DNA of 64,000 bases from Aurantiacibacter zhengii (lineage in GTDB: Bacteria; Pseudomonadota; Alphaproteobacteria; Sphingomonadales; Sphingomonadaceae): NCBI RefSeq assembly GCF_003584125.1, contig NZ_QXFL01000001.1, positions 496,001 to 560,000 on the forward strand. Direction: 5' to 3'. The position numbers and the translations under genes were made by a program. This document shows, piece by piece, positions 1-64,000 of the stretch (its first letter is position 1; each line of letters opens with the position of its first letter). The notes under the pieces were generated by a model. The model did not search any database. It was not told the origin of the DNA and was given only the letters and a program-made list of their open reading frames with translations.

Positions 1-558
1 GAATCCGCCGACCATGGTATAGGCCAGCACCACCAGCGCCGTGAGCAGGACGCCCGCCATGTAGGGACTGAAGCCCATCACCGGCGCGTCGATGAACGTG
101 CTCTCGAACAGCAACCCGCCCCCGACAAGTCCAGCGGCGGAATAGACCGCGAAGAACACCACGATGATGATGGCAGATGTCACCCGCAGCGCCACTGCCT
201 TGTCCGGAAAGCGATTGGCCAGGAACTGCGGTATGGTAAGGGCATTGCCATATTCAACGGTCTGCCGCCGCAGCCGGGGGGCAACCACGATCCAGTTCAC
301 CACCGCACCGACGAAAAGGCCGATGCCGATCCATGCTTCGACCAGGCCCGACAGGTAAAGCGCCCCGGGCAAACCCAGCAGCAGCCAGCCCGACATGTCG
401 GATGCGCCAGCGGACAGGGCCGCCACCGCCGGCGGCAGGTTCCGCCCGCCCAGCAGGTAGCCTTCGCTATCCTCGGTCGAGCGTTTCCAGGCATAGAGTC
501 CGATGCCGAGCATCAGGATGAAATAGAGAGCGAGTGCGATCAGTGTCGGTGTCTGCAT
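1..558 (-). CDS. putP: Sodium/proline symporter PutP (partial, C-terminus off the left edge)
   Basis: This is the first 186 codons of a gene running off the left edge, so no stop codon is visible. The translation starts MQTPTLIALALYFILMLGIG and contains the solute:sodium symporter signatures YLLGGRNLPP, ALSAGASDMSGWLLLGLPGA and LSGLVEAWIGIG, which match the N-terminal quarter of PutP closely. PutP is an inner-membrane Na+-coupled L-proline importer of the SSS family. About four membrane segments are visible. An in-frame ATG three codons upstream (position 567) is an alternative start; neither has a clear Shine-Dalgarno sequence. The gene diverges from the antiporter gene at 682, and both promoters must lie in the 123-base gap. 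The family call is strong. Proline as substrate rests on similarity. Confidence 0.93.
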   Translation of the reverse strand, partial: MQTPTLIALALYFILMLGIGLYAWKRSTEDSEGYLLGGRNLPPAVAALSAGASDMSGWLLLGLPGALYLSGLVEAWIGIGLFVGAVVNWIVVAPRLRRQTVEYGNALTIPQFLANRFPDKAVALRVTSAIIIVVFFAVYSAAGLVGGGLLFESTFIDAPVMGFSPYMAGVLLTALVVLAYTMVGGF

Positions 559-681
559 GGCCGCCATCCATACATGACAGGCAAGCGATGTGAACAGGTG
601 GCAGCAAGTTTGCCAGACCCTTTCGCGGCGAGCCGCTGCAACGCAATATAGCGGTTGTTAAACTATCGCCAATCTTCGATA

Positions 682-2457
682 ATGACGCCAATGCACGGTG
701 CCGAAGCCATCTCCCCGATCATGAAGGACGCGTTGGTTATCCTCGGCGCGGCCGGTATTGTCATACCCCTTTTCGCCAGATTTCGCGTCACACCGATCAT
801 CGGGTTCATCCTGATAGGACTGCTTGTCGGGCCTTACGGGCTCGGCCGAATGGTGATCGAGCACGAATGGCTCTCGTATGTGACAATCACCGATCAGGAG
901 CGGCTGGAGCCCTTCGCCGAATTCGGCATTATCCTGCTGCTGTTCGCGATCGGGCTGGAACTGAGCTTCAAGCGACTGTGGCAACTGCGCAGGCTGGTTT
1001 TCGGTCTCGGCGCGCTGGAATTGCTGGTGATCGGTTCGCTGATGGCAGCAATCCTTTCCATGATGGGGCAGTACTGGACCGGCGCCCTGGCGCTCGGCCT
1101 TGCCCTCGCCTTCTCCTCCACCGCTCTTGTCCTCCCCATCTCTGGCACCAACACGCCGGTAGGCCGCGCAGCCCTGTCGATGTTGCTGTTCGAGGACATC
1201 ATGATCGTGCCGGTAATCTTTCTGCTGGGTGCGTTGGCGCCCTTCGCGCAGGAAGAAGGCGCGGTCAGCCTGATGGACACCCTGTGGCAGGGCCTTCTGG
1301 TGGTCTTCGTCATGATGGTAGCCGGTCGGCTCCTGCTGCCCCGCCTGTTCGCCCAGGCAGCGCGCACGAAGAGCCCGGAACTGTTCCTTGCGGCCAGCCT
1401 CTTGGTGGTAATCGGGGCCAGCCTCGCCACGGCATTCGTGGGCCTGTCGCCCATCGTCGGGGCACTGATTGCCGGCCTGCTGATCGCGGAAACGGAATAC
1501 CATACCGAAGTCGAAGGCATCATGGAGCCGTTCAAGGGCCTGGCGCTTGGTATCTTCCTGATCACCGTCGGCATGAGCATCGATCTTGCGACCATCTGGA
1601 ACAACCTGTGGCTAATCCTTGGGGCGGTCGTCGGCGTGTTGACCCTGAAGGCCGTGGTAACAGGCGTGCTCCTGCGGCTGATGGGCGCGCGCCGCAGCAC
1701 GGCGACGGAGACCGGGATCCTCATGGCCAGCCCGTCGGAAACGACGCTGATCGTGCTCGCGGCCGCTACCAATGCGCTGCTGATCCAGCCCGGCACCGCT
1801 CAATTCTGGCAAATCGTCACCGCTATCGGCCTAACCATCACACCGCTGCTTGCGCTGCTGGGCCGTCACGTGGCTGGGAGGGTGGAGCCTGCGCCTTCGC
1901 TGGAAGAGATGGACGGCGATTCTGGAACCCCTCGCGTCATCATCGTGGGCTTCGGCCGCGTCGGCAGGCTGGTGGCGCAGATGCTGGACATGCACGGAAA
2001 AGCTTATGTCGGCGTAGATGCCGATGCCGATCTGATCGAGCGCGCTCGCCGCGAAGGCTATTACGCGATCTATGGTAATGCGATGCGCTCGGACGCGCTT
2101 GACCGGCTGGGCATCGACAACGCCCCCGCAGTCATCCTGACGATGGATGAGCATGTCCTTGCGCAGAGACTGGTCAAGAAGCTGCGCGCAGCCCGTCCCG
2201 ACATGCCGATCATCGCCCGCGCCCGCGACAGTTTCCATGCGGCAGAACTTTACAAGAGCGGAGCCTCCACCGCCGTGCCGGAAACGCTGGAAAGCTCGCT
2301 GCAGCTATCCGAGGCGGCCCTGGTGGACCTGGGCGTAGCTATGGGGCCTGTGATCGCCTCGATCCACGAAAAGCGCGATGAATTCCGCGAGCAGATCCGT
2401 GAAGAAGGCGCCCTCGAATCCAAGCCGAAACTGCGCACGAGCACGGCAGAAAGCTGA
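682..2457 (+). CDS. CPA2-family cation:proton antiporter (KefB/YbaL type) with TrkA-N domain
   Basis: The product is about 591 residues: roughly twelve hydrophobic segments (residues 10-390) and then a cytosolic Rossmann domain at about 418-535 that starts VIIVGFGRVGRLVAQMLD, the TrkA-N/RCK NAD-binding fold. The membrane part has family signatures such as GFILIGLLVGPYGLG, LLLFAIGLELSF and SSTALVLPI. Such proteins exchange K+ or Na+ for protons across the inner membrane, and the RCK domain senses nucleotide or redox state. There is no C-terminal TrkA-C domain, which resembles YbaL/KefB more than Trk regulators. The reading frame is open upstream to a TTG at 655; ATG 682 or 691 is more likely, but no strong ribosome site settles it. 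Substrate ion is not known from sequence. Confidence 0.9.
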   Translation: MTPMHGAEAISPIMKDALVILGAAGIVIPLFARFRVTPIIGFILIGLLVGPYGLGRMVIEHEWLSYVTITDQERLEPFAEFGIILLLFAIGLELSFKRLWQLRRLVFGLGALELLVIGSLMAAILSMMGQYWTGALALGLALAFSSTALVLPISGTNTPVGRAALSMLLFEDIMIVPVIFLLGALAPFAQEEGAVSLMDTLWQGLLVVFVMMVAGRLLLPRLFAQAARTKSPELFLAASLLVVIGASLATAFVGLSPIVGALIAGLLIAETEYHTEVEGIMEPFKGLALGIFLITVGMSIDLATIWNNLWLILGAVVGVLTLKAVVTGVLLRLMGARRSTATETGILMASPSETTLIVLAAATNALLIQPGTAQFWQIVTAIGLTITPLLALLGRHVAGRVEPAPSLEEMDGDSGTPRVIIVGFGRVGRLVAQMLDMHGKAYVGVDADADLIERARREGYYAIYGNAMRSDALDRLGIDNAPAVILTMDEHVLAQRLVKKLRAARPDMPIIARARDSFHAAELYKSGASTAVPETLESSLQLSEAALVDLGVAMGPVIASIHEKRDEFREQIREEGALESKPKLRTSTAES

Positions 2458-2511
2458 AATTCTCGGAAATACAATGGGGTTGGAGCGTTGGTGGGGAAAG
2501 GAGAATTTCCC

Positions 2512-2679
2512 ATGAGCGGACATACAGACCCCACCAAGCCCACCCCGAACGACGAAAAGTTCAAGCCCAAGAATGTCGCCTCGGATGACGAGCATGGTCG
2601 CGACACGCGCAACATGAAGGACGTGCCGCGTGGCAGCGATGGTGATCGCCGCCGCGCCGCCCAGAATAGAACCGACTAA
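2512..2679 (+). CDS. Small hydrophilic protein, 55 residues, unknown function
   Basis: A short gene with a very good ribosome site (AAAGGAG, seven bases before ATG 2512). The product is extremely hydrophilic and charged, rich in Asp, Lys, Arg and Asn (MSGHTDPTKPTPNDEKFKPK and onward), has no membrane segment or cysteine, and is probably disordered. It ends three bases before the alaS stop on the other strand, so the two genes converge tail to tail with almost no spacer. I recognise no family. The strong ribosome site and the fitting stop codon are the main reasons to call it real. Confidence 0.7.
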   Translation: MSGHTDPTKPTPNDEKFKPKNVASDDEHGRDTRNMKDVPRGSDGDRRRAAQNRTD

Positions 2680-2682
2680 ACG

Positions 2683-5349
2683 TCAGGCCGCGACGGTTGC
2701 CAATGCGTCTCGCACGGCAGCCAGCGCGGCATCGGCATTGTCGCCGTCCGGACCGCCACCTTGTGCCATGTCCGGGCGGCCACCGCCACCCTTCCCGCCC
2801 AGCGCTTCTACACCCGCGCGTACGAGTTCGACTGCACTGATCCGGTCGACCAGGTCATCCGTGACCCCGACGGCAAAAGCGGCTTTTCCATCATTTACAG
2901 CGCAGATCGCGGCAACACCCGAGCCCATACGCCTTTTTGCTTCGTCCAGGAGCCCGCGAAGTTCCTTAGGGTCCATCCCCAAAAGGACTTGGCCCGAGAA
3001 CTTCACGCCAGCGATCTCTTCGTCAGCCTTAGGCGCAGCCCCGCCGCCACCGCCGAGGGCAAGCTGCTTCTTCGCCTCCGCCAATTCACGTTCCAGCGCC
3101 TTGCGCTCATCCACTAGCGCCGCGACCCGCGCCTCGACCTCGTCCGGCGCGGTTTTCAGTGTGGCGGCAACCGATTTCAGCGCATCTTCACGGCGAACCA
3201 CCCATTCGCGCGCGGCTTCGCCCGTCAGCGCTTCGATCCGGCGGACACCCGATGACACTGCACTTTCCGAGATAATCCGGAAAAGACCGATGTCACCAGT
3301 AGCGCGGACGTGCGTGCCGCCGCAAAGCTCGACCGAGTAGTTCCTGCCGCTGCCCTGCCAATCCGACCGTCCGATCGAAAGCACGCGGACTTCGTCGCCG
3401 TACTTCTCTCCGAACAACGCCATGGCACCGGCCTCTATCGCGTCGTCGGGGCTCATCAACTGGGTGCGCACATCCTCATTCGCCCGGATCTCGGCATTGA
3501 CCTCGGCCTCGATGGCCGCGAGTTCGGCCGGGGCTATCGGCTTGGGATGCGAGAAATCGAAACGCAGGCGATCTTCGGCTACCAGGGATCCCTTCTGTGT
3601 CACATGCTCCCCAAGGTGATTGCGCAAGGCGGCATGAACCAAGTGCGTGGCCGAATGGTTGGCGCGGATCCTGTCGCGACGCCCGGCATCGATCGCCAGG
3701 TGGACAGTGTCGCCAACCGAGATGGTGCCCGACCGGATTGTGCCATGATGGGCGTGGAGGCGACCAAGCGGTTTCGAGGTATCCGAAACGTCTATCTCCA
3801 GTCGTCCATCGCCGGTGATCTTGCCTGCGTCGCCCGTCTGGCCGCCACTCTCGCCGTAAAACGGGGTCTGGTTCGTGAGCACGGTCACGTCCTGACCGCT
3901 GTCCGCGCGATCAACTTCTTTACCGTCGACTACGAGCGCAACCACTCTGCCTTCGCCCTCCGTGGACGCGTAGCCGGTGAACTCGGTGGCACCTTCGCGC
4001 TCGGCAATGTCGAACCAGTGTTCGCCGTCTGCAGATGCGCCAGACCCTTTCCATGCGGCCCGCGCGGCAGCTTTCTGCTGCGCCATCGCAGCATCGAAAC
4101 CTTCGCGGTCCACGCCGACACCACGCGAACGCAAAGCATCCTCAGTGAGATCGTAGGGGAAACCATAGGTGTCGTAGAGCTTGAAAGCCGTTTCACCGGG
4201 AAGGCTGTCACCTTCTTCAAGCGATCCAGCCTCCTCGTCGAGCAGGCGAAGTCCTTTTTCGAGCGTCTGGCGGAAACGGCTTTCCTCCCGCTCCAGAACC
4301 TCGGTGATCAACGCCTGCGCCCGGCCAAGATCGGGGTATGCCTGGCCCATTTCGCCAACCAGCGTGGGCACGAGACGGTGCATCAACGGTTTGTCCGCCC
4401 CCAGAAGGTGCGCGTGACGCATGGCGCGGCGCATGATCCGCCGGAGCACGTAGCCACGGCCTTCGTTGGAGGGAAGGACGCCGTCCGCGATCAGGAAGCT
4501 GGTCGATCGCAGATGGTCCGCGATCACACGATGGCTGGCGAGTGCGCTATCTTCCGCGCGGGCACCAGAGAGGTCCTCGCTAGCGGCGATGATCGTCTTG
4601 AAAGTATCGGTCTCGAAAACGTTGTGAACGCCTTGCAGAACGGTGGAGATACGCTCCAGTCCCATGCCCGTGTCGATGCTCGGGCGCGGCAGGTTGCCGG
4701 TAATCTCGTCGGCTTCCTGCAGATGCTGCATGAATACCAGGTTCCAGATCTCGACGAAGCGGTCACCGTCCTCATCCGGCGAACCCGGGGGGCCGCCGGC
4801 CACATCAGGGCCATGATCCCAGAAGATTTCGGAGCATGGGCCGCACGGGCCATCCGAACCCATGGCCCAGAAATTGTCCTTCGTCGGAATGCGGATGATG
4901 CGGTCTTCCGGCAGACCGGCAATGCGTTTCCACAGGTCGAAGGCTTCGTCATCGGTATGATAGACCGTCGCGGTCAGGCGGCGGGGATCGAGACCAAACT
5001 CTTTCGTGACCATGGTCCACGCCAGCTCGATGGCGCGTTCCTTGAAATAATCGCCGAAGCTGAAATTGCCGAGCATCTCGAAGAACGTCAGATGGCGAGC
5101 CGTATAACCGACATTATCCAGATCGTTATGCTTGCCGCCGGCCCGAACGCATTTCTGGCTGCTGGTGGCACGCGGTGCCGGCGGCGTCTCCACGCCGGTA
5201 AACACGTTCTTGAACGGCACCATCCCCGCATTCACGAACATGAGCGAGGGATCGTTGTACGGCACCAGCGGCGCCGAGGGCACGATCTGGTGATCGTTGG
5301 CCGCGAAGAAATCGAGGAATGTGCGGCGAATATCGTTGGTCGAGGTCAT
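2683..5349 (-). CDS. alaS: Alanyl-tRNA synthetase
   Basis: The product is 888 residues, the usual AlaRS length. It starts [20 protein letters not shown], the conserved N-terminus of the class II catalytic core; the frame stays open 43 codons upstream but that extension is not family-like. The core carries [11 protein letters not shown] and the [10 protein letters not shown] segment. The editing domain has the zinc site pieces HSATHLVH (about residue 565) and CGGTH (about 676), and the C-terminal part has the glycine-rich C-Ala domain. The enzyme charges tRNA-Ala in the cytosol and clears Ser- and Gly-tRNA-Ala. It is followed upstream (5400) by a methyltransferase gene on the same strand, 50 bases away. 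Essential housekeeping gene; call is secure. Confidence 0.98.
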
Positions 5350-5399
5350 GAATGGCGAATTAGGGAGCAAAGTGCGCCCCGGCAAGCCGCCATAAGCTA

Positions 5400-6227
5400 C
5401 TAGCTGCCCTTCTTTGCTGTCACGATCCACGCGGCTGCGGGCAGTGCCACGATTCCTGCATGGCAACTGCGCTGGCAAAGCTCCCTCAAGCGGGCATGGA
5501 ACCGGCCCTTCGCAGCATCATCGAGTTCGGCTGACGCGCGGGCGGCAGGGCCGATCCGACAGAAGTAGCCGAAGGCGTCGTCCACAGCGTTCTCGCCTGT
5601 TCCGGCGATCATGGGATAATCGAACTCCTCGAAAGCAACGTCAGCCCAGCCTCCCTCTTCGAGGATCGACCGTACGCGATCGCAATCAGCGAACGCGAAA
5701 GGACCGGGGGCCGTGGGATCCATCGCCGGTGGCACCCGCGGCAGTAATCGTATCACTTCGGTGAAGAAGGGATTGAGCGCGATATCCCGGAAGCAGGAGA
5801 ACATCAGCGGCGCACCCTCTTTCGCCTGATGGGCCAGGTTGGCAAACGCTGTGACCGGATCGTCGAAGAACATCACGCCGTGGCGCGATATCACGAGATC
5901 AGGTTGTATCCCTGCTTCTGCTGACCATTCTGCAGCGTCAGAAAGGACGAAGTCGACGTTGCCCAGATGGCACGACCGTTCCTGTGCGGTGGCGATGAGT
6001 TGCGGTGATATGTCGACACCGGTGACCGTTATATCGGGCCGGCCACGGGCCATGGCGAGTGACAGTTCGCCCGCGCCGCAGCCCACGTCCAGGACATTAC
6101 GAAAGCGGAATTTGCGCGTGCGTTCGAGCAGGCGTTCGGTGAGGAGCGTGAAGCTGCGGTCGGTACGGCGCCATTCGGCGGCCCAGGTCTCCCCGCTGTT
6201 GCCTTGCCATTCGCTCTTGTCGACCAC
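5400..6227 (-). CDS. Class I SAM-dependent methyltransferase
   Basis: The 275-residue product has the SAM-binding motif [17 protein letters not shown] (about residues 45-60), an acidic end of strand 2 ([11 protein letters not shown]) and a motif near [11 protein letters not shown], all typical of the class I Rossmann methyltransferase fold. The substrate cannot be read from sequence. The start is GTG at 6227, supported by a GGGAGG sequence eight bases upstream. It lies on the same strand as alaS, 50 bases before it, and could be co-transcribed. The protein is cytosolic with no signal peptide or membrane segment. Confidence 0.85.
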
Positions 6228-6451
6228 GCCTTGCCTCCCGCTACTGCCGGAGCGTTATCGGTCGGGAAGGCATCGGTGGCAACTGCCCTGATGCGAAGAA
6301 GCCGGCGCGGGGGGCAGGAATGCCACCACTTGCCGGCTCCGGTTTCGCAAGGCCGTGCTTTTCGTGTTTTCGTCTGCGGCTTTCCAACTAATGTGGAACA
6401 CCTGGAACACAGTCCTGGAGGCAAAAACCGCCAGGGGCCTTCTTGAGAAGA
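6228..6451. other. Intergenic region downstream of recA with a copy of a dispersed repeat
   Basis: These 224 bases lie between the recA stop codon and the methyltransferase start. I see no convincing gene. The notable content is a 28-base motif at 6391-6418 that recurs at 45266-45293. The promoter of the methyltransferase gene is presumably here. Confidence 0.6.
6391..6418 (+). repeat. Dispersed 28-bp repeat, copy 1 (intergenic)
   Basis: This stretch matches 45266-45293 at 26 of 28 positions; the shared core contains two GGAACAC units five bases apart and ends GTCCTGG. This copy lies between recA and a methyltransferase gene, while the other lies inside a coding sequence. Weaker similarity extends on both sides. 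It does not fit the GTTC-N7-GTTC SOS pattern because the spacing of the GAAC units is five. Confidence 0.75.
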
Positions 6452-7519
6452 TCAGTCCTCCGATTCCGCGTCCGGACCGGTCATCATCTCCTCGGCGACT
6501 TCGTCGGTTTTGCTGCGAATGGCAGCTTCCAACTTGTCGCGAATTTCAGGGTTTTCCTTAAGGAAGGTCTTCGCGTTCTCGCGGCCCTGGCCGATGCGCA
6601 CGCTGTCGTAGCTGAACCACGAGCCGGACTTCTCCACGATACCGGCCTTGACGCCGAGATCGAGGATCTCGCCGATCTTCGAGATGCCTTCGCCATACAT
6701 GATGTCGAATTCGACCTGCTTGAACGGCGGGGCGACCTTGTTCTTCACCACCTTCACGCGGGTGGAGTTGCCAATCACCTCGTCACGATCCTTGATCGCG
6801 CCGGTGCGGCGGATGTCGAGGCGAACCGATGCGTAGAACTTGAGAGCGTTGCCGCCCGTCGTGGTTTCCGGGTTACCGTACATCACGCCGATCTTCATGC
6901 GCAGCTGGTTGATGAAGATCACCATGCACTTGGAACGGTTGATCGAACCGGTCAGCTTGCGCAGCGACTGGGACATGAGACGCGCCTGCAGGCCGACGTG
7001 GCTGTCGCCCATCTCGCCCTCGATCTCTGCGCGCGGCACCAGTGCGGCAACCGAATCGACCACCAGCACGTCAATCGCGTTGGAGCGCACAAGCGTATCG
7101 ACGATTTCCAGCGCCTGTTCGCCGGTATCGGGCTGCGAGACGATCAGTTCATCGATATCGACACCCAGCTTGCGGGCATAGATAGGATCGAGCGCATGCT
7201 CGGCATCGACGAAGGCGACGGTGCCGCCCTGCTTCTGGCATTCGGCCAGAACGTGCAAAGCCAGCGTGGTCTTGCCCGAGCTTTCCGGACCGTAGACTTC
7301 GATTACGCGTCCCTTGGGCAGTCCGCCAATTCCCAGAGCGATATCGAGACCCAATGAACCGGTGGAGATCGACTCCACGTTCATCGTTTCCTTCTGGCCC
7401 AGCTTCATTGCCGAGCCCTTGCCGAATGCGCGATCGATCTGCGCAAGCGCGGCGTCCAGCGCCTTCTGACGGTCCACGTTGGATTCCTTTTCAACCAATT
7501 TCAGATTTGCGCCTGCCAT
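6452..7519 (-). CDS. recA: Recombinase A
   Basis: The 355-residue product is RecA over its whole length: Walker A GPESSGKT at residues 77-84, the segment [19 protein letters not shown], the L1/L2 DNA-binding loops ([11 protein letters not shown] and [19 protein letters not shown]) and the acidic C-terminal tail ending GPDAESED. RecA forms filaments on single-stranded DNA, drives homologous strand exchange and triggers LexA self-cleavage. It starts at ATG 7519. A perfect alphaproteobacterial SOS box lies at 7596-7610, so LexA repression is very likely. The gene is transcribed alone; its upstream neighbour starts 156 bases away. Confidence 0.99.
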
Positions 7520-7595
7520 GACATGGCCTCCGTCTGCTTGCTAGGGTCGTGTTCAACTCTTCAACAGAAGCACATGTACCCACTTTGTTCCATAA

Positions 7596-7610
7596 GAACA
7601 AGAGTGGAAC
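7596..7610 (-). promoter_or_regulatory. LexA (SOS) box of recA
   Basis: The plus strand reads GAAC-AAGAGTG-GAAC, which on the recA strand is GTTC-N7-GTTC, the known LexA operator of alphaproteobacteria. It lies 77 bases before the recA start codon, a normal place for an operator over or near the promoter. A second, uvrA-linked copy of the same pattern in this window (51300-51314) supports the reading. Confidence 0.9.
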
Positions 7611-7674
7611 AAAATTTTTGTTGGATTTTCCGCGAAAGACACGCCCTTGCGCCATTCCCGCGAAGAAATCACTG

Positions 7675-9315
7675 CTAGTCAGTGACTTCCCCAACCTCCC
7701 AATCCAGCGTGCGCGTTCCGTTTGCCGGAACGTCAACCAGGATGATTCGCTGGCCATTGCGCAACCGTTCGCGCACGCCGCGAAAACGCCACTGGCTGTT
7801 GAAGCCCAGTTGCAAGCGCACGGTAACGGGATGCGGATTGGCGTTGGTGATCGTTGCGCGGGTTTCCATCCAGCGCGCCTCGTCGTCGCGCGGGTCTTTT
7901 GCGCCCGCATGGTTGCACGTCACGAAAACCTGCGAAGACTCTCCTAGTGACAGTTCGACATCCTGCCCGGAGGCGTAATCGCGCAGTGTTTCCTCTGCCA
8001 CCAGCAGTTCCCCGCGCGGACCGCGTTCGAACACCGAGACTGTACCGGTGGGCAATGCCACACCCAGCCCGTGGCGCTTGTCGTTCACCGTTTCCAGTAA
8101 CAGCCGGGCCTGCGTGGGATCGGCATTCCAGTTCCACGGCGTGCACTCACTCTCGTAGACCAGTTCGCCTTCCACACCTTCTTCGCGCAGGAAAGCGACC
8201 TGCTTCAGCCCTTGCGCATTCACGTCGACCGGCACCGGAACACGGTAAAGCTTCAGGTCGCCAAGCTGCTCCTCGCCCGCCATGACCGGGGTTGCCGATT
8301 CCATCATTTCACGCTGCACCCGGGCGCCCGTCACCACGATCAGGGCATCTTCGGAATAGGCAGCCATCGCCGCTGGAGGGGGTGGCGGCGGCGGCGGAGG
8401 CGGCGGATAGCCCACGGGTGAGCCGCGCGCCGTACTGCCGATCGGGTAGCACGTCAGCCGAAGAGGCCGCGCGGTTGGCGGATCGGCCAGATCCTCGAAA
8501 TCGCTGGTCACGTTCAGCGTGCCCGCGACGGCCATCAGTTCCGCATCCTCGAAGCTCTGGCCATTGTCGTTGAGGATGGTGAGCCAGCTTGTCAGGTCGA
8601 AGCGAACGTCGTCGGCATCGCGTCCTTCGTGCAGGGTGGCGACGTAGCTTGCTTCCCAGTCGAAGCCCCAGGCGAGGTACGACAGGGTAACCGTATAGGT
8701 GCCGCCGCTGGCATCGCGGGTATCGATGGAGAAAATCGGTTCGGAGGAGAGCCCGTCGGGGATATCGTCGAAAGTCAGCCGCTCTGGCAGGCCCGAACAG
8801 CGCACCGCCTCGAACCCGTCTTGCGTCTGCAGCACCAGCCCGCCATCGGCTCTTGTGCGGATCACCGCTTCCTCGCTCGCCGCTTCTCCCGTGCCAGGGT
8901 TGGTGCGGGTGATGCGAACGCGGTTGCCCAGTGTGCCATTCACCAGCGCAGCAGGGCTGAGGAGGTCGGCGTTGCGGTTCTTCTCGATCGTGCCGCCCGG
9001 CAGTCCGGTGACGATGGCGCTGACTGCCACCATCCCCTCTGCCACGCCCTCGAAGCGGATGCGCGATTCGCCGGGCGGCAAGGTGACAGTCCGGGTTTCG
9101 GAGATCATCGCGAAGCCGCGCGGCCAGTCGGGGTTCATGGTGTCGCCCACGCCCCGATTGGGATCACGGTAGACGGTCACCGCGAGGCTTTCGGGGGACG
9201 AAGCCTGCACCACGGGCCGTTCCTGCGCGGCGGCAGGGACAGTGCACCCGGCGGCGATCAGGCATCCGGCAATTCGTGCGAACAAGTATCTCGGCAAAGA
9301 GGGGGGATGGCGCAT
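7675..9315 (-). CDS. Secreted DUF4139-family protein with poly-proline linker
   Basis: The 546-residue product has an N-terminal signal peptide (LFARIAGCLIAAGCTVPAAA) and shows the DUF4139 layout shared with its neighbour: ITRTNPGTGEA, LSYLAWGFDWEASYVATL and a C-terminal VTVRLQLGFNSQWRF. It acts outside the cytoplasm; the biochemical role of the family is unknown. In the middle there is a run of eleven prolines followed by IVVTGARVQREMMESATPV, which resembles the start of TonB-receptor plug domains in sphingomonads. The start ATG 9315 is preceded by AGGGGAAGG, which overlaps the stop codon of the upstream paralogue; the two genes are ten bases apart and surely one operon. Confidence 0.85.
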   Translation of the reverse strand: MRHPPSLPRYLFARIAGCLIAAGCTVPAAAQERPVVQASSPESLAVTVYRDPNRGVGDTMNPDWPRGFAMISETRTVTLPPGESRIRFEGVAEGMVAVSAIVTGLPGGTIEKNRNADLLSPAALVNGTLGNRVRITRTNPGTGEAASEEAVIRTRADGGLVLQTQDGFEAVRCSGLPERLTFDDIPDGLSSEPIFSIDTRDASGGTYTVTLSYLAWGFDWEASYVATLHEGRDADDVRFDLTSWLTILNDNGQSFEDAELMAVAGTLNVTSDFEDLADPPTARPLRLTCYPIGSTARGSPVGYPPPPPPPPPPPAAMAAYSEDALIVVTGARVQREMMESATPVMAGEEQLGDLKLYRVPVPVDVNAQGLKQVAFLREEGVEGELVYESECTPWNWNADPTQARLLLETVNDKRHGLGVALPTGTVSVFERGPRGELLVAEETLRDYASGQDVELSLGESSQVFVTCNHAGAKDPRDDEARWMETRATITNANPHPVTVRLQLGFNSQWRFRGVRERLRNGQRIILVDVPANGTRTLDWEVGEVTD

Positions 9316-9325
9316 TGCCCTTCCC

Positions 9326-10798
9326 CTAGAACCGCGTCTCGTATGTCACGCGAACCTCACGCTCGCCATTGGCGGGCACGGTGACGCGGTAACGGCGGCG
9401 ATCGATATTCAACTGCTCGCCAGGCACATCTTCCGAAACGACACGGAAATCGCCGCCCCACCATCCCTGGTCCAACCCGCCCTGCGTCATTTCCACTTCC
9501 ACCGGCGTGGGCTTCGCATTGGTGAACGTGTAGCGCATGGTGGTGCGATAGTAATCGACCGCCCTGTCTATCTCCACCTCGCGAACCTGCTCGCCATCGA
9601 TGGTGACGCGGTAGCGCGCGCTGCGCTCGTACTCGGCGGCGGTGATCTTCTCGCGGCTCTCGACCTCGGTCTGCAGCGTGATGTCGAAGGCATCGCCGGT
9701 GCGCAGTGACAGGCGGCTGCCCATCGGCGTGTGGCCGATGCCGTTTTCGCCCACGAACTGCGGATTGCCCTGCGCATCGCGCTGGTAGAAACGCACCGTG
9801 CCAGCCGGCAGGGCATCGCCCAGCCCGCCCTCTCGCGAGGAGGAGAAAGCAATCTCGGACGAGACGTTACGCGGCCCGGAATCGTTGGTCAGCCATGGGA
9901 CATAAGCGCTGTACACGCGCTGTGCCGGCACGCCCTGTACATCGAGGAAGCTGACCTGCTTGGTCTGCGCGTTGGCGATCGTGGTGCGTTCGTCCAGCGG
10001 ATAGAGATAGAAATCGCCCAGCCGTTCGCGGTCTGCTGTCTCTGTGCCGGGGCGAACCATGCCGCGGCGTGGCCCGCTGGCGCCGCCATTGGGATTTCCC
10101 GCTACCAGCAGCGTGTCGGCAGCGTGAAACGTGGTGCCAGTGGTGTTGGTCAGCGTGACCCAGCCCTGCATGTCGACCGTATTGTTGACCTCGTCGAATA
10201 GCGAAACGTAGTCGGCAGTCCAGCCCAGCCCGGGCGTCAGGTAACGGATCGAGGCCGGGCGCGTGCCGCTGCTGGTGGAATTGAGCGTAACCGAAAGCGT
10301 CGGCCGGGCGCGCAGATTGGGCGGCACTTCGTCGAAGACTACGCGCACCGGCAGGCCATCGTCGCGCAGCACCTCGATCCGGTCGCCGATGCGCACCACC
10401 ACGCCGCCGGCGGTGGAAAGCACCTCCGCCCGCTCGCGCACTTCGGCCCCGGTTGCAGGATTGGTGCGAATTAGCGTGACGGTCTGCCCGATGGCCTTTT
10501 CCATCAGCTTGGTGGGTGTGAGCAGGTCGAAATCGAAATTCTGTTCGACGATGGCGGTGTCGTCGGCATTGAAGCTGAGGGTAGCAGGACGAATCTGGGC
10601 CGAAACGTCGGGAAACTCGATCCGTGTCGTTCCGCGCGGAATGTTCAGCTGGCGAATGTCCTGCACCAGCGACTGGCCGTTCTGGTAGATGGTGACGGAC
10701 ACGTCGCCCTGCGCGGTGCCTTCGGTCTGCTGTGCAGACGCGGGCAAGGCCAGCGCACTGGCGGCAAGCAGCGCGGCGGCGGTGTGGCGGATGGTCAT
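9326..10798 (-). CDS. Secreted DUF4139-family protein
   Basis: The 490-residue product starts MTIRHTAAALLAASALALPA, a clear signal peptide ending at ASAQQ; ATG 10798 has GGGGAGG eight bases upstream, so the open frame before it is not used. The mature part has the pattern GTTRIEFPDVSAQIRPATL, LIRTNPATGAEV and SIRYLTPGLGWTADYVSL typical of DUF4139 proteins (mucoidy-inhibitor-like superfamily, beta-rich). It is the paralogue and operon partner of the gene at 7675-9315. Two different secreted members side by side suggest they act together in the periplasm or envelope, but no function is established. Confidence 0.88.
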   Translation of the reverse strand: MTIRHTAAALLAASALALPASAQQTEGTAQGDVSVTIYQNGQSLVQDIRQLNIPRGTTRIEFPDVSAQIRPATLSFNADDTAIVEQNFDFDLLTPTKLMEKAIGQTVTLIRTNPATGAEVRERAEVLSTAGGVVVRIGDRIEVLRDDGLPVRVVFDEVPPNLRARPTLSVTLNSTSSGTRPASIRYLTPGLGWTADYVSLFDEVNNTVDMQGWVTLTNTTGTTFHAADTLLVAGNPNGGASGPRRGMVRPGTETADRERLGDFYLYPLDERTTIANAQTKQVSFLDVQGVPAQRVYSAYVPWLTNDSGPRNVSSEIAFSSSREGGLGDALPAGTVRFYQRDAQGNPQFVGENGIGHTPMGSRLSLRTGDAFDITLQTEVESREKITAAEYERSARYRVTIDGEQVREVEIDRAVDYYRTTMRYTFTNAKPTPVEVEMTQGGLDQGWWGGDFRVVSEDVPGEQLNIDRRRYRVTVPANGEREVRVTYETRF

Positions 10799-10891
10799 GA
10801 TGGCAGTCCTCCCCAAAGAATGGCGATGATATAGGGTATCATGACCTGTATCGGTCATGAACAGCCTTTCGCCAGCGTTCGGGTAAGAGTG

Positions 10892-13357
10892 CTAACCGCC
10901 CTTTCGCGGGTTCGCCAGCACTTCGCCCACCTTGTCAGCAATTTGCTTCACGCTGAAGGGCTTGGGAATGAAGTGCATGGCCTCGATATCGATCTCGCTG
11001 CGCAGTTCGCCTTCGGCATACCCGGACATGAACAGGATCGGCAAAGCGGGATGCTGCTTGCGTATCTCGCGCGCCATGGCCGGGCCGTTCATGCTCGGCA
11101 TGACGACGTCCGATACCACCAGGTCGAAAGGATGCTTGCCCGACCTGACGATTTCCAGCCCCTCGTCCCCGTCGCTGGCGGTGACGATGGTATAGCCCTG
11201 CCGCGCCAGCGCGCGCTCGGCCACGGCGCGGACCATGTCCTCGTCCTCCACCAGCAGGATGCAGCCACCGCCGGACCAATTGCTGCCCTTCTCCTCCACC
11301 TCGGTGCGCCGCAGTTCTTCTTCGGTCGCCTCGTGTACCGGCAGGTAGATGGTGAAGCGCGCGCCCTTGATGCCGCCATCCGCTGCCTTGGCATTGGAAG
11401 CGAAGATGAACCCGCCGGACTGCTTGATGATGCCGTAAACGGTCGACAGGCCCAGTCCGGTGCCCTTGCCCTGCTCTTTCGTGGTGAAGAACGGCTCGAA
11501 GATGTTGCCCAGCACCTTTGCGGGAATGCCGCCGCCGGTATCCTCTGCCACCAGCACGGTGTAGTCGCCTGCGGGGATGATCTCGCTGCCCATGCGGCGG
11601 ATGTCCTTCGCCTCCACCCGGCGCGTGGCGAAGGTGAGCGTGCCGCTGGCGCCTTCCCCGCCCCCGCTCGACTGAATGGCATCGCGCGCGTTGACCGCGA
11701 GGTTGATGACCACCTGCTCCAGTTGGCGGGGATCGGCGCGGACCGGACCAAGGTTGCGATCGTGCCGGACCTTGAGAGTGATCTTCGCGCCCAGCAGGCG
11801 CTTGAGCAACTGGCTGACCTCGCTCAGCACGTCGGGAAGTTGCAGCACCTCGGGTTGCAGCGTCTGCTGGCGACTGAAGGCGAGCAATTGCCGCGTCAGG
11901 CTGGCAGCGCGGTTGGAGTTGGCCTTGATCTGCTGGATGTCGTCATAGTCGCTGTCGCCCGGAGTGTGCCGCAGCAGCATGAGATCGCAATAACCGATGA
12001 TGGCGGTGAGCACGTTGTTGAAATCGTGCGCCACGCCGCCCGCGAGCTGGCCCACGGCCTGCATCTTGGTAGCCTGCGCTACCTGCCGTTTCAGCCGGGC
12101 CTCCTCCGTCGTGTCGGCCAGCGAGAGCAGCACGGCAGCCTCGCCCAGGCCGCGTACCCCGGCAAGGCCGATACTGACAGGTTCGTCCGGCTCGCCGCGC
12201 AGGCGCACGGCAACGTCGCCACTGGAAGCCGGTCCCTGGCCATAACGGCGAACCGCATCGGACATGGCGGTCTTGTCGCGCGGCACCACCAGGTCCGAGG
12301 GATAAGGCGGCAGGTCGGCGCCGATGCCCGATGCACGCCGGAACGCGGGGTTGGCGAAGAGGAACTTGCCGTCGCGGTTGGTGGTGGCAAGGCCCAGCGG
12401 CAACTGTTCAAGCAGCCCCTCGAGCTGCGCGGCCTGTCCCTTGCTTTCCCCGCCCCAGCCGCCAAGGCCGATGCCGCTGTCGATCAGCAGCATGATCGAC
12501 GGCGCTTCTGCAGCGGTCTTGCCGGGCGTCTTCTCGCTCGCGGCGAGTTCCGGATCGACCAGCGGTATCTGCACCAGCGTTTGCGGCGAACCCTTCTGCC
12601 CCTCGCGGGAGAAGAAGATACGCTCCCGGTCGTCGGATCGCAGCAGGCGGACGAATTCCTGGCCCGACATGCTGGCGTTCTCGTCCCCCAGCGCGCGGCG
12701 GGCGAGTGCCGGGTTTGCCGCGCGCACCATGCCGTCCGGCGAAACCAGCGCCACGGCAATGCCGGCCGCGCCAAGTACCTTGCCGAACAGTCCGGTAATG
12801 TGGACGCCGATACCGGCCAGCGGATTGGTGCGGGTAACCGGTGTGAAGCGCCAGACGAGATATTCATCCCCGCTTCCGGCGCGCACGGCGCGGGCTTCCC
12901 AGCTCTTTTCCTCGTCGGCGACGACCACCGGCTCGCTGCCCTTCCCGTCGCGCCAGGCAGAGCGCGCCAGCCGGGTCAGCTTCTCCGCGCTCGCCCCGTC
13001 CACGGGAAGGCGCGGCGGGGCATTGCTGGAGCCGAACCAGAGCTCGAACGTGGCATTGGCGCAGACCAGCCGGTTGGCGCGGTCGGTAATGGCCACGGCC
13101 TCGTCGGCGCGCTCGATAGCGGCCACGGTGACGGACCAGTCGGGCATGTCGGCCACGGGCTGGACCTGCGCAGAAACCCGCGCCCGTGCAGCGCCAAAGG
13201 CAATCAGCCCCAGCACCACAAGACCGCCTGCATAGGCCAGCGTGGCGGCGGTGTTTTCGGTAGCGAACTGGATCAGCGCAATGCTGGCAAGCACGGCGGC
13301 TGCCACCGCGATGCCATCCATCAGAGGGCCCGACTCCTGCGCTTTCACAATCTTCAT
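10892..13357 (-). CDS. cckA: Cell-cycle hybrid histidine kinase CckA
   Basis: The 821-residue protein has two N-terminal membrane segments (about residues 13-30 and 38-55), PAS-like regions (about 75-180 and 290-400), a HisKA domain with the phospho-accepting His in GGVAHDFNNVLTAIIGYCDL (about residue 443), an HATPase domain with GTGLGLSTVYGI, and a C-terminal receiver domain with the phospho-accepting Asp in DLVVSDVVMPSMNG (about residue 748). The HDFNNVL box and the exact domain order are diagnostic of CckA, which feeds phosphate through ChpT to CtrA and CpdR in alphaproteobacteria. A CtrA-type site lies before the adhesin gene at 51545. It stands upstream of the DUF4139 operon on the same strand, 94 bases away. 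Confidence 0.95.
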   Translation of the reverse strand: MKIVKAQESGPLMDGIAVAAAVLASIALIQFATENTAATLAYAGGLVVLGLIAFGAARARVSAQVQPVADMPDWSVTVAAIERADEAVAITDRANRLVCANATFELWFGSSNAPPRLPVDGASAEKLTRLARSAWRDGKGSEPVVVADEEKSWEARAVRAGSGDEYLVWRFTPVTRTNPLAGIGVHITGLFGKVLGAAGIAVALVSPDGMVRAANPALARRALGDENASMSGQEFVRLLRSDDRERIFFSREGQKGSPQTLVQIPLVDPELAASEKTPGKTAAEAPSIMLLIDSGIGLGGWGGESKGQAAQLEGLLEQLPLGLATTNRDGKFLFANPAFRRASGIGADLPPYPSDLVVPRDKTAMSDAVRRYGQGPASSGDVAVRLRGEPDEPVSIGLAGVRGLGEAAVLLSLADTTEEARLKRQVAQATKMQAVGQLAGGVAHDFNNVLTAIIGYCDLMLLRHTPGDSDYDDIQQIKANSNRAASLTRQLLAFSRQQTLQPEVLQLPDVLSEVSQLLKRLLGAKITLKVRHDRNLGPVRADPRQLEQVVINLAVNARDAIQSSGGGEGASGTLTFATRRVEAKDIRRMGSEIIPAGDYTVLVAEDTGGGIPAKVLGNIFEPFFTTKEQGKGTGLGLSTVYGIIKQSGGFIFASNAKAADGGIKGARFTIYLPVHEATEEELRRTEVEEKGSNWSGGGCILLVEDEDMVRAVAERALARQGYTIVTASDGDEGLEIVRSGKHPFDLVVSDVVMPSMNGPAMAREIRKQHPALPILFMSGYAEGELRSEIDIEAMHFIPKPFSVKQIADKVGEVLANPRKGG

Positions 13358-13424
13358 CGCAAAGGCCTTAGCAAAGCCGCCCCGTGCGCCCTAGACGGCA
13401 ATTGGCGCCAATGCGCGAACGCGG

Positions 13425-14021
13425 TCACTCTGCCGGCTGGGCAGTCTTGAACTTGCCGCGCCGCTGGATCCACTTGCGGGCGACGACAAAACGCCAGACG
13501 AAGCTGGCCACGAGATAGCCGATTGCCGCGCCGACCACGGCCAGGATGACGAAGCCGAAGGCGGCCACACCGGCAATCTCCGCCCACTGCGCAAATGACT
13601 GGAACCACGTGCTCTGCACGTGTTCGTTCGCCATGCCGGTGGTCGCATCGTCGATCTTCAGCACGAACACGCCCAACCTGTGCGCCACCACCGCCCAGAA
13701 GGCGACAGTAAAGGGGTTGGTGATGAGCGTGGTGACGGCAGCCAGCGGCAGGTTGGCGCGCGATGGCAAGGCCAGCAGCACGGCCAGGAACGTCTGCCCC
13801 AGGGGGATGATGAAAGCGGCGAACACGCCCAGCGCAACGCCGCGCGGCACGCTGCGGCGATTGAAGCGCCAGAGTTCGGAACGCGCGATGGTGCTGGCCA
13901 GCGGAGCGAGCCAGCGATTTTTCGCCATCTCTTCCCGCCGGGGCATGGCCGGCATGCGTGCCGACAGCCACCGAGTCGCCCTTTCCATCATGGGATCGCC
14001 CATACTCCTTTGCGTCGCCAT
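13425..14021 (-). CDS. DUF2062 membrane protein
   Basis: The 198-residue product has the DUF2062 signature: SVPRGVALGVFAAFIIPLGQ, then LPLAAVTTLITNPFTVAFWA, with two or three hydrophobic segments between residues 60 and 185 and a basic C-terminus. Members are small inner-membrane proteins of unknown function that sit near cell-envelope genes. The first ATG is at 14021. An in-frame ATG at 14003 lies just after AAAGGAG but too close to it, so the start is uncertain by up to about a dozen codons. It is 67 bases upstream of cckA on the same strand. Confidence 0.85.
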   Translation of the reverse strand: MATQRSMGDPMMERATRWLSARMPAMPRREEMAKNRWLAPLASTIARSELWRFNRRSVPRGVALGVFAAFIIPLGQTFLAVLLALPSRANLPLAAVTTLITNPFTVAFWAVVAHRLGVFVLKIDDATTGMANEHVQSTWFQSFAQWAEIAGVAAFGFVILAVVGAAIGYLVASFVWRFVVARKWIQRRGKFKTAQPAE

Positions 14022-14129
14022 TGATAGATGGTTCTAGCCCAGGGAATGACAACCGTCGCTTAACGACGATATCCGGCTTTGGGCGACAATCGCGCTCGCC
14101 CTGTCGCATCCGCGAAAACGGGAGGGGCT

Positions 14130-14612
14130 TCAGCCCTTTTCGCGCATCAGGCGGGCCTTGTCGCGCTGCCAGTCGCGATCCTTGATCGTGGCCCGCTTGT
14201 CGTGCGCCTGCTTGCCCTTGGCCAGCGCCAGTTCGACCTTTGCTCGCCCGCGTCCGTTGAAATAGACAGACAGCGGAACCAGCGTCATGCCCTTGCGCTC
14301 CACGGCACCGAACAGGCGATTGATCTCGCGCTCGTGAAGCAGCAGCTTGCGGGGCCGCTTGGGTTCATGGTTGTGGCGGTTGCCATGGCTGAACTCGGGG
14401 ATCGTGGCGTTCACGAGGAAGACCTGCCCGTCCTTCACCTCGGCATAGCTTTCGGCGATACTGCCCTGCCCTGCCCGCAGTGCCTTCACCTCGGTACCTT
14501 GCAAGGCGATGCCTGCCTCAAAAGTATCCTCGATAGAATAGTTGAACCGCGCCTTGCGGTTTTCTGCAACGACCTTTTGCTTGTCGAACGTGGCGGGTTT
14601 GGGGCGGGCCAT
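14130..14612 (-). CDS. smpB: SsrA-binding protein SmpB
   Basis: The 160-residue product is Smp[46 protein letters not shown] and a basic C-terminal tail ending [17 protein letters not shown]. SmpB binds tmRNA and brings it to stalled ribosomes for trans-translation; the C-terminal tail probes the empty mRNA channel. ATG 14612 matches the family start; thirteen upstream codons are open but not conserved. The tmRNA gene itself is not in this window. It is 50 bases downstream of the DUF885 lipoprotein gene on the same strand. Confidence 0.97.
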
Positions 14613-14662
14613 AAGGTGGCGGCATGTAGGGATGCATTTGCCGAAAGGCAAAGGGCATGGCC

Positions 14663-15964
14663 CTACATCAGGTCCTCCGGCAGGGTCGGGTTGCTCAGAA
14701 TACCGATGAACCGCTGCCAGCGTGTGGCCATGTCCGCATCGCGAGCCTCGACTGCCGCGCCGACGATCTCCGAACCCAGCCCGTAGTTGATCACGTAACT
14801 GCGGTAGGTGTCCATGAACCGCAGCGACTGTTCGGCGCGCTCGCGGCTCATCAGGCGATAGCGCATCGAGGCTTCGATCACTTCCTCGCGGGTCATGGTT
14901 TCATCGAGATAGGCTGCGGCAATGGTGTAATAGGCACCCGAGAGCCCCTCCAGCGCCTCGCGCAGCTCGTAATACTGCTCGATATTGCTGGCATCGATCC
15001 CTGCCAGCGGAGCCAGCACGTCGCGTTCGTATTCGAGCTGGCTAGTCCCCGGGAACGCCAGCTTCACGCCGTATTCGGCGCTGCCTTCGGAAATGATCGC
15101 GCGCGGGGAATAGAGCGGCAGCAGGGTGAATTCGATCTGCCCAAGTTCGTTCACCCGGTCCCGTTCGATCAGCGTCGAATAGACATGGTGACCGGGATAG
15201 GCCTCGTGACAGCCGACATCCACCGCGCGGTCGAGTCGCGTAGGCAGGTCGGTGTTGATCTCGATCACCGAGTGATAGTCGCCCTGGTAATAATTGAACC
15301 CGCCCCACGGCTTGTCGGTAACGAGGGAAAGGTCGAAGCTTTCACCTTCGGGCAGCGGGATATGCGGCAGGGTGCGCTTGCGGCATTCGTCAACGGCTGC
15401 ATCGATCACGGCGCGAAGGCGGTCGTTGGGGATGATGAAGCGATCCTGATAGGCATTTAGCCGCTCGTTCAGCGGACCGTCGGAAAGATCGCCCGGCACC
15501 AGTTCCTCGATCCGGTCCAGCACCGGGTCCAGCGTGGTGAGGTCGATCAGTTCGGGGCGCACGCCGAACAGACCCTCGGCCTCGTCCTGGAAAGGAATTT
15601 CCTCGCCGCGCAGCATCCTCAGGCGCACCTTCGCGCTGGCAAGCATGGCCCGCAGGTAGCGCACCCGCTCTGCCTCCAAGGTTCCGGGTTGCGTCTCGAT
15701 CAGGCCCAGTGTCGCGTCGAGCGCAGTGACGCGGGCCTGCAACATTGGCAATGTGGTTTCGTCGTCCTGCGCCGCGGCGCGGGTGGCGAGTTCCTCCGGC
15801 CCGTAATAGGCATCGACGTAGCCGGGGTCTTTCTCGCCAATAGCCAATTGCAACGCGAGATAATCGCGGGCCAGCACGTCGAGCGCGGGTGGCTGGATGC
15901 CCGGCATGGTAGCGCAGGAGGTGAGCGCGAGGGCGGCGACGGTGAGGATGGCGGCGCGGATCAT
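14663..15964 (-). CDS. DUF885-family lipoprotein, probable zinc metallopeptidase
   Basis: The 433-residue product begins [20 protein letters not shown], a lipoprotein signal peptide with lipobox LTSC, so it is likely membrane-anchored. The DUF885 core carries HEAYPGHH (about residue 245), a HExxxGHH-type metal site, followed by EGSAEYG, the third-ligand region seen in this family. These proteins are thought to be zinc-dependent peptidases; the substrate is unknown. Length is shorter than the usual 550-600 residues of the family. The start ATG 15964 is preceded by GAAGGAA. The upstream DUF805 gene stops four bases earlier, so dapA, the DUF805 gene and this gene form a tight unit. Confidence 0.85.
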
Positions 15965-15968
15965 TGGC

Positions 15969-16412
15969 TCAATTCCTTCGGGGTTCAGCGAAACTTTTGG
16001 AGCGAGGATCGCTTCCGAAACGGTTCGGCCCATGGTCTGGTGTCACAAGTAGGGGAAGAATGGTGAGGATGGTAAACACGATCAGCATCCAAGGCTCCAT
16101 AGGCCAGACGAAAAAAGACCAAAAGTATCCGAAAAAAACAGGTAGAGCCCACAGCCCCGAGAGATTGCAATCATGAACGCGTCGAACGGTCCAACCAATC
16201 ATGGGGACCATAAAGACTACGTAAATTGCATCGGTAATGTACTGCTCGACAGGAGCTTTCCAGAAAACAAACGCACATGACAAGCCAAGAAGGAACTCGG
16301 CACCGAGCCAGAGCCATCCGTCGGTTCGGCGCGACCTTCCAGAAAATTTGAAGGACTGCCGGACAAGTTCAACCAAGACCTCTATGACAGTCCGACCGTC
16401 AGATAGCTTCAC
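15969..16412 (-). CDS. DUF805 inner-membrane protein
   Basis: The 147-residue product has the DUF805 hallmarks: FKFSGRSRRTDGWLWLGAEF near the N-terminus, the motif RRVHDCNLSGLWAL, and four hydrophobic segments. Members are small polytopic inner-membrane proteins without a known role. It starts with GTG at 16412, whose GTGA overlaps the dapA stop codon, a sign of translational coupling. Its base composition is slightly poorer in GC than its neighbours. It sits between dapA and the DUF885 lipoprotein gene. Confidence 0.88.
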   Translation of the reverse strand: MKLSDGRTVIEVLVELVRQSFKFSGRSRRTDGWLWLGAEFLLGLSCAFVFWKAPVEQYITDAIYVVFMVPMIGWTVRRVHDCNLSGLWALPVFFGYFWSFFVWPMEPWMLIVFTILTILPLLVTPDHGPNRFGSDPRSKSFAEPRRN

Positions 16413-17293
16413 TCCAAAATCCCCGCGAGTTCCATTGCCTCGTCCACTTGCCTTCTAGCAGTATCCGAGCAGGGCATGATCGGCAGGCGCACGTCGGGGC
16501 TGAACCAGTCGAACAGCTTGTTCAGCGCATATTTTGCAGGTGCGGGCGAGGCATCGGCGAACATCGCGCGGTGCAGCGGGTAGAGACGCTCGTTCAACTC
16601 GCGTGCGGTGGCGAAATCGCCCTCGGCAGCCGCGGCGTGGAAGTCTGCGCACAGCTTTGGCGCGACGTTCGCGGTAACGGAGATGCAGCCCACCTGCCCC
16701 AGCGCATAGCCTGCCAGCACCAGCGGGTCGTCACCCGAAAGCTGGCAGAAGTCCGGACCTGCGCCCATCCGGTGCGTGACGACGCGCGACAGGTCGCCGC
16801 TCGCATCCTTGATCGCCACGATCTTCTCCGGAAAGCGGCGGTGCAGTTCGATCACCGTTTCGGGCGCGATGTCCGTCACCGTGCGTCCCGGCACGTTGTA
16901 GAGAACGATGGGCAGGTCCGCACGCTCCGCCAAATAGCTGAAGTGCGCCAACAATCCTTCCTGCGAAGGCCGGTTGTAATAGGGCGCGACCAGCAGCAAC
17001 GCATCGGCCCCGGCGTTCTGGGCTTCCTTGATATGCCAAAGCGCGGTCTGGGTGTCGTTGCTGCCGGCGCCGGCGATAACGGGTACGCGGCCCTTCGCCA
17101 CTTCTGCGCAGACGGCAATCACCTTGTGATGCTCGTCATTGTCCAGCGTCGCGCTTTCGCCCGTAGTGCCGCACGGGACCAGCGCTTTCGATCCGCTTTC
17201 GATCTGCCAGTCGATGAAGCGCCGGTAGGCCTCCTCGTCGAAGTCGTCGCCTGCAAAGGGGGTGGCGAGCGCGGGAATCGAACCTGAGAACAT
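16409..17293 (-). CDS. dapA: 4-hydroxy-tetrahydrodipicolinate synthase
   Basis: The 294-residue product is DapA: CGTTGESATL (residues 41-50), the catalytic tyrosine in YNVPGRT (Tyr132) and the Schiff-base lysine in AIKDASGD (Lys162). It condenses pyruvate with aspartate semialdehyde in the lysine/diaminopimelate pathway in the cytosol. It diverges from the lytic transglycosylase gene at 17391 and overlaps the following DUF805 gene by four bases. The 97-base gap holds both promoters. Confidence 0.97.
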   Translation of the reverse strand: MFSGSIPALATPFAGDDFDEEAYRRFIDWQIESGSKALVPCGTTGESATLDNDEHHKVIAVCAEVAKGRVPVIAGAGSNDTQTALWHIKEAQNAGADALLLVAPYYNRPSQEGLLAHFSYLAERADLPIVLYNVPGRTVTDIAPETVIELHRRFPEKIVAIKDASGDLSRVVTHRMGAGPDFCQLSGDDPLVLAGYALGQVGCISVTANVAPKLCADFHAAAAEGDFATARELNERLYPLHRAMFADASPAPAKYALNKLFDWFSPDVRLPIMPCSDTARRQVDEAMELAGILE

Positions 17294-17390
17294 TTTACGC
17301 CTCTCGTGCGTTGGTGTGAAAAGACGACTCGATGGAAAATCGCGCCGGAACAGCGCCCTTTCCCAATAGCCTTACCCCTTCGGAGGAATT

Positions 17391-19367
17391 ATGTATTCAG
17401 CGCCTGATAAGGATGCGCCCCATAGAATGTCCAGCATGGTTCGACTTCCCCTTGTAGCACTCGTCGCGGCTCTGGCCGCTCCTTCCACTGCTTTCGCGCA
17501 GGATGCCGCCGAATGGGATCGCAATCGCGCCCAGCTCGTGGCCCAGCAGCCCGGGCCGATGGCGCGGGAAATCACCCGTTGGGAACGACTTTGGGAGGAC
17601 CGTCAGGCCCAGTTGCCGTTCACCGAATACGCCAGCTTCCTCCTTGCGAACCCCGGTTTCCCGGATGAGACCACGTTGCGCGCCCGTGCCGAACAGCGAC
17701 TGCGCTCGGAATTCACCGAGCCCGGAGTCCTGCTGCGTTTCTTCGCCAACGAAGATCCCGTAACCAACTATGCCAAGGCGCACTACGCGCTGGCGCTGAT
17801 GGGTGAAGACCGCGCCGCGTCCGAACGCTGGGCGCTGGAAGCATGGCGTGGCGGCGAGATGAGCCCCACGGCGGAGGCCGCGCTGTCTGCCATGTACGGC
17901 AGCAATTTCTCGCAGGCGGACCAGGATGCGCGCATGGACGCGTTGCTCTGGCAGCGCGATCCCGAGGGTGCCGCGCGCCAGTTGAGCCGCACGTCGCCTG
18001 CAAAGCGCGACCTATTTGCCGCGCGCCTTGCCATCCTGCAGGGCGGCGATGGAGCCACCAGCGCGCCCGGAGCGATGGCCGACCCCGGCTATCTCTACAA
18101 CCGCAGCCGGGAGCTGCGTCAGGAAGGCCAGACTCCGCAGGCGATACGCAACATCGTGGACGGCCCGCAACTCGCCTCCCTCCCCTTCGACCAGACCGCC
18201 TGGATCACCGAACTTCTCGCGGTGGCCCGCGCCGCTGGCACGCGCGACTCCGTTCGCGTGGCGACGCGCGCGATCGAGGCGTTCGAGCCGGGATATGACA
18301 TTTCGATCGGCGAATATCGCTTGCGTGACGATTACACCTCGCTGATGTGGCTGGGTGGCACGAACGCCCTTTGGCAGTTGGGTGACGGAGCCGCCGCCGC
18401 GCCGCTGTTTTATCAGTACGGCGCCGCCGCGCGAACGCCGCAGACGCGTTCCAAGGGCTTCTTCTGGGCGGGCGAGGCCTATCGCCGCGCCGGGAACACG
18501 GCGGAAGCGACGCGCCACTACGAGATGGCCGCCGACTACGCCGACAAGTTCTACGGCCTGATGGCGCTCAACCGGCTGGGCCGCGACGTGCCCAGCTTCA
18601 ACCAGTCGCCAGAAGGTGCGCCGACAGAGGCTGAACGCCAGGCGTTCCTTAACCAGCCGATCACCCGCGCCGTTTCCGAAGTCGCCCGCGATGCACCGTG
18701 GAGCACCGGTATCCGTTTCTACCGATCCATCGCCGACCAGGCCGAGACCGTGGGCGAACACGTTCTCGTCGCCGAACTCGCGCGCGATATCGGCCGCCGC
18801 GACCTCGCCGTGAACCTCGCCGATTCCGCCATGGAAGACGGGCACAAGGGCTTCACCCAGATCGGCTATCCCACGCTCGACACCCCTCCCGGCACCAACT
18901 GGACGATGATCCACGCGCTGGCCCGGCAGGAAAGCCAGTTTGCCGAGAACGCCATCAGCCATGCTGGCGCACGCGGTCTGATGCAGTTCATGCCCGCCAC
19001 GGCACAGGAAGAGGCCCGCCGCGCCCGCGTGCAGTATTCGGCCAGTCGCCTGATCGACGATCCGCAATACTCGATGATGCTGGGTTCCAACCACATCGAG
19101 CGGCTGATTTCCTATTACGACGGCAGCTATCCGCTCGCCATCGCGGCCTACAACGCCGGTCCGGGCAACGTGAATCGCTGGCTGCGCGAAAACGGCGATC
19201 CGCGCGTGACGGGTGACTGGCTGCGCTGGATCGAGGAGATCGGCTTCTTCGAGACGAAGAACTACGTGCAGCGCGTGGTGGAAAACGCGGTGGTGTACGA
19301 ACACCTCTATCCCGAGCGTACGGGCCGCGCCGGCGAACCGCGCCTCGTGACGGACTTCCTGCGCTAG
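17391..19367 (+). CDS. slt: Soluble lytic murein transglycosylase (Slt70 type)
   Basis: The 658-residue protein has a signal peptide ending around STAFAQ, a long superhelical region of TPR-like repeats (about 60-480), and a C-terminal SLT domain. The catalytic glutamate is in LARQESQFAENAISHAGARG (about residue 513), followed by LMQFMPATA and the AYNAGPGNVNRWL motif. It cleaves peptidoglycan glycan strands in the periplasm, forming 1,6-anhydro ends. ATG 17391 is preceded by GGAGG with a four-base gap; methionines at positions 13 and 16 would shorten the n-region but have no ribosome site. It is convergent with the EAL gene. Confidence 0.95.
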   Translation: MYSAPDKDAPHRMSSMVRLPLVALVAALAAPSTAFAQDAAEWDRNRAQLVAQQPGPMAREITRWERLWEDRQAQLPFTEYASFLLANPGFPDETTLRARAEQRLRSEFTEPGVLLRFFANEDPVTNYAKAHYALALMGEDRAASERWALEAWRGGEMSPTAEAALSAMYGSNFSQADQDARMDALLWQRDPEGAARQLSRTSPAKRDLFAARLAILQGGDGATSAPGAMADPGYLYNRSRELRQEGQTPQAIRNIVDGPQLASLPFDQTAWITELLAVARAAGTRDSVRVATRAIEAFEPGYDISIGEYRLRDDYTSLMWLGGTNALWQLGDGAAAAPLFYQYGAAARTPQTRSKGFFWAGEAYRRAGNTAEATRHYEMAADYADKFYGLMALNRLGRDVPSFNQSPEGAPTEAERQAFLNQPITRAVSEVARDAPWSTGIRFYRSIADQAETVGEHVLVAELARDIGRRDLAVNLADSAMEDGHKGFTQIGYPTLDTPPGTNWTMIHALARQESQFAENAISHAGARGLMQFMPATAQEEARRARVQYSASRLIDDPQYSMMLGSNHIERLISYYDGSYPLAIAAYNAGPGNVNRWLRENGDPRVTGDWLRWIEEIGFFETKNYVQRVVENAVVYEHLYPERTGRAGEPRLVTDFLR

Positions 19368-19392
19368 AAGGGAACCGCGGTCGCGGGGCGCT

Positions 19393-20178
19393 TCATGATG
19401 CCAGCCGCAGCCTGTTGTCCTGGCCCATGTCCAGGGCAGGCAGGCTTGCGACTGCGGGCCTTGCCAGGAAGAAGCCTTGCACCAGGTCGATCCCGCATGA
19501 TCGCACGGCAGCCAGTTCGCCGGGGGTTTCGACACCCTCGGCGATGACCGTCCTGCCCATTTCCGTGCATAGGCGTGTCATGGCGCGCACGATCTGTCGG
19601 CGTGGTTCGCTGGTATCGATCCCGCGCACCAGTTCCATATCCAGCTTGATGATGTCGGTGCCGAGATTGGCGAGTACGTTGAGGCCCGAAAACCCCGCGC
19701 CGAAGTCGTCGATCGCGGTGGCAAACCCCAGTTGCCGATACGCTTCCACGATTGTGGTGACGTGGGGGACGTCGAGCCTTTCGTGTTCGGTGAATTCGAA
19801 GATCAACCGGTCTTGCGGGAAACCCACTTCACGCGCGGTTTTCAAAGTCAGCTGGATGCAGGCCAGGGGCGAATAGACGGCATTCGGCATGAAGTTGATC
19901 GATAGTTTCGCATCAGTTTCAAGAATGCCAGCGGTCACTGCGTTCTTGATCGCGTTGACCCGGCAGAGTTGATCGAAGCTATAGCGGGTTTTCTCATCGA
20001 CGCGGCCTAACACTTCACCCGCAGCTTCTCCGTTCTCGCCCCGCACCAGCGCTTCGTAGGCGAAGACGCCATTGTTGCGCATGTCGAAAATAGGTTGGAA
20101 CGCCGTGGTTATCGCAAAGGGTAGCGCAGCGCCTTCGCGACATACGCCACAGTGCGAAAGTTTCCGTGCCTTGTCCAT
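19393..20178 (-). CDS. EAL-domain cyclic-di-GMP phosphodiesterase
   Basis: The 261-residue protein is almost only an EAL domain. The expected catalytic set is present: EALVRG, the Asn in LSINFMPN, Glu in EFTEHE, the DDFGAGFSGLN loop 6, Lys in DIIKLD, Glu in AEGVET and Gln in QGFFLARP. It should therefore be an active enzyme that hydrolyses c-di-GMP to pGpG. The N-terminus has a short CGVCREG motif (residues 10-16), a possible metal or redox site. AAGGAG lies directly against ATG 20178, closer than usual. It converges with slt and diverges from the DUF4169 gene. Confidence 0.92.
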   Translation of the reverse strand: MDKARKLSHCGVCREGAALPFAITTAFQPIFDMRNNGVFAYEALVRGENGEAAGEVLGRVDEKTRYSFDQLCRVNAIKNAVTAGILETDAKLSINFMPNAVYSPLACIQLTLKTAREVGFPQDRLIFEFTEHERLDVPHVTTIVEAYRQLGFATAIDDFGAGFSGLNVLANLGTDIIKLDMELVRGIDTSEPRRQIVRAMTRLCTEMGRTVIAEGVETPGELAAVRSCGIDLVQGFFLARPAVASLPALDMGQDNRLRLAS

Positions 20179-20420
20179 CTCCTTGATACTGGGACAAAAA
20201 TGTTAATGCATTACCAAGCGCAGCGTGCTTTTGCAGAGGATGGTCTTAGGCGCATGACCGAATAAGGCGCTCGGGATCGCGAAAACGAGCTATTTCATTC
20301 GGTGAGATGGGCTAATGTCCCTGTATCCTATTCACTCCGCGCCAGACGCTGCGCCTTGGGCCGTGGCGAGAAGGAAATCCAATTGGCCTCCCAACTCCAG
20401 ATCCCCACGGACCTCTGACG
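20179..20420. other. Divergent promoter region between EAL gene and DUF4169 gene
   Basis: This 242-base gap carries no convincing gene. It must hold the promoters for the EAL phosphodiesterase on the minus strand and the small-protein/greB cluster on the plus strand. An AT-rich patch around 20190-20212 is the only obvious feature, and I could not match it to a known operator. Confidence 0.5.
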
Positions 20421-20603
20421 ATGGCAAAGGTGAAAAACCTGCGCATGGCTCGCAAGCGCCGGGAACGCGCCGCGAAGGATAAGGCCGCGGCGGACGCCCG
20501 TATCCGTCACGGCGTACCGAAGGAACAGCGCGGCGTTTCACGGCTCGACGAGGCGCGAGCCAGTCGTCTTCTGGACGGAGCAAAGCTGGAGCGGGACGAC
20601 TGA
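20421..20603 (+). CDS. DUF4169 small basic protein
   Basis: The 60-residue product, MAKVKNLRMARKRRERAAKD and onward, is very rich in Arg, Lys and Ala and matches the DUF4169 pattern MAKVxNLxxARKxxxRA common in alphaproteobacteria. It has no membrane segment and is probably a single helix. Function is unknown. It overlaps the next gene in a TGATG junction, so the two are co-translated. Confidence 0.85.
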   Translation: MAKVKNLRMARKRRERAAKDKAAADARIRHGVPKEQRGVSRLDEARASRLLDGAKLERDD

Positions 20604-20809
20604 TGCGCACGACTTATCTGGATGCAAGTGTGAGGCTCTACTTCCTCGACGCGGCAGCAGAAGGCGGCGCTATCGAAACGCTGTTTTACGGGCCCTTGAG
20701 CGAAGCCATGCAGGTCGCAGGCGGGCAACCGGAGGAGGTTCAGGCAGGTCTCTATATGCAAACCGACAACGATGTCGTCGCCTGGCTCGATCTCATTGGC
20801 GAAGATTGA
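20603..20809 (+). CDS. Small acidic protein, 68 residues, unknown function
   Basis: The ATG overlaps the DUF4169 stop codon (TGATG), and the product (MRTTYLDASVRLYFLDAAAE and onward) is acidic with a hydrophobic-polar pattern, unlike its basic partner. I recognise no family. The charge contrast and translational coupling suggest that the two could bind one another, but this is inference. greB follows 68 bases later on the same strand. Confidence 0.65.
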   Translation: MRTTYLDASVRLYFLDAAAEGGAIETLFYGPLSEAMQVAGGQPEEVQAGLYMQTDNDVVAWLDLIGED

Positions 20810-20877
20810 CTTCTCTTGCACGCTTTCGACCGTGTGATGGAGTGGCGGTTTTCGTTCGGAAGGCTATGGGGCGCACG

Positions 20878-21363
20878 ATGCCGACACCAGACAAGACCCA
20901 GCCCATAACCCCCGCAGGGCTCGCCGCGCTCAAAGCACGTTACGATCACCTGCTCGGCAAGGAGCGCCCCGAGATTGTGGAGATCGTCAGCTGGGCGGCC
21001 GGTAATGGCGATCGCAGCGAGAACGGTGACTACCTCTACGGTCGCAAGAAAATGCGCGAGATCGACCGCGAACTCGCCTTCCTCGCAAAGGTCATGAAGC
21101 ACGCGAAAGTGGTCGACCCCAGCCAGCAGCCGGACAAGAGCCGCGTGTTCTTCGGCGCGACCGTGACCATAGCCGACGAGGATGACGAGCAACGCACGCT
21201 CACCATCGTGGGGGACAAGGAACAGGATGCCAGCGGCGGAAAGGTCGGCTGGTCCAGCCCCATCGCGCGCGCGTTGCGCGGTGCGGAAGTGGGCGACCTG
21301 CGCACCGTTCGCCTGCCCGGCGGCGAAAAGGAATGGGAAGTTGTGGCGATCAGCTATCCCTAA
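20878..21363 (+). CDS. greB: Transcription elongation factor GreB
   Basis: The 161-residue product has the Gre coiled coil with GNGDRSENGDYLYGRKKMREIDRELAFL, here given in parts: DRSENGDYLYG and KKMREIDREL, which is the GreB rather than GreA form. The C-terminal FKBP-like domain holds VFFGATVTI and GDKEQDASGGKVGWSSPIAR in sequence. GreB enters the RNA polymerase secondary channel and stimulates transcript cleavage in backtracked complexes. I prefer ATG 20878, with GGGG six bases upstream; an in-frame ATG at 20866 follows GGAAGG but with only two bases of spacing. Confidence 0.93.
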   Translation: MPTPDKTQPITPAGLAALKARYDHLLGKERPEIVEIVSWAAGNGDRSENGDYLYGRKKMREIDRELAFLAKVMKHAKVVDPSQQPDKSRVFFGATVTIADEDDEQRTLTIVGDKEQDASGGKVGWSSPIARALRGAEVGDLRTVRLPGGEKEWEVVAISYP

Positions 21364-21421
21364 CGGCGAAAATTTTTCTGCACCGCTGTAAGACTTTCGG
21401 ATCCTGGCGGACTACCCTTGC

Positions 21422-21973
21422 ATGGCACGAGGGGAAAACACTTTGCACAAGGCACCGCTATCGCAGGATGATGCCTATCGCAGCGCTGCGGAGGAATATG
21501 GCAGGGCCATAGACCGGCTGGCGCGCGGTTACGAGGCGGACGCGGACCTGGCGCGTGACCTCGTGCAGGATATCCACGCCGAACTGTGGCGAAGCTTCGC
21601 CTATTTCGAAGGCCAATGCTCGGTGAAGAGCTGGGTCTACCGCATCGCGCACAACGTGGCCGTGACCCATGTCCAGACCGCGCTTCGGCGCAAGCCGGAA
21701 GCCCTAGTGGGCCTTGACGGTATCACCGAACTGGCCGCTCGCGACGATCTCGCCGCGCAAACCGAAGCCGTTCAATTGCGCCACCGCCTGCTGGCTACGG
21801 TGCACCGGCTGAAGCCTGCCGATAGACAAGTAATGCTGCTTTACCTGGAAGACCTGACCGGCGCCGAAATCGGGGAGGTGACAGGCTTGTCTGCTGGCGC
21901 GGTTGCCACCCGGATCCACCGCTTGAAAAACCTGCTTGCCGATACCCTTTCACACGAAGGAGACAGTCAATGA
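21422..21973 (+). CDS. ECF RNA polymerase sigma factor
   Basis: The 183-residue product has sigma region 2 (DADLARDLVQDIHAELWRS, then VKSWVYRIAHNVAVTH) and region 4 with a helix-turn-helix (LYLEDLTGAEIGEVTGLS, then GAVATRIHRLKNLL), and no region 1 or 3, so it is an ECF sigma. The annotated ATG has no clear ribosome site; TTG 21443 follows GAGGGG at good spacing and is a serious alternative. The stop codon overlaps the start of the next gene (ATGA), which encodes a membrane protein likely to act as its partner. Confidence 0.9.
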   Translation: MARGENTLHKAPLSQDDAYRSAAEEYGRAIDRLARGYEADADLARDLVQDIHAELWRSFAYFEGQCSVKSWVYRIAHNVAVTHVQTALRRKPEALVGLDGITELAARDDLAAQTEAVQLRHRLLATVHRLKPADRQVMLLYLEDLTGAEIGEVTGLSAGAVATRIHRLKNLLADTLSHEGDSQ

Positions 21974-22554
21974 TGTCCGACCAGATCGCTCGAGACAGCT
22001 GGAAGGCTGCCGATAACAGCGCGCCGCTTCCCTCGCTGGACGAACTGCGCGCGCGGGCCGACGGATTCCGGCGCGTGATCAGGCGACGCAACCTTGTGGA
22101 ATACGCCGCCGGAATTCTTGTGATCGTAATGTTCGCCATGGGCGCGCTTACCGCACCCCTGCTGGCCTTGCGCATGGGCAGTGCGCTGGTGGCGGGCGGT
22201 GCCTGCGTGGTGATGTGGCAGCTGTATCGACGAGGCAGGCCGCTTTCCCCGCCCGAACATGGGGGCCGGATGTCGGTACTGGAATTCCAGCGGCGCGAGC
22301 TGGCGCGGCAACGCGATGCGCTGGACAGCATCTTTACCTGGTACCTGCTGCCGCTCATCCCTGGCATGGCGGTCATCATGGCCGCGCCGCTGCTGTCGTT
22401 GCCGCCCGATGCCTGGCGGATGCCGCCCGCCGATGCGCTGTTCGTGATGGCCGCGGTGGTGGGCGTGTTCGTCGCGGTCTACCTGCTCAACAAGTGGGGT
22501 GCCCGCCGCCTGCAACGCCAGATCGACGAAATCGACGCGCTGATGGCCGAATGA
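21970..22554 (+). CDS. Membrane protein coupled to the ECF sigma gene (candidate anti-sigma factor)
   Basis: The 194-residue product has a hydrophilic N-terminal arm of about 45 residues, then four hydrophobic segments (about 45-65, 68-85, 120-140 and 148-170) and a charged C-terminal helix. It is translationally coupled to the sigma gene by ATGA. Position and topology fit an anti-sigma factor with the N-terminal arm in the cytosol, but the usual HxxxCxxC zinc anti-sigma motif is missing, so the role is inference. It ends at a bidirectional terminator. Confidence 0.7.
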   Translation: MMSDQIARDSWKAADNSAPLPSLDELRARADGFRRVIRRRNLVEYAAGILVIVMFAMGALTAPLLALRMGSALVAGGACVVMWQLYRRGRPLSPPEHGGRMSVLEFQRRELARQRDALDSIFTWYLLPLIPGMAVIMAAPLLSLPPDAWRMPPADALFVMAAVVGVFVAVYLLNKWGARRLQRQIDEIDALMAE

Positions 22555-22558
22555 AAAA

Positions 22559-22589
22559 GGGCGCGCATGGCATCAATCCACGCGCGCCC
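22559..22589. terminator. Bidirectional hairpin terminator
   Basis: GGGCGCGC pairs perfectly with GCGCGCCC across a 15-base loop. On the plus strand it follows the membrane-protein gene by four bases. On the minus strand it ends in TTTTT, giving a rho-independent terminator for the flotillin gene. It separates two convergent genes. Confidence 0.8.
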
Positions 22590-22611
22590 CGATGTTAATG
22601 CCGGACCAAGC

Positions 22612-24375
22612 TTACTTGGCGGACTTGGCCTCGTCGTCTTCGCTCTCGGAGTCGGTTTCGAACAGCGAGGGGGTGGCCTTCTCGTCCGAAAAGTCAGGCG
22701 CGCTGCTGAAGTCGGCCCCGGACGAACCATTGGACGGACCATTGGCCGCACCTTCCACCAGCTTGCCAAGCGAGCTGCCGTCGAGGCCCAGTTCCTTCAT
22801 CAGCCCGTCGAGAACCGGCGCCTGCGCGCGGTAGGCGAGTGCTGCGGCCACGGCATCGTTGGCAAGGTTGCCAGAGCCACCGCCTGCACCCGATCCGTTG
22901 GTTGTCGAACCCGGTGCGCCGGAGCGCTGGGTAAGGCCATCAACCTGCACGATCTTGATCGAGTCGATCGCTTCCATCGGCTTCGCGCTTTCGCGGATGA
23001 CTTCCGGCAGGACCTTGAGCAAAGCCAGCTTCGTCTGCAGGCTGATCTGCTCCATCGACAGGATATTTGCCGCTTCGTTGACGGCACGCTGGCCAGCAGC
23101 TTCCACTTCGAACTTCACGCGGTCGGCCTCGGCCAGCAGCTTGGTGGCATCGGCCTCACCCTTGGCCGCCAGGCGAGCGGCTTCGGCGCGGTTGGTAGCA
23201 GCATCCTTGTCTGCCTCGGCATCGACGCGGATCTTGATCGCGTCGCGCTCGGCCTGCTTTGCCGCCTCGATCAGCTCGATCTTCTTCTGACGCTCGGCAA
23301 TCTCGCTTTCGCGGGCCGTGGCGACCTGTTCCTCGGCAGCGACGGCCTTGGCACGCGCTTCGTCGGCATCGGCCTTCGCCTGGCTTTCCTCGCGGGACTT
23401 GTTCTGCACCGCGATCTGCTGTTCCTGACGAGCGATCTCGAGAGCACGGACCTGGTCGATGCGGGCTTCTTCCACCAACCTGTCGGCCTCGATCTGCTGC
23501 GCGTCGACCTGCTTCTTCGCCTCGATCCGGGCGGCATCGGCTTCGCGCTGCCGCTCGGCCTGTTCGCGGGCGATTTCGGACATCTGCGCGGCACGCCGCA
23601 CTTCCACTTCACGCTCCTGCCCCAGCCGGGCGTATTCGGTGTCGCGGCTGATCTCGAAGCTCTTCTGCGCCGCCTCGAGGTTCTTCGTCTCCATCTGCAC
23701 GCGCGTGTCCTGCTCGATATCGTTGCGCAGCTTCTTGCGCGCCTCGATCTGCTCGGTCAGCTTGGTGAGACCTTCGGCGTCGAAGGCGTTGTTGGCGTTG
23801 AAGTGCTCGATGCTGGTCTGGTCGAGACCGGTCAGCGACACGGACTCCAGCTCCAAGCCGTTCATGGCAAGGTCGTTGGAGGAGACCTGCTGCACCTTCT
23901 GCACGAAATCCGCGCGTTGTTCGTGCAGCTCGTTCATGGTCATGCCCGCCGCGACGGAGCGCAGCGCGTCCACGAACTTGCCTTCGACAAGGTCCTTCAG
24001 CATTTCGGGCTGCATCGTGCGCTGGCCCAGCGTCTGCGCGGCCATGGCGATGGCTTCGGCGTCCGGCTTCACGCGGACGTAGAATTCCGCCTTTACGTCG
24101 ATACGCAGGCGGTCGAGCGTGATCAGCGCTTCACCGTCGCGGCGCATCACGCTGAGAACCAGCGTGTTCATGTTGACGGGCATGGTCTCGTGGAAGATCG
24201 GGAAGACGAGTGCGCCCCCGTTCATCACGACCTTTTCCCCGCCCACACCGGTGCGCACGAAGGCGACTTCCTTTGATGCGCGGCGGTACATCTTCAGCAG
24301 GAAGATGATGATGACGAGGACGGCGATTGCCCCTCCCACCAGCGTCACGAAGCCGAGATCCAGTAAACCTTCCAT
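22612..24375 (-). CDS. Flotillin-family protein (YqiK-like)
   Basis: The 587-residue protein has one N-terminal membrane segment (FVTLVGGAIAVLVIIIFLL), an SPFH/band-7 domain (about 30-200) and a long Ala/Glu/Lys-rich coiled coil (about 200-430), then LLKVLPEVIRESAKPMEAID, a typical flotillin C-terminal region, and a Gly/Ser/acidic tail. Flotillins organise membrane microdomains and often pair with an NfeD/YqiJ protein, as here: the gene upstream on the same strand (24401-25063) is that partner. ATG 24375 has AGGAG upstream. Confidence 0.93.
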   Translation of the reverse strand: MEGLLDLGFVTLVGGAIAVLVIIIFLLKMYRRASKEVAFVRTGVGGEKVVMNGGALVFPIFHETMPVNMNTLVLSVMRRDGEALITLDRLRIDVKAEFYVRVKPDAEAIAMAAQTLGQRTMQPEMLKDLVEGKFVDALRSVAAGMTMNELHEQRADFVQKVQQVSSNDLAMNGLELESVSLTGLDQTSIEHFNANNAFDAEGLTKLTEQIEARKKLRNDIEQDTRVQMETKNLEAAQKSFEISRDTEYARLGQEREVEVRRAAQMSEIAREQAERQREADAARIEAKKQVDAQQIEADRLVEEARIDQVRALEIARQEQQIAVQNKSREESQAKADADEARAKAVAAEEQVATARESEIAERQKKIELIEAAKQAERDAIKIRVDAEADKDAATNRAEAARLAAKGEADATKLLAEADRVKFEVEAAGQRAVNEAANILSMEQISLQTKLALLKVLPEVIRESAKPMEAIDSIKIVQVDGLTQRSGAPGSTTNGSGAGGGSGNLANDAVAAALAYRAQAPVLDGLMKELGLDGSSLGKLVEGAANGPSNGSSGADFSSAPDFSDEKATPSLFETDSESEDDEAKSAK

Positions 24376-24400
24376 TTCTTCTCCTATCGTTATCTATGTG

Positions 24401-25063
24401 TCAGGACACCGGCGCCAGCTTGCGCTCTGCCAGGGGTACGCCGAAAAAGACGCTACCCTCGCGGCGCACGAGCAATACCTCGTCCCCCTCGTGAATGGTG
24501 CTCGCATCCTCATGTGGCTCGAGCATTACGTAATGCGCGTGACCATGACGGTCGCGCACTTTCGTTCTTGCAGGAGAGCCGCGTTCGGCTTTCCCGGTGG
24601 TTACGGTTCCTCGGCGACCGACGAGGCTGCCAAGCCCTACGGCGCTGGTCTCGTCCTGCGGCAGCAACCCGCCCAGCGGACGCACCAGCATTGCCGTCAG
24701 CGGCAGCGTCGCCCCGCCGGAAAACAGCGCGGCCAGCCACGGGTAGAGCGGATTGCCGGTAAGATCCGTGGCAAAGACCTGGATGCCCATGCCCACCACG
24801 GTGAACAGCAGCAGGAATACCATCAGCCACACCATCAGCGGCACCCGGCCCAGCCCCAGCAGGGTCAGCAAGGCTCCGCCGAACCCGGCAGAGGGCGCCT
24901 CCACGGCGTCTGCATTAAAATCCGGCGCTTCGAGGTCCAGGTCGAGTTCGACATCCCCGCCGAAATCGAAATCGCCAATGCCGATTACCTGCAGCACAAG
25001 CGCAAGAACCATCAGGCCAAAAGCGATCGCGAATGGCAGGTTATAATCGGCAAGCAGGCTCAT
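24401..25063 (-). CDS. YqiJ-like membrane protein with OB-fold domain (NfeD class)
   Basis: The 220-residue product starts MSLLADYNLPFAIAFGLMVL and has about four membrane segments (8-28, 75-95, 100-118, 130-155), an acidic stretch after the first, and a C-terminal OB-fold region (LGSLVGRRGTVTT to GDEVLLVRREGSVFFGV). It is the usual partner of YqiK-type flotillins, encoded 26 bases downstream. GGGAGG about ten bases before this ATG supports it over the ATG 28 codons upstream. Role: membrane microdomain scaffold partner, by family. Confidence 0.88.
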   Translation of the reverse strand: MSLLADYNLPFAIAFGLMVLALVLQVIGIGDFDFGGDVELDLDLEAPDFNADAVEAPSAGFGGALLTLLGLGRVPLMVWLMVFLLLFTVVGMGIQVFATDLTGNPLYPWLAALFSGGATLPLTAMLVRPLGGLLPQDETSAVGLGSLVGRRGTVTTGKAERGSPARTKVRDRHGHAHYVMLEPHEDASTIHEGDEVLLVRREGSVFFGVPLAERKLAPVS

Positions 25064-25247
25064 CGTATCGCTCACCTCCCGGCGAGCAGCCGAGGGCGTC
25101 CTTTCCAAGTTTGGGTCAATTTTTCCGGATGCCCCTTCCCGTTCCATTCATATCGCAGAAATCCCGCGAAAATTCCAGAAAAACCGGATTCGGATGGTAC
25201 GATTTTCGGGATTCCATCGCCGGGGAAAAGGCGCCTATATAATAGGT

Positions 25248-25736
25248 ATGAAGCGCATCTTGATCACGGTTGCCCTGCTGGCCCTGGCATACCCCGTCAT
25301 GGCGAAAGACAGCCTTGGCGTGTTCGGGCAATGGGGCGCATTTCGCGATCCCGCGGTGCCGCGATGCTACGCCATCGCAGCGGCAGAGACTGGGCGGGAT
25401 CGCCGCGACTTCGATCCCTTCGCCAGCGTGGGGATATGGCCCGAACGGCAAGTCCGCGGGCAGGTCCATTTCCGGCTGAGCCGCGAATTGTCATCCAGTC
25501 CGCGCCTGCGCCTGGCTATTGGTGGACAGCGTTTCGACCTGGCCGGCGGCGGCGGTGACGCCTGGGCGACCGGCGCTGGGGACGATGCCGCGATCCGCAC
25601 GGCCATGCGCGCCGCCAGCCGCATGACCATCAGCGCGACGGACAATCGCGGCAACCGGTTTACCGACCGCTATTCGCTGGAAGGCGCTGCCACGGCCATC
25701 GATGCCGCCCGCGTCGGCTGCGCTGCTCGGCGATAG
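25248..25736 (+). CDS. Secreted protein of unknown function, 162 residues
   Basis: The product starts MKRILITVALLALAYPVMA, a clear signal peptide. The mature protein has FGQWGAFRDPAVPRCYAIAA, then a beta-rich part with QVHFRLSRELSSSPRLRLAI and GGGGDAWATG. It resembles the invasion-associated-locus-B style of small periplasmic beta proteins that many sphingomonads carry, but I am not sure of the family. The frame is open 18 codons upstream without a better start. It is convergent with the outer-membrane-protein gene at a strong terminator. Confidence 0.75.
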   Translation: MKRILITVALLALAYPVMAKDSLGVFGQWGAFRDPAVPRCYAIAAAETGRDRRDFDPFASVGIWPERQVRGQVHFRLSRELSSSPRLRLAIGGQRFDLAGGGGDAWATGAGDDAAIRTAMRAASRMTISATDNRGNRFTDRYSLEGAATAIDAARVGCAARR

Positions 25737-25746
25737 ACATGAAAAA

Positions 25747-25774
25747 GGGCCGGCGGGATCGCTCCCGCCGGCCC
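25747..25774. terminator. Bidirectional rho-independent terminator
   Basis: A perfect 11-bp stem, GGGCCGGCGGG paired with CCCGCCGGCCC, with a six-base loop. On the minus strand it is followed by TTTTT, so it ends transcription of the outer-membrane-protein gene; on the plus strand it ends the secreted-protein gene with a weaker U tract. Confidence 0.9.
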
Positions 25775-25798
25775 TCTTCAGGTCAATCGTGACGCGCC

Positions 25799-26485
25799 TT
25801 AGAAGCGCAGGCCGAACCCTACGGCGACCTGGTGACGGTCAAGATCGGCGTCGAAGCGGTCGCTTTCGCCGGTGTCATCATCGAAGAAGTCATCGTCGTT
25901 GAAGTCGAATTCGCCTTCGCTATAGTTGGAATAGCGGTATTCCAGCTTTACGAAGGTATTCTCGCTCATGGCGTATTCGGCACCGGCGCCCACGCGGTAG
26001 CCGTCGAGGTCCAGGTTCGTTTCAAGCTCGGTCGTGCCATCGTCGGCCAGCAGGTTGTAACGCGCGTTGGTGTAGCCGCCCTTCACGTAAAGCAGCATGT
26101 TATCACCGGCCAGGATACCGGCGCGCGCGCCGACATAGATGTCACGGCCCGTATCGAGCTGCGCGCCAAAGCCGAGGTCTTCCAGGTCGCCATCGACGAT
26201 TTCCGTATCGGCGGTGGACTTGGACAGCTCCGCTTCCGCGCCCAGCACGATGCCGCCTACAGCTACGTCGTAACCAACGCCGACACCATAAAGCAGTCCG
26301 TCGATCGACTGGTCGTCCTCATCGTTGAACTCGTTGTCGACATCGCTGCCGGCCTTGCTGATGTCATACCCGGCGATGCCTTCGATGCGCGGACCGGTGA
26401 ACGCCGAGTTGTCCTGTGCGGCGGCAGGAATGGCCAGAGCCGTTGCCGAAGCCGATGCGAGAATAAGTGCGATACCCTTTTTCAT
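25799..26485 (-). CDS. Outer-membrane beta-barrel protein (OmpA-like 8-strand porin family)
   Basis: The 228-residue product has a signal peptide (MKKGIALILASASATALAIP to AAAQ), then alternating beta strands with aromatic girdle residues and the typical C-terminal strand VAVGFGLRF ending in Phe. It carries a segment YVGARAGILAGDNMLLYVKG and very acidic loops (FNDDDFFDDDTGESDRFDAD). This fits the small outer-membrane barrel superfamily. ATG 26485 follows GGAGT. It is strongly terminated and stands alone. Specific function is unknown. Confidence 0.88.
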   Translation of the reverse strand: MKKGIALILASASATALAIPAAAQDNSAFTGPRIEGIAGYDISKAGSDVDNEFNDEDDQSIDGLLYGVGVGYDVAVGGIVLGAEAELSKSTADTEIVDGDLEDLGFGAQLDTGRDIYVGARAGILAGDNMLLYVKGGYTNARYNLLADDGTTELETNLDLDGYRVGAGAEYAMSENTFVKLEYRYSNYSEGEFDFNDDDFFDDDTGESDRFDADLDRHQVAVGFGLRF

Positions 26486-26853
26486 TTTTATTACTCCATT
26501 CACTTGGAGCGCGGTTTTCGTCCGCGCTTGGACCACCAGAATGAAGCACCTGCAGGCTTCGTTTCATTAACCCTGCACAACAACGGAGGTGTGGTTTTTC
26601 CGCAACAATATTGCTCGATGAACCGCCATATTCGTTCGATGAACGACGGGAACGTTTCGCTGTGGCCTGCAAGACGAAGCAATCTTTCACGCTTCATCCC
26701 TTAACGGTCTCAGATCAGCGTGAAATCTTGCGAGTTTCCCGGCTTATCGTTCAAATCTCCCGACTCATCGGTGGGTAGCGAGATTCCATCGGGAACCGGG
26801 AAAACTGCGCCCGCTTCCCAAAGCGCGCGCTTATCCCTATATCGCTGCCTCCC
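26486..26853. other. Long divergent promoter region between omp gene and rlmN
   Basis: These 368 bases hold no convincing gene. The part next to the omp gene is less GC-rich and has CATTAACC, a half-site like those bound by CtrA, but no full TTAA-N7-TTAA pattern. The length suggests a leader or complex regulation for one of the two genes; nothing more can be supported. Confidence 0.5.
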
Positions 26854-28098
26854 ATGGCCGATACGACACTGATGAGCATTCCCGGACAGGTTGATCCGGT
26901 TCCCGTCGCGCGTGACATCACGCCGCGCGAGGATGGACGCGTGGACCTGATCGGTCTGCCGAAGAAGGATATCACCGCCCTGTTCGAAGGTGCTGGCCTC
27001 GACAAGCGTCAGGCCAAGCTGCGTGCAAAGCAGGTGTTCCACTGGCTCTACCATCGTGGCGTCACCGATTTCGAGGCGATGACAGACATCGCCAAGACCA
27101 TGCGCCCGTGGCTGGCCGAACGCTTCGTGATCGGCCGCCCGGACGTGGTGGAGGCCCAGCACTCCACCGACGGAACGCGCAAGTGGCTGCTGAAGACCAG
27201 CGACGGGCACGAGTTCGAAATGGTCTTTATCCCCGATGCGGACCGCGGGACGCTGTGCGTTTCCAGTCAGGTCGGCTGTACGCTCAATTGCCGTTTCTGC
27301 CACACCGGCACCATGCGACTGGTGCGCAACCTGACGCCGGGCGAGATCGTGGGCCAGGTCATGCTGGCGCGCGATAGCCTTGGCGAATGGCCCAAGGGCC
27401 GGATGGACGATCTGGGTGACGAGGGCGAAGCGGAGTATACTGCCGATGGCCGCCTGCTCACCAATATCGTCATGATGGGCATGGGCGAACCGCTCTACAA
27501 TTTCGACAACGTGCGCGACGCGTTGCAACTGGTGATGGATGGCGACGGGCTGGCCCTGTCGAAGCGCCGCATCACACTGTCGACCAGCGGCGTGGTGCCC
27601 GCGATGGCGCGTTGCGGCGAAGAGATCGGCGTGAACCTCGCAGTCTCCCTCCACGCGGTATCGAAGGACGTGCGCGACGAGATCGTGCCGATCAACAAGA
27701 AGTACGGGCTGGAAGAGCTGCTGCAGGCCTGCGCCGACTACCCCGGTGCCAGCAACGCCCGGCGCATCACGTTTGAATACGTGATGCTGAAAGACAAGAA
27801 CGACAGCGACGAAGACGCACGCGAACTGGTCCGCCTGCTCAAAGCTTACAAGCTGCCGGCGAAGGTAAACCTGATCCCGTTCAACCCGTGGCCCGGCGCG
27901 GTTTACGAGTGCTCCACGCCCGAACGCATCAAGCGCTTTTCCGACATCGTGTTCGAAGGCGGCATCTCCGCCCCCGTGCGCACCCCGCGCGGTCGCGATA
28001 TCGATGCGGCTTGCGGTCAGTTGAAAACGACTGCCGAGAAGAAAAGCCGTGCGCAGCGTGATCGCGAGGAAGCAGAAGCGGCGGTCCAGGCGGGCTGA
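26854..28098 (+). CDS. rlmN: Dual-specificity rRNA/tRNA adenine C2-methyltransferase RlmN
   Basis: The 414-residue protein has the radical-SAM motif CTLNCRFC (about residues 142-149), the [12 protein letters not shown] motif, and the resolving cysteine near [10 protein letters not shown]. RlmN methylates A2503 of 23S rRNA and A37 of some tRNAs by a methyl-cysteine mechanism with a 4Fe-4S cluster. There is a family-typical extra stretch between 180 and 200 ([20 protein letters not shown]). ATG 26854 is used; an in-frame ATG six codons later is possible. It is followed by a YciB-like gene after nine bases. Confidence 0.96.
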
Positions 28099-28107
28099 GC
28101 GGCTTCG

Positions 28108-29124
28108 ATGGGTAGGGGGACGACATTCTGGCGCTATCGCCGCCCCTTCACTCTCGATGGTTTTTCCTGCCGGGTCACGGTCCGCGCGCGAAGCGATGGC
28201 CTTGCGTCAGAACTGCGGGTGGGCGACGAGATCGTGGCAAGAGATGCCACGCCCATCGGAGGTACGGAGGCTGTGCGCAATCACCTTCTCTCGCACGCCC
28301 TGCCCGATGGTTCGCAGTTTGAAGTCGAGGCCGGTTACATCAGCGCAGTAAATGTCGGTATCCGGGTGCTGCGTGACGGCGCTGTCGTGCATGAAAGCCA
28401 TCCCGGTCGCACTATCGCCTATCCCGAAAAGTACCGCGAACAGGCCCTGGCAATGAAGGGCGAAACCTTCGGAAGCGCCGTGCGCGATGCCTGGAACCAC
28501 AGCATGGCCGAGCAAACCAGCAACGGTTACGACCCGGAGGCGTGGAAGCGGAACAAGGTGCCGCTGGCCGTCGATATCGCGCTGGGCCTGCTCTTCTTCG
28601 CTGTCGCAAAGCTTACCGATCTGACGACGGCTGCCCTTGTAGGCGCGGGCGCAGGCATCGTCCTCCTGATAGCCCAGCGAATGACGAAGGTTGACCTGCT
28701 GGGCGGGCTGGCAATGTTCGGCATCGTCATGATGCTGGTATCGGCGGGCCTCGCTTTCATGTTCCAGAGCGACGAGGCGGTGAAGTACCGCACCACTGCA
28801 ATCGGACTGCTCACCGCAGCCTTGTTCTTCGGCGACGGCGTGACGGGCGGCCAAAGGCTCGCCAACCGTCTGAAGCGGTATCTTCCCTATGGCGACATCG
28901 ACGTTGCGCGGCTGGGCATTGGCATGGGCCTGATGGGTGCGGTAATGGCCGGAGCCAACCTTGTCGTCGCACTCTACACCTCGACCGATTTCTGGCTGTT
29001 CTATTCCACCTTCGCCGATTTCGTGCTGACCGTGGGGCTGGTACTGGTGGTATTCCGCTTCGCTCGCGGTGAAATGCTGCGGGATGTCGCGCCACGCTAC
29101 CGTGCACCTATGCAGCCTGAATGA
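28108..29124 (+). CDS. YciB/IspA-like inner-membrane protein with N-terminal extension
   Basis: The 338-residue product has about 145 soluble N-terminal residues without a family I recognise, then a membrane half. The membrane half begins NKVPLAVDIALGLLFFAVAK and continues with FQSDEAVKYRTTAIGLLTAALFF in pieces and FADFVLTVGLVLV, five to six segments resembling intracellular septation protein A (YciB). Normal YciB is about 180 residues, so this is a fused or extended form. It follows rlmN by nine bases and overlaps the next gene by four (ATGA). Role in cell division is by family only. Confidence 0.72.
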   Translation: MGRGTTFWRYRRPFTLDGFSCRVTVRARSDGLASELRVGDEIVARDATPIGGTEAVRNHLLSHALPDGSQFEVEAGYISAVNVGIRVLRDGAVVHESHPGRTIAYPEKYREQALAMKGETFGSAVRDAWNHSMAEQTSNGYDPEAWKRNKVPLAVDIALGLLFFAVAKLTDLTTAALVGAGAGIVLLIAQRMTKVDLLGGLAMFGIVMMLVSAGLAFMFQSDEAVKYRTTAIGLLTAALFFGDGVTGGQRLANRLKRYLPYGDIDVARLGIGMGLMGAVMAGANLVVALYTSTDFWLFYSTFADFVLTVGLVLVVFRFARGEMLRDVAPRYRAPMQPE

Positions 29125-29714
29125 GCGACGAAGCCACCCTCGCCTTCTATCAGCGCAGCGCGCCGCACTACACGTTGAGCTTCGGGCAGGCACCTTCGCG
29201 GCACCTCGATTCCTTTCTCGATCGCCTCCAACCCGGAGCCCGCGTGCTCGAACTGGGCTGCGGCGGAGGACGGGACGCGGCGCGCATGGCAGAACGCGGC
29301 TTCGCCATCGATGCCACCGACGGCACACCGGCCATGGTGCGCAAGGCGAACGAGCGGTTCGATCTCGCTGCGCGGGTCATGCTCTTCGAAGATCTGGATG
29401 CGGAACTGGCCTATGACGCGATCTGGGCGCATGCCTGCCTGCTGCACGTACCGCGCGCGCAGGTGCCCGCCATGCTGGCGCGGATATTTCGCGCCCTGCG
29501 CTTTGGCGGGTGGCACTATGCGAGCTTCAAGCTAGGGGACGAGGAAGGGCGCTGCCTTCTGGGCCGCCTGCACAATTTCCCCGACCCAGAGTGGATAGTC
29601 TCCGCTTACCGGGAGGCCGGGTTCGACATAGTCTCGACCGAGATATGGGAAGGCAGCGGCGCCGACGGCACCGTTCGCGACTGGATCGCCATAACGGCGC
29701 GCAAGCTCGACTGA
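29121..29714 (+). CDS. Class I SAM-dependent methyltransferase
   Basis: The 197-residue protein has motif I VLELGCGGGRDAARMAERGF (residues 42-61), an acidic TDGTPAMV motif and a post-motif region WAHACLLHVPRAQVP, typical of small class I methyltransferases of the tellurite-resistance/UbiE-like group. It is translationally coupled to the YciB-like gene by an ATGA overlap. Substrate unknown. Confidence 0.87.
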   Translation: MSDEATLAFYQRSAPHYTLSFGQAPSRHLDSFLDRLQPGARVLELGCGGGRDAARMAERGFAIDATDGTPAMVRKANERFDLAARVMLFEDLDAELAYDAIWAHACLLHVPRAQVPAMLARIFRALRFGGWHYASFKLGDEEGRCLLGRLHNFPDPEWIVSAYREAGFDIVSTEIWEGSGADGTVRDWIAITARKLD

Positions 29715-29840
29715 ACCATGATCGAAAACGGCTCGTCGCAAATTACAAAACCCAACAAGCCGTTCATCTTCGGTATCACCTTCATGAACGAAAAGGGCTC
29801 TCAGACACCCGAGCGATGTCGAATCGGAAAGGTAAAGCCC

Positions 29841-30275
29841 ATGAAAAAGACACTTCTTGCAATCGCCGCCGCCTCGCTGGCCATTCCCGCCGCCCCTGCT
29901 GTTGCACAGCATGGACCGCCCTCCTGGGCCCCCGCGCACGGCTACCGCGACAACGACCGTCATGACCGTTACGACCGGCATGACCGTTATGATCGCCGCG
30001 ACCAGCGTCGCCACCGCGTGTATGACGACCGTGGCCGCTATTACGAACCGCGCCGCGTGAGCCGTGGCGACCGCGTGTGGCAGGGCCGCGATGGCCGCTA
30101 TTACTGCGAGCGCGAGAACGGGACGACCGGCCTGATTATCGGTGCTGCCGGTGGCGCACTGGTCGGACGCACTATCGATACCCGCGGTGACCGCACCGTC
30201 GGAACACTGCTTGGCGCCGCGCTGGGTGCAGTGCTCGGCCGCGAAATCGACCGGGGTAGCGCACGCTGCCGCTAA
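29841..30275 (+). CDS. Secreted glycine-zipper 2TM protein with His/Arg/Asp-rich repeats
   Basis: The 144-residue product has a signal peptide (MKKTLLAIAAASLAIPAAPA, then VAQ), a low-complexity region with tandem DRHDRYD and DRYDRRD units (about residues 33-50), a WQGRDGRYYCERENGTTG motif and a C-terminal glycine zipper (GLIIGAAGGALVGRTID, then GTLLGAALGAVLGREID). This resembles the 17-kDa antigen/glycine-zipper surface proteins. GGAAAGG precedes ATG 29841. It is monocistronic and ends at a strong terminator. The His-rich part could bind metal, by inference. Confidence 0.82.
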   Translation: MKKTLLAIAAASLAIPAAPAVAQHGPPSWAPAHGYRDNDRHDRYDRHDRYDRRDQRRHRVYDDRGRYYEPRRVSRGDRVWQGRDGRYYCERENGTTGLIIGAAGGALVGRTIDTRGDRTVGTLLGAALGAVLGREIDRGSARCR

Positions 30276-30301
30276 CGCCTGAGCCAAGGCTGATTTGGAA
30301 G

Positions 30302-30340
30302 ACGCCGCCGTTCCTGTTTTCCGGAACGGCGGCGTTTCTT
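30302..30340 (+). terminator. Rho-independent terminator after glycine-zipper gene
   Basis: A perfect 13-bp stem (ACGCCGCCGTTCC with GGAACGGCGGCGT), an eight-base loop and a following TTTCTT tract. It lies 26 bases after the stop codon and also separates the convergent permease gene. Confidence 0.9.
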
Positions 30341-30342
30341 GT

Positions 30343-31572
30343 TCAGCCTCCGCCTAGGCCGGTCGTCCAAAGGATTACCTGCCCCGCAATAGTCAGCACG
30401 CAGAACGTCAGCCCGAGGATCGGCACGGCTTTCCAGAGGTTCGGCACATCGTCCGGCTGGATTCGCCTCTTGAGTTGCCAGAGCGCAGCATTGACCATCG
30501 CGAAAACGATCAGGATTGCCAGGCTCGTGCCACTGGCCAGTGTGCCCAGCGGAATGAAGAGGGCAAGCGCCAGCACGATGCCGGTAGCCAACAGCGTGGA
30601 CACGACGGGGGTATCCGTCGTCTCGTTCACGCGTCCCATCCATCCCGGCATGCCGCCTCGCCTGTCCCGGCCCATGTCCATCAGCAGGCGGCTGGCGGCA
30701 ACCACCTGGGTCAGCGCACCGTTCACGATCACGAGCAGGCTGGCGATCACCAGTACCGTCTGGAGCGTTCCCTCGCCCTGCACTGCGGCATAGACCAGCG
30801 GGGCGTCTGCTGCGGCGATGTCGGCAATGTCGTCGCGCCCGCCAAGCGCCGCCGCGATGGCGAGGTAGAATACGAAAACGATCACGATGGTCACCACGAT
30901 GCCGCGCGGCAGGTTGCGTTTCGGCTCTTTCAGTTCCTCCGCCGTCTGTGCCATGTCGCCGAAGCCGATGAAGGAATAGATCGCAAGGAACGCGCCTGCC
31001 AGGATCCCGCTCCACGCCTGGCTGCCGGAAAAGGCCTCGCCGCTGGCCAGTTTGCCCGGCCACGCCATCAGCCCGTCACGCGCCAGCCAGAGGATTGCGA
31101 CCAGTGTGACGAGGCCGAGAGCGGTCGTTATGGTCATGAACCACGCGCTCTGCCTCATCCCGGCGATGGAAATGCCGCCCACCAATCCGACGATGCCCAG
31201 CGTCGCAAGCCAGTGCGGCACATCCATGAAACTGCCGAGGTAGCTGACAAAACCCGTCGCAATGGTCGCGCCTGAGACGATGTTGGCGACAATCAGCATG
31301 TACCCTGCAACGGAGGGCAACTTGTACGCGGTGCCGAAAGCTTCCTCCACGTAGTCGATCGCGCCGCCGGCAGTGGGTATGCGCGCACCGATTTCCGCAA
31401 ACGATAGCGCGGTGAACACCGCTACCAGCCCAGCGACGGCATAGGCCAGCGGCGCACCCGGCCCGGCCTTTCCCATGACCTCGCCGATGACCACGAAAAT
31501 ACCCGCGCCAAGGATGGTGCCGGTACCGTAGAAAATGAGATTGCCCAGCCCCATGGAGCGTTGAAGTGCCAT
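30343..31572 (-). CDS. APC-family amino-acid permease
   Basis: The 409-residue protein starts MALQRSMGLGNLIFYGTGTI; the stretch GTGTILGAGIFVVIGEVMG is the signature of the first segment of APC transporters, and about twelve membrane segments follow. SFIGFGDMAQTAEELKEPKR is the second conserved region of amino acid/polyamine permeases. It imports or exchanges amino acids at the inner membrane; substrate unknown. ATG 31572 follows GAAGGGGAA. It diverges from pncC. Confidence 0.9.
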   Translation of the reverse strand: MALQRSMGLGNLIFYGTGTILGAGIFVVIGEVMGKAGPGAPLAYAVAGLVAVFTALSFAEIGARIPTAGGAIDYVEEAFGTAYKLPSVAGYMLIVANIVSGATIATGFVSYLGSFMDVPHWLATLGIVGLVGGISIAGMRQSAWFMTITTALGLVTLVAILWLARDGLMAWPGKLASGEAFSGSQAWSGILAGAFLAIYSFIGFGDMAQTAEELKEPKRNLPRGIVVTIVIVFVFYLAIAAALGGRDDIADIAAADAPLVYAAVQGEGTLQTVLVIASLLVIVNGALTQVVAASRLLMDMGRDRRGGMPGWMGRVNETTDTPVVSTLLATGIVLALALFIPLGTLASGTSLAILIVFAMVNAALWQLKRRIQPDDVPNLWKAVPILGLTFCVLTIAGQVILWTTGLGGG

Positions 31573-31635
31573 GTACGATTCCCCTTCCTTCTCCGTTTCC
31601 AATGGGCTGCGCGCGCGGCAGTTCCTCCTCCTGAA

Positions 31636-31661
31636 GGAACCCCGACGGTCGGCTTTTCGTT
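31636..31661 (+). promoter_or_regulatory. EcfG-type general stress promoter before pncC-nadE
   Basis: GGAAC at 31636-31640 and CGTT at 31658-31661 are separated by exactly 17 bases, the consensus of the alphaproteobacterial general stress sigma factor EcfG. The pncC start codon lies 33 bases after the -10 element, so the geometry fits. The -35 element also forms one arm of a GTTCC/GGAAC inverted repeat (31621-31640). No other intergenic match was found in the window by eye. Confidence 0.7.
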
Positions 31662-31693
31662 AAACGCCAACTTTTGGGTGCTGGAGAAAACTG

Positions 31694-32209
31694 ATGGTCG
31701 AAACGCTTGGTCCGGCCTTGCCGCATGAATTGCAGGACAAGGCCCGCAAGGTACTGCAAAAGGCATGCGATGCTGAGATGCCGATCGCGGTAGCCGAGAG
31801 TTGTACAGGTGGCCTGCTGGCTGCCCTGCTTACCGATATCCCCGGTTGCAGCCATATCTTCGAGCGCGGCTTCGTCGTCTATTCCGATCAGGCCAAGTGC
31901 GACCTCCTGGGCCTCGACCGAGCCATGGTGGATGATTGCGGCGCGGTCAGCCGCGAGGTGGCCATAGCAATGGCACGGGGTGCGCTCGATCGCGGTGAGG
32001 CGCATTTGGCCCTGTCGATTACCGGCTTCGCCGGTCCACCGGGAGACGATGATGATGGCGAGGAAGGGCTTGTCCATTTGGCCTGTTGCAGCAAGGGTGG
32101 CACAATGAATCACAAGGAATGTCATTTCGGCCCCCAGGGCCGCCAGGGTGTGCGGATCGCGGCCCTCGATACAGCGCTTGACCTCATGGCCCGGGAAATC
32201 GGCGCATGA
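31694..32209 (+). CDS. pncC: Nicotinamide-nucleotide amidohydrolase (CinA C-terminal domain)
   Basis: The 171-residue product is a stand-alone CinA C-terminal domain: AVAESCTGGLLAALLTDIPG (residues 33-52), FVVYSDQAKCDLLGL and LSITGFAGPPGD. PncC removes the amide from NMN, giving nicotinate mononucleotide that re-enters NAD synthesis. The N-terminal MoCF domain of full CinA is absent, as is common. It overlaps nadE by four bases (ATGA), so both products of this operon serve NAD metabolism. Confidence 0.93.
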   Translation: MVETLGPALPHELQDKARKVLQKACDAEMPIAVAESCTGGLLAALLTDIPGCSHIFERGFVVYSDQAKCDLLGLDRAMVDDCGAVSREVAIAMARGALDRGEAHLALSITGFAGPPGDDDDGEEGLVHLACCSKGGTMNHKECHFGPQGRQGVRIAALDTALDLMAREIGA

Positions 32210-34263
32210 GTGCCGAGACGCACCCCTTTTTCGACATGCATACGCACGGGTTCGTGCGCGTTGCCACCAGCACGCCAAGGGTTCGCACTGCGGATGTTGC
32301 CTATAATGCAAGGGCGATAATCGAGCAGGCACAGATGGCGCACGAGCAGCACGTCGACCTGCTGCTGTATCCGGAGATGTGCCTGTCCTCCTACGCGCTC
32401 GACGACCTGCACATCCAGGCCGCCCTGCTGGAAAGCGTGGAGGCCCATATCGAGGCTATCCGCGAGGCTAGCGAAGACCTGACGCCGGTGCTGGTGATCG
32501 GCGCGCCGCTGCGCCGCAACGGCCGTATCTACAACTGCGCGGTGGTGATCGCCCATGGCGAGGTGCTGGGCGTTGTGCCCAAGAGCTACCTGCCCAACTA
32601 TCGCGAGTTCTACGAAAAGCGCTGGTTCGCGCGCGGTAACAACTGCCGCGACCTGTGGATTCCGGTCAACGGCGCCGAAGTGCCTTTCGGCGTCGATCTG
32701 ATTTTCGCTGGCCAGAACCTGCCCGGCTTCACCTTTGGCATCGAGATTTGCGAGGACTTCTGGAGCCCCATCCAGCCAGGCACGATGGCGGCGCTGGCGG
32801 GGGCCACGATCGTGTTAAACCTTTCCGCCAGCAACATCACGATCGGCAAGTCGGACGAACGCCACCTTCTCAGTCGCGCCAGTTCCAGCCGCGGGGTCTG
32901 CGCCTACGCCTATTCCGCCAGCGGTTTCGGCGAGAGCACGACGGACCTTTCGTGGGACGGCCAGGGCATGGTCTACGAACTGGGCGACCTGATGGTGGAG
33001 AGCGTGCGTTTCGAGCTGGAGCCCGAACTGTGCGTGACCGACGTCGATACCCGCCGTATCCTGAACGAGCGGATGCGCATGGGCACGTTCAACGATGCGG
33101 CCGAAGATGCCGGGCGACCCGAGGACACTTATCGCACCATCGGTTTCGATCACCTTTACTACCAGGGCGACATCGGCCTTCGCCGACCGATCCGCCGCTT
33201 TCCCTTCGTGCCCAACCGGCAGGACATGCTGGACCAGGACGCCTACGAAGCGTTCAACATCCAGGTCGATGCACTGATGCGGCGCATGAAGGCGACGCAA
33301 TCAGAGTGCCTTGTGATCGGCATATCGGGCGGGCTCGATTCCACCCACGCGCTGATCGTGGCCGCCAAGGCGTGCGACACGCTTGGCTTGCCCCGCTCCA
33401 CCATTCGCGCCTACACGATGCCGGGTTTCGCGACCTCGGACGAAACGAAATCCAACGCGTGGAAGCTGATGAAGGCATTCGGCTGCACGGCGGAGGAGAT
33501 CGACATAAGGCCCGCGGCCCGGCAGATGCTGACCGATATGGGTCACCCCTTCGCCGATGGCGAACCGGTATACGATGTGACGTTCGAGAACGTTCAGGCT
33601 GGCCTGCGCACCGATTACCTGTTTCGCCTCGCAGGCCATCACAAAGGCTTCGTGATCGGCACGGGTGATCTCAGCGAGCTGGCGCTGGGATGGTGCACCT
33701 ACGGGGCGGGCGACCAGATGAGCCACTATGCTGTGAACGCGGGCGTGCCCAAGACACTGATCCAGTACCTGATCCGTTGGACCGTCAGCAGCAGGCAGTT
33801 CGATCCCGGTAGCGACGAAGTGCTGGAAGCCGTGCTGAATACAGAGATCAGCCCCGAACTCGTGCCCGCCGATTCGACCGGCGAAATCCAGAGTACCCAG
33901 AGCATTATCGGCCCCTACGAGTTGAACGACTTCTTCCTCCATCACACGATCCGCTATGGCCAGTCGCCCAGCCACATTGCCTTCCTGTGCTGGCATGCGT
34001 GGCGCGATATCGACCACGGGATGTGGCCGCATGCCTTTCCCGATGCGCTGAAGAACGCTTACGACCTGCCCGCCATCCGCAAGTGGCTGGAAAATTTTGC
34101 CAAGCGCTTTTTCCAGTTCAGCCAGTTCAAGCGCAGCGCATTGCCCAACGGACCGAAAGTCAGCGGTGGCGGCGCCCTGTCTCCGCGAGGGGACTGGCGC
34201 GCGCCCAGCGATGCTGTGGCCGATGTATGGCTGGCCGACCTGCACGAGAAGCTGCCGGAATGA
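32206..34263 (+). CDS. nadE: Glutamine-dependent NAD+ synthase
   Basis: The 685-residue protein combines an N-terminal carbon-nitrogen hydrolase (glutaminase) domain, with the Glu in [14 protein letters not shown], Lys in [14 protein letters not shown] and catalytic Cys in [11 protein letters not shown], and a C-terminal synthetase domain with the P-loop [12 protein letters not shown] and the [12 protein letters not shown] motif. It amidates nicotinate adenine dinucleotide to NAD+ using glutamine and ATP in the cytosol. Its start overlaps pncC, linking NMN deamidation to the final step of NAD synthesis. Confidence 0.97.
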
Positions 34264-34363
34264 AGCGCAAAGACCGGCACCAAAAGCCTGCTTGTCTCAC
34301 CAGCCGCAGGCTCTAACCTTGCGGAATGAGACATCTTCCCATCACGGTCCTCTCTGCTGAGCG

Positions 34364-35122
34364 ATGACGCGCAAGGCAGTCCTCGTAACCGGCGGCGCAA
34401 AACGCGTAGGCGCGGCATTCAGCCGGCGTTTTGCGAAGGCCGGCTGGCATGTCGTCATCCATTGCAACAATTCGCTAGAAGCGGCGCAGAAACTCGCTGC
34501 CGATCTGCCCAGCGCACAGGTGGCGCAGTGCGACCTTCTCGATACAGAGGCAGCGCAAGGCATGGTGCGCAACCTGGCCGCTGAACTGGACGACTGGCGC
34601 TGCCTCATCAACTCCGCGTCTATTTTCGATCCCGACGACGTAACCGCGATCGATATCGAGACGAACCGGCGGGCCATGCAGATCAATGCCGCCTCTCCGG
34701 CCCTGCTGGCGCAAGCCTTTTTCGCCAATGCGCGCAGCCGGGCCGGCCGCCGCGTGGTGCAGGTGACGGACCAGAAGCTTGCCAACCTCAACCCGGACTT
34801 CTTCAGCTATACGATGAGCAAGGCCGCAGCCGACATTGCCGCGCGGATGCTGGCGATGGCGCACGATGGCGAAGACCGCGTTTACACCCTTGCGCCCGGT
34901 GCGATCCTGCCCAGTCACGATCAGAGCAGCGAGGAAGCGCAACGCTCGCATCGGCTGAATCTCCTGGAACGCCATACCCAGCCTGACGAAGTGGCCGACG
35001 CCGCGCTGTTCCTTGCAGAGGGAACGCTTGCCAGCGGACAGTCACTCTACGTCGATTCCGGCCAGCACCTGCTGAACCAGCCGCGCGATGTGATCTATCT
35101 TGCAAGAGAAGGCAGCGATTGA
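34364..35122 (+). CDS. Short-chain dehydrogenase, FolM/pteridine-reductase type
   Basis: The 252-residue protein begins MTRKAVLVTGGAKRVGAAFS; the TGGAKRVG motif (residues 9-16) with Arg is characteristic of the pteridine reductase/FolM branch of the SDR family, and the catalytic pair is in YTMSKAA (Tyr149, Lys153). It likely reduces a dihydropterin or related compound with NADPH. The stop codon overlaps the start of a cytochrome b gene (TGATG), so it belongs to an operon with two redox proteins. Confidence 0.85.
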   Translation: MTRKAVLVTGGAKRVGAAFSRRFAKAGWHVVIHCNNSLEAAQKLAADLPSAQVAQCDLLDTEAAQGMVRNLAAELDDWRCLINSASIFDPDDVTAIDIETNRRAMQINAASPALLAQAFFANARSRAGRRVVQVTDQKLANLNPDFFSYTMSKAAADIAARMLAMAHDGEDRVYTLAPGAILPSHDQSSEEAQRSHRLNLLERHTQPDEVADAALFLAEGTLASGQSLYVDSGQHLLNQPRDVIYLAREGSD

Positions 35123-35796
35123 TGGAAAAGCCGGGAAAACGCCACGCGCTGTCCACGCGTATCTGGCACTGGATCAACGCCATCAGCGTGATCATACTCT
35201 TCATGAGCGGACTGAATATTTCGAACGCGCACCGAAGGCTCTATTGGGGCGACAGCGGCTTCGCCCCGGAACAGGCTTGGCTGGAAGTTCCGCGTTTCCC
35301 CGGCTGGGCCACGATTCCCGACTATTACAGCTTGGCGACGGCGCGCGATTGGCACGTGGTCTTCGCCCTGGTCTTCGGGTTTTCCCTGCTCGCCTTCATG
35401 ATCCTGGCCTTTGCCAACGGTCACATGAAACGCGACATCTTTGCCCGCGCACGCGAATGGAAGCCTGCGAACATCTGGCGCGACGTCAGGGAACACCTGA
35501 AATTCAATTTCGATCACGGCGAAGGCAAGTACAACATCCTGCAAAAGATCGCCTATGCCGGGACCATCCTGGTCCTTATCCCGCTGATGATCTTCACCGG
35601 CATGGCGATGAGCCCCGGCATGGAGGCCGCCTGGCCATGGTTGACCGACGTGTTCGGCGGCAGACAGAGCGCACGTTCGATCCATTTCCTGGCCGCATGG
35701 GGGCTGTTCGCCTTTTTCGTCGTCCACGTGCTGCTGGTGCTGGCTTCGGGACCGATCGAGCAGATCAGGGACATGATTACCGGAGGGAAGGAATGA
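35122..35796 (+). CDS. Cytochrome b561-type membrane protein (hydrogenase-type cyt b)
   Basis: The 224-residue protein has four main membrane segments and histidines placed for b-heme ligation: STRIWHWINAISV, ATARDWHVVFALV, RSIHFLAAWG and FFVVHVLLV. It resembles the b-type cytochromes that deliver quinol electrons to periplasmic redox partners. ATG 35122 overlaps the SDR stop codon, and its own stop overlaps the molybdopterin gene, so the two redox proteins are made together; it is the probable electron donor of that enzyme. Confidence 0.88.
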   Translation: MEKPGKRHALSTRIWHWINAISVIILFMSGLNISNAHRRLYWGDSGFAPEQAWLEVPRFPGWATIPDYYSLATARDWHVVFALVFGFSLLAFMILAFANGHMKRDIFARAREWKPANIWRDVREHLKFNFDHGEGKYNILQKIAYAGTILVLIPLMIFTGMAMSPGMEAAWPWLTDVFGGRQSARSIHFLAAWGLFAFFVVHVLLVLASGPIEQIRDMITGGKE

Positions 35797-36536
35797 TGCA
35801 GCGTCGCAATTTCCTCGTCGCGGGGTTCGCGGCCTTCGTGGCCGGCTGCAACGAAATCGGCAATTCGGACTGGTTCGGCAAGGTGGTGGAAGGGGCGCAA
35901 GGGTGGCACCGCGGCCTGCACCGCACGCTGGGCGGTGGTCGCATTGCGATGGCCCCGGAATATAGCCGTTCCGATCTCTCACCCTATTTTCGCGGCAACG
36001 GCAGTCTTTCAGTCGATACCGAAGCCTATCGCGAGGCGGAGGCGCAGGGCTTTGCCAACTGGCAACTGTCCGTCGGTGGTCTCGTGGATAATCCGGGCGC
36101 ACTATCCCTGCAGGATATTCGCGCCCTGCCCCAACGAATCCAGATCACCCGCCACGATTGCGTGGAAGGCTGGAGCGCCATCGGTGAATGGACCGGCCCG
36201 CAGCTTTCCACCATCCTGGAGGCAGCAGGCGTCCAGCCGGAAGCTAACTTCATCGTATTCCGCTGCGCCGACAAACTGAACGGCGGGGACTATTACGAAA
36301 GCTGCGACATGGACGATGCCTTCCATCCGCAAACGATCATTGCCCATCGCCTGAATGGCGAAGCGCTGCCGGTGAAGAACGGTGCTCCCCTGCGCCTGCG
36401 GATTGAACGCCAGCTTGGCTACAAACATGCCAAGTACCTGACCGGTATCGAAGCGGTAGCCAGCCTTGACGATATCGAAGGGGGGAATGGCGGATATTGG
36501 GAGGATCGCGGCTACCAATGGTATGCCGGGATCTGA
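35793..36536 (+). CDS. Exported molybdopterin-dependent oxidoreductase, probable Tat lipoprotein
   Basis: The 247-residue protein begins MMQRRNFLVAGFAAFVAGCN: twin arginine, hydrophobic core, then a lipobox AGC, so it is probably exported folded by Tat and lipid-anchored. The sulfite-oxidase/MsrP-type Mo-binding fold follows, with the Mo-ligating cysteine in RHDCVEGWSAIGEWTG (about residue 122) and SCDMDDAFHPQTIIAHRLNG. GGAGGGAAGG precedes the start, which overlaps the cytochrome gene stop (ATGA). The pair recalls MsrPQ, but the membrane partner is of another cytochrome type. Substrate unknown. Confidence 0.88.
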   Translation: MMQRRNFLVAGFAAFVAGCNEIGNSDWFGKVVEGAQGWHRGLHRTLGGGRIAMAPEYSRSDLSPYFRGNGSLSVDTEAYREAEAQGFANWQLSVGGLVDNPGALSLQDIRALPQRIQITRHDCVEGWSAIGEWTGPQLSTILEAAGVQPEANFIVFRCADKLNGGDYYESCDMDDAFHPQTIIAHRLNGEALPVKNGAPLRLRIERQLGYKHAKYLTGIEAVASLDDIEGGNGGYWEDRGYQWYAGI

Positions 36537-36548
36537 CGGCGCTTTCCG

Positions 36549-36989
36549 TCAGCCAGGCGGATAGACCCGGTTCATGGCGTCCCAGTTGAGGCGAGCCAGT
36601 TCTTCGAGCACGTCTAGGTCTACGTCTGCCAGCTTGTTGACATAAAGGCAGCTCGCGCCCTTCGAATACTTGCCGAGCCGCGCCAGCAGTTCGTCGTTCT
36701 TTCTGCCTGTAGCTTCGTCGCAATAGCCCCCCATCAGATATAGCGAATGCTTCGCCTTGCGCGGAGAGAACCCGGTGCGCAGGAAATCCCCTTCCCGGCC
36801 ACTGTCGTACTTGTAGTGATACTGGCCATAGCCGATCATCGACGGCCCCCAAATGACCGGCTCCTTCCCAGTGACGCGGCGGAACAGCGCATCCAAGTGG
36901 CGCGCTTCATCGCGTTTGCGCTCGTGATCGATCCCGTCGAGGAACGTCTGCACACTGATCTGCGTCGGCTGGGTCTGGTTCGCGCTCAT
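36549..36989 (-). CDS. DUF1801-family protein
   Basis: The 146-residue product has the DUF1801 pattern: DGIDHERKRDEARHLDALFR, EPVIWGPSMIGYGQYHY, GFSPRKAKHSLYLMGGY and LGKYSKGASCLYVNKLADVD. It is a small soluble protein of a widespread family without proven function. ATG 36989 matches the family start; the frame is open far upstream only because it runs antisense to the next gene. It converges with the molybdopterin gene and diverges from the CFA-like gene. Confidence 0.9.
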   Translation of the reverse strand: MSANQTQPTQISVQTFLDGIDHERKRDEARHLDALFRRVTGKEPVIWGPSMIGYGQYHYKYDSGREGDFLRTGFSPRKAKHSLYLMGGYCDEATGRKNDELLARLGKYSKGASCLYVNKLADVDLDVLEELARLNWDAMNRVYPPG

Positions 36990-37079
36990 GACCACGAAAC
37001 CTACCCCGGAATTGACAGTGCGCCAAACGGTCCGCACACCCTTTTCGAACGAAACGAATTTCGGGAGATATCGCTTCTT

Positions 37080-38393
37080 ATGTGGCTGCTGGACAAGATG
37101 CTGAAAAAACTGATCCGGGCGGGCAAGCTCGTGATCACCGACTACGACGGCAAGGTTTACGAATACGGTCCGGGCGGTGACGTGAACGGCGAATACGGCG
37201 AGCCGATCAAGGTGCGCCTGACGGACAGGAAGGCCAGCAGCCATATCGCCCGCTATCCGCAGGTCGGCGCGGGTGAAGCCTACATGTGGGGCTGGCTTGT
37301 CGTCGAAGAACCCCACGATATCCGTGACATGGTGCTGTATGTTACCAGCCAGGCGAAAGTGCACGGCGACAAGGCCCTGCAGCCACAGGGCACTCTGAAA
37401 CGCCTGGCGCAGAAGACCGCGGCGAAGATCGACAGCGTCAACCTGAAAACCAAGGCGCGCAAGAACGCGGAGCACACCTACAACCTGACGCGGCGCCTGT
37501 ACGAGCTGTTCCTCGACGAGGACCGGCAGTACACCATGGGTTACTACCGCGACACGTCGAACTCGCTGGAGAAGGCGCAGCTCGACAAGAAGGCGCATAT
37601 CGCGGCCAAGATGTACATGCAGCAGGCGCGCGAGATGGATCGCCCGCTGCGTGTGCTGGATATCGGCTGCGGCTGGGGCGGTCTCGCGCTTTATCTCAAC
37701 AAGCATTACGGCGCGGAGGTACTCGGCGTGGCGCTGGCACCAGACCAGATCGCCTTCTGCAAGGAGCGCGCGAAGGAAGCGGGTGTCTCCGACAAGGTGA
37801 AGTTCGCGCTGATGGATTATCGCGACGTGGAAGGCACGTTCGACCGGATCAGCTCTGTCGGCCTGCTAGAGCATGTCGGCACTCCGCACTACCCTGAATT
37901 CATGAAGAAAACGCACGAGCTGCTCGCGCCAAAGGGCGTGATGTTCAGCCACTGCTGCGGGCGCGCGGGCCCTCCAGGCTTCACCGACGCCTGGACGCGC
38001 AAATACATCTTCCCCGGCGGCTATATCCCGGCCCTGTCCGAACTGGTGACAGAGAGCGAGAAGGCTGGCTGGCAGGTCATGGATGTGGAGGCCATGCGCT
38101 TCCATTACAGCCACACGCTGGAGGAATGGTACAACCGCACCACCATGCACGAGGAAGAGCTGGTCGAGCTATACGACGAGGAATTCTTCCGCATGTGGCA
38201 GTTCTACCTTGCCGGGGCAGAGCAGAGCTTCCGTCACGGCACGCTGGTGAACTGGCAGATCCAGTACGTGAAGGAACGCGATGCCATCCCGATGACGGGT
38301 GATTACGTTTACGAGGAAAGCGCCCGCCTGCGTGACGTGGAAAAGCCGCCGCGCTGGCACCTCGACCCTGCGCTGAAGGAAGCGGCAGAATAA
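37080..38393 (+). CDS. Cyclopropane-fatty-acid synthase homologue, divergent
   Basis: The 437-residue protein has the CFA-synthase layout: N-terminal domain, SAM motif VLDIGCGWGGLALYLNKHYG (about 198-217), SVGLLEHVG and RKYIFPGGYIPALSEL. Compared with the next gene, the substrate-site segment HYD and YSCAYW is replaced by HTYN and YTMGYY, so the active-site cysteine is missing and the bicarbonate-pocket region differs. The Glu of LLEHVG, the His in FSHCCG and the Tyr of EEWYN are kept. It may use another lipid or do another SAM-dependent change. ATG 37080 starts MWLLDKMLKKL. It is 16 bases before the second copy. Confidence 0.85.
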   Translation: MWLLDKMLKKLIRAGKLVITDYDGKVYEYGPGGDVNGEYGEPIKVRLTDRKASSHIARYPQVGAGEAYMWGWLVVEEPHDIRDMVLYVTSQAKVHGDKALQPQGTLKRLAQKTAAKIDSVNLKTKARKNAEHTYNLTRRLYELFLDEDRQYTMGYYRDTSNSLEKAQLDKKAHIAAKMYMQQAREMDRPLRVLDIGCGWGGLALYLNKHYGAEVLGVALAPDQIAFCKERAKEAGVSDKVKFALMDYRDVEGTFDRISSVGLLEHVGTPHYPEFMKKTHELLAPKGVMFSHCCGRAGPPGFTDAWTRKYIFPGGYIPALSELVTESEKAGWQVMDVEAMRFHYSHTLEEWYNRTTMHEEELVELYDEEFFRMWQFYLAGAEQSFRHGTLVNWQIQYVKERDAIPMTGDYVYEESARLRDVEKPPRWHLDPALKEAAE

Positions 38394-38409
38394 GACCCGA
38401 GGAATAAGA

Positions 38410-39657
38410 ATGAGCCAGACCCTGATCGACCGGCTGATCGGCAAGGCTATCACGCACGGCACGCTGAAGCTGACCCTGCACGATGGCCGCACCTCCACCT
38501 ACGGCACGCCGCATCCAGACTATCCCGATGTCGAAATCCGCCTCGCCGACAGCAAGGTGATCCGCGACATCGCGTTGGATACCAAGCTGGGCGTGGGTGA
38601 GGCCTACATGGATGGCCGCATCATCATAGAGCGCGGCGGGATCATGGAATTGATCGAACTGGCGCGGCGCAACGCCCCTTGGGAGGCGAAGGGCGGCTTC
38701 GGCCGGACTGCGCCTCATCGCAAGGTCCTGAAGCGCCTCGCCTACATCAAGGACAGCGTGAACAACCCCTTCAGTTCGAAGGACAATGTCGCGCATCACT
38801 ACGATATCGGCAACGATCTCTACAAGCTGATGCTGGATCCCGAACACATGCAGTATTCGTGCGCCTACTGGCCGCGCGACGGCATGACGCTGGGCGAGGC
38901 GCAGGAGGCGAAGCTGGCCCATATCGCCGCCAAGCTGATGCTTGAGCCGGGCAACCACGTGCTGGATATCGGCTGCGGCTGGGGCGGCATGGCGATTTTC
39001 CTTGCCAGCCGTACCGACGTGAAAGTGACGGGGATCACGCTGAGCGAGGAACAGCTTGCCCTCGCCCGCGAAAGGGCCGAGGCCGCGGGCGTTTCCGACA
39101 GGGTGACGTTCAAGCTGGTCGACTACCGCGACCTTGCCGCACGCGGCGAGACATACGACCGCATCGTTTCTGTCGGCATGTTCGAGCATGTCGGCGTGCC
39201 GCAGTACGAGACGTTCTATCGCGATTGCGCCCGGATGCTGAGCGGCGACGGGGTAATGCTGCTGCACACCATCGGTCGCTTCGGCAGCCCGGTGGCGGCA
39301 GAGGCCTTCACGCGCAAGTATATCTTCCCCGGAGGCCATATCCCTGCGCTCAGCCAGATGATGGAAGCCAGCCAGAAAGTGCGCCTGATGGCGACCGACG
39401 TGGAAGTGCTGCGCGTGCATTACGCCAAGACGCTGCGCGAATGGTATGCCAGGTGCATGGAACATCGCGAGAAGATCGTCGCGATGTTCGACGAGCGGTT
39501 CTTCCGCATGTGGACCTACTACCTTGCGGCAGCGACATCGACGTTCGAATGGGGCGGACTGTGCAATTTTCAGGTGCAGTACAGCCGCAACCGCTACGCC
39601 CTCCCCCTTACGCGTGACTACATCGAAGAGGCCGAGCGCAAGCTGCTTGCTACCTGA
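38410..39657 (+). CDS. cfa: Cyclopropane-fatty-acyl-phospholipid synthase
   Basis: The 415-residue protein is a canonical CFA synthase: NVAHHYDIGNDLYKLMLDPE, the active-site segment QYSCAYWPRDGM, SAM motif VLDIGCGWGGMAIFLASR, SVGMFEHVG, LLHTIGRFG, KYIFPGGHIPALS and LREWYARC. It transfers a methylene group from SAM to unsaturated phospholipid chains at the inner membrane. It lies 16 bases after its divergent homologue and four bases before a MATE exporter gene, so the three genes form an operon. AGGA precedes ATG 38410. Confidence 0.95.
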   Translation: MSQTLIDRLIGKAITHGTLKLTLHDGRTSTYGTPHPDYPDVEIRLADSKVIRDIALDTKLGVGEAYMDGRIIIERGGIMELIELARRNAPWEAKGGFGRTAPHRKVLKRLAYIKDSVNNPFSSKDNVAHHYDIGNDLYKLMLDPEHMQYSCAYWPRDGMTLGEAQEAKLAHIAAKLMLEPGNHVLDIGCGWGGMAIFLASRTDVKVTGITLSEEQLALARERAEAAGVSDRVTFKLVDYRDLAARGETYDRIVSVGMFEHVGVPQYETFYRDCARMLSGDGVMLLHTIGRFGSPVAAEAFTRKYIFPGGHIPALSQMMEASQKVRLMATDVEVLRVHYAKTLREWYARCMEHREKIVAMFDERFFRMWTYYLAAATSTFEWGGLCNFQVQYSRNRYALPLTRDYIEEAERKLLAT

Positions 39658-39660
39658 CGC

Positions 39661-41010
39661 GTGAGCACGTCGTCGCCCCTCACCCGCCGCGCAATCTTTT
39701 CGCAGGCCTGGCCGATCATGCTCGGGCAGGCCTCGGTGCCGCTGGTCGGCATTGTCGATACCGCCGTGATCGGCCGGACCGGGGATGCGACAGCGCTGGC
39801 GGGCGTGGCGCTGGGCGCGACGATCATCACGCTGGTGTTCTGGACTTTCGGCTTCCTGCGCATGGGCATGACCGGGCTGACCGCCCAGGCGCAGGGATCG
39901 GGCGACCGCGCAGAAGTGGAGGCTTTGCTGCTGCGCGCTCTCGCCATCGGTCTCGGTCTCGGCTTCATTCTGCTGGCGGCGAGCTGGCCGATCCGCGAGG
40001 CAGCACTGGCGGTGATGAGCGGAACGCCGCCGGTCGATGCCGAGGCTTCCGGCTATATGCAGGGCCGCTTTATCGGCGCGCCTGCCGCCCTCGCCGTCTA
40101 TGCCATCAATGGCTGGCTGCTGGGCCTTGGCCGCACGCGAGAGGCGCTGGCGCTGCAGATCGCGATGAACCTGGCCAATATCGGGCTCGACGTGTGGTTT
40201 GTCTGGGGCATGGGGTTAAGCGCGTTCGGCGTCGGGTTGGGGACCGCCTGCGCGGAGCTTATCGCGCTTGCCCTGGGTCTCCTGATCGTCGCGCGTGTGG
40301 CGGGTGCCGGCGTGCTCGCCATCGTTTCCCGCACACCGCGCAGACTGCTGACGGACCGGGCCCGCCTGACGAAGCTGTTCGCTGTCAACCGCGACATCAT
40401 GATCCGCACTGTCGCCCTGCTCATCCTTTTCACATGGTTTGCCAATTCGGGCGCACGCCTGGGGGCGGCGACGCTGGCGGCGAACCACGTTCTGCTACAG
40501 TTCGTCAGCTTCGCCGCCTTCATCCTCGATGCCTTCGCCTTCACGGCGGAAGAGCGCGTGGGTAGCGCCTATGGTCGGGGTGATCGAGATCGGTTCCTGC
40601 GTGCGATACGCTTGACCGGCGAATTCTCGCTCCTGAGCGGCGCCGCGCTGGCAGTCTGCTTCCTGCTTTTGGGAGGCCCGCTCATCGATTTTCTCACGAC
40701 GGATGCGCAGGTACGCGACACCGCGAGAGCATTCCTGCCCTATGCCGCGCTGATACCGCTCATCGGGATGCCCAGCTATATGATGGACGGCGTCTTCATC
40801 GGCACGACCCGCGGACGGGCGTTGCGCAATGCCGGTGTCGCCGCCACGGCAATCTATATCGGCATCGACTTGCTGCTGCGTCCCTATGACAACACCGGCG
40901 TTTGGATTGCGATGACGGCCAGCTACCTCTTGCGCGCAGGTGGGCTGGCATTGTATTTCCCCGGCCTGCTCAAGGATATCCGCCAGTCAGAGGCCAAGAC
41001 ACCCGTATGA
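39661..41010 (+). CDS. MATE-family efflux transporter (DinF type)
   Basis: The 449-residue protein has about twelve membrane segments in two related halves, with PIMLGQASVPLVGIVDTAVIG at the start (given from Pro), LGLGRTREALALQIAMNLAN in the middle and NSGARLGAATLAANHVLL in the second half, which matches the DinF-like branch of MATE exporters. These exchange Na+ or H+ for organic cations. The start is GTG 39661, four bases after the CFA synthase stop codon. Substrate unknown. Confidence 0.9.
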   Translation: MSTSSPLTRRAIFSQAWPIMLGQASVPLVGIVDTAVIGRTGDATALAGVALGATIITLVFWTFGFLRMGMTGLTAQAQGSGDRAEVEALLLRALAIGLGLGFILLAASWPIREAALAVMSGTPPVDAEASGYMQGRFIGAPAALAVYAINGWLLGLGRTREALALQIAMNLANIGLDVWFVWGMGLSAFGVGLGTACAELIALALGLLIVARVAGAGVLAIVSRTPRRLLTDRARLTKLFAVNRDIMIRTVALLILFTWFANSGARLGAATLAANHVLLQFVSFAAFILDAFAFTAEERVGSAYGRGDRDRFLRAIRLTGEFSLLSGAALAVCFLLLGGPLIDFLTTDAQVRDTARAFLPYAALIPLIGMPSYMMDGVFIGTTRGRALRNAGVAATAIYIGIDLLLRPYDNTGVWIAMTASYLLRAGGLALYFPGLLKDIRQSEAKTPV

Positions 41011-41564
41011 TCCGCAATCCGCTGCCCCGCCTCTTCACCCGCGCCCTTACCGCCCTGATGCTGGTGCTGGCGACAATGAGCCTGGCCACACCCGCGCAGG
41101 CCGATGTGCAGGTCTCGTTTCATTCCTTCAATGGATCGGTTCTCTGGGGTCGCTACCCGCACACCTTCGTCGTGCTGGAAGGCGAGCTTGCGGACGGGAC
41201 GAGAGTGAATGCGAACTATGGCTTCTCGGCCCGCTACACATCTCAGGCAATTGCCTCGGGCCCGGCGGAGCACATGATCATGACGGAGACCGAGCGCACC
41301 ATCGCGGCGACCAATCGGCACTTCACGGTCACGGTAACGGACCAGCAGTACCGCCGCCTGCTGGCCACCGTACTAGCCTGGCGCGACTACCCCGGCGAGT
41401 ATTACGACCTCGACGAGAACAACTGCATCCACTTTGTCGCTGCGCTGGCCCGCGTGGTGGGTCTGGATGCCGACGTACCCGACGAATACCTCCGCCGACC
41501 GAAGGCCTGGCTGAACTATATCGGCAAAAAGAACCCGCAGCTGCGGGCGCGCGAAATTCCCTGA
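41007..41564 (+). CDS. Secreted protein, possible permuted papain-fold (NlpC-like) hydrolase
   Basis: The 185-residue product has a signal peptide (LTALMLVLATMSLATPAQA) and is coupled to the MATE gene by ATGA. It has a His in GRYPHTFVVLEGEL and a later Cys in DENNCIHFVAALARVVG. A His followed by a Cys in an alpha/beta protein of this size is the order found in circularly permuted NlpC/P60-like amidases, but I cannot be sure of homology. Probably periplasmic. Confidence 0.7.
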   Translation: MIRNPLPRLFTRALTALMLVLATMSLATPAQADVQVSFHSFNGSVLWGRYPHTFVVLEGELADGTRVNANYGFSARYTSQAIASGPAEHMIMTETERTIAATNRHFTVTVTDQQYRRLLATVLAWRDYPGEYYDLDENNCIHFVAALARVVGLDADVPDEYLRRPKAWLNYIGKKNPQLRAREIP

Positions 41565-41639
41565 TCGCTACTCCCGTTTGCCGTAAGCGGAATGCGCTGC
41601 TAACCGCCGCGGCGCAATTTTCTTCAACGGGATTCGTCC

Positions 41640-42854
41640 ATGTCCGAAATCAAACGCGTCGTTCTCGCCTATTCCGGCGGCCTTGATACCAGCGTCATCG
41701 CCAAGTGGCTGGAGACGGAGCGCGGCCTGGAAGTCGTGACGTTCACCGCCGATCTGGGCCAGGGCGAGGAAATCGAACCCGCCCGCGCCAAGGCACGCGC
41801 CATGGGCATTCCGGACAAACACATCTTCATCGAGGACGTGCGCGAGGAATTCGTCAGTGACTTCGTCTTTCCCATGATGCGCGCCAATGCGCGCTACGAA
41901 GGCGACTACCTGCTTGGCACTTCCATCGCCCGACCCCTGATTTCCAAGCGTCTGGTGGAGATCGCTCACGAGACCGGCGCCGATGCGATTGCACACGGCG
42001 CTACCGGCAAGGGCAATGACCAGGTGCGCTTCGAACTGTCTGCCTACGCGCTTGACCCGAATATCAAGGTCATCGCCCCCTGGCGCGAGTGGGATCTGAC
42101 CAGCCGAACGGCATTGATCGCCTGGGCTGAGGCGCACCAGATCGCCGTGCCGAAGGACAAGCGCGGCGAGAGCCCCTTTTCTACCGACGCCAACCTTCTG
42201 CACACCTCTTCCGAAGGCAAGGTGCTGGAGGATCCGTGGGAGGAGACGCCCGACTACGTTTACTCTCGCACCGACCATCCGGAAGAGGCGCCCAACACCC
42301 CGGAATACATCACGATCGAATTCGAGAAGGGTGACGGCGTTGCGCTGAACGGCGATGCGATGAGCCCTGCCACGCTGCTGGCCGCGCTCAACGACCTTGG
42401 CCGCAAGCACGGCATCGGCCGGCTAGACCTCGTCGAGAACCGCTTCGTGGGCATGAAATCACGCGGGATGTACGAAACACCCGGCGGCGAAATCTATGCC
42501 CGCGCCCATCGCGGTATAGAGCAGATCACTCTCGATCGCGGAGCCGCCCACCTCAAGGACGAGTTGATGCCGAAGTATGCAGAACTCATCTACAACGGGT
42601 TCTGGTTCAGCCCGGAGCGCGAGATGCTGCAGGCCGCCATCGACCTCAGCCAGGAAAAGGTGGCGGGCACCGTCCGGTTGAAGCTCTACAAGGGCAACGC
42701 GATGGTCGTGGGCCGCAAGTCGCCCAATTCGCTGTATTCGGAAGCGCACGTCACCTTCGAGGACGATGCCGGCGCCTATGACCAGGCCGATGCCGCAGGC
42801 TTTATAAAGTTGAACGCCCTGCGGCTGCGACTGCTTGCTCAGCGGGATCGTTGA
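41640..42854 (+). CDS. argG: Argininosuccinate synthase
   Basis: The 404-residue protein is ArgG: the P-loop [47 protein letters not shown] and [15 protein letters not shown]. It joins citrulline and aspartate with ATP in the arginine pathway, in the cytosol. ATG 41640 gives the family-typical start [14 protein letters not shown]. It is monocistronic; a long unusual non-coding region follows it. Confidence 0.98.
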
Positions 42855-42924
42855 CCGGAAATCGCGTCCTCCATGCTGCATTCGCGAGAAAACCGGGGAT
42901 AGTTTCGCCTGTTACGCCGAGCTG

Positions 42925-42977
42925 TTGACTTATCCACCCTTGTCCACTGGCATTTCGCTCGAAAGTGGATAAGTCGA
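42925..42977. promoter_or_regulatory. Inverted pair of DnaA-like boxes
   Basis: TTGACTTATCCAC (42925-42937) and its near-perfect inverted copy (42965-42977, 12 of 13 bases) face each other across 27 bases. Each contains TTATCCAC, eight of nine bases of the DnaA box consensus TTATCCACA; TGTCCACTG at 42941 is a weaker third. The element lies between argG and the structured region that precedes rlpA. Confidence 0.5.
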
Positions 42978-43099
42978 CCATCGCGCCCTTGCCCGACTCG
43001 GCCCCTGCGCGCATTCTCAATTTATCGAGAGCGAAGACGGATTAGCTCCCTGGATCGCCTGCCGAATCAGGAAGACGAAAACCGAAGCGAACTCGACGC
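42978..43099. other. Non-coding spacer before the structured region
   Basis: No gene is seen here. It contains a small hairpin CCTG-CCGAAT-CAGG near 43059-43072 and may hold the promoter of the RNA proposed at 43100-43497, but no clear -35/-10 pair stands out. Confidence 0.4.
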
Positions 43100-43497
43100 G
43101 ATGACAGTGTCATTGCGGAGTAGGAACGGGACAGCGGAGCCTTCGGGCAACACCATCCCGGACTGTTGAGACCGCGAAGACCTATCATCGGATGGCCGGA
43201 GTATTGGACCCCGGTGTCAATGGTTCACGGCGCAGCTTGCTGCACAGCGGACCGCTCGAGACACCAGGGTAACAGCCCCGGCTCGGACAGGCAGCCAGAC
43301 CTGTCGGGAGTGGCCTTGTGCCCCCTGACTGTCCAGGCACCGGTTCGGCACCGGCGCGAGCGCCGGGCGACATATCCTGATGGCCAAACCCTTCGGGGGG
43401 AGGAACAGATGGAGACACGCCAGGCGATAAGCGTTTCTTCGGAAACCCACCGCCGGTGAGAGTGGGGTCGGTAGCAATACCGACCCCATTTTCGTTT
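43100..43497 (+). ncRNA. Candidate structured non-coding RNA of unknown family
   Basis: This stretch lacks a convincing reading frame but is packed with short perfect hairpins with stable tetraloops: GCC-TTCG-GGC (43140), GCAG-CTTG-CTGC (43233), GACAGG with CCTGTC (43285), CCGGCG-CGAG-CGCCGG (43351), CCC-TTCG-GGG (43390) and GTTTC-TTCG-GAAAC (43433). A ten-position outer stem pairs 43209-43218 with 43259-43268 apart from one mismatch. It ends in a perfect rho-independent terminator. I found no hallmark of tmRNA, RNase P, SRP or 6S RNA. The 5' end is a guess. It could also be a long leader for rlpA, 147 bases downstream. Confidence 0.55.
43463..43497 (+). terminator. Strong rho-independent terminator
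   Basis: A perfect 11-bp stem (TGGGGTCGGTA with TACCGACCCCA) closed by a GCAA tetraloop and followed by TTTTCGTTT. It lies 600 bases after argG and 147 bases before rlpA, with no protein gene in between, so a transcript other than an mRNA of a visible gene must end here. Confidence 0.93.
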
Positions 43498-43643
43498 ATC
43501 CGGCCAAAATTGTCGAGCCGTTCCCTAAGCGCGATGCAGTTCGTCGCATTTTCGCCCCATTTCACGGTAAGCCGCCCCGCCGAAGCGGCTACCTCCCGCC
43601 CAGGGACTCGGTGTTTTAACCGCATTGGGCTATCTCAGCCGCC
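43498..43643. other. Upstream region of rlpA
   Basis: A 146-base gap without a gene. It contains TTTTAACC at 43614-43621, a CtrA-like half-site, and otherwise only the presumed rlpA promoter. Confidence 0.4.
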
Positions 43644-44225
43644 ATGGACGGGACAAATCCCAATCGCGCTATTACGCGCTGGCTGGCGCCTGTTGCTGCC
43701 TTGATACTGCTAGGCGGCGGCGGCATCGGCCTTGCGCAGGACGCGCCTGTCGGCACGCAGATGTCTGCCGACCTTGCTCCTGCCGCTAGGCAGGATCAGC
43801 CTGCGTTCCAGCCCAGCGAGCAGGCGCAGTTCGAAACCGCCTTTGCGCGCTTCGATACGCCGGCGGAGCCTGCCCTGCCCGATCACGCGGTGGACATTAC
43901 CACTATCGAGCCTGCCGAGCCGAGCGCCACTCCTATCGGGCCCGGCGTTGCGAGCTACTACGGCCGTCGCTTTCACGGTCGCCCTACGGCGAGCGGGGAA
44001 GCGTTCGACATGAACGACCTTACCGCCGCCCACAAGACGCTGCCCTTCGGCAGCCGCGTGCGGGTGACGAACCCGCGCAACGGTGCCTCCGTCGTCGTAC
44101 GGGTCAATGATCGCGGACCGTTCACGCGGGGGCGGGACATCGACCTGTCGCGCGCTGCGGCGGAGCAGATCGGCATCGTGCGTTCGGGCCATGGCCGGGT
44201 CGAGCTCGAGCTGCTCGACAACTAG
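43644..44225 (+). CDS. rlpA: RlpA-like septal lytic transglycosylase
   Basis: The 193-residue protein has an N-terminal membrane segment or signal peptide ([19 protein letters not shown]) and a C-terminal double-psi beta-barrel: [34 protein letters not shown] and [18 protein letters not shown], with the catalytic Asp in NDRGPF. RlpA cleaves peptide-free glycan strands at the septum. The SPOR domain that normally targets RlpA to the septum is absent, and there is no lipobox. It follows the candidate RNA and converges with the oxygenase gene three bases away. Confidence 0.9.
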
Positions 44226-44228
44226 GCA

Positions 44229-44867
44229 CTACACCTCCAGTTCGCTCACATCGCGGAAGTTGCCGATCGTACCGCGCACGAAGGTGTTGAAGGCGATCGA
44301 GTGCCTGTCGACCTTGCCGGGGTTCGGCTCCACGTAATGATGCACCGCGCTGGAGAACAGCACCAGGTCGCCCTGTTTCGGCACCACGGCGTTGCGGGTG
44401 GTGTTGTAGATGTTGGTCCTGGCCTGATCGACCGCGAATTCCAGCTGGCGATAGCCGTTGTACCGCTCGAAGATCATATTGCCCGGCGGATCGGGCATCG
44501 GCGCGTAGTAGAGCGAGCCTGACACCACCGAGTTCGAATGCGTGTGCCCGTGCATCCCCACGCCGGGCGGATTGCGCAGCGCCCAGCTTTGCGTGACTTC
44601 CAGCTTTTGCGAGATCCCCATCACCTCCCGCGCAAAGGTGTCGAGCGCGGCGCGGACAGCTTCGGCCACGCTCGCCATTTCGGGGCGCCGGAACAGGTAC
44701 AGCTCGTCCGAGATGTGGTTCACCTGGTTCTCGTGCATCTTCAGCGCCTTGATGAATGCCACCTGCTTCGGGCTGATGGCATCGGCGATGTTGGTGACGA
44801 AGTACGGCTCCGCGAAGAGCGGCTTGACGGTGAACTCCCGCTGGTTCGCCTGTGCGACGCTGACCAT
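44229..44867 (-). CDS. 2-oxoglutarate/Fe(II)-dependent oxygenase family protein
   Basis: The 212-residue protein has an iron-binding arrangement: MHGHTHSNSVVSGSLYY, then QGDLVLFSSAVHHYVEPN and RHSIAFNTFVRG, with two histidines and the basic residue for 2-oxoglutarate. It resembles the group of putative 2OG-Fe(II) oxygenases found in cyanophages and alphaproteobacteria. Substrate unknown. ATG 44867 is the most family-like start; 33 further codons are open upstream. It converges with rlpA. Confidence 0.82.
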   Translation of the reverse strand: MVSVAQANQREFTVKPLFAEPYFVTNIADAISPKQVAFIKALKMHENQVNHISDELYLFRRPEMASVAEAVRAALDTFAREVMGISQKLEVTQSWALRNPPGVGMHGHTHSNSVVSGSLYYAPMPDPPGNMIFERYNGYRQLEFAVDQARTNIYNTTRNAVVPKQGDLVLFSSAVHHYVEPNPGKVDRHSIAFNTFVRGTIGNFRDVSELEV

Positions 44868-45046
44868 GGACTGCAGACCCCCCGGTGCTGTTGAACTGGT
44901 TGCCCACGATACAACAACAACCGTGCCGCCGATGCAAGGCCGCGTTTTCGCTTTTTCGCACAGCACAAGTCATGTTCGACAAGGGACTGCCATCGCCCGA
45001 CCAGCGACATATACGCCCGACCAACGACATTCGCACGCCCGCGCCG

Positions 45047-46192
45047 TCACGCCCCGCGCACGTCTGCAGCCGATTCGCTGTCCGCCAGCCACCAATCGTC
45101 CTCGCAGCATTCGTAGGCCGCCAGCCGCTGCGGCTCGGCGCGGTGCCATTCCTCGTCCGAGAGGCCGCTCTGCTCCTGCGCATGGCGGGGGAGCGCGGCC
45201 TGCATGGACCAGAGGCGCTTTTCCGCCGGCGTGGCGGCCTGCGGTTTTGGCTCCCTCGCGGCGAATGTGGAACACATGGAACACTGTCCTGGTGTGAAAA
45301 TCCCGCCCGGTCCCCCGGCCTCCTGCGCCTCGCCCTCGCCCAGCGCCTCTATCGCCTCGTCGAAGTCGTCCTCCCCCATCAGCGGCGCCTCGCAATCGTC
45401 GCAGGTTTCGCGCTCCTGCGCCCGCTTGTCGAGCCGCGCCAGGTGGGCGAGCAGCAGGCGGTCGGAATAGCGGGTGCGCGTGGCCACCTCCTCCCCATGG
45501 TAGAAGACCTTTTCCTCCACCCCGTTGAGCGCACGGTCGGCCAGCACCTGCTCGGCATGGTCGCGCGCCAGCACCAGCGCCGCATCCCAGCACTGCCGGA
45601 ACGGCCACGAAGCCCGCCGCGCGCGATAGGCCGTCTGCGGAGAGACCTGCACCGCCCGGCACGCGAGCCGCACGTTGCCATGCTCCGCCAGCGCCGAGCA
45701 GAACGCCGCCTGCAACTGCGGGGTGAGCAACGGCGCGGGGCCGGGTTTGGAGGCTTGTTGCGGGGATCGCCCACCCCCGGCCCCGATACCTGCCCCTGCG
45801 GAAGCAGGGGGCTGCGCGAGGGGAGTTTCGGTTGCGCTCTGATCATCCCCTACCGCTTGCGGGAGGGGAGCGAGACTTCGCCCGCTGGAGGCGGGCTTAG
45901 TCGCAGCGGGGTGGGCACCTTCCCCCCGCACCAGCACGGCCAGGTCCTCCGGCGTATGCGGCAGGCCGTGGACCATCACCACGGGCGCAGGGTCGGGCGC
46001 TTCGGGTGCCCACCCCCGCCCCGCGGCAGAGCGCATCACGTACCCCCGCGCCGCCTCAGCGGCGTCGGCGGGCGCAGGCGCAGGTTCGTGCGGATCGGTG
46101 GGAGAGGGAATAACGCCCGAAAGGCTCTCGGGAATGTGGTCCGGTATGTCCTTGGGAAGGGTAAACCGGTCGACAGGCGTGTGGCGGGACAT
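45047..46192 (-). CDS. Hypothetical protein with HTH-like segment and inserted palindromic repeats
   Basis: The 381-residue protein starts MSRHTPVDRFTLPKDIPDHI. A helix-turn-helix-like stretch lies in AEHGNVRLACRAVQVSPQTA, followed by YRARRASWPFRQCWDAAL, of the sort seen in terminase-small-subunit or transposase-like DNA-binding proteins, then two Cys pairs (CDDCEAP and CSMC). The middle (about residues 85-155) is a Pro/Ala/Gly-rich part encoded by palindromic repeat DNA, and the C-terminal part includes a copy of the 28-bp dispersed repeat. Similar proteins occur in sphingomonads. Function unknown. Confidence 0.65.
   Translation of the reverse strand: MSRHTPVDRFTLPKDIPDHIPESLSGVIPSPTDPHEPAPAPADAAEAARGYVMRSAAGRGWAPEAPDPAPVVMVHGLPHTPEDLAVLVRGEGAHPAATKPASSGRSLAPLPQAVGDDQSATETPLAQPPASAGAGIGAGGGRSPQQASKPGPAPLLTPQLQAAFCSALAEHGNVRLACRAVQVSPQTAYRARRASWPFRQCWDAALVLARDHAEQVLADRALNGVEEKVFYHGEEVATRTRYSDRLLLAHLARLDKRAQERETCDDCEAPLMGEDDFDEAIEALGEGEAQEAGGPGGIFTPGQCSMCSTFAAREPKPQAATPAEKRLWSMQAALPRHAQEQSGLSDEEWHRAEPQRLAAYECCEDDWWLADSESAADVRGA
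45266..45293 (+). repeat. Dispersed 28-bp repeat, copy 2 (inside a coding sequence)
   Basis: This matches 6391-6418 at 26 of 28 bases in the same orientation. It lies within the antisense of the 45047-46192 gene, where it encodes the region around GQCSMCSTF. Similarity continues weakly into the flanks, which suggests a mobile or conserved repeat unit. Confidence 0.75.
45790..45930. repeat. Palindromic repeat cluster inserted in a coding sequence
   Basis: Three neat palindromes lie in a row: CCCCTGC-GGAA-GCAGGGG, CCCCTACCGC-TT-GCGGGAGGGG and GCCCGC-TGGAG-GCGGGC. This arrangement is typical of intergenic REP-like elements in sphingomonads. Here it is in frame inside the 45047-46192 gene and encodes a low-complexity Pro/Ala/Ser/Gly segment. 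Confidence 0.7.
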
Positions 46193-46377
46193 GGGCAGCT
46201 CCGTACTGGGGTCAGGTAAACCGCGAGAGGGAGCCACAGCGCCGCGCCAGTAGGAAAGCGCCTTCATATCCCCGACCGTCACCCCGGCGCACTTAGCAAA
46301 AAGCAAGACGCGGCCCATGCGCGAGGCTGGCGCGTTTCCGTTCCACCACTCTTGCGAAAACCGGACGGACCCCCGCC

Positions 46378-46605
46378 ATGTTCACCCAGCTAAACCCGCC
46401 GCTGCCCGTATTCATCGTCGACCGCGGCAAGGGCCTCGCCATGGGCGTGATCGACTACGGACCCGAACACCACCTGATCTGGGTGACGGCGCTGGACGAA
46501 AACGGCGAAATCTGGTGCGCGCCCAACCCGAAAGTGCGGATGCAGGGGAACTGGACGATGGGGCGGGAGGTGCCGGAGGCTGAGTTTGGTGGACTTGGTG
46601 ATTGA
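46378..46605 (+). CDS. Conserved small protein, 75 residues
   Basis: The product contains VFIVDRGKGLAMGVIDYGPE, then HHLIWVTALDENGEIWCAPNPKVR in sequence, and ends with a short charged tail. The beta-rich pattern with Trp and Cys looks like a real small fold, and I believe similar proteins are common in sphingomonads. No ribosome site is obvious. It diverges from the 45047 gene. Confidence 0.7.
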   Translation: MFTQLNPPLPVFIVDRGKGLAMGVIDYGPEHHLIWVTALDENGEIWCAPNPKVRMQGNWTMGREVPEAEFGGLGD

Positions 46606-46713
46606 GGGTTTGCTTGTCTGGCGCACCCAAAGCTGGTCAGAATCTCCGATCATGCAGCTCAGAGATTTGCGAATTTCTCAGATCGCGCGCTCTTAGGATA
46701 CACCTATTGGTAA

Positions 46714-47748
46714 TCAATTTCCCAACTCAATATCCGGATGCGCAATTCGTCCCTCGTCAAAGAATTTATACAGGCTCTCTATGCGGCGATAGATACTCAG
46801 TAGCACCTTCGAAGCTACCACCTTATCGCCCTGCGCCATCTCGACCAAAGACTGGTAAGAAACTCCGTCGAGAAAAGACGATAATTCTTCAGAACGCTTA
46901 ACCATCCGATCACGAATGGCATCAGTGAGAACCTTTTGTCGGTGTGCACCAAGAAGCTGATTCTGAGACATGGTACTGTACAGCTTATTATAAGCTTTCT
47001 TACTTAGTTTTACACTTTCACTGTACTGCTCAAGACTTTGCAAGAATTGATCAAATGCAACTCGCTTTGCCTTAATGGTGACGTACCCCGGAGAGTGATA
47101 ACTTATCCCCCCCATACGTAGTTCACTATATTCTTGATTGTCGTTAGCTACGTCTGCGTAGAAACTTCTGTAGCTTCCACCGCCACGCCAAGGTTTCTCG
47201 AACGCGCTCGAAATTGCGGTCTTTTGGGACGACCCTTGGCTAAGTAGCTTCCATCGACGTATATCGTTTAAGATATAATAGACATCTTCCATTTTTCCGT
47301 ACAGTTGCGAAAACTCACCGAGTTCCCAATTGCCATCCAGTTGGAAACGCTCTTCACTGTCAGGAACGAAGTTGTCGACTATTTCTATTTTTGAATGAAC
47401 TCTCGCGAACACTCCCGCATCAGGGATCGTTGCTTTCAAGCTTTCGTTTGATGAAATGATTGGTTCGACCGTGACACTAGGATCATCGGGACTGTATTCG
47501 AACCTCCAGTAGCGCCGTGATTTTGGCCTAGAGAGCGCATATCTCAGATCAAATTTTTGATCTTGATACTCGATCAACTGTCGCTGCGAAAAAGAAGCTC
47601 CATAGTACGCGTTTTCCGGATCATCAGAGCAGCCCGAGGCAACAGCAAGAACGAATTCGTTCTTGCCTATCTCAACGAGTAGGATTTCGGGAATATCATA
47701 CCAAAGCAAAATTTGGATAACTTTGCCTGGAAGCGCCTTACGCGTCAT
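46714..47748 (-). CDS. Unknown protein of an AT-richer two-gene cassette (DUF6575-like)
   Basis: The 344-residue product begins MTRKALPGKVIQILLWYDIP, has a beta-rich N-terminal domain (about 1-85) and a helical, Lys/Ser-rich C-terminal domain (about 225-340) with QFLQSLEQYSESVKLSKKAY. The start resembles the poorly known DUF6575 family (LPGKV...YD.P...), but I am unsure. Base composition is clearly poorer in GC than the window and codon use includes many ATA, TTA and AGA-type codons, so the gene is probably acquired. It overlaps the upstream gene by 11 bases. Confidence 0.65.
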   Translation of the reverse strand: MTRKALPGKVIQILLWYDIPEILLVEIGKNEFVLAVASGCSDDPENAYYGASFSQRQLIEYQDQKFDLRYALSRPKSRRYWRFEYSPDDPSVTVEPIISSNESLKATIPDAGVFARVHSKIEIVDNFVPDSEERFQLDGNWELGEFSQLYGKMEDVYYILNDIRRWKLLSQGSSQKTAISSAFEKPWRGGGSYRSFYADVANDNQEYSELRMGGISYHSPGYVTIKAKRVAFDQFLQSLEQYSESVKLSKKAYNKLYSTMSQNQLLGAHRQKVLTDAIRDRMVKRSEELSSFLDGVSYQSLVEMAQGDKVVASKVLLSIYRRIESLYKFFDEGRIAHPDIELGN

Positions 47749-48130
47749 TATCGTGCTTTCGATGACTTTCGATGGCGCTCAAAACGTCGAAGTCTGCGTA
47801 TCGCCAAAAATCGACGTGTTCCCCACGAAGCTTATGCTTACCTGCGGCTGCTGGAATTGAAAGTTCCGTGATCCAAGGATGGCGACGGCGCAAACCTTTG
47901 ATCGCCAAAGCGGCATCTGGTGTCGTAAAAAGGGAGCACGAAGCCCACTGGCAGTCTGTAACCTTGTATTGAGCAGTCTTGACCCTGCCCAGTTGAGCGT
48001 GAGAGTGAAAATCAGTCTCGGAAAGGTCTTCACTCTTTGTAAGCCGGTACACGCGTTCCAGCGGCTCACTGACAGCGTCTTCTGGCGGACACTCCCCCGG
48101 TAGTGTTTCAGCATATTTTGAGGTCGACAA
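47738..48130 (-). CDS. Unknown small protein, first gene of the two-gene cassette
   Basis: The 130-residue product starts at TTG 48130, supported by GGGAGAGG five bases upstream. It has the pattern RVYRLTKSEDLSETDFHSHAQ, DCQWASCSLFTTPDAALAIK, then ELSIPAAAGKHK and HVDFWRYADFD. A pattern of this kind (a Cys-containing S-L-F turn, then a strand ending in a G-H-x-x-W-type motif) recurs in small bacterial proteins of unknown function. Its stop codon lies within the next gene. The two are surely co-expressed. Function is not known; a toxin, immunity or defence role would be speculation. Confidence 0.6.
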   Translation of the reverse strand: MSTSKYAETLPGECPPEDAVSEPLERVYRLTKSEDLSETDFHSHAQLGRVKTAQYKVTDCQWASCSLFTTPDAALAIKGLRRRHPWITELSIPAAAGKHKLRGEHVDFWRYADFDVLSAIESHRKHDNDA

Positions 48131-48306
48131 ATGCCTCTCCCTGTATTCTCTGACGCATCTGCCACAAAAACATTTGGAATCAAGTCCGAGAAGGATGACT
48201 GTTATGATGGGGTTTTATCTGTGGCACTAAGGCACCAGTAAGCATTCCGCCCCCGCACTTCTGCAACGTATGTGCTCAGCACCTTGCTTCATTCCGCTCC
48301 GACCTA

Positions 48307-51216
48307 CTAACCTCCCAACATCGGCTTCAAATAAGCCCCCGTATAACTCCCCTCCACGCCAGCAACCTCCTCCGGCGTCCCCTGCGCCACAATCTCGCCG
48401 CCGCGCACGCCGCCGCCCGGACCCAGGTCCAGCACGTGGTCGGCAGTCTTGATCACGTCGAGGTTGTGTTCGATCACCACCACGGAATTGCCCTGGTCCA
48501 CCAGCCGGTGGAGCACTTCCAGCAGCTTTCGCACGTCCTCGAAATGCAGGCCGGTGGTCGGCTCGTCCAGGATATACAGCGTCTGGCCGGTGCTGCGGCG
48601 CGACAGTTCCTTGGCCAGTTTCACGCGCTGCGCCTCACCACCTGAAAGCGTGGTGGCCTGCTGGCCCACCTTCACGTAACTGAGGCCCACCTCGTTCAGC
48701 ATGTGCATCTTGTCGCGGATGGGGGGCACGGCCTTGAAGAATTCCTCCGCGTCCTCGATCGTCATGTCCAGCACGTCGGCGATGGAGTGGCCCTTGAACT
48801 TCACCTCCAGCGTCTCGCGGTTGTAGCGGTTGCCGCCGCATTCCTCGCACGTCACGTAGACGTCGGGCAGGAAGTGCATCTCGATCTTGATCAGGCCGTC
48901 GCCCTGGCACGCCTCGCACCGGCCGCCCTTCACGTTGAAGCTGAAGCGGCCCGGCTTGTACCCGCGCGCCTGCGCTTCGGGCAGGCCTGCGAACCAGTCG
49001 CGGATATTGGTGAAGGCGCCGGTGTAGGTGGCGGGGTTGGAGCGCGGGGTGCGGCCGATGGGCGACTGGTCGATTTCGATCACCTTGTCGCAGTATTCCA
49101 GCCCCGTCACCCTGTCGTGCGCGCCGGCCACCACGCGGGCGTTGTTCAGCGTGCGCGCGGCAGAGGCGTAGAGCGTGTCGATGGTGAAGCTGGACTTGCC
49201 GCTGCCGCTGACGCCGGTGACGCAGGTGAAGGTGCCCAGCGGCAGGCTGGCGGTCACGTTGTTCAGGTTATTCGCCCGCGCGCCATGGACCGTCAGCTTG
49301 TGCCCGTTGCCCTTGCGGCGCTTTTGCGGAACCTCGATCTTGCGGCGACCGGTCAGGTAATCGGCGGTGAGCGAGTTCTTGGCCTTCAGCACCTGTTTCA
49401 GGGTGCCCTGCGCCACCACCTCGCCGCCGTGCACGCCCGCGCCGGGGCCAAGGTCCACCACGTGGTCCGCCGTGCGGATGGCGTCCTCGTCATGCTCCAC
49501 CACGATCACGGTGTTGCCGAGGTCGCGCAGGCGCTTGAGGGTTTCGAGCAGCCGGTCGTTGTCGCGCTGGTGGAGGCCGATGCTCGGCTCGTCCAGCACG
49601 TAGAGCACGCCCGACAGGCCGGAGCCGATCTGGCTGGCAAGGCGGATGCGCTGGCTTTCCCCGCCCGACAGCGTGCCGCTGGTACGGTCGAGGTTGAGGT
49701 AGTCGAGGCCGACGTTGTTGAGGAAGCCCAGCCGCTCGACGATTTCCTTCAGGATGGCCTTGGCGATCTGGTTCTGCGTGTCGGTAAGGTGGCCGGGCAG
49801 CGCCTCGAACCACTTGAGCGCGTCCGCCACGGAATAGCGGGTGGGCTGGCTGATGTCGGTGACGCCGTCGGGTCCGGGGATCTTCACTGCCCGCGCCTTC
49901 TCGTTCAGGCGCGCGCCGCCGCAGGTCTCGCACGGTTGCGCGGTCTGGAACTTGCTCAGCTCCTCCTGCATCCATGCGCTTTCGGTCTGCGCCATGCGGC
50001 GGTTGAGGTTGCCCATCACCCCCTCGAACGCCTTCTGCACGGTGTATTCCTTGCGCCCGTCCTTGAAAGTGAGCGGCACGCGCTTACCCTTGGTGCCGTA
50101 GAGAATGACGTCGCGGTTCTCGGGCGAGAGTTCGCTCCACGGCGTCGTCAGGTCGAAGCCGTATTCCTTGGCCAGCGATCCGAGCACCTGCATGTAATAG
50201 GGCGACGGCGGATTGCTCTTGGCCCAGGGCACCACGGCGCCCTTCTTCAGGCTGAGTTCCTCGTTCGGCACCACCAGTTGCGGGTCGAACAGCTGCTTTT
50301 CGCCGATGCCGTCGCACGTCGGGCAGGCGCCTTGCGGGGCGTTGAAGGAGAACAGCCGCGGCTCGATCTCCTCGATGGTGAAGCCGCTGACGGGGCAGGC
50401 GAATTTCTCGCTGAACACGATGCGGTTGGCAGGGATGCCTGCGCCTTTCAGGTTGCCGCCGCTGTCGGCCTCATCCTCGCGCCCCGGCACAACGCCATCG
50501 GCCAAGTCGACATAGGCCAGCCCCTCGGCCAGTTTCAGCGCCTGTTCGAAGCTGTCAGCAAGGCGCGTTTCCAGCCCCTCCTTCACCGCGAGGCGATCCA
50601 CCACCACTTCGATATCGTGCTTGAACTTCTTGTCGAGCGCAGGCGCGTCCTCGATTGCGTACATCTCGCCATCGATGCGCACGCGGGTGAAACCCGCCTT
50701 CTGCCATTCGGCCAGTTCGCGGCGGTATTCGCCCTTCCTGCCGCGCACCACGGGGGCAAGCAGGTAGAGGCGCGTGCCTTCGGGCAAGGCCATCACGCGG
50801 TCGACCATGTTGGACACCGTCTGCGCCTCGATCGGCAGGCCGGTGGCAGGCGAATAGGGCACGCCCACCCTCGCCCACAGCAGGCGCATGTAATCGTAGA
50901 TTTCCGTCACGGTCGCCACGGTGGAGCGCGGGTTGCGGCTGGTCGTCTTCTGCTCGATGGAAATCGCGGGCGACAGCCCGTCGATATGCTCCACATCGGG
51001 CTTCTGCATCATCTCCAGGAACTGGCGTGCGTAGGCCGACAGGCTCTCCACGTAGCGGCGCTGCCCCTCGGCATAGATGGTGTCGAACGCGAGCGACGAC
51101 TTGCCGGAGCCGGAAAGGCCGGTGATGACGATCAGACTGTCACGCGGGAGATCGATGTCGATCCCCTTGAGATTATGTTCGCGCGCGCCTTTGACGGAGA
51201 TTTTTGTGAGAGCCAT
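48307..51216 (-). CDS. uvrA: Excinuclease ABC subunit A
   Basis: The 969-residue protein has two ABC ATPase modules: Walker [10 protein letters not shown] (residues 33-41) and [10 protein letters not shown] in the second half, two signature sequences ([13 protein letters not shown] and [13 protein letters not shown]), and zinc-finger cysteines ([35 protein letters not shown]). UvrA finds bulky DNA damage and loads UvrB in nucleotide excision repair. ATG 51216 gives the family-typical start [18 protein letters not shown]. An SOS box lies 84 bases upstream. Confidence 0.98.
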
Positions 51217-51299
51217 AGGCCGTCCAAGTGGGGAGTGGGGGGACAGGAGTCCAGTGGGACCAAGGGCCACGAAGCCACGCGGTCGTGTGCGATCACCAT

Positions 51300-51314
51300 G
51301 TTCTTTAAATGTTC
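51300..51314 (-). promoter_or_regulatory. LexA (SOS) box of uvrA
   Basis: GTTC-TTTAAAT-GTTC is a perfect alphaproteobacterial LexA operator, 84 bases before the uvrA start codon, almost the same distance as the box before recA (77 bases). It implies SOS induction of uvrA. Confidence 0.88.
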
Positions 51315-51467
51315 TCGTTCGTCAAGGTCATTTTCGCACCATTTCCAGTCATGACGGCCATATTTTTCGCTCAACGACATTTTCCCGGAGACGTACGGTT
51401 TTCCGCCCTTTTTTCGCAATAAGGCACTCTTCTAAATGGCTTTTCCGTAAAGAAGTCCCTTCGGGAT

Positions 51468-51483
51468 TAACCAATTTTTAACC
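51468..51483 (+). promoter_or_regulatory. CtrA-type binding site before the adhesin gene
   Basis: TTAA-CCAATTT-TTAAC fits the full CtrA consensus TTAA-N7-TTAAC, 62 bases before the start codon of the autotransporter gene. The same window encodes CckA, the kinase at the top of the CtrA pathway. AT-rich sites can arise by chance, so binding needs proof. Confidence 0.6.
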
Positions 51484-51544
51484 TTTCGAGCGAAGCTTTT
51501 GAGGTGGGAACGCAGATCTTGGGCGGGAATCCAGGAGATGCGAA

Positions 51545-54328
51545 ATGAGGAAGAACAAAAACTATATCGGCCGTACGGCCTTGGTCAGTTCAATCGCCAT
51601 TGCCGCTTGCCAGGCACCCTTGCTCTCGGCGCCTGTCCAGGCCCAAGCATTGCAACCCGCTGTCGACGTCTGCACGGGGATCTCGCTTAATCCATCTGCT
51701 GTCACCGATATCGTCGATGCAGCAAACGACCCGCTGGTAGGCGGACTCTCCACTCTTACCGACAACATTCTGGAAATCGACGCCGTGGTTGGTGCCCTGC
51801 CGCTGGTAGGCGCTATCTTCGGGCCGGGCGATACACTGGACATTACCGATCTCGATCTCGAAATCGACGATATCCTGGGTGATATTGCCGCAGGCGAACA
51901 GATCAGCCTCACCGTGCTCGATACGAATGGCAATCTCATCGCCCCGTCGGACCAGTGCAACCTTACCGCCGACGCCATCACCCTGAACGAAGAAGGCGGG
52001 ATCGCCATTGGCGGCAACCAGATCACCGGCCTGGGCGAGAATGGGATGATAGCGAGTGCCGGCGAAATCGACGCAATCGCCTTTGGCAATGGAGCCACTA
52101 CGGCTGCTGGCGCAACCGGAGCAATCGCGATTGGCGAAGGCGCAAGTGTCATGGCATCCGGTGTGAATTCCGTCGCCCTGGGTGCGGGCTCCGTCGCCGA
52201 CCGCGGTCCGCTTGCCAACTATACCGCTCCCGGCCTTACGGGCACGTTCTATTCCGTGGGATCGGTGTCGGTCGGTTCTGCCGGTGCCCTGCGCCAGATC
52301 ACCAATGTCGCACCCGGTACCGAGGCCACGGATGCGGCCACGGTGGGACAGGTTCAGGCCGCGCTTGACGCAGTTGCGGCGCTGGACTCCTCGCTTGGAA
52401 ACGTCGTAGAATATGACGATGCGACGCAGGCAGCCATCACCCTCGGTGGCACTGATGGCACGACGATCGCCAACCTCGCGGACGGCGAAGTCTCTGCCAC
52501 TTCGGATGAGGCGGTAAACGGTTCACAGCTTTTCGCCACCAACCAGTCTGTCGCCGTAAACGCCGGCGACATCAACGACCTGCAGACCGATGTGTCCGAC
52601 TTGCAGGCCGATGTGGCGGCGAATACTGGCGACATCGCGGACATTCAGGCCGATGTAGCTGTCAACACCACCGACATCGACGACCTGCAGATGGATGTAT
52701 CCGACCTGCAGGCCGATGTTGCGGCGAACACCGGCGACATCGCGGACATCCAGGCCGATGTGGCTGTGAATAGCGCCGACATTGCCGATCTTCAGGACAC
52801 CGCGGTTCAATATGACGATGCGAGCCAGGCCAGCGTGACGCTGGGCGGCGCCGATGGTACGACCGTCACCAATGTTGCTGATGGCGCGTTGAATGCAGGG
52901 TCCAGCGACGCGGTGAACGGCTCCCAGATGTTTGCGACCAACCAGCAGGTGGATATCAACACGGCCGCAATCCAGGCCAACACCGATGCCATTGCCGCGA
53001 TCAACACAAGCGGTGATGCGCTTGGCGTGACCTACGACGATGCGACACGCACCTCGGTCACGCTGGACGGTGCTGGCGGAACGACCATCGCCAATGTTAC
53101 CGATGGTGAAGTGAGCGCAACGTCAGACGAGGCCGTGAACGGCAGCCAGCTGTTCGCGACGAACCAGCAGGTGGACGCCAACAGCGATGCCATCGACGAT
53201 CTGGACGGACGTGTGACGGTGAATGAAGGTGACATCGCGAACCTCGAAACGGCGGTTTCCGACAACTCCACCGATATCGCCAATCTCGATGGCCGGGTTA
53301 CCATCGTCGAGGAAGATCTGAGCGATATCGATGCGCGGGTCACCGTCAACGAGGGCAATATTGCCAACCTCGATACGGCGGTTACCACCAATACGACCAA
53401 CATCGCCAACATCGATGATCGGGTAACCGTGGTTGAAGGAGACCTGGCCGATGTGGATGCACGGGTCACCAACAACACCACCAATATCGCAAGTATCGAC
53501 GAGCGGGTTACCGTCAACGAAGGCAGCATCACCAACATCCAGACACGGCTGGATAATGTGCCGGTGACCTACGTTGCCAACGCCGATCCCTCAGTACCCA
53601 GCGATGTGCCCACCAATACGGTGGCATTCGTGGGAGCGACTGCCGATCCGGTGCGCGTCACCAATGTCGCCGCTGGCAATGTTGCAGCAGGTTCGACCGA
53701 TGCCGTGAACGGATCGCAGCTTGCTGCAACCAATGCGGCCGTGGCGGATAATCGCACAGACATCGACCAGAACACGGCCGATATCGAGACCATCAACAAC
53801 AACCTGTCCGGCAGCACGGTGGTGGCAGTGCAATACTCCGACCCCGACAATCCGACGGTCAGCAACGGCGGCACGATCACCAACGACGTGACGCTGGTGG
53901 GTGCAAATGGCGGTCAGCCCGTGGCCCTGCACAACCTTGCCGCAGGAACGGCTGCAACCGACGCAGTCAACCTGGGACAGTTGCAGGCGGGAATGGCCGA
54001 TGTGCTGGCCGACTCGATAAGCTACACCGACCAGCAGTTCGGCCTGCTGTCGGCGCAGATCAGCGACGTCGCCTTCGACCTGGAGGAATTCCGTGAAGAA
54101 GCCTTTGCGGGAACCGCCGGTGCGATGGCCGTGGCAGGCATTCCGCAGACGATGGAGCCCGGACGTTCCATGTTCGGTGGTGCCATCGGTCACTATCGCG
54201 GCGAGACCGCATTCGCCATCGGAGCCTCGACCACTTTCAACGAAGGCCGGGGTGTCCTGAAAGCGGGTGCCACGGTGGACACCCACGGCGAGGGTGGCTT
54301 CAGCGCGGGTGCCGGCATCAGCTTCTAG
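51545..54328 (+). CDS. Trimeric autotransporter adhesin (YadA family)
   Basis: The 927-residue protein has a signal peptide (RTALVSSIAIAACQAPLLSA), a YadA-head-like region with SVALGAGSVAD and ATDAATVGQVQAAL, a long stalk, and repeated neck motifs of the form DEAVNGSQLFATNQ (four to five copies) typical of trimeric autotransporters. The stalk has near-identical 25-residue units beginning VSDLQADVAANTGDI (two copies around 52590-52790) and many TNTTNIANID-type heptads. The C-terminal about 75 residues form the membrane anchor ending AGAGISF. It should be a surface adhesin. AGGAG lies eight bases before ATG 51545. Confidence 0.93.
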   Translation: MRKNKNYIGRTALVSSIAIAACQAPLLSAPVQAQALQPAVDVCTGISLNPSAVTDIVDAANDPLVGGLSTLTDNILEIDAVVGALPLVGAIFGPGDTLDITDLDLEIDDILGDIAAGEQISLTVLDTNGNLIAPSDQCNLTADAITLNEEGGIAIGGNQITGLGENGMIASAGEIDAIAFGNGATTAAGATGAIAIGEGASVMASGVNSVALGAGSVADRGPLANYTAPGLTGTFYSVGSVSVGSAGALRQITNVAPGTEATDAATVGQVQAALDAVAALDSSLGNVVEYDDATQAAITLGGTDGTTIANLADGEVSATSDEAVNGSQLFATNQSVAVNAGDINDLQTDVSDLQADVAANTGDIADIQADVAVNTTDIDDLQMDVSDLQADVAANTGDIADIQADVAVNSADIADLQDTAVQYDDASQASVTLGGADGTTVTNVADGALNAGSSDAVNGSQMFATNQQVDINTAAIQANTDAIAAINTSGDALGVTYDDATRTSVTLDGAGGTTIANVTDGEVSATSDEAVNGSQLFATNQQVDANSDAIDDLDGRVTVNEGDIANLETAVSDNSTDIANLDGRVTIVEEDLSDIDARVTVNEGNIANLDTAVTTNTTNIANIDDRVTVVEGDLADVDARVTNNTTNIASIDERVTVNEGSITNIQTRLDNVPVTYVANADPSVPSDVPTNTVAFVGATADPVRVTNVAAGNVAAGSTDAVNGSQLAATNAAVADNRTDIDQNTADIETINNNLSGSTVVAVQYSDPDNPTVSNGGTITNDVTLVGANGGQPVALHNLAAGTAATDAVNLGQLQAGMADVLADSISYTDQQFGLLSAQISDVAFDLEEFREEAFAGTAGAMAVAGIPQTMEPGRSMFGGAIGHYRGETAFAIGASTTFNEGRGVLKAGATVDTHGEGGFSAGAGISF

Positions 54329-54501
54329 CGCTTGCCCGGTCGAAGTCCCGGTTGCGTTACCGCGCCGACCTAATTGATGGAGCCGCGACAGCTACTCTGC
54401 TGTCGTGGCTTCGTCATTCCTGTGGCAGCGCGCCTGTCGAAGGTATCTGTACGGCTTCCGCAATGCTGGACGAACCCGCCCGCGATAACCATGTGCCATG
54501 T

Positions 54502-55035
54502 ATGTCGTCGCGCCGCCTTTTCGTTGCCCTTCGTCCGCCCGAACACGTGGCCGAGGCCTTGCTCGACACGATGGAAGGCCTGCCCGGTGCGAGGTGGCAG
54601 GATGCCGACAATCTGCACGTCACCTTGCGCTTTGTGGGAGAGGTCGATCGCCACATGGCATCCGACCTTACCGCCGCACTGGAAAGCGTGCTGTTTGTCC
54701 CCTTCCCCCTGCACATAACCGGCGTCGGCCATTTCGAGGGAAAAGGTCGTGCCCGTTCGATCTGGGCACGCGTGGCGCCCAGCGCGGAACTGGACCTGCT
54801 GCAGATGCGCGTGGAAATGGCCTGCCGCCGCGCCGGGCTGGCGCCCGAGACCCGCAGGTTCACCCCGCACATCACGCTCGCCCGGCTGAACAGCGGCAGC
54901 GCGCCCATTGGCGATTGGCTTCATGCGAATGGCGCGCTAAGCCTCGGTCCATGGCAAGTCGATGGCTTTTCGCTGTTTGAAAGTGACCTGACACCCAACG
55001 GTGCGCTCTATTCGGAAATTACGAAGTTTCAGTGA
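54502..55035 (+). CDS. thpR: RNA 2',3'-cyclic phosphodiesterase (2'-5' RNA ligase family)
   Basis: The 177-residue protein has the two HxTx motifs of the 2H phosphoesterase family, HVTLRF (His39) and HITLAR (about residue 124), and the start MSSRRLFVALRPPEHVAEAL typical of ThpR. It opens 2',3'-cyclic phosphates on RNA ends. ATG 54502 matches the family start; 50 open codons upstream are not conserved. It stands alone between the adhesin and lysozyme genes. Confidence 0.93.
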   Translation: MSSRRLFVALRPPEHVAEALLDTMEGLPGARWQDADNLHVTLRFVGEVDRHMASDLTAALESVLFVPFPLHITGVGHFEGKGRARSIWARVAPSAELDLLQMRVEMACRRAGLAPETRRFTPHITLARLNSGSAPIGDWLHANGALSLGPWQVDGFSLFESDLTPNGALYSEITKFQ

Positions 55036-55240
55036 GTTGCGCCATACATTTCGAAAGTTTCGCGGACGGTCATGTTGGCGAAACGCGGTCTTTAGCAACT
55101 TGCGAAGCGTGGGCCTGATCGGATGAACCGTGGACCGAAAGCGCCGCCGGTCCGTTGATTGGGTGAAACGATACACGGCAACCGCCGCCCGCTTTACTTT
55201 TACGACCTGCGCCGGTTGCCACAGGCACAACAGGATTCGC

Positions 55241-56161
55241 ATGTCGAACACCGCACCGAGCGAGAACCCCATTAACGCACAGGCCATTGCCGCGCATGCC
55301 CCGCGGCAAAACCCGCGCGATGGTTCAACCCATCCACCCAGACCCGCACGAAGCAAAAGTGTTGCCACCCCCTCGCCGTCCAGTAAATCGGACGCGAGCA
55401 AGGAATTGCAGCCCGCACTTAGCTGGATGCGCGGCCAGATGGTGCGCGAATTTGTCAAGCGGATGCGCCGCAAGTATCGCGCCGCAAAAGGTGATGACCT
55501 GCGCGGCCGGATGCGCAAGCGCAAGACGGCGCTGGCAATGTCCGCCGCCGTGATGGGCTTCAGTACAGGCGCTGTCGATATTTCGCACTTCGATCCGCAG
55601 TACCAGATCAGCTTCGAGGATATCGATCCGACCCAGACCCGCGTTCACGCCCTACAGCTGAAAGTGAGCGACACGCTGAAGGAAGCATTGGCGGAAGAAG
55701 AGGGCGTTCGCCTCACCGTCTACCGTGACGTTGCAGGCTATCCTACCGTCGGCGTCGGCCACCTGGTACGACCGAGCGACGGCTTGAGGGTCGGCGACCG
55801 CATTACATACGATCAGGCGCTGCACTTCCTTGAAGCCGACCTGCGCAAGGCTGAAAGCGGCGTAAAGCGTCTCGTCGGCGACTTGCCGTTGTACCAGCAT
55901 GAGTTTGATGCCCTGGTTGACCTCGTCTACAACGTCGGCGAAGGCAACGTGTCGGAAAGGCGCAGCCCCGGCCTCAACGCCGCGATTCAGACCGCCAATT
56001 ATGACGGAATGGCGGACGAATTGAATTACACCACAGCCGGTGGCCAGGTCGCCCGGGGGCTCGAAATTCGGTCCGAACGTCGCCAGTCGATTTTCATGAA
56101 CGCCGCCTATGAAGATCCGCGCGCTATCGAGGTAGATACCCGTGGCCGTGCGAGCATCTGA
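55241..56161 (+). CDS. Membrane-anchored GH24 lysozyme (phage-type muramidase)
   Basis: The 306-residue protein has about 60 disordered Pro/Ser-rich residues, a basic helix (VREFVKRMRRKYRAAKG), one hydrophobic segment (ALAMSAAVMGFSTGAV, about 98-113) and a C-terminal lysozyme domain. The catalytic triad of GH24 is visible: Glu in EEEGVRLTVYRDVAGYPTVG with the Asp and Thr at the usual spacing, then GVGHLV. It cuts peptidoglycan, probably as a type II membrane protein facing the periplasm. There are no phage genes nearby, so it seems domesticated. AGGA precedes ATG 55241. Confidence 0.88.
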   Translation: MSNTAPSENPINAQAIAAHAPRQNPRDGSTHPPRPARSKSVATPSPSSKSDASKELQPALSWMRGQMVREFVKRMRRKYRAAKGDDLRGRMRKRKTALAMSAAVMGFSTGAVDISHFDPQYQISFEDIDPTQTRVHALQLKVSDTLKEALAEEEGVRLTVYRDVAGYPTVGVGHLVRPSDGLRVGDRITYDQALHFLEADLRKAESGVKRLVGDLPLYQHEFDALVDLVYNVGEGNVSERRSPGLNAAIQTANYDGMADELNYTTAGGQVARGLEIRSERRQSIFMNAAYEDPRAIEVDTRGRASI

Positions 56162-56204
56162 TCACAGGCTTGAACCAACACTTTCGAACGGCCATTTGCC
56201 AGCC

Positions 56205-56897
56205 ATGACGCACCGTCAGTCCAACAGAATTGCAAGACCCGCCCCGGCCCGTATCGTTGCCGCGCTGGCGGGTCTTGTGCTGCCTGCGTCCGCCCTGCTG
56301 GCAGCGTGTTCGGCACAGGAAGGGCCACCCGTCGACGCATCCGGCGAAATCGGTGGTAACTTCGATATCCCCGCAGAGGCGGGCACGGCCGTCGTCCGCG
56401 CAGGGGAGGACCGCGATTGCCTGGTCGTCGTATGGGAACAGCAGGCCGCGCCGGACCGTGAATTCGACCGCGCGAACGACCTTGCCGAGGGCGGGCTGAT
56501 ATCCTGCGCGACCGGCACCAGCGCCAGCCAGTACGAAGCGACCCTTTCGGCCCTGCGCGATGCCGCCGCGCGTGACAGCCGCGAGGAATTGCTGGGCGCA
56601 CTGGACGTACCGCTGCTGTACATCGATGCCGAGGGCAACCGCCGCGACCTGCGCGAAACCGATTTCGCCAGCCGCGACTTTGCCGAGGTGTTCTCGCCCG
56701 AAATGCTTGCGCTGATGCGCGGGCTCGACCTTGGTGACATGACCGTAGTGCCCGACCAGGGCGGCTTCTTCCAGCTCGGCGCGCTCTGGCTCCGTCCCGG
56801 GGAACCGGGCGGCAGGCCGCGCATCGTGACAATCAATCGGCAGGCGCTGTCGGAAGCGGCTAGAGCTTCCATTGAACAGGCGGAAACCTCGTCCTGA
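56205..56897 (+). CDS. Hypothetical lipoprotein
   Basis: The 230-residue product has a signal peptide with lipobox (LPASALLAAC, cysteine at about residue 35). The mature part has EDRDCLVVVWEQQAAPDREF, then GGLISCATGTSASQYEAT, so a Cys pair could form a disulfide, and a C-terminal WLRPGEPGGRPRIVTINRQ. I recognise no family. It is 43 bases after the lysozyme gene on the same strand and may share its transcript. Confidence 0.75.
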   Translation: MTHRQSNRIARPAPARIVAALAGLVLPASALLAACSAQEGPPVDASGEIGGNFDIPAEAGTAVVRAGEDRDCLVVVWEQQAAPDREFDRANDLAEGGLISCATGTSASQYEATLSALRDAAARDSREELLGALDVPLLYIDAEGNRRDLRETDFASRDFAEVFSPEMLALMRGLDLGDMTVVPDQGGFFQLGALWLRPGEPGGRPRIVTINRQALSEAARASIEQAETSS

Positions 56898-57016
56898 CGA
56901 GTGCGTTCAGGCTCTTGGCAGGTTCAATCTGTAGGACTATGCGCCAAGTTTCACTCGAAACAACAGGGCCCGGCCATCCGGCGGGCTGCATAATTTCAAA
57001 AGGAAGAGACGCCCGA

Positions 57017-59233
57017 ATGCGCAAGAGCACCCTTCTCGCCACCACCATGATCGCCGCGCTTGCCAGCGCCTGCACAACGATGGACAACGGCGACATGACC
57101 TCCACAGATGTCCTGCCCGGCACCGCCGAGTACAACCCGCAGATCCCCGAAGCGACCAGCGTTTTCGCAGAGCCTTCTCCGCTGTTCATGCACGCCCCGC
57201 AGTTCGACCGCGTGTCGGACGGCGACTGGCAGGGCATCATTGAGGAAGCGATCGCCATTCAGCTGGCCGAGATGGAAGCGATTGCCGAGAACCCCAATCC
57301 GCCCACCTTCGACAACACGCTGGTGGCGATGCAGCGTTCGGGCCAGGTTTTCTCGCGCAGCTACGGCGCGTTCAGCCAGATCGTTTCCGCGAACATCAAC
57401 GATACCATCGCAACCACGGACGAGGAACTCGCCCCGCAGGTCGCCGCGATGACCGACAGCATCTATCTGAACCCGGAACTGTTTGCCCGTGTGAAGGCGG
57501 TTTACGACAACCGCGCCGCGATGAGCATGACGCCGGAAGATGCCATGCTGCTGGAAACCACCTACAACGAGTTCGTTCACCGCGGGGCACTGCTGGGCGA
57601 TGCCGCGCAGACTGAGCTGCGCCAGATCAACGAGCGGCTGTCGTCGCTGTCCTCGCAGATTTCCCAGCGCATCACGACGGGGCAGAACAACGCCGCGATC
57701 TTCGTGGATGACCGGGCAATGCTGTCGGGCCTGTCGGACGGCCAGATCGAATCCGCCGCCGCTGCCGCTGCCGAAGCGGGCCATGAAGGCGAGTTCATGC
57801 TGAACGTCAGCAACACCACCGGCGTGCCGCAGCTCGCCCAGCTCGACAACCGCGATGTGCGCGAAATGCTGTACAAGGCGAGCATCGCCCGCAACCAGTC
57901 GGGCGAAGCGTCCACGCTACCGCTGATCCAGGAAGTGATCGCGCTGCGCAATCGCCGCGCCCAGCTGTTCGGAGAGCCGAGCCACGCTGCCTGGCAGATG
58001 TACGATCGCATGGTGTCCGATCCGGATGCCGCCATCGGCTTCATGGAAGAGATGGTCCCCGCCCTGCGCGCCACGCAGGAGCGCGAAGCTGCCGTTCTGC
58101 AGGCCCGCCTGGAGGAAGACGGCGAAACCTTTACGCTCGCCCCTTGGGATTGGCAGTATTACGCCAGCAAGGTTCGTGCGGAGCGCTACGCCCTCGATAA
58201 CGAGGAGATCAAGCAGTATTTCGTGGTCGATAACGTGCTGGAAGACGGCGTGTTCTACATGGCCGAGCAGCTTTACGGCCTGACCTTCGAAGAACGCACC
58301 GACATCCCAACCTATCACCCCGACGTGAAGGTCTACACGGTCTTCCACGATGGTGAGGAACAGGCATTGTTCTACTTCGATCCGTTCCAGCGCGAGAGCA
58401 AGCGCGGCGGGGCGTGGATGAGCAACTTCGTCGAGCAGAGCCATTTGCTGGGCCTGAAGCCGGTCATCACCAACACGCTGAACATCGCCCCGCCCGCCGC
58501 CGGCCAGCCGGCTCTGGCAACCTGGGACGATGTCACCACGATGTTCCACGAATTCGGCCACGCGCTGCACGGCATCTTTGCCGACCAGCAGTACCCGGCA
58601 CTTTCGGGCACCAACACCGCGCGCGACTGGGTAGAATTCCCCAGCCAGTTCCACGAAAACTTCGCCGCGCTTCCCGAAGTGCTGCAACGCTACGCCCGTC
58701 ATAACGAGACCGGCGAAGTGATCCCGGCGGAGCTGGTGCAGGCCATCGACCGTGCGAGCAAGTTCAACCAGGGCCACAGCTTCGGCGAGATCATCGCCGC
58801 CTCGCTGCTGGACATGGAATGGCACTCGCTCGACCCGGACCAGCCCGCGCCGACCGACGTGATGGCCTTCGAAGGCGAAGCCCTTGAACGCATCGGCCTG
58901 CGCAGCGACCTGGTGCCGCCGCGCTACCGCACGCCGTACTTCCGTCACATCTTCGAACACGGCTATGATGCAGGCTACTACGCCTACACGTGGACCGAGA
59001 TGCTGCACCACGATGCCTACAGCTACGTGGCGGCCAATGGCGGCATGACCCGCGAGATGGGCGACCACATCGTGAACACCTTCCTGGGCCAGGGTCATTC
59101 CAAGACCTACGAGCAGATGTTCCGCGACTTCACCGGCCGTGACCCGCGTGTCGAGCCGCTGCTGGAAGCACGCGGCCTGATCCCGGAAGATGACGATGTC
59201 GACGGCGTCGATGGTGCAGAAGGCGCTGTCTAA
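57017..59233 (+). CDS. dcp: M3-family peptidyl-dipeptidase (Dcp-like) lipoprotein
   Basis: The 738-residue protein starts MRKSTLLATTMIAALASACT, a lipoprotein signal peptide with lipobox ASAC. The M3 zinc site HEFGHALHG is at about residue 510, followed by FVEFPSQFHEN-type sequence (here VEFPSQFHENFA), which gives the third ligand region. Dcp removes C-terminal dipeptides. The lipid anchor suggests a periplasmic form, while E. coli Dcp is cytosolic. A GGAAGAG sequence lies before ATG 57017. It ends at a bidirectional hairpin facing the btu operon. Confidence 0.93.
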   Translation: MRKSTLLATTMIAALASACTTMDNGDMTSTDVLPGTAEYNPQIPEATSVFAEPSPLFMHAPQFDRVSDGDWQGIIEEAIAIQLAEMEAIAENPNPPTFDNTLVAMQRSGQVFSRSYGAFSQIVSANINDTIATTDEELAPQVAAMTDSIYLNPELFARVKAVYDNRAAMSMTPEDAMLLETTYNEFVHRGALLGDAAQTELRQINERLSSLSSQISQRITTGQNNAAIFVDDRAMLSGLSDGQIESAAAAAAEAGHEGEFMLNVSNTTGVPQLAQLDNRDVREMLYKASIARNQSGEASTLPLIQEVIALRNRRAQLFGEPSHAAWQMYDRMVSDPDAAIGFMEEMVPALRATQEREAAVLQARLEEDGETFTLAPWDWQYYASKVRAERYALDNEEIKQYFVVDNVLEDGVFYMAEQLYGLTFEERTDIPTYHPDVKVYTVFHDGEEQALFYFDPFQRESKRGGAWMSNFVEQSHLLGLKPVITNTLNIAPPAAGQPALATWDDVTTMFHEFGHALHGIFADQQYPALSGTNTARDWVEFPSQFHENFAALPEVLQRYARHNETGEVIPAELVQAIDRASKFNQGHSFGEIIAASLLDMEWHSLDPDQPAPTDVMAFEGEALERIGLRSDLVPPRYRTPYFRHIFEHGYDAGYYAYTWTEMLHHDAYSYVAANGGMTREMGDHIVNTFLGQGHSKTYEQMFRDFTGRDPRVEPLLEARGLIPEDDDVDGVDGAEGAV

Positions 59234-59242
59234 CTGAATGTC

Positions 59243-59267
59243 GGGAGGGAGATTTGTTCTCCCTCCC
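59243..59267. terminator. Bidirectional hairpin between dcp and btu operon
   Basis: GGGAGGGAGA pairs perfectly with TCTCCCTCCC across a five-base loop. It stands between two convergent genes. No long T tract follows, so it may be a weaker terminator or act in both directions. Confidence 0.65.
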
Positions 59268-59296
59268 CCGTTCGCCCTGATAGACGGGGACGTGGC

Positions 59297-60025
59297 TCAG
59301 TCCTGCGTGACCAGAGCGCGCTGGCCCGGTTCACCCAGCCAGCGTGCTTTCACGCCCCAGACTTCATGAATGATATCTAGCGACAGCGCCTCCTCGGGGG
59401 CGCTGTCTGCTTTCAGGCGTCCTGAATCCAGCACCAGCACACGGTTTGCGTGGTTCATCGCCAAGGCGAGGTCATGCACCACCAGCACCACGCCAACGCC
59501 GCTGTCGGCCTGCGCGCGCAGCACTTTCAGCAGGCCGAGCTGGTGCGAGAGATCCAGCGCGGCGAGAGGTTCGTCGGCTAATATCCATCGCGGTTCGCCG
59601 GCGAGCACCCGTGCGAGCAGGGCGCGGGCCTTCTCGCCGCCCGACAGGGTGGAAACCGGGCGCGTGGCAAAGTCCGACATGGCGGTTGCGGCCATCGCGT
59701 TGGCGACGGCGAACTTGCCCTGGTCACCGTGCGGCAGGCGGCCCAGCGCCACGAGATTGGCGACCGACACATCCCATGCGACTTCGCCCGATTGCGGCAG
59801 GTAGCCGATGGCCTTGGCGCGGTCTCGCGGCGGCAGGGCGGAAAGCACGGTACCTTCCAGCAGGACTTCGCCCTTGTCGGCAGGCAGCAGGCCCGCCAGC
59901 GCCGAAAGCAGGGTGGATTTGCCCGCACCGTTCGGACCGCAGATGGCGGTGATCTCGCCGCGATGCAGCGCAGTGGTGACGCTGTCCAGCCGGTCGGCAA
60001 TGGCGATTGCACGTGTTTCCAGCAT
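59297..60025 (-). CDS. btuD: Cobalamin ABC transporter ATP-binding protein
   Basis: The 242-residue protein has Walker A CGPNGAGKSTLL, the signature TLSGGEKARALLARVLAGEP, Walker B WILADEPLAALDLSHQ and the H-loop VVLVVHDLALAMNHA, so it is the ATPase of a FecE/BtuD-type importer. ATG 60025 overlaps the btuC stop codon (TGATG); a GTG at 60028 is an equal alternative. It is the last gene of the btuB-F-C-D operon under the cobalamin riboswitch, which gives the substrate. Confidence 0.92.
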   Translation of the reverse strand: MLETRAIAIADRLDSVTTALHRGEITAICGPNGAGKSTLLSALAGLLPADKGEVLLEGTVLSALPPRDRAKAIGYLPQSGEVAWDVSVANLVALGRLPHGDQGKFAVANAMAATAMSDFATRPVSTLSGGEKARALLARVLAGEPRWILADEPLAALDLSHQLGLLKVLRAQADSGVGVVLVVHDLALAMNHANRVLVLDSGRLKADSAPEEALSLDIIHEVWGVKARWLGEPGQRALVTQD

Positions 60026-60984
60026 CACGCCGCCCTCCGCATGCGCAGCAGCAGCATCAGGAAGAACGGCGCGCCGATCAGCGAAAGCGCGATGCCGAGG
60101 CGCAGTTCGGTCACCAGCGGCAGGATACGCACCACCACGTCCGCCACCAGCACGAGCAATGCTCCCGCCAGCGCGCTCGGCACGATCAGGCTGGATGGAC
60201 GCTTGTCGGTAAGCGGGCGGACAAGGTGCGGCACGATCAGGCCGACGAAACCGATGATCCCGGCCACCGCGACGCCGCTGCCCACGGTCAGCCCGGTGCC
60301 CACCACCAGCAGCGCCATCAGGCGGCCGGGGGATACACCCAGCGACCGCGCCGCAGGCTCGCCCAGGGTCATCGCGTCAAGATCGCGGCCCGCCAGCCAC
60401 AGCGCGGCAAGGCCCGCCAGCGTCAATGGTGCGGCCAGCATGACGTCGGCCCAGCTGCGGTCCGTCAGCGCGCCCATAAGCCAGGTAACGATGCTGCTCA
60501 TGGCAAAGGCGTTGGGCGCAAGGCTGATCGCGAGCGACGTGAGCGCGCCCGCCAGGCTGGCGATCATCATGCCCGCCAGCGTGAAGAGCGCGATGCCGTG
60601 CGCCGGGTTCGCCGTGCGCCCGGCAATCAGCGCCAGCAAGGCCATCGCCCCGCCCGCGCCAACAAGGGCGAACAGCGGCAACAGAATCGCACTGCCCACA
60701 CCGATATACAGCGCGATCACCGCACCCAGCGCCGCGCCGGGAGCGATGCCGAAAAGTCCGGGGTCGGCCAGCGGATTACGCAGGTATCCCTGCATCGCCG
60801 CGCCCGCCGCGCCCAGCCCCGCGCCGATCACCACTGCGAGGACCGCACGCGGCATGCGCAGTTCCATCAGGATGGGAACCGCATTGGGTGTCACATCAGG
60901 ATCGACCCATATGCGGCCCGCCAGCAGAGACAGAGGAACAGCAATCGCCACCAGCGCGGCGAAGATCAGGCTCGCGCGGTTCAT
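60025..60984 (-). CDS. btuC: Cobalamin ABC transporter permease (FecCD family)
   Basis: The 319-residue protein has about nine to ten membrane segments and the FecCD signatures RMPRAVLAVVIGAGLGAAGA, GYLRNPLADPGLFGI and GFVGLIVPHLVRPL. It forms the inner-membrane channel for vitamin B12 uptake. ATG 60984 overlaps the btuF stop (ATGA), and its own stop overlaps btuD, so the transport genes are translationally coupled. Confidence 0.93.
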   Translation of the reverse strand: MNRASLIFAALVAIAVPLSLLAGRIWVDPDVTPNAVPILMELRMPRAVLAVVIGAGLGAAGAAMQGYLRNPLADPGLFGIAPGAALGAVIALYIGVGSAILLPLFALVGAGGAMALLALIAGRTANPAHGIALFTLAGMMIASLAGALTSLAISLAPNAFAMSSIVTWLMGALTDRSWADVMLAAPLTLAGLAALWLAGRDLDAMTLGEPAARSLGVSPGRLMALLVVGTGLTVGSGVAVAGIIGFVGLIVPHLVRPLTDKRPSSLIVPSALAGALLVLVADVVVRILPLVTELRLGIALSLIGAPFFLMLLLRMRRAA

Positions 60985-61844
60985 GGCACCTGCCGCCTGA
61001 TCTCGGTCAACCGCGCAAGGGCGCGCGGGATGGTGGGCCCACCGCAATAAAGCAATGAGGAGGGAAGGTCGTAATGGGCGACGCTGCGGGTCATGGCCGG
61101 ATGATTGAAAGCGATCTCGTCCCCTGCCGTGATGACCACCTGCGGTGGATCGGCCAGCACGTTCTCCAGCGGCAGGTAGGCCCCCTGTCCCAGTCCGCGC
61201 GCGGCAGAAAGGCTGGCAAAGCCGCTGTGTTCCAGCAGCGCATTGGCGAGCGACCCTTCACCGCCCACGATGCCGCCCTGCTGCCAGAGCAGCGCTGTGA
61301 CAGGCTCTCCCTGCCAGGCAAGACTTTCCCAGCTTGCGGCGATTTCGTCGGAAAGGCGCTTTGCCTCGACGCTGTTGCCGGTCGCTTCGCCCAGCAGGTC
61401 GATCTGTGCAAGGCTGTCTTCCAGCGTGCTGGAAATGCCGATGGTGACGACATCGATACCGGCCTGCTCCAGCGCCCGGCGGGTGGACGGCTGGATAAAG
61501 ATATCGGCCACCACAACGTCTGGCGCCAGGGCCAGCACTTCCTCTGCCGTGCCACCGGTACTGGCGAACTGCGCCGCCTGCTCTGGCAGCATGGAACTTG
61601 CCTGCGGATCGTGGCTGTAGTGAGAAATGGCCAGCAATTGCCCCTGCGCAGCGATTTCCGCGAGGATGGCGTCGGCGCAGGGGTTCAGGCTGACAATGCT
61701 GGGACGATCGGTTTCGGAGTGCGGGTTTGCACTCCCGCAGCCGCTCACCGTCATCCCGGCGCAGGCCGGAATCCAGAGCCACCAGCGTGAAGCCAGCCCG
61801 GATCCCGGCCTTCGCCGGAATGACGAAGGAAGCGAACCGCTCAA
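60981..61844 (-). CDS. btuF: Cobalamin-binding lipoprotein BtuF with repeat-encoded N-terminus
   Basis: The mature domain has PSIVSLNPCADAILAEIAAQ and VVVADIFIQPSTRRALEQAG, a class III substrate-binding fold of the BtuF/FepB kind. The likely start is TTG 61844, whose TTGA overlaps the btuB stop codon; it gives an n-region with RRR, a hydrophobic stretch SRWWLWIPACAGMTVSG and a lipobox VSGC (Cys36). Most of that signal peptide is encoded by a dispersed palindromic repeat (61749-61825). The only ATG, 61754, lies inside the repeat and would leave no signal peptide. Start choice is therefore uncertain, product is not. Confidence 0.85.
   Translation of the reverse strand: MSGSLPSSFRRRPGSGLASRWWLWIPACAGMTVSGCGSANPHSETDRPSIVSLNPCADAILAEIAAQGQLLAISHYSHDPQASSMLPEQAAQFASTGGTAEEVLALAPDVVVADIFIQPSTRRALEQAGIDVVTIGISSTLEDSLAQIDLLGEATGNSVEAKRLSDEIAASWESLAWQGEPVTALLWQQGGIVGGEGSLANALLEHSGFASLSAARGLGQGAYLPLENVLADPPQVVITAGDEIAFNHPAMTRSVAHYDLPSSLLYCGGPTIPRALARLTEIRRQVP
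61749..61825. repeat. Dispersed palindromic repeat at the btuB/btuF junction
   Basis: A 26-base arm at 61749-61774 and its inverted copy at 61800-61825 (23 of 26 matching) flank a 25-base centre. Both arms carry the CCGG-rich core that encodes IPACAGMT-type and SFRRRPG-type peptides, a well-known dispersed element in alphaproteobacterial and other genomes. It covers the 5' part of the btuF frame. Confidence 0.85.
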
Positions 61845-63691
61845 AGCGCCAGCCGCGCCCCGATATGTGCGCCGGTGCCCGCCGTGCCGTACCCGGCAGC
61901 GGTCTGGTATTGCTCGTCCCACAGGTTTTCGACCCTGCCGAACAGTTGCACCTGCTCGCTTACCTGCCAGCTGCCGCGCAGGGTCATCACCTCGTAACCA
62001 CCCAAGCGCACCGTGTTCGCGGCATTGTCGAAGCTGGATGAGACCACGCGCAGGTCTGCGCCCAGCGTCACTGCTGCAATCGGCGAGAACTCCCCGGTGA
62101 AGGTCGCCGCATGGCGCGGGCGGCGGGCCAGCGCGAGGCCCGTTTCGCGGTTTTCGGCATCGGTCAGGGTATAGATCGCGCCCAGCGTCACACCGTCGGC
62201 AGGCCGCGCCCACAATTCCGCCTCCACGCCGCGCGCGCGGGTGCGGGTGATATTGTCGTATGTGCCGAACGGACGGTTGGTGCAGATACCGGTCGTCTCG
62301 CCAAAGCAACTGACAAACGCGATCTGGTTATCGGTATTGCGCTGGTACACGGTCACTGCGCCATAAACGCGCTGGCGGGACAGTGTCCGCTCACCGTAGG
62401 CCAGCCCAAGGTCGAAGCTGGTGCTCTGTTCGGGATCGAGCGACAGGTTGCCGTATTCGGAATGCAGCTGGTACAGGCTGGGCGCCTTGAACCCCTCCCC
62501 AATGCTGGCGCGCAGCCGCCATCCGGGGGACAGCTCGTAGCTGGCATCCGCACCGAAACTGACGGCCGTGCCGAAGTCGGCATGATCGTCCACCCGTGCG
62601 CCGATGTGGCCGGAGATGGCGTTGTATTCGATCCCCGCCTGGACATAGGCACCGGTACTGCGGGTATCCTCGCCTGTATCGAACAGGGTCGTGTAACGCG
62701 CCCACTCGTTCTCCGCCCCGAAATTCAGCAGCAGCGGGCCGATGGGCCGCCATTCGCCGCGCAGGTCCAGCCGGTCGGACTGGCCCTGGCTGGTGAATGT
62801 CTCCGCCCCGCTGCCATCCAGGTTGTCACGGTCGGTGTCCGAAAAACTGTATGCGGCAGAGACGAACAGCGCGCCGGTATCCAGCACTGCCCCGGCAGAG
62901 CCGGTCCACTGGCGGGTTTCCTGCACCTCGTCGGTATCGGCCAGCGTGAAGTTCGGCGCGGGGAATCCGTCCAGTTCCAGTTCGCCCTCGGCATAGCGGG
63001 TGCGGGCGAACAGTTCGAAGCGGTCGTTGAAATAGTAACGCGCATGCCCGTTCAGCGCCCACTGCTCGAAGCCATCGGCCTCGGTGCCTGATTCGGCGGC
63101 GGAAATCCCATCGGTGCTGAACCACGTGCCGGACAGGCCGAGGAAGCCGGTATCGGGATCGCTCAATCCGCCCGATACCACGGTGCTGACGGTGTCGCGT
63201 GCGCCGTATTCGGCGCTGGCGCGCAGACCGCTGGTCGCACGTGTGGAGGCAACGATCACGCCGCCAATCGCGTCCGAGCCCCAGATGGTGGAGTTGGAGC
63301 CGCGCAGGATCTCAAGCTTGTCCAGATCGAGCGCCAGCAGGTTGCCGAAATCGTATCCGCCGGTGGGTGCCGCAGGGTCCGACACGCGCACACCGTCGAT
63401 CACGGTCAGCACTTGTTCGGCCTCGCTACCGCGCAGGCGCACGCCGGTGAAGCTGCCGGTGCCGCCATTACGGGTGAAGGTGACGCCGGGCGCGCGTTCC
63501 AGCACGCGGGTCAGGTCCGCTCCCTGCACCGCCTCGATCTCGGCCTCGCCGATGACGGTTACGGCCTGGCCGGTATCTTCCACCTCGATACGCGTGCCGG
63601 TGGCGGTTACGGTGATGCTGGTCTCGTCCTGGGCGAACGCCGGACGCGCGAGAACAACGAGGGAAACGCCGAAAAACAGATATTTGTACAC
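61841..63691 (-). CDS. btuB: TonB-dependent vitamin B12 receptor
   Basis: The 616-residue protein has a signal peptide (YLFFGVSLVVLARPAFAQDE), a plug domain starting ITVTATGTRIEVEDTGQAVT with VLERAPGVTFTRNGGTGSFT and VRLRGSEAEQVLTVIDGVRV, and a 22-strand barrel ending VENLWDEQYQTAAGYGTAG to a terminal ARLAL. This is the BtuB branch of TonB receptors. The start is GTG 63691, preceded by GGAGG with four bases between; the longer frame upstream covers the riboswitch. First gene of the B12 operon, its stop overlapping btuF. Confidence 0.93.
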   Translation of the reverse strand: MYKYLFFGVSLVVLARPAFAQDETSITVTATGTRIEVEDTGQAVTVIGEAEIEAVQGADLTRVLERAPGVTFTRNGGTGSFTGVRLRGSEAEQVLTVIDGVRVSDPAAPTGGYDFGNLLALDLDKLEILRGSNSTIWGSDAIGGVIVASTRATSGLRASAEYGARDTVSTVVSGGLSDPDTGFLGLSGTWFSTDGISAAESGTEADGFEQWALNGHARYYFNDRFELFARTRYAEGELELDGFPAPNFTLADTDEVQETRQWTGSAGAVLDTGALFVSAAYSFSDTDRDNLDGSGAETFTSQGQSDRLDLRGEWRPIGPLLLNFGAENEWARYTTLFDTGEDTRSTGAYVQAGIEYNAISGHIGARVDDHADFGTAVSFGADASYELSPGWRLRASIGEGFKAPSLYQLHSEYGNLSLDPEQSTSFDLGLAYGERTLSRQRVYGAVTVYQRNTDNQIAFVSCFGETTGICTNRPFGTYDNITRTRARGVEAELWARPADGVTLGAIYTLTDAENRETGLALARRPRHAATFTGEFSPIAAVTLGADLRVVSSSFDNAANTVRLGGYEVMTLRGSWQVSEQVQLFGRVENLWDEQYQTAAGYGTAGTGAHIGARLAL

Positions 63692-63800
63692 AATTCCTCC
63701 ATCAAAAGCGAAACTGTCGCTTGTGACGGAGGGAGCGCGGAAATGCGCTCTCCCGCTGGCTTTCGGTACACCCCGCCCGATAGCGTAAGCGACCGTCTCA
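63692..63800 (-). promoter_or_regulatory. Expression platform between riboswitch and btuB
   Basis: This leader contains a hairpin pairing AGCGC with GCGCT and GGG with CCC (about 63732-63755 on the minus strand), just before the GGAGG of btuB. It could decide access to the ribosome site, so control is probably translational. This is inference from position. Confidence 0.5.
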
Positions 63801-63965
63801 GGCAGGTCTCCTGGCTCCCGGATCGATGCTTCCCGCTCGCCTTCCCGCCCCCAAGATAACTTAGCGACAGTGGCAACAGAGCGGGTCGCTCCCCGGTCAC
63901 AGTTGCGGGGGCAGCGCGGGTGTTTCACCCGCTTCCCTCTTAGGTTCGCTTTCACGAACAACCCG
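63801..63965 (-). promoter_or_regulatory. Cobalamin (adenosylcobalamin) riboswitch
   Basis: The minus strand carries the B12 box GAGCCAGGAGACCTGCC (63817-63801) and, upstream, the conserved GCTGCCCCCGCAACTGTGA (about 63915-63895) and a GTTCG-to-CGAAC hairpin at the 5' end. These are the core elements of the cobalamin riboswitch. It precedes btuB, the expected target; high cobalamin should lower expression of the uptake operon. Confidence 0.95.
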
Positions 63966-64000
63966 TGACGTCGGCGCCTCATTATGCGCGAGTGTTCGCA

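Follow-up and report, generated by a model that had tools for sequence, protein, structure and literature searches.

We identify, in the spacer between argG and rlpA of Aurantiacibacter zhengii, a gene of about 470 nt whose product, as judged by comparative sequence analysis, is a conserved structured noncoding RNA. Ahead of it in the aligned relatives is a conserved layout of three DnaA-type boxes and a GANTC site, and both the RNA and this predicted promoter architecture are strongly supported by the comparison of loci. We think it fairly probable that this is a long structured RNA gene timed by DnaA, GcrA and CcrM, with a product that acts in trans.

The RNA gene and its fold

The window, meaning the whole stretch of 64,000 nt that was analysed, corresponds to positions 496001-560000 of contig C1 in a genome of 3.8 Mb. 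The argG-rlpA spacer is 789 bases long, and both genes lie on the + strand. The features of the locus are as follows:

41640..42854, + strand: argG, with argininosuccinate synthase domains; the same neighbour in relatives, flanking the RNA and outside it
42930..42937, + strand: DnaA-type box 1, TTATCCAC, a candidate by motif
42940..42948, + strand: DnaA-type box 2, TTGTCCACT, exactly 10 bp after box 1
42965..42972, - strand: DnaA-type box 3, inverted, GTGGATAA, 35 bp past the start of box 1
42989..42994, + strand: putative -35 element TTGCCC, a conserved TTG block with a 17-bp spacer to the -10 element
42995..42999, + strand: GANTC (GACTC), a CcrM-type methylation site in the -35/-10 spacer
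43012..43017, + strand: putative -10 element CATTCT, aligned as CA(T/G/C)(T/C)(C/T)T in relatives
43024..43493, + strand: structured noncoding RNA gene of ~470 nt, from its MFE z score and covariation
43644..44225, + strand: rlpA-like gene with a DPBB_1 domain, flanking the RNA and outside it

Upstream of argG, a protein gene at 40929-41564 (+) has a sub-threshold match to a PPPDE peptidase.

The preliminary description had proposed a structured RNA at 43100-43497, and the place of that interval between argG and rlpA, as well as its sequence, are as it described. The locus was right and the left edge was not: the RNA begins ~76 nt earlier, at ~43024, and the conserved promoter block at 42930-43017, with its triad and GANTC, lay outside the interval and was missed. 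We placed the 5′ end from the promoter and the 3′ end from the terminator. Across 82 loci the RNA measures 377-603 nt, with heuristic 5′ ends that begin some RNAs late (e.g. L012, L019 and L123), and the genome of the window holds only one match to the RNA gene.

Both the original interval 43100-43497 (z = -4.29) and the longer 43024-43496 (z = -3.58) were more stable in folding than every one of 100 shuffled sequences. The RNA divides into five domains followed by a terminator:

43025..43096, + strand: domain I, an MFE domain, with H1-H3 above all 60 simulations
43099..43190, + strand: domain II, with H4-H7 above all 60
43194..43283, + strand: domain III, with H9 and H10 above all 60
43284..43347, + strand: domain IV, more weakly supported, with bounds from the single-sequence fold
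43350..43457, + strand: domain V, with a near-invariant CGAG hairpin, the A′:B′ helix and a covarying hairpin at 43433-43446
43458..43493, + strand: intrinsic terminator with a GCAA loop and a T tract, 14 pairs with a canonical fraction of 1.00 (rounded, n = 82)

Three TTCG-loop hairpins claimed at the outset are present in the MFE fold at 43142, 43392 and 43438, and TTCG occurs five times in 43024-43496. The claimed CGAG hairpin (CCGGCG-CGAG-CGCCGG, 43351-43366) stands in the sequence and in the alignment consensus, and the single-sequence MFE fold pairs this stretch otherwise. For the outer long-range stem, consensus folds differ in the partner given to the 5′ AUCG, either the base of domain I or a segment on the 3′ side. 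The terminator is as first reported: 43463-43473 and 43478-43488 form a perfect 11-bp stem around a GCAA loop, and TTTTCGTTT follows; a simple consensus scan for terminators found none, this one included. Four terminator pairs have double changes in at least two of the 82 sequences. In L118, L120, L121, L122, L124, L127, L129, L130 and L131 the GCAA tip is replaced by a UUCG loop on a kept stem, a swap that spans genus g47 plus L121 (g41) and L131 (g92).

We aligned 82 distinct RNAs by sequence with MAFFT (484 columns kept) and evaluated covariation against a null that is a simplified stand-in for R-scape and handles phylogenetic dependence approximately. Among 19 helix entries, alternatives included, 11 (H1-H7, H9, H10, H15 and the terminator) exceeded all 60 tree-aware simulations in canonical fraction as well as in covariation, H15 being in domain V. 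The helices H8b, H11, H12 and H16 exceeded all 60 in covariation only, H13 in canonical fraction only, and H8a and H17 in neither; the H14 entry was left out of these results and the A′:B′ helix was scored separately. For H8b, the base helix of domain III, 0 of 60 simulations reached the covariation and 1 of 60 the canonical fraction, and for H11 and H12 of domain IV the corresponding numbers were 0 of 60 for covariation and 4 and 2 of 60 for canonical fraction. The covariation in relatives called for by the preliminary description is thus strong.

At the level of single column pairs, five exceeded all 20 simulations of the tree-following null, four of them at least 93% canonical and the second-ranked only 63% canonical. 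The sixth-ranked pair is canonical and outside any modelled helix, and the seventh is 5% canonical, so some of the signal is not base pairing. On each of five measures the 3′ module (30 sequences) scored above all 500 shuffles and above every slid control, with the structure derived from the same alignment on which it was evaluated, which favours it. The A′:B′ helix is 92.9% canonical, with 24, 16, 7, 4 and 3 double changes at five pairs (54 cells). In the stretch 43346-43457, B′ can take the place of B as the partner of segment A of the CGAG hairpin; this long-range A:B′ pairing is 94.6% canonical in the 82 sequences, nearly all of it invariant, and is the alternative that the single-sequence fold prefers. 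On this model the 3′ module may switch between the A:B hairpin and A:B′ pairing.

The RNA body diverges fast, with a mean column identity of 49% in alignment A2. Its conservation extends furthest in the terminator and the CGAG hairpin. Conserved unpaired stretches are short, such as GCCAAG and GGT(G/A)AGAG, which could be contacts, and the hairpin loops include UUCG, CGAG and GCAA.

A scan of Rfam 15 at gathering score found no match at the locus and, elsewhere in the window, only a cobalamin riboswitch (124 bits, 63784-63981, -). A lax scan gave only chance-like matches at the locus, the best at E 0.096 and below cut-off, and no family matched in 19 relative loci. The earlier statement that known large RNAs do not fit holds for RNase P, 6S and tmRNA: neither RF00010 nor RF00013 matches here, the one RNase P RNA of the genome lies at C12:588436-588837 (293.8 bits), and for tmRNA there is no Rfam match and ARAGORN finds none in the window. 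A 6S-like match occurs at C1:339163-339333 (L032), with 44.8 bits against a gathering cut-off of 46.4. The locus was also said to hold no believable protein frame, and we agree: the four ORFs of at least 30 aa are frameshifted or interrupted in most of 12 same-genus relatives, a 48-aa minus-strand ORF being intact in 4 of the 12. The reading as a new structured RNA has therefore withstood the Rfam, covariation and protein-frame checks.

Other identities were considered and rejected. CsrB-type sponge RNAs carry many GGA triplets and have their own promoter and terminator; the RNA here likewise has a promoter-like block and a terminator, but its genome has no CsrA match and GGA is found 19.1 times per RNA against 16.1 expected (mean z about 1), so a CsrB/RsmZ sponge is rejected. 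Anti-Shine-Dalgarno loops are not apparent either, with CCTCC at 0.2 per RNA against 0.4 expected and CTCC likewise not enriched. A plasmid or phage origin is likewise rejected, since neither collection gave a DNA match at E 1e-5. Among the titles and abstract openings listed from open-licence literature no such RNA is described, though a description elsewhere is possible, and the main-text portions of PMC11109978 and PMC8632094 held nothing relevant on argG, rlpA or sphingomonads. The RNA family is apparently undescribed and new in sphingomonads.

Promoter architecture

In 82 loci the triad consists of TTWTCCAC or a close variant, TCCAC, and an inverted GTGGAWAA or close variant, and its spacing of 10 and 25 bp is exact in every one. 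Position 3 of box 1 is A in 72 loci, T in 6 and G in 4, and its other seven positions are identical in at least 79 of the 82. Box 2 follows at 10 bp in all 82, its core beginning 13 bp after the start of box 1; the core is (G/C/A)TCCAC in 81 loci and TCTAC in the remaining one, and the base before TCCAC is G in 67, C in 11 and A in 4. The core of box 3 is found at +35 in all 82 loci and alternates between TTATCCAC and TTTTCCAC, with base counts that include five loci read at a box 2-box 3 distance of 17 through an artefact of the regular expression. At their 9th base boxes 1 and 3 mostly have C or T, where the E. coli DnaA-box consensus has A.

The triad lies 17-59 bp upstream of the -35 element. 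A GANTC follows it in 74 of the 82 loci (11.2 expected from shuffling) and is missing in 8. Its offset from box 3 is 21-23 in 62 loci, only 28-30 in 9 and only 11 in 3. Nine loci without a GANTC at 21-23 have one ~7 bp further on, and in the three loci with the short offset, all from one genus, the promoter is 11 bp, or one helical turn, closer to the triad. That the GANTC is kept at moved positions, together with the 11-bp shift, suggests that the site and its helical face matter. A simple sigma-70 consensus scan returned a single site, on the - strand, and not this promoter. From the motifs we infer that the block at 42930-43017 is the promoter of the RNA.

At the motif level, the locus resembles a DnaA-regulated promoter through its DnaA-type boxes in all 82 loci. 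For a GcrA/CcrM promoter, the GANTC of the 74 loci is joined by the two genes, which we looked for in the genome of the window: it encodes GcrA as well as a methylase of the CcrM type, with N6_N4_Mtase and RAMA domains. CcrM has this domain pair too. Excerpts of PMC4287350 report that Caulobacter cell-cycle promoters with a GANTC between -10 and -35 are activated at 40-60 min, that a GANTC occurs within 50 bp upstream in only 31% of GcrA-enriched cell-cycle start sites, and that Caulobacter DnaA motifs include CTCCACA, ATCCACA and GTCCACA. The G/C/A variation before TCCAC in box 2 is the same variation as in these motifs as excerpted there (PMC4287350).

Distribution, loss and divergence

When 43090-43500 served as a DNA query, 59 of the 199 family genomes gave a match. 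In the 30 loci taken rlpA adjoins the RNA in all and argG in 29, L020 being cut by a contig end. From the 3′ module of 30 sequences we built a covariance model, R1, whose E-values are rough. R1 matched 179 of 396 genomes of the order at E 0.001, and the scores fall into two groups: 115 genomes reach at least 72 bits, and the best score of each of the other 64 is at most 44.5 bits. None of the four weak matches that were fetched lies by argG or rlpA. We treat the 64 weak genomes as noise, and among the other 60 there may be diverged true copies.

The DNA matches and strong model matches gave 96 loci, of which 12 repeat a genome, leaving 84 distinct loci; the 82-locus counts leave out these repeats as well as L020 (contig end) and L096 (box 1 too diverged for the regular expression). 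Both argG and rlpA were found at 81 of the 84 distinct loci, the exceptions being L020 without argG and L089 and L124 without a detected rlpA. An inverted rlpA occurs in L131, with argG and an intact RNA in their usual order, and in L326 the gap from argG to the RNA is roughly 700 bp. Among 17 genomes searched with ArgG we found G384 (L145), from the same genus, where a gap of 192 bp separates argG from rlpA and the genome lacks RNA and triad alike, by sequence a loss of both.

Within the order, the triad pattern (at most 2 mismatches) occurs in 79 of 296 genomes, and a reversed control pattern in 1. For 78 of the 79 triads an R1 match lies 329-653 bp away on the same contig; the 79th, in G111, is downstream of argG and before a diverged copy of the RNA (L147). 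Because the triad is close to a palindrome, six of the 79 genomes list a second match there on the opposite strand. Within matching genomes, then, the triad pattern marks one place.

We also searched a wider contig collection with the exact triad pattern. Among the matches listed (at least 80 loci), R1 matches 67, with 64 above 60 bits, and these R1-matching loci include Erythrobacter, Qipengyuania, Croceicoccus, Tsuneonella, Porphyrobacter and Altererythrobacter. Qipengyuania flava DSM 16421 (L239) is one of the strains with the RNA. R1 matches none of the seven triad loci from unrelated bacteria among the matches listed (L200, L204, L237, L259, L261, L262 and L273, from Weissella, Butyrivibrio, Kocuria, Clostridia, Streptomyces and others). 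In L237, a Kocuria MAG, a dnaB helicase gene comes just after the triad, and in L273 the ORFs around it have no obvious link. Six other triad loci among the matches listed have no R1 match; in five the triad is near the edge of the fetched stretch, and in L208 it is not.

A looser promoter pattern reached further genera, with matches in 29 of 296 genomes of the order, at least one of which (G334) was judged to be chance, and one control match (G121). In the class, the looser pattern matched 2 of 385 genomes, both judged to be chance, and the control matched in 4, so that this search found nothing convincing outside the order. Diverged forms of the RNA are seen in G111, G001 and G087. Ten of the 12 looser-pattern loci that were fetched have argG upstream; in the diverged loci L147, L151 and L155 no rlpA was detected in the 1.5 kb that follow argG. 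A terminator was found by pattern in 7 of the 12, giving RNAs of 335-709 nt, and not in the other 5. Those seven RNAs start with TCATCGGAAGG or close variants, end in AGTGGG(G/C/A)GC...GCAA...CCC(G/A)TTT, and have stable single-sequence folds (z -3.0 to -7.0, 30 shuffles each). We take them to be homologous on the agreement of promoter, 5′ start, terminator and position. L331 and L332 have a triad-like promoter and the TCATCGGAAGG start away from argG, which suggests relocation of the RNA gene in some genera.

Possible regulation and function

In the mechanism that we propose, the locus would be a gene in its own right, with a sigma-70 promoter and an intrinsic terminator of its own, that yields a long multi-domain noncoding RNA. 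DnaA would bind the rigid box triad upstream of the -35 element, and GcrA would act at the CcrM-methylated GANTC in the core promoter, so that RNA output would follow replication initiation and fork passage. We infer this binding and the cell-cycle timing by DnaA and the GcrA/CcrM pair from the motifs, the encoded regulators and the Caulobacter precedent. Against this explanation stand the eight loci without GANTC, the absence of the RNA in G384, the fast divergence of the RNA body, the high-ranking column pairs that are not base pairs, the departure of boxes 1 and 3 from the E. coli consensus at the 9th base, the sigma-70 scan that passed over the promoter, and the 31% share given in PMC4287350. 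The finished RNA might act in trans as a folded regulator or scaffold, and would probably bind protein, since in its loops we see stable tetraloops and no CU-rich pairing seeds. We propose a trans mode of action only hesitantly, and the specific role of a protein-binding regulator or scaffold acting in trans is, taken alone, a tentative suggestion. Bolder, and rather unlikely, is the idea of a dedicated RNA output of the replication initiator, in which the triad and the GANTC methylation clock would, once in each round of replication, fire a large folded RNA that would feed back, as a ribonucleoprotein, on replication, division or translation.

The long and highly structured RNAs OLE, GOLLD and ROOL, whose function is not obvious, occur in other hosts and settings; the RNA here is likewise long and structured and is without any Rfam match. 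To our knowledge few bacterial RNAs of this size keep their fold across many genera, and several large RNAs that do have turned out to be machines or major regulators. A closer setting is offered by CcnA (CCNA_R0094) of Caulobacter crescentus, likewise alphaproteobacterial, a cell-cycle-regulated ncRNA whose gene has DnaA boxes; according to excerpts of PMC8959179, however, it is 182 nt, lies inside the origin region and is presumably CtrA-activated. Compared by locus and length only, our RNA is ~470 nt, sits between argG and rlpA and follows a DnaA triad and GANTC. EcpR1 of Sinorhizobium meliloti is a conserved alphaproteobacterial sRNA acting on dnaA and gcrA, but its dominant form is 101 nt with two stem-loops, encoded downstream of divK-pleD and part of a stringent-response regulon (excerpts of PMC4414408). 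The podJ P2 promoter of Caulobacter has a GANTC at -24 and a DnaA motif at -82 and peaks at 40 min (excerpts of PMC4287350); it serves a protein gene, with one DnaA motif named in the excerpt, whereas here three fixed boxes precede an RNA gene. By this analogy the RNA may work like the cell-cycle ncRNAs CcnA or EcpR1, and by length, locus and promoter it is neither.

Several other explanations of the same data can be weighed. The RNA could be real and a housekeeping scaffold with no cell-cycle role, the triad serving another factor or DnaA tuning a growth-rate promoter. This explanation accommodates structural selection on the RNA and a DnaA binding that is predicted from motifs, and the sigma-70-like -35 and -10 elements alone could drive transcription; we consider it unlikely since the box changes follow DnaA-type degeneracy (A/T at position 3, and G/C/A before TCCAC as in excerpts of PMC4287350) and the GANTC is kept at shifted positions. 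A base-pairing sRNA acting in trans on cell-cycle mRNAs, of the CcnA or EcpR1 type, would have alphaproteobacterial precedents with the same regulators, as described in the excerpts of PMC8959179 and PMC4414408. The multi-domain architecture and ~470 nt, against the 182 and 101 nt given there, make it quite unlikely, as do the lack of enrichment of CTCC and CCTCC and a conservation that runs longest in the terminator and the CGAG hairpin and covers only short unpaired stretches.

Alternatively, the DNA itself might be the functional element, a DnaA-control site of the datA/DARS kind that reloads or titrates DnaA, with the RNA as by-product or reader. Such a site would fit with three rigidly spaced boxes that each matching genome has at a single place, probably not at the origin. 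This is distinctly improbable given that the triad is near-fixed relative to the promoter and precedes the RNA in all 79 matching genomes, that triad and RNA are absent together in G384, and that the RNA covaries strongly. Position between argG and rlpA in 81 of 84 distinct loci raises the question of a cis-acting leader or attenuator of rlpA or a 3′ UTR of argG; the promoter-like block and terminator of the RNA, its intactness beside the inverted rlpA of L131, its ~700 bp distance from argG in L326, and the undetected rlpA within 1.5 kb past argG in the diverged L147, L151 and L155 make this very improbable. That the DnaA boxes mark the chromosome origin is barely credible, since, of 20 bins of 20 kb surrounding the site, 19 share the same sign of GC skew. 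In a relative, G103, the sampled skew is weak and mixed and points neither way. Excerpts of PMC4741004 place oriC of Sphingopyxis granuli by hemE, with the same prediction for most Sphingomonadaceae in DoriC, which also argues against an origin here.

A DnaA/GcrA/CcrM-timed RNA gene would be of interest because its host group is widespread and its readable promoter names DnaA, GcrA and CcrM as candidate regulators. Direct tests thereby become possible of how replication timing might pass to an RNA. The promoter pattern, at one place per matching genome, marks the gene even where the RNA body has diverged. The RNA may be a missing RNA part of sphingomonad cell-cycle control.
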